Assembly (NCBI GenBank): GCA_029959645.1
Contig: JASCOJ010000014.1
Coordinates: 1-36,070, forward strand
Direction of reading: 5' to 3'
Length of the DNA: 36,070 nucleotides
DNA from: Microbacteriaceae bacterium PS02332
GTDB taxonomy: Bacteria; Actinomycetota; Actinomycetes; Actinomycetales; Microbacteriaceae
A model generated the notes under the pieces. That model ran no database searches, was not told where the DNA came from, and was given only the letters and a program-made list of their open reading frames with translations. Below are positions 1-36,070 of this stretch, piece after piece. Position 1 is the stretch's first letter. Each line of letters begins with the position of its first letter. Both the position numbers and the translations under genes were made by a program.

Positions 1-537
1 CGCCTCGGCGACGCGCGAGAGCAGCTGCGCCGCGCGCGAGACGCTCGCGGCGCGCCGGACCCGACCGGGCGTGACCCGGTCGCCGATCGCGACGAGGAGG
101 CCGGCGAGCGGCCCGAGCACGATCCGGACGCCGCGGACGAGTCCGCCGGTGACGCCGATGAACTGCTCGGCGTGGGCACGGCCGACGCTCCGCGGGCTCG
201 AACCGACGAGGACGAACGACACCGCGGTCATGACGGCCGCCGAGACGATCAGGGCGACCCACCACGTGTCGAAGACGGTCACGAGCGCGATCGTCACGAG
301 CACCGCCGCGGCGGTCTCGGCGAGCACGCGGAAGAAGTTCAGGGCGTTGACGTGGGCGCCGGGGTCGTCCGCGACCGCCTCGATGGCCCGGCGGCGGGAG
401 CTCCCGCGGGCGATCTCCTCGAGGTCGGCGCGGGACAGCACGGACAACGCGGAGTCGGCGGCCGCGAGCAGGCCACCGAGGACCACCAGCACGAACGCCA
501 CCGCGAGCAGGACGGCGACGAGGAGCACCGGGCTCAC
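1..537 (-). CDS. CNNM/DUF21 (CorC/HlyC-type) membrane protein, 3' part cut by window edge
   Basis: The first 179 residues of a membrane protein are present; the rest lies beyond the window. It starts at GTG 537, which overlaps the ybeY stop in a GTGA junction. The N-terminus is a long hydrophobic helix (about residues 4-24), followed by the small-residue stretch [12 protein letters not shown] that matches the conserved segment after helix 1 of the DUF21/CNNM domain. Two more membrane helices are near 71-90 and 92-112, and SPRSVGR near 114-120 resembles the conserved P-K/R segment of the family. CNNM/CorC proteins are linked to magnesium or cobalt efflux, with CBS domains after the membrane part; those would be off-window. 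The gene order phoH-ybeY-CNNM is common in Actinobacteria and usually leads to era. Family assignment is fairly safe; the transported ion is not known. Confidence 0.85.
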
Positions 538-995
538 CGCCCCCGACGCTGTGCGGCGAAGGCGGTGAGGATCTCGCCCTGCAGGCCGAACATCTCGGCC
601 TTCTCGTCCGGCTCCGCGTGGTCGAACCCGAGCAGGTGCAGGATGCCGTGGCAGGTCAGCAGCAGGATCTCGTCGAGCGTCGAGTGCCCGGCGGTCTTCG
701 CCTGCTCCTCGGCGACCTGCGGGCAGACGACGATGTCGCCGAGCAGCCCGGCGGGTGTCGGTTCGTCCTCGGTGCCGGGGCGGAGCTCGTCCATCGGGAA
801 GCTCAGGACGTCCGTCGGACCCGGCTCGTCCATCCACCGGATGTGCAGCTGTTCCATCGCGCCCTCGTCGACGAAGACGATCGCGAGTTCCGCGTCCGCG
901 TGCACGTGCATCGCGTCGAGCGCGAAGGCGGCGAGCCGCTGCACCGTCGCGCTGTCGACCTCGACGCCGGACTCGTTGTTGAGCTCGATGCTCAC
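534..995 (-). CDS. ybeY: YbeY endoribonuclease (rRNA maturation)
   Basis: A 153-residue protein of normal family length. The zinc-binding motif H-x3-H-x5-H is seen as [11 protein letters not shown] at residues 116-126 (H116, H120, H126), the hallmark of YbeY. TDVLSFP near 61-67 is the other conserved family segment. YbeY is a metal-dependent single-strand endoribonuclease acting in 16S rRNA 3' end processing and 70S ribosome quality control. It starts at GTG 995, overlapping the phoH stop (GTGA), with a GGAGG Shine-Dalgarno six bases upstream inside phoH. Translational coupling to phoH is likely. Confidence 0.95.
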
Positions 996-2017
996 CGCTT
1001 GCCTCCTCGGGCCTGCTCGGCGAGGCGTTCCTCGTCGTAGACGGTGTACGCGTCGACGATCCGGCCGACCAAGGTGTGCCGCACGACGTCCTCGCTGCCG
1101 AGGCGGGCGAAGTGGATGTCCTCGACCGAGTCGAGGATCCGCGTGACGAGCCGGAGGCCCGAGACGTTGCCGGGCAGGTCGACCTGCGTGATGTCGCCGG
1201 TGATCACCATCTTCGAGCCGAAGCCGAGACGGGTCAGGAACATCTTCATCTGCTCGGGCGTGGTGTTCTGGGCCTCGTCGAGCACGACGAACGAGTCGTT
1301 CAGGGTGCGACCACGCATGTACGCGAGCGGGGCGACCTCGACCGTGCCGGCCGCGAGGAGCTTCGGCACGAGCTCGGGGTCCATCATCTCGTTGAGCGCG
1401 TCGTAGAGCGGCCGGAGGTACGGGTCGATCTTGTCGGTCAGGGTGCCGGGCAGGAAGCCGAGCCGCTCACCGGCCTCGACCGCCGGGCGGGTGAGGATGA
1501 TCCGGGTCACCTCGCGGCGCTGGAGGGCCTGCACGGCCTTCGCCATCGCCAGGTAGGTCTTGCCGGTACCGGCGGGGCCGATCCCGAACGTGATCGTGTG
1601 CTCGTCGATCGCGTCGACGTAGGCCCGCTGCCCGTCCGTCTTGGGGCGCACGGACTTCCCGCGGCTGGACACGATCGGGGTGCCGAACGTGTCCGACGGC
1701 CGGCGGTCCTCGTCGAGGATCCGTGCCGAGGTCGGGACGTCGGCCTCACCGATGTCCTGGCCGCGGCGGACCATGCCGACGAGTTCGTCGACGAGGGACC
1801 GGGCGCGGACGACGTCGCGTTCCGGGCCGGTCAGGGTGACCTCGTTGCCCCGGACCAGGACCTGCACGCTCGGGTACTGGCGCTCAACGGTCCGCAGCAG
1901 GCGGTCCTGCGGGCCGAGCAGTTGCACCATGGCGATGCCGTCGACGGTGATGTGGTCGGTGGAGCTGGGCTCCGAGTCCGGGGTGGCTCCGGACGGGAGG
2001 GGTGCGTCAGCTGGCAA
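992..2017 (-). CDS. phoH: PhoH-like ATPase
   Basis: About 341 residues. The Walker A motif GPAGTGKT is at residues 147-154 and the Walker B motif FVVLDEAQN follows, in the arrangement of the PhoH family (a helicase superfamily 1-like nucleotide-binding domain). The N-terminal 100 residues resemble the KH-like nucleic-acid-binding extension seen before the PhoH core. The frame is open well upstream into the HIT gene, but no ATG or GTG falls between there and the conserved part. The TTG at 2017 has AGGAAGG (2023-2029) five bases upstream, so I choose it; this overlaps the HIT gene by 11 bases. The role is likely RNA metabolism, as suggested by the constant neighbour ybeY. The exact activity is not established. 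Confidence 0.9.
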
Positions 2018-2357
2018 GGGTGCCTTCCTGCAGGTCGCCTGCGAGTACGTGCGCGTGCACGTGGAACACGGTCTGACCGGCGCGTTCGCCGGTGTTGAAG
2101 ACGAGCCGGTACTGGCCGCCGGCACGCTCGTCGGCGATGCGCTGTGCGGTGGCGACCAGGTGCGCGAGCAGGTCGGGATCGCCGGCGGCGAGCTCGGTCA
2201 CGGTCGCGTAGGCCTCGGTCTTCGGCACGACGAGGACGTGCACGGGGGCCTGCGGGGCGATGTCCTCGAAGGCGATCACCCGGTCGTCCTCGGCCACGAT
2301 GGTGGCCGGGACCTCCCGCGCGACGATCTTCGTGAAGATGCTCGGCGTGCTGCTCAT
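2007..2357 (-). CDS. HIT family nucleotide-binding hydrolase
   Basis: A 116-residue protein of normal HIT length. It has the histidine triad as HVHAHVL near residues 99-105 (H-x-H-x-H-x-x), and the HVLVVPK strand near 40-46 typical of HINT/PKCI-like proteins. HIT proteins hydrolyse nucleoside phosphoramidates or AMP-linked compounds; the physiological substrate here cannot be told. The start ATG 2357 is preceded by TACGAT at 2364-2369 with a six-base spacer and no Shine-Dalgarno, suggesting a leaderless transcript that also covers phoH, ybeY and the CNNM gene. The frame stays open upstream into rsmE, but that extension is Arg-rich shadow sequence. Confidence 0.92.
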   Translation of the reverse strand: MSSTPSIFTKIVAREVPATIVAEDDRVIAFEDIAPQAPVHVLVVPKTEAYATVTELAAGDPDLLAHLVATAQRIADERAGGQYRLVFNTGERAGQTVFHVHAHVLAGDLQEGTLAS

Positions 2358-2363
2358 GCCCCC

Positions 2364-2369
2364 ATCGTA
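2364..2369 (-). promoter_or_regulatory. Candidate -10 element for HIT-phoH-ybeY (leaderless)
   Basis: TACGAT on the minus strand fits TANNNT and lies six bases before the HIT ATG. No Shine-Dalgarno lies between them. No convincing -35 is visible. Confidence 0.5.
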
Positions 2370-2416
2370 GGACGCGCGACCGACGCCGGGCCGTCCCGTC
2401 GCCGCCGTGGGGGACG

Positions 2417-3169
2417 TCACCAGCGCCCGAGCCGCGCCAGCAGGACGGCCAGCGCCGCCGGGCCCGCGGTCGAGGTGCGCAGCACCGAGTCGCCGAGCCG
2501 GACGCGCACCGCGCCGGCGGCGGTCAGTCGGTCGAGCTCGGACGGGTCGATGCCGCCCTCGGGCCCGACGACGAGCGCGATCTCGTCGGTGTCCGCCGGT
2601 GGGTCCCAGGTCGCGAGCCGGGTGGTGGCGGTCGGGTCGAGCAACACCAGCGTGCGCCGCGCCTCCTCGCCGGCCGCGCCGGCGCCACCGGCGAGCTGGG
2701 CCGTCGTGACCGGAGGCACGACCACCGGGACGCGGGACCGGATCGCCTGCTTCGCGGCCTCCTGCGCGATCGCGGCCCAGCGCGCCCGGCCCTTCTCGAC
2801 CTTCGCGCCGTCCCACCGGGCGACGCTCCGGGCAGCCGACCACGGGACCACCCGGTCGACGCCGATCTCGGTCGCCGCCTGCACGGCCATCTCGTCGCGC
2901 CCGCCCTTGGCGAGGGCCTGCACGAGCGTCAGCGACGGCCGGGGCGCCGGTTCGACCTCGACGGCCTCGACCGCCAGCTCGAGCGAGTCCTTGTCGACCG
3001 CGACGACCGCGCCGCGGACGACCGTGCCACGGCCGTCCGCGATCCGGAGCCGCTCGCCGACCCGCACGCGCGCGACCGTCACCGCGTGCCGGCCCTCGGG
3101 GCCGTCGAGGGTCACGGACCCGCCGACCGCGAGGTCGTCGAACCCGTCGACCAGGTAGAGCGAGGCCAT
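2417..3169 (-). CDS. rsmE: 16S rRNA (uracil-1498-N3)-methyltransferase RsmE
   Basis: A 250-residue SPOUT-family methyltransferase of normal length. The C-terminal knot region shows LVVGPEGGI and LRTSTAGPAAL, the S-adenosylmethionine-binding signature of RsmE. The N-terminal PUA-like part has EGRHAVTVARVRVGE, matching the conserved HxxxVLR-type segment. RsmE methylates U1498 of 16S rRNA in the small subunit. The ATG shares one base with the dnaJ stop (TGATG) and has no clear Shine-Dalgarno, so it is probably translated by coupling. The dnaJ-rsmE order is widely conserved in Actinobacteria and Firmicutes. Confidence 0.95.
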   Translation of the reverse strand: MASLYLVDGFDDLAVGGSVTLDGPEGRHAVTVARVRVGERLRIADGRGTVVRGAVVAVDKDSLELAVEAVEVEPAPRPSLTLVQALAKGGRDEMAVQAATEIGVDRVVPWSAARSVARWDGAKVEKGRARWAAIAQEAAKQAIRSRVPVVVPPVTTAQLAGGAGAAGEEARRTLVLLDPTATTRLATWDPPADTDEIALVVGPEGGIDPSELDRLTAAGAVRVRLGDSVLRTSTAGPAALAVLLARLGRW

Positions 3170-4278
3170 CAGAAGTTGAAGAAGCGGTCGCGCAGCTTGC
3201 CGAACATGCCCTGCTGGAAGCGGGCGAGCTGCGGTGTGCCGCCCTTGTGCGACTTCGCGAGCTGTTCGACGAGCTGGCGCTCCTTGTGCGACAGCTTCGT
3301 CGGGGTGACGACCTGCACACCGACCTTGAGGTCCCCGCGCCCGGCGCCGCGGAGCTTCGTGACGCCGCGTTCCTTGATCACGAGCACGTCCGCGCTCTGC
3401 ACGCCAGGACGGAGTTCGAGTTCGACCGGGCCGTCGAGCCCGTCGATGGTCGTGGTCGCGCCGAGGATCGCATCGGTCATCGGGACCTCGAGGGTGGCGA
3501 GCAGGTCGTCGCCGTCGCGGCTGAAGACGTCGTGGTGCCGGACGCGGACCTCGAGGTAGAGGTCACCGGCGGGACCACCGGCGGGACCGACCTCGCCCTG
3601 ACCGGGCATCTGGAGCCGGAGGCCCGAGTCGACGCCGGCGGGCACGTCCACCGGGACGGTCCGGCGGGCACGGACGCGGCCCTGGCCCTGGCAGGTCGGG
3701 CAGGGGCTCGGGATGACGGTTCCGTAGCCGCGGCAGGTACCGCACGGCGCGCTCGTCACGACGTTGCCGAGGAGCGAGCGCACCTGGCGCTGGATGTGCC
3801 CGGAGCCGCCGCAGATGTCGCACGTGCGGGGGCTCGTGCCGGGGGCACAGCAGGAACCACCGCACGTCTCGCAGAGCACCGCGGTGTCGACCTCGAGGTC
3901 CTTGTGCGTGCCGAAGACGACCTCGTCGAGCTCGACCTCGAGGCGCAGCAGGGCGTCCTGCCCACGTTCGGCGCGGCTGCGCGGCCCGGTCCCCCGGCCG
4001 CCACCGCCACCGCCGCCGAAGAAGGCGTCGAAGATGTCGCTGAAGCCGCCGGCACCCCCGCCGAACTGGCCGTCCTGGGGACCGGCGTCGAATCGACGAC
4101 GCTGCTCCGGGTCGCTCAGGACGTCGTACGCGTGCGTGACGTCCTTGAAGCGTTCGGCGGCGTCGGGGCTCGGGTTCACGTCGGGGTGCAGCTCACGCGC
4201 GAGCTTCCGGTAGGCCTTCTTGATCTCGGCTTCGGAGGCGTCGCGCTGGACACCGAGGACGTCGTAGTGGTCTGCCAA
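3169..4278 (-). CDS. dnaJ: Chaperone DnaJ (HrcA-linked paralog)
   Basis: A 369-residue Hsp40 with full domain order: J domain with HPD at residues 31-33, a Gly/Phe-rich linker with a run of glycines, then the Cys-rich zinc domain with four CxxC repeats, and the C-terminal peptide-binding domains. The first zinc repeat reads [12 protein letters not shown], with Cys where the last Gly of CxxCxGxG is usual; similar forms are common in actinobacterial DnaJ2. It works with DnaK in protein folding. I choose TTG 4278 because GAGGAA at 4282-4287 gives a good Shine-Dalgarno and the next residues, ADHYDVLGV, are the usual DnaJ N-terminus. It lies 49 bases after hrcA and is probably co-transcribed under CIRCE/HrcA control. 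Confidence 0.96.
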
Positions 4279-4327
4279 GTGTTCCTCAGTCAGGTGCGTG
4301 GGTGGGCGGGGAGGGGGAAGCGAGTGC

Positions 4328-5350
4328 TCAGCCGTCGCCGAGCAGGCGGGAGAGGTACCGGGCGACGGCGCGGACGGCGGCCATGTTCGAGCCGTAGTCC
4401 ATGCGGGTGGGGCCGAGGACGCCGAGGCGGGCGATCTCGCCACCCGCGGCGACGTACCCGCCGGCGACGATGCTCGTCGCGTCGAGCCCGTACTGGGCGT
4501 TCTCGGCGCCGATGCGCGCCGCCACCGCGATGTCGTCGATCTGCATCTCGCCGAACAGCCGGAGCAGCGTCACCTGCTCCTCGATCGCCTCGAGCACGGG
4601 GAAGAGGCCGCCGGAGAAGTCCTGCTCACTCTTGGCGAGGTTGGCGGCGCCGGCCATGAGGAGGCGGTCCTGCCGGTTCGCGGCGATCTGCTCGACGAGG
4701 GTCGCGACGACGACACCGGCGAGCGTCTGCAGCTCGGGACGGAGTCGCCCGGGCAGCTCCCGGAGGAGCCGGGGGGCGTCGTGCAGGAGCCGGCCGACGG
4801 TCGCGCCGTTCAGGGCGGTCCGCAGCTCCGCGAGCGCGGACTCGTCGAGCGTGACGTCCGTCTCGACCACGCGCTGCTCGACCCGTGCGGTGTCGGTGAT
4901 GAGCACCACCATGAGCCGGGTGTCCCCGAGCCGGACGAGCTCGACGTGCTGGACGCGGGCGTGTCCCATCGTCGGGTACTGCACGAGGGCGACCTGGTTC
5001 GTCAGCTGGCTGAGCAGCCGGACCGTGCGGGTCAGGACGTCGTCGAGGTCGCCGGACGCGCCGAGGAAGGTCTCGATCGCCTGCCGCTGCGCGCTGCTCA
5101 GCGGGCGCGCCGCCGCGAGGTGATCGACGAACACCCGGTAGCCCTTGTCGGTCGGCACGCGACCGGACGACGTGTGCGGGGCGATGATGAGCTGCTCGTC
5201 CTCGAGCTGGGCCATGTCGTTGCGGATCGTCGCGGCACTGACCCCGAAGGCGTGGCGCTCGACGATGGTCTTCGAACCGACGGGCTCCCGCGACGCGACG
5301 TAGTCGCGCACGATGGCCTTGAGGACCTCGAGGCTCCGTTCGCTGACCAT
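4328..5350 (-). CDS. hrcA: Heat-inducible transcription repressor HrcA
   Basis: A 340-residue protein of normal HrcA length. The N-terminal winged helix includes [20 protein letters not shown], then [12 protein letters not shown] and [18 protein letters not shown], all strongly conserved in HrcA. The central and C-terminal parts match the GAF-like and dimerisation domains. HrcA binds CIRCE operators and represses class I heat-shock genes; GroEL helps keep it active. A CIRCE element lies just upstream at 5381-5407, so autoregulation is expected. The ATG has GGAGGG four bases upstream. Confidence 0.97.
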
Positions 5351-5380
5351 CGATCCCTCCGCTCGTGTCGATCCGTCCGG

Positions 5381-5407
5381 CTGGCACTCTCACATGCCGA
5401 GTGCTGA
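5381..5407 (-). promoter_or_regulatory. CIRCE operator (HrcA binding site)
   Basis: The 27-base element has arms CTGGCACTC (5381-5389) and GAGTGCTGA (5399-5407) separated by nine bases, against the consensus TTAGCACTC-N9-GAGTGCTAA. The inner six bases of each arm are perfect inverted repeats and the spacing is exact. A TAGGAT hexamer at 5407-5412 on the minus strand could be the hrcA -10, which would put the operator over the start site. Confidence 0.92.
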
Positions 5408-5456
5408 TCCTACGCCCGACCGCCGACGGGACGGGACTTCTCCACCACGGTCTCGG

Positions 5457-5462
5457 TACGCT
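5457..5462 (+). promoter_or_regulatory. Candidate -10 element for DUF4870 gene (leaderless)
   Basis: TACGCT fits TANNNT and ends six bases before ATG 5469, with no Shine-Dalgarno in between. Confidence 0.5.
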
Positions 5463-5468
5463 GCGGGC

Positions 5469-5924
5469 ATGAGCGACGGACGTGGACCCGGTGCCCCGGG
5501 CGACCAGTACCCGGGCGGGCAGTACCCGGGCGGGCAGTACGCCGGTGGGCAGCAGCCCGGGCAGCAGTACCCGACCGGCTGGCAGCCCCCGCAGCCGATG
5601 CGCCCCGAGGACCAGCGCCTCTGGGCGACCCTGACGCACATCGGCGGGGTCTTCTCGTCGATCATCGTGCCCCTCGTCGCGTACCTGGTGCTCCGCGACC
5701 GCGGCGAGTTCGTCCGGCAGCACGCCCGCGCCGCACTCAACTTCCACATCACCGCCGCGATCGCCAGCGTCGTCGCGAGCATCCTGACGGTCGTCCTCAT
5801 CGGGTTCGTCCTGCTCCCGGTGATCGCGGTCCTGGTCGTCGTCTTCGCGGTGATGGCCGCGGTCGCCGCGAACCAGGGGCAGTTCTACCGGTACCCGCTC
5901 ACGATCGAGTTCGTGAAGCAGTAG
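5469..5924 (+). CDS. DUF4870 domain small membrane protein with QYPGG-repeat N-terminus
   Basis: A 151-residue protein. Residues 1-45 are a flexible Gly/Pro/Gln/Tyr-rich segment built from repeats of QYPGG, encoded by 15-base tandem units. The rest matches DUF4870: RLWATLTHIGGVFSSIIVPLVAYLVLRDRGEFVRQHARAALNFHIT spread over two hydrophobic segments, then a long hydrophobic C-terminal region. I see three to four membrane segments. The function of the family is unknown. The frame extends upstream across the CIRCE element, but ATG 5469 with its adjacent -10-like hexamer is the sensible start. The gene diverges from hrcA and converges on hemW with only 12 bases between stops. Confidence 0.88.
   Translation: MSDGRGPGAPGDQYPGGQYPGGQYAGGQQPGQQYPTGWQPPQPMRPEDQRLWATLTHIGGVFSSIIVPLVAYLVLRDRGEFVRQHARAALNFHITAAIASVVASILTVVLIGFVLLPVIAVLVVVFAVMAAVAANQGQFYRYPLTIEFVKQ
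5505..5549 (+). repeat. Three tandem 15-base units inside the DUF4870 gene
   Basis: The unit CAGTACCCGGGCGGG occurs twice exactly (5505-5519, 5520-5534) and once with changes (5535-5549). It encodes QYPGG, QYPGG, QYAGG. The in-frame unit length allows copy-number change without frameshift. Confidence 0.9.
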
Positions 5925-5936
5925 CGAGCACGACCG

Positions 5937-7154
5937 TCAGTCGAGGAGGTCGCGGACGACCGCGTCCGCGAGCAGCCGCCCGGACATCGTCAGCTCGATC
6001 GAGCCCCGTACGGCGGCGGCGCCGTCCACGAGACCCCGTGCGATGAGGCCGGCGACGCGGCCCCGGGCCTCCCGGCGGAGCTCGTCGGTGCGGAGTTCGC
6101 CGCGGACACGCGCGGCCAGGAGCACCCGCTCGACGTAGCGGGTCTCGTCGTCGAGGGTCTCCCGGCCCGCCGCCGGGGACACGCCCTCGAGCACCCGGTT
6201 CGCGTAGGCGGCCGGGTGCTTGACGTTCCACCAGCGGGTGCCCGCGACCGCGGAGTGCGCGCCGGGGCCGATCCCCCACCAGTCGTGGCCCTTCCAGTAG
6301 GAGAGGTTGTGCCGGCTGGCGTGCTCGGCGCCGCGCGCCCAGTTCGACACCTCGTACCAGCCGTACCCGGCGTCGCCGAGCACCTGGTCCGCGAGCTCGT
6401 ACATGTCCGCGGCGAGGTCGTCGTCCGGCGCGGGGAGCTCACCGCGCGAGACCGCCCGGCCCATCGCGGTGCCGTCCTCGACGATGAGCGAGTAGGCCGA
6501 GACGTGGTCCGGAGCGCAGGCGATCGCCTGGTCGAGCGAGGTCCGCCAGTCGTCCAGGGACTCCCCGGGCGTCGAGTAGATGAGGTCGAGCGACACGTCG
6601 AGCCCCTGCTGCTTCGCCAGGTCGACGACGACCGGCACGCGCTCCGGGTCGTGCGTGCGGTCGAGGGTGGCCAGGACGTGCGGCACCGCGGACTGCATGC
6701 CGTAGCTCATCCGGGTGAAGCCCGCGCGCTGCAGGGTGGCGATCGAGTCGGCGTCCACCGAGTCCGGGTTCGCCTCGGTCGTGACCTCGGCCCCGGGCAG
6801 GATCCCCCACGTGTCGTCGACGGCCCGGAGGATCATCGCCAGGTCGGACGCCGGGAGCATGGTCGGGGTGCCGCCGCCGAAGAAGACCGTGGACACCGGC
6901 CGCCGTGGGACGCCCGACCGGTCGAGCACCTCCGCCGCGAACGCGATCTCGCGCACGGCGTGCCCGGCGTAGTCGTCGCGGCGGACCCCGCGGAGTTCCG
7001 ACGCCGTGTACGTGTTGAAGTCGCAGTACCCGCAGCGCACCCGGCAGAAGGGCACGTGCACGTAGACGCCGAACGGCACGTCCCCCGCACCCGGCCCCGG
7101 TGCCAGCAGCCCGTCCGCGGGGGCGGGATCGGCGATCGGGAGAGCACTCGGCAT
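5937..7154 (-). CDS. hemW: Radical SAM heme chaperone HemW
   Basis: About 405 residues. The radical SAM cluster motif Cx3Cx2C is CRVRCGYC at residues 37-44 (C37, C41, C44), followed by DFNTY, the signature of the HemN/HemW family. GGGTPTML and TTEANPDS follow, as in SAM-binding parts of the family. HemW homologs lack true coproporphyrinogen oxidase activity and are thought to insert heme into respiratory enzymes; this fits the presence of cytochrome bd genes in the window, though that link is inference. ATG 7154 is chosen because MPSALPIADP resembles known N-termini and GAGAAT lies seven bases upstream. ATG 7163 in the same frame is the alternative. Confidence 0.93.
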   Translation of the reverse strand: MPSALPIADPAPADGLLAPGPGAGDVPFGVYVHVPFCRVRCGYCDFNTYTASELRGVRRDDYAGHAVREIAFAAEVLDRSGVPRRPVSTVFFGGGTPTMLPASDLAMILRAVDDTWGILPGAEVTTEANPDSVDADSIATLQRAGFTRMSYGMQSAVPHVLATLDRTHDPERVPVVVDLAKQQGLDVSLDLIYSTPGESLDDWRTSLDQAIACAPDHVSAYSLIVEDGTAMGRAVSRGELPAPDDDLAADMYELADQVLGDAGYGWYEVSNWARGAEHASRHNLSYWKGHDWWGIGPGAHSAVAGTRWWNVKHPAAYANRVLEGVSPAAGRETLDDETRYVERVLLAARVRGELRTDELRREARGRVAGLIARGLVDGAAAVRGSIELTMSGRLLADAVVRDLLD

Positions 7155-7161
7155 GGACTCC

Positions 7162-7167
7162 ATTCTC
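7162..7167 (-). promoter_or_regulatory. Candidate -10 element for hemW
   Basis: GAGAAT on the minus strand lies seven bases before ATG 7154. It is a partial match to TANNNT. It supports 7154 rather than 7163 as the start, since 7163 falls inside the element. Confidence 0.35.
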
Positions 7168-7170
7168 GGT

Positions 7171-7176
7171 CATGAT
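7171..7176 (+). promoter_or_regulatory. Candidate -10 element for HAD hydrolase
   Basis: CATGAT ends six bases before ATG 7183. A GGAGG lies one base from the ATG, too close to act as a normal Shine-Dalgarno. Confidence 0.35.
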
Positions 7177-7182
7177 GGAGGC

Positions 7183-7887
7183 ATGGAGCGCCACACCGTC
7201 CCCACCACCGTCCTCTGGGACATCGACGGGACCCTCGTGCTGAACTCGGCGACGCCGGGCAACCTCTACCACCTGGCGCTCGAGCGCGCCGTCGGCCGGG
7301 ACCTGCCCCACCTCGTCGGCCACCAGCACGGGCGGACCGACGCGGGGATCCTCGCCGACCACGTGCGGGCCCACGAACTCGACCTCTCCGACGACCTGCT
7401 CCCCCGGATCAGCCGACACCTGCGGGACCTCACCGACGAGCGGTACCGCGCCGGCGACCGCCGCACCCCGGCACCCGGTGCCCGCGAGCTCGTCGCCCGC
7501 TTCGCCACGCTCGGGTGGCGGAACGGGCTGCTCACCGGCAACTCCGCGCACCGCGCCCGCGTCAAGCTGCGCGGGGCCGGGTTCGACGTCGACGCGTTCG
7601 ACTGGGAGCACTCGTACTTCGGCGACGAGCAGGTGGAGCGGTCCGGGGTGACCGCGCTCGCGGCCGCGGCCCTCGCCGGGACCCGCGCGGTGATCGTCGG
7701 GGACACCCCGCGCGACGGCGAGGCGGCGGACAGCGTCGGGATCCCGTTCGTCGCGGTCGCGACCGGGGCCTACGACGTTGCGGCGCTCCGCGCGACGAGC
7801 GCGGTCGCGGTGGCCGCGGACTGCGTGCGCGACGCGGGCGTCGTCGAGGACGCGATCGCGGGCCTGCCGCCGCTCCCGGCCGCGTAG
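7183..7887 (+). CDS. HAD family phosphatase-like hydrolase
   Basis: A 234-residue protein with the HAD motifs in order: DIDGT at residues 13-17 with nucleophile D13 and acid D15, then LTGNS (motif II), a Lys in RARVKLRGAG (motif III) and VIVGDTPRDGEAA (motif IV). A helical cap lies between motifs I and II. The layout is like phosphoglycolate phosphatase and related small-molecule phosphatases; the substrate is unknown. An in-frame ATG at 7153 exists, but 7183 is preferred from the tight promoter geometry and because the DIDGT motif usually lies 8-15 residues from the start. Its stop is 13 bases from the convergent DUF1990 stop. Confidence 0.85.
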   Translation: MERHTVPTTVLWDIDGTLVLNSATPGNLYHLALERAVGRDLPHLVGHQHGRTDAGILADHVRAHELDLSDDLLPRISRHLRDLTDERYRAGDRRTPAPGARELVARFATLGWRNGLLTGNSAHRARVKLRGAGFDVDAFDWEHSYFGDEQVERSGVTALAAAALAGTRAVIVGDTPRDGEAADSVGIPFVAVATGAYDVAALRATSAVAVAADCVRDAGVVEDAIAGLPPLPAA

Positions 7888-7900
7888 CGGTCAGCCAGGG

Positions 7901-8548
7901 TCAGTCGCCGCGGAGCGCCCCGAGGTACTTCTCCGCCATCGCGCGCTGCTGCCTGCGGACGAGCGGCGCGACGAACTGCCACTTCCGGCTCGCCGGCTGT
8001 GAGAACTGCCGCACCTGCAACCAGACCGAGCCGTCGGCGGTGCGCTCGACGACGAACGACTCCTCGCCGGAGACCGGGTGCCCCTCGAGCGTCCCGTACG
8101 CGAAGCCCTTGCGGTCCGGCTCGTCGATGATCGCGACGACGCGGACCGGGGCGTGCACGGTCTGCCCGAAGGCGTGCATCGTGAGGGTCGCGGTCGTGCC
8201 CGCGGTCAGCAGCGGCGTGCCGTCGGGTGCGTACTTCTCCACGCGCGGGGTGCCGATGTAGGCCGGCGCGATCGGGACACCGTGCTCGTCGAAGGTGACC
8301 GGGTTGTAGCGGACCTCGTCCTCCACCGGGGTGTCCTCGACGTGCACCTGGATACCGCTGCGCTCCTGGATCTGCCAGGTCAGCGCCTGGACGACCGCGG
8401 TCTCGAACCGCTGGTCGCCGTGGCCGATGCGGGAGCGGGACTCGGCGGGCGTGAAGCCCTCCGGCGGGTAGGTCATGAGGTCGGAGGCCTGGGTGGCGCC
8501 GACGGCACCGTACGTCAAGGCGGTCCGGTGGCTCCCGCGGCTGCTCAT
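7901..8548 (-). CDS. DUF1990 domain protein
   Basis: A 215-residue soluble protein. LTYGAVGATQ near the N-terminus and the C-terminal segment with GTLEGHPVSGEESFVVERTADG match the DUF1990 family, found in actinobacteria and plants. Its molecular function is not known. There is no signal peptide or membrane segment. The start ATG 8548 has TACGAT at 8555-8560 six bases upstream and no Shine-Dalgarno. Confidence 0.85.
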   Translation of the reverse strand: MSSRGSHRTALTYGAVGATQASDLMTYPPEGFTPAESRSRIGHGDQRFETAVVQALTWQIQERSGIQVHVEDTPVEDEVRYNPVTFDEHGVPIAPAYIGTPRVEKYAPDGTPLLTAGTTATLTMHAFGQTVHAPVRVVAIIDEPDRKGFAYGTLEGHPVSGEESFVVERTADGSVWLQVRQFSQPASRKWQFVAPLVRRQQRAMAEKYLGALRGD

Positions 8549-8554
8549 GGTGCA

Positions 8555-8560
8555 ATCGTA
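8555..8560 (-). promoter_or_regulatory. Candidate -10 element for DUF1990 gene (leaderless)
   Basis: TACGAT on the minus strand, six bases before ATG 8548; the same hexamer and spacing as at the HIT gene. Confidence 0.5.
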
Positions 8561-8584
8561 CCGGGGACGCGACCGACGGCATGC

Positions 8585-8620
8585 CGGGAGGCCCGTCCGC
8601 GGCCCGCCACGGGCCTCCCG
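8585..8620 (-). terminator. Terminator hairpin after the SipW-type cassette
   Basis: A perfect 12-base-pair stem: CGGGAGGCCCGT (8585-8596), a 12-base loop, then ACGGGCCTCCCG (8609-8620). It lies 41 bases past the stop at 8662. There is no T-tract, as is common in high-GC actinobacteria. Confidence 0.75.
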
Positions 8621-8661
8621 TCCGGCGCCGGCGACGGCTGGTCAGCGCGGGGTGCGGCTGG

Positions 8662-9972
8662 TCAGTTCGCGGTGACGGCGACGTTCCGCCACTCGGCGGT
8701 GACGCCGTGCGTCCGGAGGCCGACCGCTCCCGTCGAGGCGTTGCAGTTCGAGAACGTCGTCGTGACCTGGGTCGCCGTCCCGCCCGCGGACGGGGCCGCC
8801 GTGGCGGTCACCGTGCAGCCGCTGACCGCGACGGTCAGGTGCCACCACTCGTTCTGCACCGGCCCGCGCGACAGGTCCGCACCGGCGGGTTCGTAGTAGC
8901 CGTACTGCTGCCGGCCCACCTTGAGACGGGTGCCGCTGATCGCGACGGACCAACCCCGGAGCGCATCGAGCCCGACGGCCGGGTCCGAGACCCGGACGAC
9001 GAGGCCGGCGTCGACGCCCGCCGTCGGCCGGCCGGTCATCCGGACGTCCCCGGTCATCGTCATGTCCGTCCACGTGCGGTTCAGCACGTCCTTGTCGCCC
9101 TGGCCGCTCTGCGGGTCGTCGGCGATCGTCTCGCGCTGCCCGTCGAACGTCCAGGTGCCCCCGTAGGTCGTCCCGGGGCTGCCGTCCCAGAACGAGCCCG
9201 TCGTCAGTGTCGAGTTCCACGGCTCCGTGGCGGTGCCCGTCGTGCCACCCGTGGTCGCGCTGACGAACCGGAACCCGGACGTGCCCGACTGGTCGCGGAG
9301 TCCGATCGCTCCGGCGGTGTGGCAGGTCTCCGGCGGGTCGGTGTAGGTGAGGGACGTCCAGGTGTTGGCGCCGACCGTGGTCTGCCAGACGGTGAAGGTG
9401 CACCCGACCGCCTGCACGACGACGTGGTAGAAGTTCCCCCTGCCGATCCCGCTCGCGATGGACTTGCGGGCCAGCTCGGTGGAGGTGCCGCCGTCCGTCC
9501 GGCTGAGCACGAGCGACTGGTCGCCGGCCGTGATGGCGGCGGAGTAGCCACGGAAGGCGTCCGCACCGACCGCGGGCTGGGTGACCCGGAACAGCAGACC
9601 GGCCTGCGCCCCCGAGTTCACCTGGACGTCGCCCTGCAGCGTGTAGTCGGTCCACGCGGGGTTGCCCGTGACGGCCTTCGCACCGCCGTCACCGCCGCAG
9701 TCCTCGAGGTACTTGCCGTACCCGAAGGTCGTGACGGTCGACCAGCAGCCGCCGTAGGTCTTCCACTCCGGGGCGCCGCCGGAGAAGGAGTCGCGGTACG
9801 GGAAGTCCGTCGGGGTGTAGTCGGCCGCCGTGCTGACCGTGTCGGTCGGGTGCCGGAAGACCTGCGTGTACGCCGCGTTCGTCGACGGGAGCACCCCGAC
9901 GAGGACGACCACGAGCGCGGCGACCGCGACGACCGCGGCACCCCACGGCCGCCGCCGCCCGGCGGTGGTCAT
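8662..9972 (-). CDS. Exported protein with two concanavalin-like (LamG/DUF1080-like) domains
   Basis: A 436-residue predicted secreted protein. It has a basic N-terminus, a hydrophobic stretch at about residues 11-29, then AYTQVFRHPTDTVSTAA at 34-50, which closely matches the same region of the TasA-like protein upstream. Two similar halves follow (about 55-245 and 255-436). Matching segments are GDVQVNSGAQAGLLFRVTQP with GDVRMTGRP..AGLVVRVSDP, then PAVG-DA-RG-S-AI in both, and AGAIGLRD with TGAVGLRT. The repeats look like the LamG/3-keto-disaccharide hydrolase (DUF1080) type of beta-sandwich; no catalytic residues can be assigned. It may bind carbohydrate or serve as a surface or matrix protein (inference). 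The ATG overlaps the peptidase stop (ATGA). Confidence 0.8.
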   Translation of the reverse strand: MTTAGRRRPWGAAVVAVAALVVVLVGVLPSTNAAYTQVFRHPTDTVSTAADYTPTDFPYRDSFSGGAPEWKTYGGCWSTVTTFGYGKYLEDCGGDGGAKAVTGNPAWTDYTLQGDVQVNSGAQAGLLFRVTQPAVGADAFRGYSAAITAGDQSLVLSRTDGGTSTELARKSIASGIGRGNFYHVVVQAVGCTFTVWQTTVGANTWTSLTYTDPPETCHTAGAIGLRDQSGTSGFRFVSATTGGTTGTATEPWNSTLTTGSFWDGSPGTTYGGTWTFDGQRETIADDPQSGQGDKDVLNRTWTDMTMTGDVRMTGRPTAGVDAGLVVRVSDPAVGLDALRGWSVAISGTRLKVGRQQYGYYEPAGADLSRGPVQNEWWHLTVAVSGCTVTATAAPSAGGTATQVTTTFSNCNASTGAVGLRTHGVTAEWRNVAVTAN

Positions 9973-10880
9973 GCCGGTACCCCGTCGAGGTCGACCCGGT
10001 CCACGCGCCCGACGACCGCGGCGACGACGACCGGCAGGGCACAGACGACGCCGAGCAGGACCCAGCCCGCCGGCGGGAGGTCGAGGTGCGCGGCGAGCTG
10101 GAAGTGCCCTCCGGTCCCGCCCGGCACCGCCAGCACGGCGCTCTGCCCGCTGACCAGGCGCGCGGTGCCGCCGTCCGGGACGACGGCCCGGACCGGCAGG
10201 ACGCCGGTGGACACGACCCGGGCGACGGAGCCCCCCGCCTGGTCCGCAGTGCCGAGCATCTGCACCGCGACGAACGGCCGCAGCACGGCGGCGGCCACCG
10301 CGACCGACAGCGAGGTGCCGAGGACGCGGAGCGCGGTGCGGACCTCACCACGAGCGAGGAACCCGGTGGCGAACCACACGAGGGCGGCACCCGCCACGAC
10401 CTCCGGCAGGGCCCGCGCGACCCAGCCGACGCCGGGCAGGACCGCCACGACCCGACCGACGACGGCACCCCGGTCGAGGAGCCACGGGTCGTCGGCGCCG
10501 TTCCCGTCACCCCGGGTCGTGATCCCCCGCGCGGTCACCGCCGTGATGCGGTGCGTGTAGGTGGTCCCGACGGCGGGGTCCGGGCGGAACGTGATGACGT
10601 CGCCGGCGTGCAACGGGGTCGTCCCGAGCGGCACCGTGACCACGGCGCTGCCCACCGGAGCTGCCTGCCCCATCGAGGGCGACCGCACGTCGAAGCCGCG
10701 GAGCCCGAGGGCCATCGCGGCGCCGATCGCGAGCAGGACGGCGAGGACCACCAGCACGCCGACCACGAGCGAGCCGTCGACGCCGGTACCGGTGCCCCGG
10801 CGGCGTCCGCGCACGCCGGAGCGGACGGGAGTCCCCAGCGTGGGGACCCACCGCCCTCCCGACTCGCTGCTCGCGCTCAT
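9969..10880 (-). CDS. SipW-type signal peptidase I with extra C-terminal membrane domain
   Basis: A 303-residue S26 family protein. A membrane helix lies near residues 37-58. RSPSM at 66-70 carries the likely nucleophile S69. GDVITFRP at 93-100 and YTHRITAV at 108-115 supply H110 in place of the Lys of ordinary bacterial leader peptidases, which is the SipW/archaeal/ER type. TTRGDGNGADDPW at 121-133 is the conserved Asp-containing box. Ordinary SipW proteins are about 190 residues; here about 140 more residues add membrane segments near 160-175, 185-210 and the C-terminus, with an extracytoplasmic stretch between. The start has GGAGG four bases upstream. It lies between two genes with SipW-type processing motifs, which are its likely substrates. 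Confidence 0.87.
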   Translation of the reverse strand: MSASSESGGRWVPTLGTPVRSGVRGRRRGTGTGVDGSLVVGVLVVLAVLLAIGAAMALGLRGFDVRSPSMGQAAPVGSAVVTVPLGTTPLHAGDVITFRPDPAVGTTYTHRITAVTARGITTRGDGNGADDPWLLDRGAVVGRVVAVLPGVGWVARALPEVVAGAALVWFATGFLARGEVRTALRVLGTSLSVAVAAAVLRPFVAVQMLGTADQAGGSVARVVSTGVLPVRAVVPDGGTARLVSGQSAVLAVPGGTGGHFQLAAHLDLPPAGWVLLGVVCALPVVVAAVVGRVDRVDLDGVPA

Positions 10881-10920
10881 GTCGCCTCCGTCGCCGTGCC
10901 GCTCGGGATCGCCGTGCCGC

Positions 10921-11538
10921 TCAGGCGGTGAAGGTCCAGGTGATCGGCTGCGACAGTGAGAGGCCCGACGTGTCGTTCGCGCTCCCGGTCGGCAGGGTCA
11001 CGGTGACGACCGCGGTGTAGGACTCTCCGGGCGCCGGCGGGTTCGGGACAGCGACGCTGGTGCCGGCGATCGCCTTCGGCTTCGTGCTCGCCGGCAGGAC
11101 GTCGGCGCTGCGCCACTTCATCGTGACGATGACGCGGTCGCACAGGTCGGTGCCCGACGACGGGGTGGTCGTGCACGCTCCCGGGTTGAAGGTGAACGCC
11201 GTCGGGGTGGTCGAACCGGTGTTCTTGAACGTCACCGTGGTCGACTGCGAGTCGCCCGGGCGCAGGGTCATGCCGCTGTAGAGGTTCGTGTTCGAGCAGC
11301 TCGCGGCGCCGTTGGCGTCCGGCGCACAGTTCAGGGTGCTGCCGTCGGCGTTCCGCTGCTCGATGCTCGTGCTCGCCGTCGAGACGGTGTTCGTGCTGTG
11401 CAGGAAGCTCAGCGTGAACGCGGAGAGCGTCCCGGAGAACGAGAGGGAGAGGGCGACGGCGGCGACGACCCCGGCGCCGATCACCACCGCGCTGAAGCGC
11501 TTGCGCCCGGAAGTGGGCAGGACTGCGTGCTTGGACAT
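10921..11538 (-). CDS. TasA/CalY-like exported protein with SipW-dependent signal peptide
   Basis: A 205-residue protein. The basic N-terminus (SGRKR, residues 10-14) is followed by a hydrophobic stretch at 16-36 and AFTLSFLHSTNTVSTAS at 40-56. SGTLSAF-T fits the SipW-dependent signal region of TasA/camelysin-type proteins. The mature part has four Cys (71, 81, 122, 133), a beta-rich composition, and a TLRPGDSQSTTVTFKNTGST segment like the DUF11-like/TasA fold. TasA forms biofilm fibres in Bacillus; the role here is unknown. The frame is open further upstream, but ATG 11538 is chosen because it precedes the signal sequence directly and has GAAGG upstream. It is the first gene of the cassette, 40 bases before the signal peptidase. 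Confidence 0.82.
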   Translation of the reverse strand: MSKHAVLPTSGRKRFSAVVIGAGVVAAVALSLSFSGTLSAFTLSFLHSTNTVSTASTSIEQRNADGSTLNCAPDANGAASCSNTNLYSGMTLRPGDSQSTTVTFKNTGSTTPTAFTFNPGACTTTPSSGTDLCDRVIVTMKWRSADVLPASTKPKAIAGTSVAVPNPPAPGESYTAVVTVTLPTGSANDTSGLSLSQPITWTFTA

Positions 11539-11620
11539 GTCGGATCGCACCTTCGTCGTCCGGGGGAGGTCGGGTCCGGCGCAGGGTGCCGTCCGTCCAG
11601 CGGGTCCCCCGTTTTCCACC

Positions 11621-11636
11621 CCGCTGAACTGAGCGG
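11621..11636 (-). repeat. Small hairpin in the leader of the SipW-type cassette
   Basis: CCGCT (11621-11625), six-base loop, AGCGG (11632-11636). It lies in the predicted 5' untranslated leader of about 110 bases. No function can be assigned. Confidence 0.35.
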
Positions 11637-11657
11637 TCTTCACTCCACTCGCGGGCA

Positions 11658-11663
11658 ACGATA
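11658..11663 (-). promoter_or_regulatory. Candidate -10 element for the SipW-type cassette
   Basis: TATCGT on the minus strand fits TANNNT. It would start a transcript near 11651 with a leader of about 110 bases before ATG 11538. No good -35 is visible. Confidence 0.4.
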
Positions 11664-11707
11664 AGCGTGACCGGACGAGGTCGTGTCCCCCAGAGCGCGG
11701 GCAGACA

Positions 11708-11727
11708 GACCCGTCTTCCTGTGGGTC
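11708..11727 (-). terminator. Weak hairpin after lepA
   Basis: GACCC (11708-11712) and GGGTC (11723-11727) can pair over a ten-base loop just downstream of the lepA stop. The stem is short, so the call is tentative. Confidence 0.25.
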
Positions 11728-11745
11728 CGGCGGTGCGGCCGACCG

Positions 11746-13593
<1,848 letters not shown>

Positions 13594-13608
13594 GGTTCCT
13601 CGGGGTGG

Positions 13609-13623
13609 GTCGGACGGTCCGAC
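13609..13623 (-). repeat. Perfect 7-base inverted repeat in the lepA leader
   Basis: GTCGGAC-G-GTCCGAC. It lies 16 bases upstream of the lepA GTG and just downstream of a GACAAT hexamer, so near the likely transcription start. It could be an operator or a short hairpin. Confidence 0.5.
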
Positions 13624-13624
13624 G

Positions 13625-13630
13625 ATTGTC
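13625..13630 (-). promoter_or_regulatory. Candidate -10 element for lepA
   Basis: GACAAT on the minus strand, about 31 bases before the GTG. A clear -35 is not seen. Confidence 0.35.
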
Positions 13631-13691
13631 CCATGCTCACGGGCGCCTCGGGTCGCAGCGCGCAGGACGCCGTCCGGACGGCGTCCGCAGT

Positions 13692-13706
13692 GGAGGCCGG
13701 GCCTCC
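13692..13706 (-). terminator. Compact hairpin after the aminotransferase gene
   Basis: GGAGGC (13692-13697), three-base loop, GCCTCC (13701-13706), a perfect six-base-pair stem seven bases past the stop at 13714. It has no T-tract. Confidence 0.5.
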
Positions 13707-13713
13707 TGGCCGA

Positions 13714-14862
13714 TCAGGCGTCCGTCGGCGACGGCAGCGCGCCCAGGCCGCGGCGGAGGTCGTCCTCCGTGGCGGCGAGGCACACGCGGATCCAGCCCTC
13801 GCCGGTCCGCCCGAACGCGCTCCCCGGCGCCACCGCGACCCGCTCGCGCTGCAGGAACGCCAGCGCCCACGCCGCCACGTCGCCTCCCGACGCGTGCGAG
13901 ACGTCGATCCAGAGGTAGAACGCACCGCGCGGGTCGTTGTACCGGATGCCGGCGGCGTCGAGGATGCCGGTCGCCAGCTCGAGGTTCGCGCGGTAGTGCT
14001 CGCGGGCCTCCTGCACGGCGGAGTGGTCACCCACGATCGCCGCGAGGGCCGCGTACTGGTCGGGCTCGGCGACGCAGCTGATCATCGCCTCCTGCACGGT
14101 CCGCATCGTCGCGGCGAGCCCCTTCGGCGTGACGAGGTAGCCGACCCGCACGCCGGTCATCGCGTAGGTCTTGCTCAGCGAGAACGCCGAGAAGACACGG
14201 TCGTCCTCGTCGAGGCTCGCGAGGCTGACGTGGCGGGTGCCGTGGGTGAAGTACTCGTAGACCTCGTCGCTGATCACCCACAGGTCGTGGCGCTTCGCCA
14301 ACGCGAGCAGCCCTCGGAGCGTCTCCTCGGTGAACACCGACCCGAGGGGGTTGGACGGCGAGTTCACGATGATCGCGCGCGTGCGCTCGGTGATGCTCGC
14401 CTCGAGCTCGTCGAGGTCCGGCTCGAACCCGTGCTCGGGCGCGAGCCGGTACGGCACCGGGTCGGCGCCGATGATGTGCGCGTTCATCGTGAAGGTCGTG
14501 TACCCCGGGTCCGGCACGAGGACCTCGTCGCCGGGGCTGAGGACGAGCGTCATCGCCTGGAAGAGCGCCTGCGTCGCCCCGACGGTGACCCAGACCTGGT
14601 CGAGGTCGGCCTCGATGCGGTTCTCGCGGCGGAGCTTCTCGCGGATCGCCTCGCGCAGCGGTGGGATCCCGCCGTTCGGGGTGTACCCGGTGCGGTCCTC
14701 CGTCCAGGCCCGCCGTGCCGCGTCGCCGATGTGCTTCGCGACCGGGACGTCCGGCTCGCCGATCACGAGCAGCGTGACGTCGTCGAGGAGCGCGGCCTGT
14801 TCGAAGACCCGGCGGATGCCCGACGGTGGGACGGTGTCGATGCGGGGCGCGAGGGACGGCAT
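13714..14862 (-). CDS. PLP-dependent class I/II aminotransferase
   Basis: A 382-residue fold-type I aminotransferase. PLP-binding features are in order: GATQAL near 95-100, NSPSNPLG at 167-174 (the conserved Asn-Pro), SDEVYE at 198-203 (Asp that binds the pyridine nitrogen) and SLSKTYAMTGVRVGY with Schiff-base lysine K231. A C-terminal Arg in EGWIRVC binds the substrate carboxylate. The overall layout is aspartate-aminotransferase-like; the amino acid substrate cannot be fixed. ATG 14862 is preferred over upstream in-frame starts because the conserved protein begins there and TACGGT lies seven bases upstream with no Shine-Dalgarno. It diverges from rpsT. Confidence 0.9.
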   Translation of the reverse strand: MPSLAPRIDTVPPSGIRRVFEQAALLDDVTLLVIGEPDVPVAKHIGDAARRAWTEDRTGYTPNGGIPPLREAIREKLRRENRIEADLDQVWVTVGATQALFQAMTLVLSPGDEVLVPDPGYTTFTMNAHIIGADPVPYRLAPEHGFEPDLDELEASITERTRAIIVNSPSNPLGSVFTEETLRGLLALAKRHDLWVISDEVYEYFTHGTRHVSLASLDEDDRVFSAFSLSKTYAMTGVRVGYLVTPKGLAATMRTVQEAMISCVAEPDQYAALAAIVGDHSAVQEAREHYRANLELATGILDAAGIRYNDPRGAFYLWIDVSHASGGDVAAWALAFLQRERVAVAPGSAFGRTGEGWIRVCLAATEDDLRRGLGALPSPTDA

Positions 14863-14869
14863 GCTCGTC

Positions 14870-14875
14870 ACCGTA
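14870..14875 (-). promoter_or_regulatory. Candidate -10 element for the aminotransferase gene (leaderless)
   Basis: TACGGT on the minus strand, seven bases before ATG 14862. Confidence 0.4.
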
Positions 14876-14914
14876 TCCGCTCCCGTCGGCGCGACACGTC
14901 CGTCGTGTTGCGCT

Positions 14915-14943
14915 TTGGTGACGCGGGTGCGGCCTGGTAACGT
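14915..14943 (+). promoter_or_regulatory. rpsT promoter (-35 and -10)
   Basis: TTGGTG (14915-14920), exactly 17 bases, then TAACGT (14938-14943). This is the best sigma-70-type promoter in the window. It gives a leader of about 100 bases before the rpsT ATG, a space where S20 autoregulation could act. Confidence 0.7.
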
Positions 14944-15053
14944 TGCTTGCTGGCTTACGCGTTCCGTCGCCCACGGGTGGAACGCGATGCGACGAAGGGC
15001 CCCTCTACCCGGGATCGCAACCACCCGTCCGAGACGAAACAGGAGCACCACGC

Positions 15054-15314
15054 ATGGCGAACATCAAGTCGCAGCTCAAGCGCATCAAGACCAACCAGAA
15101 GGCCACCGACCGCAACAAGGCGTACAAGTCGGAGCTCAAGACGTACATTCGTCACACCAACGAGGCCGTCGCCACCGGTGACAAGGACAAGGCCACCGCG
15201 GCCCTCGCCCTCGCCTCGAAGAAGCTCGACAAGGCCGTGAGCAAGGGCGTCATCCACAAGAACCAGGCCGCGAACCGCAAGTCGGCCATCGCGAAGAAGG
15301 TCGCGTCGCTCTGA
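15054..15314 (+). CDS. rpsT: 30S ribosomal protein S20
   Basis: An 86-residue Lys-rich protein. It begins [21 protein letters not shown] and contains [30 protein letters not shown] split over its helices, ending [11 protein letters not shown], the typical S20 sequence. S20 binds 16S rRNA early in 30S assembly. The ATG has AGGAG eight bases upstream. It is a single-gene unit with its own promoter and terminator, next to holA as in many Actinobacteria. Confidence 0.98.
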
Positions 15315-15333
15315 TCTGAGCCACGCTGACGTC

Positions 15334-15367
15334 CAGAGGCCCCGCACCGGTTGGTGCGGGGCCTCTG
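15334..15367 (+). terminator. Strong rpsT terminator, possibly bidirectional
   Basis: A perfect 15-base-pair stem: CAGAGGCCCCGCACC (15334-15348), GGTT loop, GGTGCGGGGCCTCTG (15353-15367). It lies 20 bases after the rpsT stop and 56 bases beyond the convergent holA stop, so it can serve both. Confidence 0.93.
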
Positions 15368-15422
15368 TCGTTGCCACAGGCGGTTGCCGAGTTCCTGGCG
15401 CAACCGGGAGGCCCGGGTCGCG

Positions 15423-16442
15423 TCAGCGGTCCTCGCCGCGTCGGGCGATGGTGCGGACCATCACCTCGAGCGCGAAGTGGGCGTCGCGGGAACCGCCCTT
15501 CACGGCGGCGTCCGCCGCGGCGATGCTGAGGACTGCGTTCGCCAGGCCCGCCTCGCTCCACCCCGCGACGTCACGCTGGGCGCGCTGGACCTGCCATGGT
15601 GCCATCCCGAGGGCGGACGCGGCCTGCCCGCTCGACCCGCGGAACGCCGTGACCTTCGCCATCGTCCGGATCTTGCTCGCGAAGGCGGCGACGATCGGGA
15701 CGGGTGCCTCCCCCGTCGACAGGGCGTGCCGCAGCTCGACGATCGCCGATGCGGAACGACCCGCAAGCGCGATGTCGGCGACCTTGAACGCGTTCGTCTC
15801 GACGCGGCCGCCGTAGTACTTGTCGACCGTGCGGTCGGTGATCTCCTCGGCCTCGTCGGCCAGGAGCTGTCGGCAGGCCGCAGCGAGCTCGGCGAGGTCG
15901 TCCGCGAAGGCGGCCACGAGGGTCCGGACGGCCGACGGCGCGATCTTCCGGCGAGCGGCCCGGAACTCGGCGTTCACGAAGTCCATGCGGTCGGTGTCGC
16001 GTTTGATCTCGTCGCACTGCACCTCGATGCCGCCGCCGACGCCGCTGCGGATCGTGTCGAGGAGCTTCTTGCCGCGGACGCCTCCGCCGTGCCGGAGCAC
16101 GAGGGTGACGTCGTCGGCCGGTGCCTGGAGGTACGAGATCGTCTCGGTGATGAACGCGTCGGTGCACTTCTCGACGTTTCCGACCCGGACGAAGCGCGGT
16201 TCGCCGAAGAGCGACGGGCTCGCCAGGGTCGCCAGGAGACCGGGCGCGTACTGGTCGGCCTCGAGGTCGTGCACCTCGAGCGCCGGGTCCTCCCCCACGA
16301 GCAGGTCGCGGAGCATCCCGATCGACCGCTCGGCGAGGAACGTCTCCGCGCCGGTGACGAGCACCACGGGTGCGGGACGGATGGCCGACCACGGCACCTG
16401 GTCGATCTTGGCCGCAGCGCGAGCGGGTTTCTTGGCGGGCAT
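15423..16442 (-). CDS. holA: DNA polymerase III delta subunit
   Basis: A 339-residue protein. It has the HolA layout: an N-terminal AAA-like domain with VVLVTGAETFLAERSI (degenerate P-loop), then FGEPRFVRVGNVEKC and YLQAPADDVTLVLRHGG, and a C-terminal helical domain with DIALAGRSASAIVELRHALSTG. The delta subunit opens the sliding clamp as part of the clamp loader. ATG 16442 has GGAAGGA four bases upstream. The gene overlaps the 3' extension of the comEC frame on the same strand in a different frame. Confidence 0.92.
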   Translation of the reverse strand: MPAKKPARAAAKIDQVPWSAIRPAPVVLVTGAETFLAERSIGMLRDLLVGEDPALEVHDLEADQYAPGLLATLASPSLFGEPRFVRVGNVEKCTDAFITETISYLQAPADDVTLVLRHGGGVRGKKLLDTIRSGVGGGIEVQCDEIKRDTDRMDFVNAEFRAARRKIAPSAVRTLVAAFADDLAELAAACRQLLADEAEEITDRTVDKYYGGRVETNAFKVADIALAGRSASAIVELRHALSTGEAPVPIVAAFASKIRTMAKVTAFRGSSGQAASALGMAPWQVQRAQRDVAGWSEAGLANAVLSIAAADAAVKGGSRDAHFALEVMVRTIARRGEDR

Positions 16443-19161
16443 GGCGTCCTTCCGGTGGTGCTGGGCGTCGGGGCCGGTGGCGGCCGACGGCGCCGCTCCC
16501 GATCCTACGGGCGGCGACCGACCCGGCCGGTGCGGGCCGTCCGATCGGCTGGTCCGGCGCGTCGACGGCGGGCCGGCGCCGCTCCGTCCAGACCTCGAGC
16601 GGCCCAGGAGGCCCTGTGGCCGCCTGGTCCCCACCGCCGTCGTCCGTGCCCGCGTCGTCGGTCCCGCGGACGACGATCGTGCCGTCCTGGTCCGTGCGGT
16701 ACGGCGCCGTGCCGGCAGCGGCGAGCATGTCGAGGGCTCGCGACGTCGGGTGTCCGTAGTCGTTGCCGGCGCCGACCCCGATGAGCCCCACCCGTGCCGC
16801 GAGCTCGCGGTAGAGCTCCGGGTCCTGGTCGGCCGAGCCGTGGTGCGCCACCTTGACGACGTCGACCGGGTCGAGTGCTCCGGGTGGTGCGCTCCGGCGG
16901 AGTCGCCGCTGGGCGTCCTCCCCCAGGTCGCCGAGCAGCACCGCGCTGACGCACCCCGGGCAGGCCGTGCCCGCTGCCGGGTCCACGCGGACGACGATGC
17001 TCGCGGCGTTGCCCGCGGTGTCCTCGGCAGCGGGTGGCCAGAGCACCCGCCACCGGAGGTCCCCGAGGACCCCGCTCGTCCCGTCCGACGCCCGTCGGAC
17101 GTCCGCGCCGGCAGTCCGGAGCTCGGTCACGACGCGTTCGTCGGCGGGGCGCCCGACCGGTCCGACGAGTGCCGTGGCGGCGAGCCCGGCGACCTCCGCG
17201 ACCGCCCCGACGTGGTCGCGGTCGAAGTGCGTGAGGACGAGCAGGTCGATCTGGTCGACCCCGAGCAGGTCGAGGCAGGAGCGCAGCCGCTCGGGCTCGT
17301 CGCCGGTGTCGACGAGCGCCGTCCGGCCCGCGCTGCGGACGACCGTCGCGTCCCCCTGCCCGACGTCGCATATCGCGACCGTCCACCCCGTCGGTACGGT
17401 CGCCCGGGCGATGACGTCCGGCACCGCGACGGCACCGACGCCGACGAGCCCGACGATCGCCGCGACGACGGCCAGCGACCGGCGGAGCCTCCGGCCGACC
17501 AGCACGGCCGCGGCCAGCGCGGTGCTCACGGTGCTGGCGACGACGACACCGGACGTCCCGGCGGGCCACGGGGCCGAGGCTGCGGGCAGGTCCGCTGCGA
17601 GGTGTGCAGCGGCACCGATGGTCGCCGCCGGCCCCCACCCCACGGCGGCGAGCACCCCTGCCCCGCCCGACCAGACGGGCGCCAGGAGACACGCGGCGAG
17701 CCCGGCCACGGTGGCGACGGGTGCCAACAGCTCGGCGAGCAGGTTCGTCGGCACGGCGTAGGTCGGCAGCGCCGGCGAGAGCGGGATCGTCACGGGCCAA
17801 CACGCGGTCTGTGCGGCGACGGGGACCGCCACCGCGGCGGCGACCGGCGTCCACAGCCGACGTTCCAGCAGTGCGGTCAGCGGTGGCGCGAGCACCACGA
17901 TGCCCGTGGTGGCCAGTACCGAGAGCGCGAAGGCGAACGACCGCGCGGCCCACGGGTCGACGACGAGCATGCCGACCACGGCGAGGGCGATCAGCGGGAC
18001 GCCGCGCACCGGTCGCCCGGTGAGGTGCACCACCAGGACGACGATCGCCATCACCGTCGCCCGCGTGATCGACGGGTCCGGGCGCACGAGCACCACGAAG
18101 CCGAGCAACACGGCGATCGCCACGGCCGCCCGCAGGACCCGTGGCGCACCGACCGCCCGGCCGAGCAGCACCACGAGCGCCACGAGCACGGCGCAGTTCG
18201 AGCCGGACACGGCGGTCAGGTGGGTCAGCGCGGAGGTCTCCATGGCCTCCTCCGTCGCCGGGTCGAGTCCGGACCGGTCACCGATGGCGAGTCCCCGGAG
18301 GAGTGCCGCTCCGGGCTCGGGGAGGTCCGTGGTCACGGCGACGAAGGCCGCACGCGCGACGGCACTCCAGCCGAGGAGACCGCGCGGACGAGCGACGGGC
18401 TCTGTCGATCCGCGGGTGAACAGGACGAACGCGGTCGCCGACCAGGGCGCATCCGCCTCGAGCTGTCCGCGGACCCGCACGACCGATCCGGCCGGCAGCA
18501 CCGCGGTGCGCGCCGCGTCGAACGTCGGCACGAGCCGGACCGGCGCCCGCAGGGCCGCACCGCCCGCGCCCGACCGACCGCGGACGGCCTCGAGCCTGCC
18601 GACCACCGACCGGTCCCCGGGGCTCAGGTCACGGGTGAGGAGCACCTCGGCGGACACCGTGCGACCGGTCACGTCGCGGACGTCGGCCGGTTCCCGGCGT
18701 CCCTGCCCGACGACGACTGCGACGGCCACCAACCCGACGAGCAGGGCCGTCGTCAGCACCAGGCTCGCGCCGACCCGGACCGTGGTCACGTCCGCTGATC
18801 GGCGCCACGGCGTCCGGTCCTCCCGGACGGCCGGGCGCACGAGCACGACGAGCCCGAGGGCCACCGCGCCGACGACCGCGGATGCGACGCCCACCGTCGG
18901 CGCCACCGATGCGCGGGCGACGAGGAGCACCGTGACGATCCACGTCACCGCCACCGGCCCGGCCAGCCGGAGGTCGGCGAGCGTCGTCCTGCCACCGTCG
19001 ACGCCGACACCGCGCGATCGAGCACCGGCCGCGTGGTCGGCACCACCGGCAGCACCAGCACCGTGCCCGTCGTCGCTGCCAGCGCCACGAGCGGTGGCTG
19101 CCTGCGGACGCCCGTCGATGCCTCCGGGCTGGTCGGAGTCGGCCTGCAACGCCACGGTCAC
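15571..19161 (-). CDS. comEC: ComEC/Rec2 DNA uptake channel (conserved part 19161 to about 16560; frame open into holA)
   Basis: ComEC forms the inner-membrane channel for transforming DNA. The start GTG 19161 overlaps the comEA stop (GTGA). The N-terminal DUF4131-like region with several helices is followed by the competence domain (LLRGLAIGDRSGL, then HLTAVSGSNCAVL) and many membrane segments. A C-terminal metallo-beta-lactamase-like domain has DVGQGDATVV, THFDRDHVG and VAHHGSADQD. Conserved sequence ends near LEVWTERRRP, about 16560. No in-frame stop follows until 15571, so the last 300 or so codons overlap holA and look Arg-rich and shadow-like. A TAG at 16505-16507 in another frame would give a normal end, which raises the question of a frameshift or assembly indel in 16505-16640. 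I report the literal open frame; the real end is uncertain. Confidence 0.8.
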   Translation of the reverse strand: MTVALQADSDQPGGIDGRPQAATARGAGSDDGHGAGAAGGADHAAGARSRGVGVDGGRTTLADLRLAGPVAVTWIVTVLLVARASVAPTVGVASAVVGAVALGLVVLVRPAVREDRTPWRRSADVTTVRVGASLVLTTALLVGLVAVAVVVGQGRREPADVRDVTGRTVSAEVLLTRDLSPGDRSVVGRLEAVRGRSGAGGAALRAPVRLVPTFDAARTAVLPAGSVVRVRGQLEADAPWSATAFVLFTRGSTEPVARPRGLLGWSAVARAAFVAVTTDLPEPGAALLRGLAIGDRSGLDPATEEAMETSALTHLTAVSGSNCAVLVALVVLLGRAVGAPRVLRAAVAIAVLLGFVVLVRPDPSITRATVMAIVVLVVHLTGRPVRGVPLIALAVVGMLVVDPWAARSFAFALSVLATTGIVVLAPPLTALLERRLWTPVAAAVAVPVAAQTACWPVTIPLSPALPTYAVPTNLLAELLAPVATVAGLAACLLAPVWSGGAGVLAAVGWGPAATIGAAAHLAADLPAASAPWPAGTSGVVVASTVSTALAAAVLVGRRLRRSLAVVAAIVGLVGVGAVAVPDVIARATVPTGWTVAICDVGQGDATVVRSAGRTALVDTGDEPERLRSCLDLLGVDQIDLLVLTHFDRDHVGAVAEVAGLAATALVGPVGRPADERVVTELRTAGADVRRASDGTSGVLGDLRWRVLWPPAAEDTAGNAASIVVRVDPAAGTACPGCVSAVLLGDLGEDAQRRLRRSAPPGALDPVDVVKVAHHGSADQDPELYRELAARVGLIGVGAGNDYGHPTSRALDMLAAAGTAPYRTDQDGTIVVRGTDDAGTDDGGGDQAATGPPGPLEVWTERRRPAVDAPDQPIGRPAPAGSVAARRIGSGAVGRHRPRRPAPPEGRHARQETRSRCGQDRPGAVVGHPSRTRGARHRRGDVPRRAVDRDAPRPARGGGPGARGARPRGRPVRARSPGDPGEPVALRRTALRPGRKRREVHRRVHHRDDLVPPGTGRRRHPRAPARRRRPRQEAPRHDPQRRRRRHRGAVRRDQTRHRPHGLRERRVPGRSPEDRAVGRPDPRGRLRGRPRRARCGLPTAPGRRGRGDHRPHGRQVLRRPRRDERVQGRRHRACGSFRIGDRRAAARPVDGGGTRPDRRRLREQDPDDGEGHGVPRVERAGRVRPRDGTMAGPARPA

Positions 19162-19892
19162 ACCCGCACCCGGTCCCGTAGCTCCGCGAAGCGCGCGTCG
19201 CCGATCCCGCTGACCTCGAGCAGGTCCTCGACGGACCGGAAGCCGCCGTGCTCGTCCCGCCACGCGATGATCCGCTGCGCGAGCGCCGGCCCGATCCCCG
19301 GCAGCGTCTCGAGCGTCGTCGCATCGGCCGTGTTGAGGTCGACCACCGCGCCGTCGCCCACGCCCGCGCCCGCACCGGCACCGCCGGCACCGCCGGCACC
19401 GCCAGCAGCCGCGCCCGCAGCCGCGCCGGAGCCCCCGTCGACCGGCAACTCCGCCGGCACCTCGGCCTCACCCGTCTTCGGCACGTACAGCCGCTCGCCG
19501 TCGACCACCGGCCGCGCCAGGTTCACCCGCGACAGGTCGGCCTCCGCCGTCGCTCCCCCGGCCGCCGCGACCGCGTCGTCCACCCGCGCGCCGGCCGGCA
19601 CCCGGACCACCCCGGCGTGCGCGACCGCCCCCACGACGTGGACCACCGCCGCAGCCGGGGTCGCGGACCCGGTGGCGCTCCCCGACGGCGCCGGCAGCGC
19701 AGACGACGCCGGAGCCGACGAGACGGGCGGCGCGGCCGTCGGCGCCCCGGTCACCACGGCGACACCGGCCCCACCGGCCGCGCGGGAGCCTGAACCCGCT
19801 CCGCCACCCACGACCACCACGCCGACCGCGACGAGCAGCACCGCTCCGACGAGCAGCAGAGCGGCACGGGGCGAGAGCACGAAGCGGGACAT
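19158..19892 (-). CDS. comEA: ComEA-like DNA-binding competence protein
   Basis: A 244-residue protein. An N-terminal membrane helix lies near residues 10-30. A low-complexity Ala/Pro/Ser linker is followed by an SLBB-type domain (VVHVVGAVAHAGVVRVPAGARV, near 85-140), a Gly/Ala linker, and a C-terminal helix-hairpin-helix pair: DLNTADATTLETLPGIGP and then VSGIGDARFAELRDRV. ComEA is a membrane-anchored DNA receptor that hands DNA to ComEC. No type IV pilus genes are in view, so competence is not shown. ATG 19892 has TAGCGT six bases upstream, overlapping the leuS terminator. Confidence 0.92.
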   Translation of the reverse strand: MSRFVLSPRAALLLVGAVLLVAVGVVVVGGGAGSGSRAAGGAGVAVVTGAPTAAPPVSSAPASSALPAPSGSATGSATPAAAVVHVVGAVAHAGVVRVPAGARVDDAVAAAGGATAEADLSRVNLARPVVDGERLYVPKTGEAEVPAELPVDGGSGAAAGAAAGGAGGAGGAGAGAGVGDGAVVDLNTADATTLETLPGIGPALAQRIIAWRDEHGGFRSVEDLLEVSGIGDARFAELRDRVRV

Positions 19893-19898
19893 GCCGGA

Positions 19899-19904
19899 AC
19901 GCTA
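19899..19904 (-). promoter_or_regulatory. Candidate -10 element for comEA, overlapping the leuS terminator
   Basis: TAGCGT on the minus strand fits TANNNT and lies six bases before ATG 19892. Bases 19901-19904 are also the end of the terminator stem. Confidence 0.45.
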
Positions 19905-19936
19905 CGGAGCCCGGTCTCCCGACCGGGCTCCGTAGC
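19901..19936 (-). terminator. leuS terminator
   Basis: A perfect 15-base-pair stem: GCTACGGAGCCCGGT (19901-19915), six-base loop, ACCGGGCTCCGTAGC (19922-19936). It begins 43 bases past the leuS stop and ends eight bases before the comEA start codon. Confidence 0.9.
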
Positions 19937-19978
19937 TGCACCTGTGGACGGGAGCGAGCCTCCCGCCGTCGTGGAGGA

Positions 19979-22540
19979 CTACCCCTTGATGGCGATGTTC
20001 ACGAGCTTCGGCGCCCGGACGATCACCTTCACGATCTCCCGGTCACCGATGTACCGCTGCACCGCGTGCGACGAGCGGGCGAGCTGCTCGAGCTCGTCGG
20101 CCTCGATCGACTTCGACACCTCGAACGAGTCACGCACCTTGCCGTTGACCTGCACGACGGCGGTCAGCGTCTCCTGCACGAGCAGCGTCGGGTCGGCCTT
20201 CCGCCAGCCGAACGTCGCGACGGACGAGTCGTAGCCGAGCGTCTGCCACATCTCCTCGCCGGTGTACGGGGCGAAGACGCTGAGGCCGAGTGCGATCGTC
20301 TCCGCGGCCTCGCGCACCGCGGGGTCCGCAGCTCCCGGGCCGCTGTCGATCGCCTTGCGGGTCACGTTCACCAGGTCCATGAGCCGCGCGATCACGACGT
20401 TGAACTTGAACGACTCCATGAGGCCCGGCGCGTCGGCCAGGAACCGGTGCGTGGCCTGGCGCAGGGCACGGTCGCCCTCCGCCCAGACGACGTCCGGCTG
20501 CGAGGTGACGTCGACCGCGATCCGGTAGGCCCGGGCGAGGAAGCGCGCGGAGGCCGCCGGCGAGACGTCCTCCCAGTTGATGTCGTCCTCCGGCGGGCCG
20601 GCGAAGCCCATGACGAGGCGGATCGCGTCGACGCCGTGCGCGTCGAGCTCGTCACCGAGGGAGACGCCGCCCTTCGACTTCGACATCTTCGAGCCGCCGG
20701 AGAGCACCATGCCCTGGTTGAGCAGCGCGGAGAACGGCTCGGTGAAGTCGAGGTACCCGAGGTCGAACAGGACCTTCGTGACGAACCGTGCGTAGAGCAG
20801 GTGCAGGATCGCGTGCTCGACCCCGCCGATGTACTGGTCGACCGGGGCCCACTTGTTGACGAGCGCCGGGTCGAACGCCTGCGTGTCGTCCTGCGGGGAC
20901 AGGAAGCGCAGGAAGTACCACGACGAGTCGACGAACGTGTCCATCGTGTCGGGGTCGCGCTTGGCGGGGGTGCCGTCCACCGGGTTCGGGACGTTCACCC
21001 AGTCGGTGGCACCACCGAGCGGCGAGGTGCCCTTCGGCTTGAGGTCGAGGCCCTCGGTGTCCGGCAGGACGACCGGCAGCTGGTCCTCCGGCACCGGGTA
21101 CTGGGTGCCGTCCTCGCCGTGGATGATCGGGATCGGGGTGCCCCAGAAACGCTGGCGCGAGATGAGCCAGTCGCGCAGCCGGTACGTCTTCGCCGCGCGT
21201 CCGGTGCCGCGCTCGTCGAGCAGGGCGATCGCCGCGGTGATGGCGTGCTGCTTGCTCATGCCGTCGAGCGGCCCGGAGTTGATCATCCGACCGGCGCCGG
21301 TCAGGGCCTCCCCGGTGGCGACCGGGTCGAGCGTGGGGACGTCGAAGTCGTCGAGCGTCGCACCCTCCGGGATGACGGGGATGGCGCCGGTCACGGCGGC
21401 GTTCGTGTCGACGACGACCTTGACCGGCAGGTCGAACGCCCGGGCGAAGTCGAGGTCGCGCTGGTCGTGCGCGGGGACGGCCATGACGGCACCGTGGCCG
21501 TAGTCGGCGAGCACGTAGTCGGCGGCCCAGATCGGCAGGCGCTCGCCCGTGAGCGGGTGCACCGCAGACCGGCCGAGCGGGACGCCGGTCTTCGGCCGGT
21601 CGGCGTTCTGCCGGTCGATGTCGGAGGCCTTCTGCGTGGCCACGAGGTAGTCCTGGAACGCGGCACGGGTGGCGTCGTCGACGGACGGGTCGGCGACGAG
21701 CTCCGCGGCGAGGTCGGAGTCGGGCGCGACGACGAGGAACGTGACGCCGTGGATGGTGTCCGGACGCGTGGTGAACACCGTGACGGGCTCGTCGCGGCCC
21801 TCGATGCGGAAGTCGACGTCGGCGCCGACCGACCGGCCGATCCAGTTGCGCTGCATCGCGATGACCTTCGACGGCCACCGGCCCTCGAGCTGGTTGAGGT
21901 CGTCGAGCAGTCGGTCCGCGTACTCGGTGATGCCGAAGTACCACTGCGTCAGCTTCTTCTTGACGACCACGGCGCCGGAGCGGTCCGAGGTGCCGTCGGG
22001 CAGGACCTGCTCGTTCGCCAGGACGGTCTGGTCCACCGGGTCCCAGTTGACCCAGCTGTCCTTCCGGTACGCCAGGCCCTTCTCGTACATCTTGAGGAAC
22101 AGCCACTGGTTCCACTTGTAGTACTCGGGGTCCGAGGTGTGGATCTCGGTCGACCAGTCGAACGAGGGCGCGTACCGCTTGAAGGACGCCTTCTGCTGCG
22201 CGATGTTCGCGTAGGTCCAGTCCTTCGGGTCGACCCCGCGCTTGATCGCCGCGTTCTCGGCGGGCAGTCCGAACGAGTCCCACCCGATCGGGTGCAGCAC
22301 GTTGAAGCCCTGCTGCCGCCAGTAGCGCGCGACGAAGTCACCGAGCGCCCAGTTCTCGGCGTGGCCCATGTGCAGGTCGCCGGAGGGGTACGGGAACATC
22401 TCGAGGATGTACTTGCGCGGGCGGTTGTCGTCGGGGTCGGCGCGGAAGAGGCCGAGCTCGTCCCACCGTGCCTGCCACTTCTCCTGGATGCGCCGGAAGT
22501 CGTAGGTGTGCGGGTCCTCGACGTGCTGCTCGATGGTCAC
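19979..22540 (-). CDS. leuS: Leucyl-tRNA synthetase
   Basis: An 853-residue class I aminoacyl-tRNA synthetase of normal length. [12 protein letters not shown] at residues 49-60 holds the HIGH-type signature. [12 protein letters not shown] follows. The editing domain (CP1) is present, with [20 protein letters not shown], the KMSKS loop, is near residue 615. The anticodon-binding and C-terminal domains follow, ending VNGKVRD and [13 protein letters not shown]. It charges tRNA-Leu. The start is GTG 22540; TATCGT lies eight bases upstream with no Shine-Dalgarno, suggesting a leaderless mRNA. Confidence 0.98.
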
Positions 22541-22548
22541 GGACGACA

Positions 22549-22554
22549 ACGATA
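22549..22554 (-). promoter_or_regulatory. Candidate -10 element for leuS (leaderless)
   Basis: TATCGT on the minus strand, eight bases before GTG 22540. Confidence 0.45.
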
Positions 22555-22590
22555 CAAGCCGGGAGGCCCGTGCCGCTTCGTGCGCGCGGC

Positions 22591-24300
22591 TCACCCCGGC
22601 AGCAGGCGTCCGTCCCGCATCCGCAGGGTCCGGTCGACGAGGTCGGCCGGCACCGGCACGTGCGACACGACGAGGAGCGTCCGGCCCGCCGCCCGGACGG
22701 TGCCGACCAGGTCGCGGAGGACGGCGTCGGCGAGGTCCGGGTCGACGTCGGCGGTCGGCTCGTCGAGCACGAGGACCGGGAACGCGTGCAGGAGCGCCCG
22801 CGCGAGGGCCAACCGGTGCGCCTGGCCGCCGGACACGAGCCCACCCCGCTCCCCCACGGGTGCGTCGAGCCCGCCGCGACGCGCGACCCACTCCCCGAGC
22901 CCGACCCGGTGGAGCACCTCGAGGAGGTCTGCGTCGGTCGCGGTGTCCCGGGCGAACAGCAGGTTCTGCCGCACCGACTGGTCGAACACGAACGGGTCCT
23001 GCTCGATGAGCCCGACCCGGGCCCGGACGGCGTCCGGGTGGAGGTCACGCGCCGGCACACCGTCCAGCGTGTACGTCCCGGTGTGCTCGACGAACCGGAC
23101 GAGGGCGTCGACGAGCGTCGACTTCCCGGAGCCGCTCGGGCCGGCGAGGACGACGACCTCGCCGGGGTCGAGGTCGAACGAGACGCGGTCCACCGCGGGT
23201 GTCGCACTGCCCGGCCACCGCACCGACAGGTCGCGCACCCGCACCGTGACGGCCGGCGGGGCGACGCGTTCGTCGGCCGGGGCCTCCTCGTCCGGCTCCC
23301 GCACGAGTCCGGCGGGCAGGTCGACGGGCACGACCTGCTCCACCCTATCGGCCGCGGCACGGACCCGGCGGAGCGTCAGCACCGCGAGCGGGACGGCCCC
23401 GACGACCTCGAAGAGCGCGAGCGGCACGAACACGGTCAGCGCCCAGAGCGGCCCGTCGAGTGCCCCGGTCGTGACCGCGGGTGCACCGACGGCGAGGATC
23501 CCCACCACGGCCGCCCCGCCGACGAGCCCGACGAGTGCCCCGACGAGCGACTCGACGGCGCCGCGACGACGGACGGCCCGGGTGACCTGGTCGTCCCGCC
23601 GGGCGATGTCGGCGAGCCGCTCGTCGAGCGTGCCGTACGCGACGAAGACGTCGAGCGTCCGCACGGTGTCGAGCACGAGGTCGGCGACGTGCCCGCGCTC
23701 CGCCGCGGTGGTGGCGTCACTGCGCCGGGCGACCGTGGCGGTGACGACGGTCCCGACGAGCGCCGCCACGACCAGCGCGCCGAGCAGCACGCCCGCCGCT
23801 GGCACCGAGACGAGCGCGACGGCGACCACCGACAGCAGGGCCGTGACCCCGGCCGACACGAGTGGCCCGACGACGCGGATCGGCAGGTCCTGGAGCCGGT
23901 CGGTGTCGGTGACGAGCCGGGTGAGCAGGTCACCGCGGCCCGTCGTGCCCGCCGCACCGAACCCGGCGGGGGCGACCACGGTGAGCCGCCGGTACATCGC
24001 GGTCCGGACGACGGCGAGCTGGCGGAACGACGCGTCGTGCCCGGACAGTCGGTCGACGTAGCGCAGGGTGGCGCGGCCGAGCGCGAACGCCCGGACCCCG
24101 ACCATCACGAGCGTCAGGGTGAGGATCGGCGGGTGTTCGGCCGCGCGGGTGATGAGGTACCCGCTCGCGGCGAGCAGGGCGACGGCGCAGAGCGCACTCC
24201 CGGTGCCGGCCGCAAGGGCCGTCGTCCAGTCGCGACCCCGCGGCAGCGCGAGCCGGAGGACGGAGGTGGACCGGGCCTCCCGACCGGCACCGCGGGTCAT
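22591..24300 (-). CDS. cydC: ABC exporter subunit CydC (thiol export for cytochrome bd assembly)
   Basis: A 569-residue half-transporter. The membrane domain covers about residues 25-310. The ATPase domain has Walker [10 protein letters not shown], signature VSGGQ (in [17 protein letters not shown], a small change from LSGGQ) and Walker [13 protein letters not shown]. CydDC exports glutathione or cysteine in E. coli and is needed for heme insertion into cytochrome bd. Actinobacteria often have CydD and CydC fused; here they are separate, with the cydC ATG overlapping the cydD stop (ATGA). The position in a cydABDC operon supports the name. Confidence 0.92.
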
Positions 24301-25958
24301 GCGGGCACCGCCACGGGTCGCACCGCGACGCGACCGGTGGCGTCGATCGCGAGCACGACGTCGGCCGCCGCGACCAGCGCCGGGCGGTGGCTGGCGACGA
24401 CCACCACGGCGCCGTCGGCGGCGAGCCGACGGACGGCCGTGACGACCTGCGCCTCGGCCTCCGCGTCGAGTGCCGACGTCGGCTCGTCGAGGAGCACGAG
24501 CGGCGTGTGGTGCCGGTGCGCGCGGTACAGGGCACGGGCGACCGCGACGCGCTGCGCCTGGCCGCCGGACAGACCGGTCCCGCCGGCGCCGACCGGGAGG
24601 CCCGGGTCGAGTCCCAGCCCGACCTCGGCCAGGGCGGTGCGCACGTCCGCGTCGTCGGGGGTGGCGCTGAGCGCCACGTTCTCGGCGACCGTGCCGCGGA
24701 CGAGGCGGGGGCGCTGGTCGGCCCAGGTGATCGCGGCGGTGCCTCCGCCGCCACCGGGGACCGACACGACGCCGTCGTGCGGGACCGCGCCGCGGACCGC
24801 GGCGAGGAGGCTCGACTTGCCCGCACCGCTCGGCCCGACCAGCGCGACGACCGTGCCGGGCGCGACGTCGGCGTCGACGGGTCCCACTACGACGTCGTCG
24901 CGGTGCACGGCGACGCCTGCGAGCACGAGGTGGTCGCCGGCCGTCCCGGCGTCGGCACGGGCCGGCTCGGGCGACGGCGCGGTGTCGTCGTCGAGGACGT
25001 CGAGGACCGCCTGCGACGCGGCCACACCGTCCTGGGCCGCGTGGAAGTCGGCACCGACCTGCCGGATCGGTGCGAACGCCTCCGGGGCGAGGACGAGCAC
25101 GAACATCGCCGCTCCGAGGCCGAGCGACCCGTCGACGAGCCGGATGCCGATCGACACCGCCACGAGCGCCACCGCGAGGCTCGCGGCGAGTTCGAGCGCG
25201 AAGCCGCTGACGAACGACAGCCGGAGCACCCCGAGCGTCCCGCGGCGGTACTCGTCCGTGACGGTGCCGATCCGGCCGACCTGCCGCCGCGCCCGGCCGA
25301 ACACCTTGAGCGTCGCGAGCCCCTCGACGGCCTCGGTGAAGGCCCCCGCGAGGCGGCCGAGCTGGTCGGCCTGGCGTCGCTGCAGGGCCTGCGTCGCGAG
25401 GCCGATGAGCACCATGAACACGGGGATCACCGGCAGGGCGCAGACGACGACGATCGCGCTCGTGGGGTCGCCGAGGGCGATCGCGACCACGAGGGCCGGC
25501 GTCGCGACCGCGGTGAGCGCCAGCTGCGGGACGTAGCGGCCGAAGTACGCGTCGAGGGCGTCGAGGCCAGGACCGAGGGTCGTCGCGAACGCGGCGGTCG
25601 ACCGACCGGCGAGCCAGCCCGGGCCGCGGTCGGCCGCGCGCCGGAGCACGGCGGCGCGGAGTTCCCGCTTGACCGAGGCCGCCGCGCGGGCGGCCAGGTC
25701 GTCGGTGCTCCAGGCCGCGACCGCCCGGAGGAGGAACGCCCCGCCGAGCAGCGCCAGGGTCGACCCGAACACGGCCGGGAGCGCCACGCTCGCGCTCGTG
25801 GAGTGCACGGCATCGACGACCTGGGTGACCGCGGTGGCGATCCCCCAGGCGATGCCGATCGTGGCGAGCGTGCGGAGGAGCCCGGTGGCCGCGGCGCCCA
25901 CGACGAAGCCGCGCGCCGTCCGGGACAGGCGCAGCAGGCGGGGGTCGAGCGGCTTCAT
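24297..25958 (-). CDS. cydD: ABC exporter subunit CydD
   Basis: A 553-residue half-transporter. Five to six membrane segments lie in about residues 20-300, with the CydD-like stretch EAVEGLATLKVFGRARRQ. The ATPase domain has Walker A GPSGAGKSS, LSGGQ in GLSGGQAQRVAVARAL, and Walker B LVLLDEPTSALD. It pairs with CydC. It starts ten bases after the cydB stop and is therefore in the same transcript as cydAB. Confidence 0.94.
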   Translation of the reverse strand: MKPLDPRLLRLSRTARGFVVGAAATGLLRTLATIGIAWGIATAVTQVVDAVHSTSASVALPAVFGSTLALLGGAFLLRAVAAWSTDDLAARAAASVKRELRAAVLRRAADRGPGWLAGRSTAAFATTLGPGLDALDAYFGRYVPQLALTAVATPALVVAIALGDPTSAIVVVCALPVIPVFMVLIGLATQALQRRQADQLGRLAGAFTEAVEGLATLKVFGRARRQVGRIGTVTDEYRRGTLGVLRLSFVSGFALELAASLAVALVAVSIGIRLVDGSLGLGAAMFVLVLAPEAFAPIRQVGADFHAAQDGVAASQAVLDVLDDDTAPSPEPARADAGTAGDHLVLAGVAVHRDDVVVGPVDADVAPGTVVALVGPSGAGKSSLLAAVRGAVPHDGVVSVPGGGGGTAAITWADQRPRLVRGTVAENVALSATPDDADVRTALAEVGLGLDPGLPVGAGGTGLSGGQAQRVAVARALYRAHRHHTPLVLLDEPTSALDAEAEAQVVTAVRRLAADGAVVVVASHRPALVAAADVVLAIDATGRVAVRPVAVPA

Positions 25959-25968
25959 CGCCCGGCTC

Positions 25969-26973
25969 CTAGTGCGCGGCCTGCGCGACGGTGGCGCGCG
26001 AGACCCGCTTGCGGAAGACCCAGTACGTCCAGGCCTGGTATGCGAGCACGAGCGGCACGAAGACCACCGCGACCCAGCTCATCACGGTCAGCGTGTAGGA
26101 CCCGCTCGACGCGTTCCACACCGTCAGGCTGTTCGCCGGGTCGTTCGTGGCGGGCATGACGTCGGGGAACACCGCGGTGAACATCGCGAGGACCACCGCG
26201 GCGATCGTGACCGCCATGAGCGTGAAGGCCCGCCCCTCCCGGCCCCGGGCCGCGCAGAGCACGGCGAGGACGAGGGCCACGGCGGCCACCGCGGAGAGCA
26301 CGAGCGACGCCGGGGTCGACCGGACCACCGCCATGGCGACGAGGAACAGGGCGGCGACCACGATCGTCACGACGCCGGCGCGCTTCGCCAGCCGCATCGC
26401 CCGCTCACGCATCTCCCCCTCCGTCTTCAGGGCGACGAACACGACCCCGTGCGTGAAGAACACCAGGAGCGTCGCGACGCCGGCGAGCAGCGCGAAGGGG
26501 TTGAGCAGGTCGGCGAACGTGCCGTCGTAGTTGTGCCCGGCGTCCATCGGGATGCCTCGGACGACGTTGCCGAACGCGACGCCCCAGAGGAACGACGGCA
26601 CGGCGCTGCCGACGATGATCATCAGGTCGAAGCGGCGCTTCCACGCGAGGTGTTTCTCCTGGTGCCGGTACTCGAACGAGACGCCGCGGGCGATGAGCGC
26701 CGCGAGGATGAGCAGCAGCGCCAGGTAGAACCCGGAGAACATCGTCGCGTACCACTCCGGGAAGGCCGCGAAGAGGCAGGCCCCGGCGACGATCACCCAG
26801 GTCTCGTTGAGGTCCCAGACCGGGCCGATGGTGTTGATGAGGACCCGGCGGTCGGTGTCGTCCTTGCCGAGGAACGGCAGGGCCATGCCGACGCCGAAGT
26901 CGAAGCCGTCGAGGACGAAGTACCCGACGAAGAACAGCGCGACGATCGCGAACCAGAGGACAGGGAGGTCCAT
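25969..26973 (-). CDS. cydB: Cytochrome bd ubiquinol/menaquinol oxidase subunit II
   Basis: A 334-residue membrane protein of usual CydB length. The N-terminus VLWFAIVALFFVGYFVLDGFDFGVG is the family signature (shown here in its parts: a first helix, then LDGFDFGVGM). GPVWDLNETWVIVAG and FEYRH follow, also conserved. About nine membrane helices are present. It forms the heme-poor subunit of the oxidase in the cytoplasmic membrane. It starts 18 bases after cydA, at ATG 26973 with GGGAGG upstream. Confidence 0.97.
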   Translation of the reverse strand: MDLPVLWFAIVALFFVGYFVLDGFDFGVGMALPFLGKDDTDRRVLINTIGPVWDLNETWVIVAGACLFAAFPEWYATMFSGFYLALLLILAALIARGVSFEYRHQEKHLAWKRRFDLMIIVGSAVPSFLWGVAFGNVVRGIPMDAGHNYDGTFADLLNPFALLAGVATLLVFFTHGVVFVALKTEGEMRERAMRLAKRAGVVTIVVAALFLVAMAVVRSTPASLVLSAVAAVALVLAVLCAARGREGRAFTLMAVTIAAVVLAMFTAVFPDVMPATNDPANSLTVWNASSGSYTLTVMSWVAVVFVPLVLAYQAWTYWVFRKRVSRATVAQAAH

Positions 26974-26991
26974 GTCAGGCAGCTTCCATTT

Positions 26992-28404
26992 CTAGTAGAC
27001 CGTCACTTCGTGCTTGACCTCGCCGGTCTCCGAGTCGACCTCGGCGGGTGCAGCCGGGCCCTCCTGCGCCACCTTCTTGATCAGGCGGAACTCGACGACC
27101 GCGAGGGATCCGTAGATGAGCGTGAACACCACGAGCGAGATGAGTACCTCGAGCCCGGTGACGTTCGGGGAGACACCGTCCGACGTCCGGAGCAGCCCGA
27201 AGACGAGCCACGGCTGGCGGCCCATCTCGGTGAAGACCCAACCGACGATCATCGCGGCCATCGGCAGCGGGACCGCCCAGGTCGCGACCCGCCAGACCCA
27301 TCGCCGCTGCGGCAACCGACCACCACGGGTCAGCCAGAGCCCGGCGAGCGAGACCAGCACGGCGCCGACGCCGAGGGCGATCATCCATCGGAACGACCAG
27401 TACGTCACCCAGATGACCGGCTTGTAGTCCCCCGCCCCGTACACCTGCGAGTACTGCGCCTGGAGGTCGTTGATCCCCTCGACCGTCCCGGTGAAGGTGT
27501 GGGTGGAGAGGAACGACAGCAGGTAGGGCACGCGGACGGAGAAGAGCTCGGTGACACCGTCCGGCGTGCCGAGGGTGAAGATCGAGAACGACGCGTCCTT
27601 GCCGGTGGCCGTGTTGTAGAGCGCCTCGGCGGCGGCCATCTTCATCGGCTGCGTGTCCACCATCGTGAGCCCGAGCTGGTCGCCGGTGAGCACCGTCAGC
27701 GCGCCGGCCGCGACCATCGTCCACATGCCGAACTTCAGCGCCGGCAGCATCGTCTCGAGGTTCTGGTTCCGGGCGAGGTGGTACGCCGCCACTGCGATGA
27801 CGACGCCCGCGGCGACCATGAAACAAGCGAACAGCGTGTGCGGGAACGCCGCGAGGGCCACCTTGTTGCCGAGGACCGCCCAGATGTCGGTGAGCTCGGC
27901 TCGGCCCTTCGCCTCGTTGATCCGGTACCCCACCGGGTGCTGCATGAAGGCGTTGGCGGCGATGATGAAGTACGCCGACATGATCGTGCCCGCGCTGACG
28001 CACCAGATGCTCGCGAGGTGCAGGCCCTTCGGCAGGCGGTCCCATCCGAAGATCCAGACGCCGATGAAGGCCGCCTCGAAGAAGAAGGCGAGGATGCCCT
28101 CGAGCGCGAGCGGCGCGCCGAACACGTCCCCGACGAAGCGCGAGTAGTTCGACCAGTTCATGCCGAACTGGAACTCCTGCACGATGCCCGTCACGACGCC
28201 CATCGCGAAGTTGATGAGGAAGACGCGGCCGAAGAAGCGGGTGAGCTGGAGGTAGTGCGCGCGGCCGGTGCGGACCCACGCCGTCTGGAAGACCGCCACG
28301 ACGACGGCCATGCCGATCGTCAGGGGGACGAAGAGGAAGTGGTAGATCGTCGTGAGGCCGAACTGCCACCGCGACAGGGCCAGCGGATCGAGGATGTCGT
28401 GCAC
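26992..28404 (-). CDS. cydA: Cytochrome bd ubiquinol/menaquinol oxidase subunit I
   Basis: A 470-residue membrane protein. SRWQFGLTTIYHFLFVPLTIG near the N-terminus includes the conserved heme b595-ligand His region. NWSNYSRFVGDVFGAPLALEG and FFFEAAFIGVW hold the conserved acidic residues of the proton and heme region. GRQPW is near the end of the periplasmic part. It oxidises quinol and reduces oxygen with high affinity. It starts at GTG 28404, the first codon consistent with the family N-terminus, with AGGA about ten bases upstream. It is the first gene of cydABDC. Confidence 0.97.
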   Translation of the reverse strand: MHDILDPLALSRWQFGLTTIYHFLFVPLTIGMAVVVAVFQTAWVRTGRAHYLQLTRFFGRVFLINFAMGVVTGIVQEFQFGMNWSNYSRFVGDVFGAPLALEGILAFFFEAAFIGVWIFGWDRLPKGLHLASIWCVSAGTIMSAYFIIAANAFMQHPVGYRINEAKGRAELTDIWAVLGNKVALAAFPHTLFACFMVAAGVVIAVAAYHLARNQNLETMLPALKFGMWTMVAAGALTVLTGDQLGLTMVDTQPMKMAAAEALYNTATGKDASFSIFTLGTPDGVTELFSVRVPYLLSFLSTHTFTGTVEGINDLQAQYSQVYGAGDYKPVIWVTYWSFRWMIALGVGAVLVSLAGLWLTRGGRLPQRRWVWRVATWAVPLPMAAMIVGWVFTEMGRQPWLVFGLLRTSDGVSPNVTGLEVLISLVVFTLIYGSLAVVEFRLIKKVAQEGPAAPAEVDSETGEVKHEVTVY

Positions 28405-28490
28405 GTGCGCAGCTTCCTGTGGAGGAGGTGGTTCTCGCTGTCGTCACTCCGTCGGGACACCTCGACGGTACTGCTCGATCCGGCCCCGCC

Positions 28491-28525
28491 ACAAGTTGTA
28501 GAGGCCCCGCTTGCACAAACGTGCA
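28491..28525 (-). promoter_or_regulatory. Candidate cyd operon promoter with inverted repeat
   Basis: TACAAC at 28495-28500 (minus strand) is a possible -10. Upstream, TGCAC-N4-GTGCA (28512-28525) is a perfect inverted repeat lying where the -35 would be. A second GTGC-type half site is at 28545-28550. The arrangement suggests a repressor or activator site, but the regulator cannot be named. Confidence 0.4.
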
Positions 28526-28603
28526 GCAGCCCTGCACGGCACGGTTGTGCGGAACACCTGCTCTGCGGGAGCACATCCGTTCTGCACGATGGTCGGCCCC
28601 GGA

Positions 28604-28645
28604 ACGACGAAGGTGCCGGGCAGAATGCCCGACACCTGTCGTCGT
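28604..28645 (-). terminator. Terminator after the osmoprotectant transporter operon
   Basis: A long hairpin with arms 28604-28621 and 28627-28645 around a five-base loop. In the minus-strand RNA, the only flaws are one bulged base and one G-U pair. It lies 16 bases past the stop at 28662. Confidence 0.85.
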
Positions 28646-28661
28646 ACTCGTGGTCGGCTTG

Positions 28662-29585
28662 CTACAGCAGACCCTCCTTCTGGAGGAAGTCCTTCGCGAT
28701 CGTGGAGGCCTTCTCCTTGTCCGTGGTGCTCTTCGTGTTCAGCGAGATGAGCGCGTCGGTCGTGAGGACCTTGCTCACCTTGTCGATGTCCGCGGCGGCC
28801 TTGTCGCTCACCTTGCTCGACACCACCGGCGTGACGTTCTGCGGGAGGATGAGGTTCTTCGGGTCCTTCAGGGACACGAAGTCGTTCGCCTTGATGCTCG
28901 GGTCCGCGCTGTAGATGTCGGCGAGCTGGACGGTGCCGTCCTTGAGCGCCTTCACCGTCAGGGCTCCGCCCGAGTCCTCGACGGCCTTGAAGTCGACGTC
29001 CACGCCGTACTCCGACTTGAGCCCCTTCGGCCCGTACGGACGCGTCTGGAACTCCGAGTTGGCCCCGACCGTCAGCGGGTCCTTGACCTTCGACAGGTCG
29101 GCGAGGCTCGTGACGTCGTACTTGTCCGAGAACTCCTTGGTGACCGTGTAGCTGTCCTGGTCGGTGGCCTCGGCGGCGTCGAGCGCACGCAGGCCCTTCG
29201 GCAGCGCGTCCTTCAGCCCGGAGGCGATCTCGGACTCGGTCTTCGCGGTCGAGTTCTTGTCGTAGTACTGCAGCAGGTTGCCGCTGTACTCGGGCATGAC
29301 GTCGATCGCGCCCTTCTGCAGCTGCGGGAGGTAGACCTCGCGCTGGCCGATGTTGAAGTTGCGCTTGACGTCGAAGCCGTCCTTCTCGAGGACCTGCGCG
29401 TAGAGCTCGGCGATGATCTCGTTCGAGTAGTACTGCTGCGAGCCGACGACGATGGTCTTCGAGTCGGTGGAGGCGCTGGAGCCGCTGTCGAGCGGGCTGC
29501 TGGACGAGCAGCCGGCGAGGGCGGCGACGACGCCCAGTGCCAGCGCTGCCGCGACACCTGCGCGGATCTTGGGTGCTGTGATCAC
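28662..29585 (-). CDS. Osmoprotectant-type ABC transporter substrate-binding lipoprotein
   Basis: A 307-residue lipoprotein. The signal peptide ends in the lipobox LAGC at residues 23-26, with Cys26 as the lipidation site. The mature part matches the OpuAC/ProX-type (type II periplasmic binding) fold: KTIVVGSQQYYSNEIIAELY at its start and MPEYSGNLLQYY further on, as in glycine betaine/choline-binding proteins. The ligand is probably a quaternary amine, but this is inferred from the family. GTG 29585 has AAGGA eight bases upstream and overlaps the permease stop (GTGA). It is the last gene of the operon. Confidence 0.9.
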   Translation of the reverse strand: MITAPKIRAGVAAALALGVVAALAGCSSSSPLDSGSSASTDSKTIVVGSQQYYSNEIIAELYAQVLEKDGFDVKRNFNIGQREVYLPQLQKGAIDVMPEYSGNLLQYYDKNSTAKTESEIASGLKDALPKGLRALDAAEATDQDSYTVTKEFSDKYDVTSLADLSKVKDPLTVGANSEFQTRPYGPKGLKSEYGVDVDFKAVEDSGGALTVKALKDGTVQLADIYSADPSIKANDFVSLKDPKNLILPQNVTPVVSSKVSDKAAADIDKVSKVLTTDALISLNTKSTTDKEKASTIAKDFLQKEGLL

Positions 29586-30310
29586 GAGGGGGTTCCTTCC
29601 GGGATGGGATTGCGGGCTCGCTCGCGCGATCCCTTGCGTTGCCCGTCGGCGCGGCCGGAGACGCCCGCGGGCACCACCGCCCGCTGCACGAGGGCGAAGA
29701 CGATCTCGAACGCGATCGCGAGGGCGATCACGAGGACGGACGCGCCGAGCATCATGGCGTAGTCCTGGGTCTTGAGGCCGAGGAAGACGTAGCCCCCGAG
29801 CCCACCGGCACCGACGTACGCGGCGAGGGTGGCGGTGGCGACGACCTGGAGGACCGCGGCGCGGACGCCGCCGATGAGCAGCGGCAACCCGAGCGGGATC
29901 TCGACCTTCGTCAGGATCTGCCACTCGGTCATGCCCTGCGCCCGTGCGGCGTCGACGGTCACCGGCTCGACGGACTCGATCCCGGCGTAGGCACCGGCGA
30001 GCACGGACGGGATCGCGAGGATCACCAGCGCCAGGAGCGGTGCCTGCAGGTTCACGCCGAGCACGAGCCCGAAGAGCGTCAGGACGCCGAGCGTCGGCAG
30101 CGCGCGGATGCCGCCGGACAGCGCGATCGCGACGCCGCGCGCCCGACCGGTGTGCCCGATGAGGTACCCGAGCGGCACCGCGACGACCGAGGCGAGCAGG
30201 ACCGCGAGCAGCGAGATCCAGATGTGCTCCCAGAGCCGTTCCGGGACCGCACCGGGTCCGCTGTAGTTCGTGGGGTCGAAGACCCAGCCGAAGGCCTGTC
30301 CGATGATCAC
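29582..30310 (-). CDS. Osmoprotectant-type ABC transporter permease
   Basis: A 242-residue inner-membrane permease. About five helices are present, and the permease EAA loop is seen as EPVTVDAARAQGMTEWQILTKVEIPLGLPLLI (in two parts: the DAARAQGMT turn and EIPLGLPL). The C-terminal 25 residues are charged and cytoplasmic. It starts at GTG 30310, overlapping the stop of the other permease (GTGA). The pair likely forms a heterodimer as in OpuB/OpuC systems. Confidence 0.9.
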   Translation of the reverse strand: MIIGQAFGWVFDPTNYSGPGAVPERLWEHIWISLLAVLLASVVAVPLGYLIGHTGRARGVAIALSGGIRALPTLGVLTLFGLVLGVNLQAPLLALVILAIPSVLAGAYAGIESVEPVTVDAARAQGMTEWQILTKVEIPLGLPLLIGGVRAAVLQVVATATLAAYVGAGGLGGYVFLGLKTQDYAMMLGASVLVIALAIAFEIVFALVQRAVVPAGVSGRADGQRKGSRERARNPIPEGTPS

Positions 30311-31023
30311 GACGTCACCTCCGCCGACTGCAGCACCCGACGCGCCTGGCGCTTCGACACCGTGCTCTGCCGGGTCCACGGCATCACGAGCCGGCCGAGC
30401 AGCACGAGGACCGCGTCGAGGACGAGCGCGAGGACGAGCACCATGACGATGCCGGCGACGATCTCCTCGGTGATGCCCCGCCCGATGCCGTCGGTGAAGA
30501 GCGAACCGAGGCTCTGCACGCCGAGCACGGCGCCGACCGTGGTGAGCGAGATCGTCGAGACGGCGACCACGCGGAGCCCGGCGAGCAGGACGGGACCGGC
30601 GAGCGGCAGGTCGACGCGGAAGAACCGCTGCGCGCCGGAGTACCCCATCGCCGTCGCCGCCGAGGTGGTTGCCACGTCGACCGACTCGAGACCGTCGACG
30701 GTCGACCGGACCATGAGCGCGAGGCCGTACAGCGTCAGGCCGATGATGATGTTGACCGGGTCCTGCAGCCCCGTGCCGATGAGGCCGGGCAGCGCGATGA
30801 ACAACGGGAGCGAGGGCACCGCGTACAGGAGCCCGGCGAAGGTGACGATGGCGCTCCCCGTCCCGCCGCTGACACGGCCGCTGCCGGGTCGTCGCAGGCG
30901 TACGACGAGCCAGCCGATCGGGATCGAGAGCAGGAAGGCGATGATGATCGGCGGGATCGCGATCGCCAGGTGCGCGACCGTGTCGTCCCCGATCGTGTCG
31001 AGGTTCGACAGCACCCAGTTCAC
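30307..31023 (-). CDS. Osmoprotectant-type ABC transporter permease
   Basis: A 238-residue permease. About five to six helices are present, with the EAA-type loop as SAATAMGYSGAQRFFRVDLPL. It begins GTG 31023 overlapping the ATPase stop (GTGA). Together with the downstream permease it builds the transmembrane channel for the ATPase and binding lipoprotein encoded beside it. Confidence 0.9.
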   Translation of the reverse strand: MNWVLSNLDTIGDDTVAHLAIAIPPIIIAFLLSIPIGWLVVRLRRPGSGRVSGGTGSAIVTFAGLLYAVPSLPLFIALPGLIGTGLQDPVNIIIGLTLYGLALMVRSTVDGLESVDVATTSAATAMGYSGAQRFFRVDLPLAGPVLLAGLRVVAVSTISLTTVGAVLGVQSLGSLFTDGIGRGITEEIVAGIVMVLVLALVLDAVLVLLGRLVMPWTRQSTVSKRQARRVLQSAEVTS

Positions 31024-31937
31024 CGGATGCCCCCACCCTGCGCCGGAGCACCCGCGACGCCACCCGGCGTCACGGCCTCTGTCTGCGAGGCGGGGACCGC
31101 CGCTGCAGCGTCGACGACACCCACCGGACCGGTGAGTACGCCCGCGGCACGGCCGTCGCCGTCCACCACGATGGGTCCGGTCGGCGTCTGCTCGACCCGG
31201 AGCGCGCGGCGTCCACGGCCGGCGCCGATGAAGTCCGCGACGAAGTCGTCCGCCGGCTGGGAGAGGATCTCCGCGGGGGTGCCGAGCTGCGCGATCTCGC
31301 CGCCCTTCTTCAGGATGACGACCTGGTCGCCGAGCTTGAACGCCTCGTCGATGTCGTGCGTGACGAAGACGACGGTCTTCCCGAGTTCGCGCTGCAGGCG
31401 GATGAGCTCGTCCTGCAGGTCGTTGCGCACCAGCGGGTCGACGGCGCCGAAGGGCTCGTCCATGAGGAGGACGTTCGGGTCCACGGCGAGGCCGCGGGCG
31501 ACACCGACGCGCTGCTGCTGTCCGCCGGACAGCTGCGAGGGGTACCGGTCGGCGAACGCCCGGTCCAGACCGACGGTGTCCATCAGCTCGAGCGCACGCG
31601 CCCGGGCCTCCGCCTTCGACACCCCGGTCAGCAGCGGCACGGTCGCGATGTTGTCGACGACCTTCCGGTGCGGGAGGAGCCCGGAACTCTGCATGACGTA
31701 GCCGATGCGGCGACGCAGCTTGACGGGGTCGACGCCGGCGACGTCCTCGCCGTCGATCTGGACGGACCCCGCCGTGGGGTCGACCATCCGGTTGATCATG
31801 CGGAGCAACGTGGTCTTGCCACAGCCGCTGGACCCGACGAAGACCGTGGTGGTCCGCGAGGGGATCACCAGGTCGAAGGACTCGACAGCGGTCGTGCCGT
31901 CCGGGTACGTCTTGCGCACCGAGCGGAACTCGATCAT
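31020..31937 (-). CDS. Osmoprotectant-type ABC transporter ATPase
   Basis: A 305-residue ATPase. Walker A is GSSGCGKT at residues 35-42. The signature LSGGQQQRVGVARGL and Walker B NVLLMDEPFGAVD follow, with an H-loop THDIDEAF, all typical of the OpuCA/ProV group. OpuCA proteins usually carry two CBS domains after the ATPase that sense ionic strength; here only about 65 residues remain, with VVDGDGRAAGVLT resembling the tail of a single CBS repeat. ATG 31937 has AGAAGG six bases upstream. It is the first gene of the four-gene operon. Confidence 0.92.
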   Translation of the reverse strand: MIEFRSVRKTYPDGTTAVESFDLVIPSRTTTVFVGSSGCGKTTLLRMINRMVDPTAGSVQIDGEDVAGVDPVKLRRRIGYVMQSSGLLPHRKVVDNIATVPLLTGVSKAEARARALELMDTVGLDRAFADRYPSQLSGGQQQRVGVARGLAVDPNVLLMDEPFGAVDPLVRNDLQDELIRLQRELGKTVVFVTHDIDEAFKLGDQVVILKKGGEIAQLGTPAEILSQPADDFVADFIGAGRGRRALRVEQTPTGPIVVDGDGRAAGVLTGPVGVVDAAAAVPASQTEAVTPGGVAGAPAQGGGIR

Positions 31938-31975
31938 GGGTGCCCTTCTGGTGGGAGGTAGCCCGACTCCGGACG

Positions 31976-31981
31976 AGCGTA
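31976..31981 (-). promoter_or_regulatory. Candidate -10 element for the osmoprotectant transporter operon
   Basis: TACGCT on the minus strand, 38 bases before ATG 31937, fits TANNNT. No good -35 is visible. Confidence 0.3.
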
Positions 31982-32059
31982 CCCGTCCGGCTCAGTACCG
32001 TACCGCGCGTGACGGCGCATGACGTGTTGCGGACAGCCGCGTGGACCGGACATCCAGGA

Positions 32060-32107
32060 ACGACCGCGCCCGCGCCTCCCGTTCGAGGGAGATGCGGGCG
32101 CGGTCGT
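32060..32107 (-). terminator. TetR gene terminator
   Basis: A perfect 14-base-pair outer stem, ACGACCGCGCCCGC (32060-32073) with GCGGGCGCGGTCGT (32094-32107). A five-base-pair inner stem, CTCCC/GGGAG, closes a six-base loop. It lies 24 bases past the TetR stop and separates it from the transporter operon. Confidence 0.9.
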
Positions 32108-32131
32108 CGTCCGGGCGGTGCTGCAGGACGC

Positions 32132-32785
32132 TCAGTCCGTGGTGATGAGCGACTCCAGGTACGGTCGGCTCATCGCCCGGTACGCGTCGACCAGGGCGGT
32201 GTCCGGGTGCTCACGGTCGGCGTAGGCGCGCGCCAGGACGGCGTGCGACGACTCGGCGAGCACCACCCAGGCCCGCGCGAGCTCCTCGGTCTGCCGGACC
32301 CCGAAGCGGTCGCGCAGGATCACCCCGACGGCGCCGCCGAGGGCGCCCATCCGGTCGTCGTCCTCGTCGGACGCGGACGAGGCGGCGTCGGCGTTCGCGA
32401 AGCGGATCACCCGGAAGCCGGGCTCCGTCCGGTACATCTCCGCCGTCACCTCGATGAGGGCGTCGCAGGCGTCCTGCCACGTGCTCGCCGCGGACTCCGC
32501 GAGCGCGGCGACGAACCGGGACGCGAGCCGCTGCGTGCAGCGGACGGCGAGGGCCTCGACCACCGCGATGCGGTCGGGGAAGTACCGGTAGACCGTCCCG
32601 ATGGACGCGCCGGCACGCTCCGCGACCATGGCCGTGGTGAGCCGCTCGAACCCGATCTCGTCGATCACGGCGGCGGCCGCGTCGAGCAGCCCGGCGAGGC
32701 GCGCCGAACTGCGGGCCTGGACGGGCTCGTTCCTGAGCAGTGATGATCCCCCGGGCAGTGCGTTCGTGACCTCGGTGACCGGCAC
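32132..32785 (-). CDS. TetR family transcriptional regulator
   Basis: A 217-residue regulator. The helix-turn-helix region reads FERLTTAMVAERAGASIGTV followed by YRYFPDR, the TetR signature. The C-terminal ligand domain has no recognisable relatives that tell its inducer. GTG 32785 has AAGGAG (32791-32796) five bases upstream, which decides the start. The frame is open far upstream over the DUF2183 gene, but that is antisense shadow. It diverges from the DUF2183 phosphatase gene, so it may control it, itself, or both. Confidence 0.9.
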   Translation of the reverse strand: MPVTEVTNALPGGSSLLRNEPVQARSSARLAGLLDAAAAVIDEIGFERLTTAMVAERAGASIGTVYRYFPDRIAVVEALAVRCTQRLASRFVAALAESAASTWQDACDALIEVTAEMYRTEPGFRVIRFANADAASSASDEDDDRMGALGGAVGVILRDRFGVRQTEELARAWVVLAESSHAVLARAYADREHPDTALVDAYRAMSRPYLESLITTD

Positions 32786-32797
32786 GTGTTCTCCTTC

Positions 32798-32813
32798 CCG
32801 CGGCGGACCGCGG
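32798..32813 (-). promoter_or_regulatory. Candidate TetR operator
   Basis: CCGCGG-N4-CCGCGG, an inverted repeat of 16 bases right upstream of the TetR Shine-Dalgarno. TetR proteins often bind such sites in their own promoters. In GC-rich DNA chance matches are common, so the call is tentative. Confidence 0.3.
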
Positions 32814-32920
32814 ACTCCATCGATGACCCCGGTCCGAGTCTCGCAGAGCCCGCCTGGAACGCGCCTGCGATCCCCGGGGTGTCGCGGGCCCGCGGCGGGG
32901 TCTGGACACGCGGGACATGG

Positions 32921-32926
32921 GATGAT
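32921..32926 (+). promoter_or_regulatory. Candidate -10 element for DUF2183 gene (leaderless)
   Basis: GATGAT ends six bases before ATG 32933, with no Shine-Dalgarno. Confidence 0.35.
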
Positions 32927-32932
32927 GGTGCG

Positions 32933-34045
32933 ATGCCCGAGCCGACGCCGCCGGACCCGTCCACCGACCGGGAGCACGACCGGCGTGAGCAGACGCCCTG
33001 GGACCACCCCACGTGGGAGACCGCGATCCAGGAGCCGATCCTGCACCGCGCCGCCCGCATCGAGGACGCCGTCCAGGAGTTCCGCGAGCAGCGTGCACGG
33101 CGCCGCGGGCAGGTCCCGACCGTGATCCCCTACACGGGCTACGGCGCGCCCGGATGGGTCCGGGTGCTCTGCCGCGTGCTGCTGACCCGCCGGGGGTTGG
33201 CGTCGGACGTCTCCTACGCGGGCGTGCGCGGCTGGAAGAGCTTCACGAGCGTCGCGGTCGACCACGCCGAGGTCACGATCACCGCGGGCGGCACGACCCA
33301 CACCGTGACGAGCGACCGCGGCGGCGTGGTCGACACGATCGTCCCGATCGACCTCGAGCCCGGGTGGCGCACCATCAAGCTCTCGGCCGGCGGCATGCGT
33401 GACGTCGACGCGAACGTGTTCGTCGTGCACCCGGACACCCGCTTCGGTCTGCTGTCCGACATCGACGACACGGTGATGGTGACGAGCCTCCCCCGCCCGA
33501 TGCTCGCCGCGTGGAACTCCTTCGTCCTGACCGAGCACGCGCGGCGCCCCGTCCCGGGCATGTCCGTGCTGTACGAACGCGTGCTCGCCCAGCACCCCGG
33601 TGCCCCGACGGTGTACCTGTCGACCGGCGCCTGGAACGTCGCCCCCACCCTCGGACGGTTCCTCTCCCGCAACCTGTACCCGTCCGGCACGCTGCTGCTC
33701 ACCGACTGGGGCCCCACGCACGACCGCTTCTTCCGGAGCGGCCAGTTGCACAAGCAGGAGAACCTGCGGCGGCTCGCCCGTGACTTCCCCGACGTGCAGT
33801 GGCTCCTCGTCGGCGACGACGGCCAGCACGACGAGCACCTCTACGGCGAGTTCATGCGGGAGCACCCGGAGAACGTCGCCGGGGTCGCGATCCGGCAGCT
33901 CTCCACGAGCGAGGCGGTGCTCGCCGGTGGTCGCTCACGCGGTCAGGAGCGATCGCGGGAATCGTCGGCGCCCTGGGTCTACGCGCCGGACGGCGCGGGC
34001 ATGTGGAGCGAACTGACCCGGGTGGGTCTCGCCACCGACGACTGA
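32933..34045 (+). CDS. App1-like DUF2183 phosphatase domain protein
   Basis: A 370-residue protein. The C-terminal half is the App1/DUF2183 catalytic domain: LLSDIDDTVMVTS (DxDxT-type motif, near 180) is the likely nucleophile site. YLSTGAWN, GPTHDRFFRSGQLHK and WLLVGDDGQHDEHLY follow, matching the family. Yeast App1 is a phosphatidate phosphatase; bacterial members are uncharacterised, so the lipid role is inference. The N-terminal 90 or so residues are charged and then form a short domain of unclear type. There is no signal peptide. It diverges from a TetR gene. Confidence 0.88.
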   Translation: MPEPTPPDPSTDREHDRREQTPWDHPTWETAIQEPILHRAARIEDAVQEFREQRARRRGQVPTVIPYTGYGAPGWVRVLCRVLLTRRGLASDVSYAGVRGWKSFTSVAVDHAEVTITAGGTTHTVTSDRGGVVDTIVPIDLEPGWRTIKLSAGGMRDVDANVFVVHPDTRFGLLSDIDDTVMVTSLPRPMLAAWNSFVLTEHARRPVPGMSVLYERVLAQHPGAPTVYLSTGAWNVAPTLGRFLSRNLYPSGTLLLTDWGPTHDRFFRSGQLHKQENLRRLARDFPDVQWLLVGDDGQHDEHLYGEFMREHPENVAGVAIRQLSTSEAVLAGGRSRGQERSRESSAPWVYAPDGAGMWSELTRVGLATDD

Positions 34046-34138
34046 CCGGGCAGCCGCCGGGGACGGGCCGCACCCGTGGTCCTTCTGAGTGTGATCTGAA
34101 CAGGGCTTCAGTGCAGCCCGCAGGCCGGCGCCGGGTGA

Positions 34139-34144
34139 TTCGAT
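34139..34144 (+). promoter_or_regulatory. Candidate -10 element for GH15 gene (leaderless)
   Basis: TTCGAT ends six bases before ATG 34151. It is a weak match to TANNNT; the spacing is the same as at other leaderless-type starts in the window. Confidence 0.25.
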
Positions 34145-34150
34145 CGGACC

Positions 34151-36022
34151 ATGGCACAACGCATCGAGGACCACGCCCTCATCGGGGACTGCTACACCGC
34201 CGCGCTCGTCACCCGGGACGGCGAGGTGGACTGGGCGTGTCTCCCCCGGTTCGACAGCGCGTCGACCTTCGCGGCGCTGCTCGGCGACGAGCACGACGGC
34301 AACTGGACGCTCCGCCCCACCGACGGCTCCGCGACCGCCGAACGGCACCAGGACGGGGACACGCTCGTGCTGTCGACCGTGTGGACCACGGCGACCGGCA
34401 CGGTCGAGGTCACGGACTTCATGCCGATCGGCGCCCACCGTGCGAGCATCGTCCGGCGGGTCCGCGGGCTGCAGGGGTCGGTCGAGGTCGAGCAGACCCT
34501 CCGCATCCGGTTCGGCTACGGCAAGGTGCTGCCCTGGATCCGCCAGGTCGGCGACGACGACGAGCCGACCCTCGTCGGGACCGCCGGACCGGACTCCGTC
34601 GTCGTGCGCGGCCCGCGCTTCACCGCCGACGACCACCGGCACATCGCCACCACCACGATCACCGACGGCGACGTGCTCGACACCGTCCTCACCTGGTACC
34701 CCTCGCACCGGGAACCGCCGGAGCCGTTCGACGTCGACGCCGCCCTGCGGCACACGCTCGACTGGTGGACCGACTGGACGTCCCGGGCGCGTGCCGAGGG
34801 CCGGTACGCCGACGCCGTGCGACGCTCCCTCATGTACCTGCGCGCGATGACAAACGCCGAGACCGGCGGCGTCGTGGCGGCGGCGACCACGAGCCTCCCG
34901 GAGGACCCGGGTGGGGAACGCAACTGGGACTACCGCTACGTCTGGCTCCGGGACGCGTCCCTCGCTCTCGCGTCCCTCATCGCGCACGGGTACCGCGACG
35001 AGGCGACGCACTGGCGCTCCTGGCTCCTCCGCGCGATCGCCGGCGACCCGGGCGACGTGCAGATCATGTACGGCGTCGCCGGCGAGCGGGAACTGCCGGA
35101 ACGGTCGCTCGACCACCTGGCCGGCTACGCGCACTCGACACCCGTCCGGGTCGGCAACGGCGCGTACACGCAGTACCAGGGCGACGTCTTCGGCGAGGTG
35201 CTCGCCGCACTGCACGACGCACGCGAACTCGGCGTCGAGGAGAGCGCCGACTCGTGGTCGCTGCAGCGGGCCCTCCTCGGGCAGGTCGAACAGCAGTGGC
35301 AGCAGCCGGACAACGGCATCTGGGAGATGCGGGGACCCCGACGGCACTTCACCCATTCGCGGGCGATGATCTGGGCCGCGTTCGACCGCGGGGTCGCCGC
35401 GTGCGAGGAGTTCGGCCTCGAGGGCCCCGTCGAGCGCTGGCGCACCCTGCGCGACGCCGTGCGTGCCGAGATCGAGGAGCACGGCTGGAACGCCGAGCGG
35501 AACTCCTACCGGCAGCACTACGACACCGACGAGGTCGACGCGAGCCTGCTCGTCCTGCCGCAGATCGGGTACTGCAAGCCCGACGACCCGCGGATGACCG
35601 GCACCGTGGCCGCCATCGAGCAGGACCTCCGCGTCGGCGACGACGGCCTCCTGCTGCGCTACCGCACCACCGCCGGGTTCGACGGGTTGACGGGCACGGA
35701 GCACCCGTTCCTGGCCTGCTCGTTCTGGCTCGTCGAGCAGTACGCCGGCTCCGGCCGTCTCGAGGACGCCGAACGGCTCATGGACGTGCTCGTCGGCTAC
35801 GCCAACGACGTCGGCATGCTCTCCGAGGAGGTCGACGTCGCGACCGGGCACCACATCGGCAACACCCCGCAGGCGCTGTCGCACCTCACGCTCGTGACCG
35901 CGGCGGACGCGATCGGACGCGCACACGGTGCCGCGGTCGGTCATCGGACCCGGGTGGCGCAGCGCAGCGGCGGGACGCGGCCGTCCTCCGGACGGAGCGG
36001 TCGGGCGGGCCGGCCGGCGTAG
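34151..36022 (+). CDS. Glycoside hydrolase family 15 (trehalase/glucoamylase-like)
   Basis: A 623-residue cytoplasmic enzyme (no signal peptide). The N-terminal beta domain begins IEDHALIGDCYTAALVTRDGEVDWACLPRFDS (in two parts: IGD-YTAALV and DWACLPRFDS), typical of GH15. The catalytic (alpha/alpha)6 barrel has NWDYRYVWLRDASLAL and the conserved acidic segments near 370-460. In Actinobacteria such proteins act as trehalases, and related ones as glucoamylases; the substrate cannot be told from sequence. The catalytic pair is not assigned here. It follows the DUF2183 gene by 105 bases and probably has its own promoter. Confidence 0.92.
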   Translation: MAQRIEDHALIGDCYTAALVTRDGEVDWACLPRFDSASTFAALLGDEHDGNWTLRPTDGSATAERHQDGDTLVLSTVWTTATGTVEVTDFMPIGAHRASIVRRVRGLQGSVEVEQTLRIRFGYGKVLPWIRQVGDDDEPTLVGTAGPDSVVVRGPRFTADDHRHIATTTITDGDVLDTVLTWYPSHREPPEPFDVDAALRHTLDWWTDWTSRARAEGRYADAVRRSLMYLRAMTNAETGGVVAAATTSLPEDPGGERNWDYRYVWLRDASLALASLIAHGYRDEATHWRSWLLRAIAGDPGDVQIMYGVAGERELPERSLDHLAGYAHSTPVRVGNGAYTQYQGDVFGEVLAALHDARELGVEESADSWSLQRALLGQVEQQWQQPDNGIWEMRGPRRHFTHSRAMIWAAFDRGVAACEEFGLEGPVERWRTLRDAVRAEIEEHGWNAERNSYRQHYDTDEVDASLLVLPQIGYCKPDDPRMTGTVAAIEQDLRVGDDGLLLRYRTTAGFDGLTGTEHPFLACSFWLVEQYAGSGRLEDAERLMDVLVGYANDVGMLSEEVDVATGHHIGNTPQALSHLTLVTAADAIGRAHGAAVGHRTRVAQRSGGTRPSSGRSGRAGRPA

Positions 36023-36056
36023 GACGCGACACCGGACCGGACGGACGGGAGGCGCG

Positions 36057-36070
36057 GTGCCAGCTGGCAC
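36057..36070 (+). terminator. Partial terminator hairpin at window end
   Basis: GTGCCAGCTGGCAC is a perfect 14-base palindrome 34 bases past the GH15 stop. The preceding CGGGAGGCGCG looks like the left arm of a longer hairpin, with the right arm beyond the window. Confidence 0.5.

What the first reader, a model, noticed from the sequence alone, without database searches (positions are those of the whole stretch)
8662..11538. Three-gene exported-protein cassette with its own SipW-type signal peptidase
A TasA/CalY-like protein, a SipW-type peptidase and a two-domain secreted protein are adjacent, with overlapping or close spacing, and end in a strong terminator. The peptidase has the Ser-His type active site and an unusual membrane extension of about 140 residues. 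In Bacillus, TasA with SipW makes biofilm fibres. A matching set with a lectin-like partner in this lineage suggests a dedicated surface or matrix system. Seen: gene order, motifs. Known: SipW/TasA biology. Inferred: matrix function.
Basis: partly seen in the sequence, partly recalled or inferred. Interest (0 to 1): 0.75.

Follow-up and report, generated by a model that had tools for sequence, protein, structure and literature searches.

The report
Actinobacterial TasA-like fibre gene cassette
Three neighbouring genes of a Curtobacterium bacterium look like a self-contained kit for making and trimming a surface fibre that carries a lectin-like protein, related to the fibres that hold Bacillus biofilms together but with an enlarged cutting enzyme; the fibre itself has not been shown.

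Summary
At 11538-8662, minus strand, lie a TasA-like secreted protein (g1), a Ser-His (ER/SipW-like) signal peptidase with a ~150-residue membrane extension, and a secreted protein with two jelly-roll domains (g3) whose start overlaps the peptidase stop by 4 nt. Only the "strong terminator" is weak: a 12-bp hairpin without a T-run.

The cassette is conserved. Of 97 extended peptidases found in 67 Curtobacterium and 299 Microbacteriaceae genomes, 93 have g1 upstream (the other four lie at contig ends) and 95 have a g3 of LamG or 3-keto/CBM66-like type. g1's model matches the TasA fibre best. g1 and LamG-type g3 share only the leader plus putative donor strand, and the motifs match best within a cassette. 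In two distant lineages peptidase and g3 are fused.

Best reading: a TasA-type fibre system. The peptidase frees the N-terminal strand of a major and of a lectin-like subunit, which join by strand exchange. Processing is strongly inferred, polymerisation moderately, matrix function only by analogy.

New relative to TasA/SipW: the peptidase extension with an Ig-like outer domain, and the lectin-type second substrate. New variant of a known kind.

The parts
10921..11538 (-). g1: TasA-like secreted protein, 205 aa (putative major fibre subunit)
11371..11421 (-). g1 cleavage-site/putative donor-strand motif AFTLSFLHSTNTVSTAS (aromatic residue second in the motif)
   Evidence: alignment, aromatic in 29 of 29 rows; motif shared with g3. 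The cut itself is predicted, not shown
9969..10880 (-). Extended SipW-like (ER-type, Ser-His) signal peptidase, 303 aa
   Evidence: TIGR02228 E 5.2e-11, below its curated cut-off; family profile matches SEC11C at 6.6e-8
10431..10706 (-). Peptidase catalytic domain, residues 59-150, with S69, H110, D125, D131
   Evidence: invariant in 37 of 37 rows; structural matches to SipA 4n31, SPC-C, LepB and SpsB
10002..10430 (-). C-terminal membrane extension, residues 151-293: TM-TM-Ig-like beta domain-TM
   Evidence: model pLDDT mostly above 90; present in all 97 full-length relatives by definition of the set
10080..10277 (-). Small Ig/Fn3-like domain (residues 202-267), inferred to lie outside the membrane between TM3 and TM4
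9969..9972 (-). 4-nt overlap of peptidase stop and g3 start
   Evidence: the same overlap in 89 of 95 cassettes
8662..9972 (-). g3: secreted protein with two jelly-roll domains, 436 aa (putative lectin-like second substrate)
   Evidence: PF06439 E 1.3e-14, two stretches; nine-row family profile matches levanase CBM66 E 6.2e-5
9823..9873 (-). g3 cleavage-site/putative donor-strand motif AYTQVFRHPTDTVSTAA, resembling g1's
   Evidence: score 8.3 with the g1 matrix, above the 99th (5.2) but below the 99.9th percentile (11.1) of background
9268..9768 (-). g3 domain 1 (residues 69-235), 3-keto-disaccharide-hydrolase/CBM66-like
8671..9219 (-). g3 domain 2 (about residues 252-434), second copy of the same fold
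   Evidence: second PF06439 stretch (one search gives the count; the boundary is set by eye from the alignment)
8585..8620 (-). 12-bp G+C hairpin after g3, no T-run (possible terminator)

Best explanation
The cassette encodes a TasA-type extracellular fibre system of actinobacteria with its own processing enzyme. g1 (major subunit) and g3 (lectin-like subunit) leave by Sec with a special leader whose predicted cleavage site carries an aromatic residue where E. coli LepB works poorly. The membrane-bound Ser-His peptidase encoded between them cuts both leaders. Cutting frees an N-terminal strand. In g1 this strand inserts into the next g1 subunit and builds the fibre; in g3 the same strand docks the jelly-roll domains onto the fibre, probably at an end or as decoration, where they bind polysaccharide. 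Shown here by computation: gene order and its conservation, the Ser-His active site, the TasA-like model of g1, the leader shared by g1 and g3, and peptidase-g3 fusions. Inferred: cleavage of both by this peptidase (about 85%), fibre growth by strand exchange (about 60%), polysaccharide binding and a matrix or adhesion role (about 50%).
Confidence: 0.66

Rival explanations
1. The peptidase is a dedicated processing enzyme for two independent secreted proteins. g1 and g3 share a leader only because they share an enzyme; g1 has a TasA-like fold but stays a monomer or coat protein, and g3 is a soluble polysaccharide-binding protein or enzyme.
For: The g1-g3 likeness ends after about 48 residues, as expected if only the leader is constrained. 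No fibre was shown. g3's domains match enzyme-associated families (PF06439; levanase CBM66).
Against: The conserved motif runs about 15 residues past the predicted cut, into the mature end, where TasA keeps its donor strand (PMC9674648 passages). The cassette is kept together in nearly all relatives examined.
Confidence: 0.22
2. The extension is a sensor or a second functional part unrelated to assembly: the peptidase uses its outer Ig-like domain to sense envelope state, and biofilm effects are indirect through signalling.
For: Bacillus SipW has been reported to influence matrix gene expression as well as processing (PMC13082335 passage). The extension reaches no family cut-off in Pfam or NCBIfam (DUF6768 at E 0.22 over 160-208 is the only listing).
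Against: No cytoplasmic signalling domain is visible; the tail after TM4 is about 10 residues. The extension goes with the g3 type of neighbour: none of the 28 fetched phylum loci with a short peptidase holds a g3 within the flank of at most 1.5 kb.
Confidence: 0.08
3. Chance neighbours: three unrelated secreted-protein genes.
For: None found.
Confidence: 0.01

Closest known systems
Bacillus subtilis tapA-sipW-tasA operon (PMC9674648, PMC10151520; passages seen)
   Same: A TasA-fold secreted protein, a dedicated Ser-His type peptidase, and a second substrate whose N-terminus resembles that of the major subunit; stop and start codons of second substrate and peptidase genes overlap (there tapA and sipW).
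   Different: The order is major subunit - peptidase - second substrate. The second substrate is a lectin-type jelly-roll protein (no NCBIfam hit for P0003 at E 1). The peptidase model has four helices and an Ig-like outer domain; that SipW lacks these is recalled, not tested.
Bacillus cereus sipW-tasA, calY and CapP (PMC13082335, passages)
   Same: Several SipW-processed substrates around one peptidase, one of them an accessory protein that steers polymerisation.
   Different: The passages seen name no LamG or 3-keto domain in CapP ('lectin' does not occur in the text) and do not speak of an extended peptidase.
Clostridium perfringens sipW-bsaA (PMC7395162, passages)
   Same: SipW needed for extracellular BsaA, a self-polymerising matrix protein; a predicted terminator after bsaA with read-through, comparable to the hairpin after g1 in the LamG cassettes here.
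   Different: Peptidase gene first; the further genes bsaB, bsaC, bsaD are called putative secreted proteins in the passages seen.
Streptococcus pyogenes SipA (PDB 4n31)
   Different: The match covers residues 59-155 only; the extension has no counterpart in the 135-residue chain.
Archaeal bundling pili, Pyrobaculum (PDB 7ueg)
   Different: Archaeal; Z in the range of common folds.

Membership tests
S26 ER-type (SipW/SEC11-like) signal peptidase | Ser-His active site in place of Ser-Lys, with following Asp | tested here: met
   S69, H110, D125, D131 invariant in 37 of 37; aligned to SEC11C
S26 ER-type (SipW/SEC11-like) signal peptidase | Reaches the curated cut-off of TIGR02228 (signal peptidase I, archaeal type) | tested here: not met
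   P0002 42.7 bits against 51.85; all 37 alignment members match the model at E 0.01 or better, whether above the cut-off was not shown
Bacillus SipW (NCBIfam NF046067) | Matches the SipW model | tested here: not met
   P0002 not listed at E 0.01; 25 of 37 alignment members are, best 1.9e-7. Hence SipW-like, not SipW
TasA/camelysin family | TasA jelly-roll fold | tested here: met
TasA/camelysin family | Sequence match to PF12389 (camelysin) | tested here: inconclusive
   P0001 none; 13 of 29 members at E 0.1 or better, best 0.0013
TasA/camelysin family | Leader with aromatic residue at the second mature position, cut by a dedicated peptidase | tested here: inconclusive
   Aromatic residue at the place in 29 of 29 rows; the cut itself is not testable here
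TasA/camelysin family | Polymerises into fibres by donor strand | not testable with these tools
   no experiment
TapA (second substrate of the Bacillus operon) | Matches an NCBIfam model of TapA | tested here: not met
   P0003 has no NCBIfam hit at E 1; that the library holds a TapA model is recalled
3-keto-disaccharide hydrolase fold (PF06439) | Gathering score of PF06439 | tested here: met
   P0003 55.1 bits, cut-off 26.8
3-keto-disaccharide hydrolase fold (PF06439) | Hydrolase activity or sugar binding | not testable with these tools
   only fold-level likeness; the family profile also matches levanase CBM66, E 6.2e-5

The most novel reading that the evidence does not exclude
The extended peptidase is a combined cutter and assembly platform. 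Its outer Ig-like domain, held by the extra helices next to the active site, catches the freshly freed donor strand or the open groove of a subunit and hands it to the growing fibre, so that one enzyme does what SipW and TapA share in Bacillus. The g3-fused versions in L186 and L189 would then be platforms that carry their own lectin subunit and release it by self-cutting.
Probability: 0.25. Interest if true: 0.8.

Novelty: new variant of a known kind. Interest (0 to 1): 0.62.

Why it matters
TasA-type fibres have been studied in Bacillus and archaea. In the listings of ten searches of the held library I saw no paper on such a system in actinobacteria; several of those searches matched more papers than were listed. 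If it works as inferred, a conserved strand-exchange fibre with a lectin-type subunit is carried by most Curtobacterium genomes (56 of 67 have peptidase and g1) and by other actinobacteria. The association of the peptidase extension with the lectin-type substrate makes a direct question testable: is assembly built into the signal peptidase?

Tried and rejected
Extension as a g1-like domain: profile comparison of residues 200-270 with g1 gave probability 0.6, so no support. 'Strong terminator' after g3: rejected as stated. Mobile-element origin: one plasmid record of 72,556 held a weak match (35%, Leifsonia). The flanks are partly conserved: lepA and the DUF1990 gene also flank the 3-keto cassettes of L114, L126 and L130, and part of the DUF1990 gene lies beside L014; but lepA was not found within 3 kb of the 3-keto cassette L112, so the site is not the same in all. 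LamG inserted into a TasA-like domain: in L103 the g1 profile built without that protein finds both flanks (E 9.8e-11 and 0.005); in L224 the likeness is by eye only and the profile finds nothing at E 10.

Limits of the counts. Alignments hold one member per cluster and not all clusters: A1 is P0002 and 36 of 45 representatives, A2 P0001 and 28 of 30, A3 P0003 and 8 of 9, A4 22 of 26. Windows of the motif test for L011 and L013 were wrongly placed (ungapped) but kept in the counts; without L011-L014 the result stands (n 25, own 44.4, other 35.6). L103 and cassettes lacking g1 or g3 were left out (91 of 97 used). The motif matrix was built from g1 windows chosen to have F or Y second, so the window counts of aromatic residues (94 of 95, 90 of 91) are biased; the alignment columns are not. 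The hairpin counts are over related sequences. The split match of G266 and the loci L003-L008 were left out of the 97.

Full report
What is there. The window lies in a draft genome (G000, contig C55). The closest named relatives of its peptidase are from Curtobacterium (63% to strain MCBA15_009). On the minus strand, between lepA (13593-11746) and a DUF1990 gene (8548-7901), are g1 (11538-10921, 205 aa), the peptidase (10880-9969, 303 aa) and g3 (9972-8662, 436 aa). The gap between g1 and the peptidase is 40 nt; the peptidase and g3 overlap by 4 nt.

g3. P0003 has two PF06439 stretches. Its nine-row profile matches the levanase CBM66 at 6.2e-5. In most relatives the place is taken by a LamG-type protein: 22 of 22 aligned members match PF13385. 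In the set of 97, 10 cassettes have the 3-keto type and 86 the LamG type, L015 counted in both; two have neither. The eight Curtobacterium genomes with a 3-keto cassette (L001, L009-L015) also hold a LamG cassette (places, classes). The window's own genome is one of them: C144, peptidase 41% identical, same order.

Conservation. Searches of 67 Curtobacterium and 299 Microbacteriaceae genomes and the loci fetched from them gave 97 full-length extended peptidases after leaving out duplicate loci. g1 lies upstream in 93. The other four peptidases (L027, L065, L077, L082) start at a contig end, and in those four genomes g1 is found on another contig. g3 lies downstream in 95. The exceptions are L043, with none, and L103, where a LamG protein lies between g1 and the peptidase. 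The g3 start overlaps the peptidase stop by 4 nt in 89 of 95 (taking the start codon nearest the stop). At genome level, of 67 Curtobacterium genomes 58 have g1 and 56 have the full-length peptidase (G020 and G063 have only a short one). The two with g1 only, G014 and G066, have it 136 and 232 nt from a contig end.

Other lineages. The best 80 of 131 named relatives come from Curtobacterium, Clavibacter, Rathayibacter, Frondihabitans, Subtercola, Frigoribacterium, Leifsonia, Planctomonas, Paenarthrobacter, Actinokineospora, Actinomycetospora and others. Many repeat the first set. g1 is present in 74 of 74 with upstream DNA (6 are contig ends). A separate downstream g3 was recognised by rule in 76 of 80. 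Of the other four, L149 has it in another frame, overlapping a peptidase frame that stays open, and L186 and L189 have it fused to the peptidase; L152, a tandem g1-peptidase-g1-peptidase, has none in the stretch held. So 79 of 80 carry a g3-type protein. In a phylum-wide draw of 396 genomes the model of the extended peptidase matched 71 genomes, but over its full length only in G000 and G702 (the tool scored at most six candidates a genome). Of the 28 short-peptidase loci fetched there (L196-L223), none has a g3 within a flank of at most 1.5 kb, while 14 have a g1-like gene at E 1e-3 or better. So SipW-like plus TasA-like pairs are found across the phylum, and the extension goes with the lectin-type gene.

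The shared leader. A profile comparison of g1 with LamG-type g3 aligns residues 9-56 of g1 with the start of g3 (probability 95.4, E 1.7e-8) and nothing else. A 17-residue matrix from g1 scores 82 of 91 g3 proteins above the 99.9th percentile of 2381 other ORFs of these loci. The window's own g3 is not among them: it scores 8.3, above the 99th (5.2) but below the 99.9th percentile (11.1). Motif likeness between g1 and g3 is higher within a cassette than between cassettes: 41.5 against 37.6 for 91; 41.0 against 33.5 for 28 non-redundant (none of 20,000 permutations reached it). Within the LamG type it holds (43.0 against 38.1, n 21, none of 20,000); within the 3-keto type it is weak (n 9, P 0.04; n 7, P 0.07). 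These tests are not corrected for common descent. The aromatic residue in the motif is present in 29 of 29 g1, 9 of 9 3-keto and 22 of 22 LamG rows. E. coli LepB cuts poorly with an aromatic residue at P2', and TasA is such a case, cut by SipW (PMC10269814, abstract and passages).

Fusions. In L186 (Propionibacteriaceae MAG) and L189 (Actinomycetospora succinea) one open frame of 596 or 617 residues holds the peptidase with its extension, a linker, a leader-like stretch and the LamG domain. The g1 profile recognises the inner leader in L186 (E 2.5e-4) and only weakly in L189 (0.43). In L103 the LamG domain sits inside a protein whose two flanks match the g1 profile (9.8e-11 and 0.005), as if a lectin had been inserted into a fibre subunit.

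Mechanism. TasA subunits join by an N-terminal donor strand, and TapA's N-terminus resembles it and is proposed to start the fibre (PMC9674648 and PMC10151520, passages). Here the conserved stretch of both g1 and g3 continues about 15 residues beyond the predicted cut, the place of that strand. The simplest account is that the peptidase frees this strand in both proteins, that g1 polymerises by it and that g3 is hung onto the fibre by it. The first step is strongly supported by inference, the second by fold analogy, the third only by the shared motif.

An extra element. In LamG cassettes a hairpin often follows the g1 stop. Stems of 14 bp or more occur in 32 of 81 first 100-nt stretches after g1, in 7 of 754 random stretches of the same loci, in 0 of 810 shuffles and in 22 of 77 stretches after g3 (the sequences are related, so the counts are not independent). 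Six draft assemblies break in or near this gap. A partial terminator would make g1 more abundant than peptidase and g3, much as read-through past a terminator is described for sipW-bsaA of C. perfringens (PMC7395162, passages). The window's cassette lacks it (longest stem in the 40-nt gap 3).

Verdict. It is a new variant of the TasA/SipW kind: a lectin-type second substrate and a four-helix peptidase with an outer Ig-like domain. No paper on it was seen in the listings of ten searches of the held library. That library lacks most subscription journals and all preprints.

Noticed in passing
L002, 18-58 nt after the g1 stop, and 56 of 82 LamG-type cassettes: A strong hairpin (9-21 bp, sequence differing between genera) follows g1 inside the operon, above chance; six draft assemblies break in or near this gap. 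Possibly a partial terminator or mRNA stabiliser.
   Followed up: partly
G000:C255:9386-9796 (L225): A third, short SipW-like peptidase in the same genome, near two small secreted proteins with leaders of the form ..YALWN/FALWN..; apparently a separate SipW-type set.
   Followed up: no
L011-L014: Four Curtobacterium 3-keto cassettes have two different g1 genes in tandem before the peptidase.
   Followed up: no
L081, L083, L087, L093: A shorter second peptidase gene lies on the opposite strand beside the LamG cassette.
   Followed up: no
L152: Tandem g1-peptidase-g1-peptidase arrangement in a Microbacteriaceae MAG.
   Followed up: no
L149 (Clavibacter michiganensis CASJ009): The peptidase frame has no stop near its usual end and stays open through the LamG gene, which lies in another frame; described only.
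   Followed up: no
L224 (G702), 90-3027: A long secreted protein with several LamG-like repeats precedes an extended peptidase in a distant actinobacterium.
   Followed up: partly
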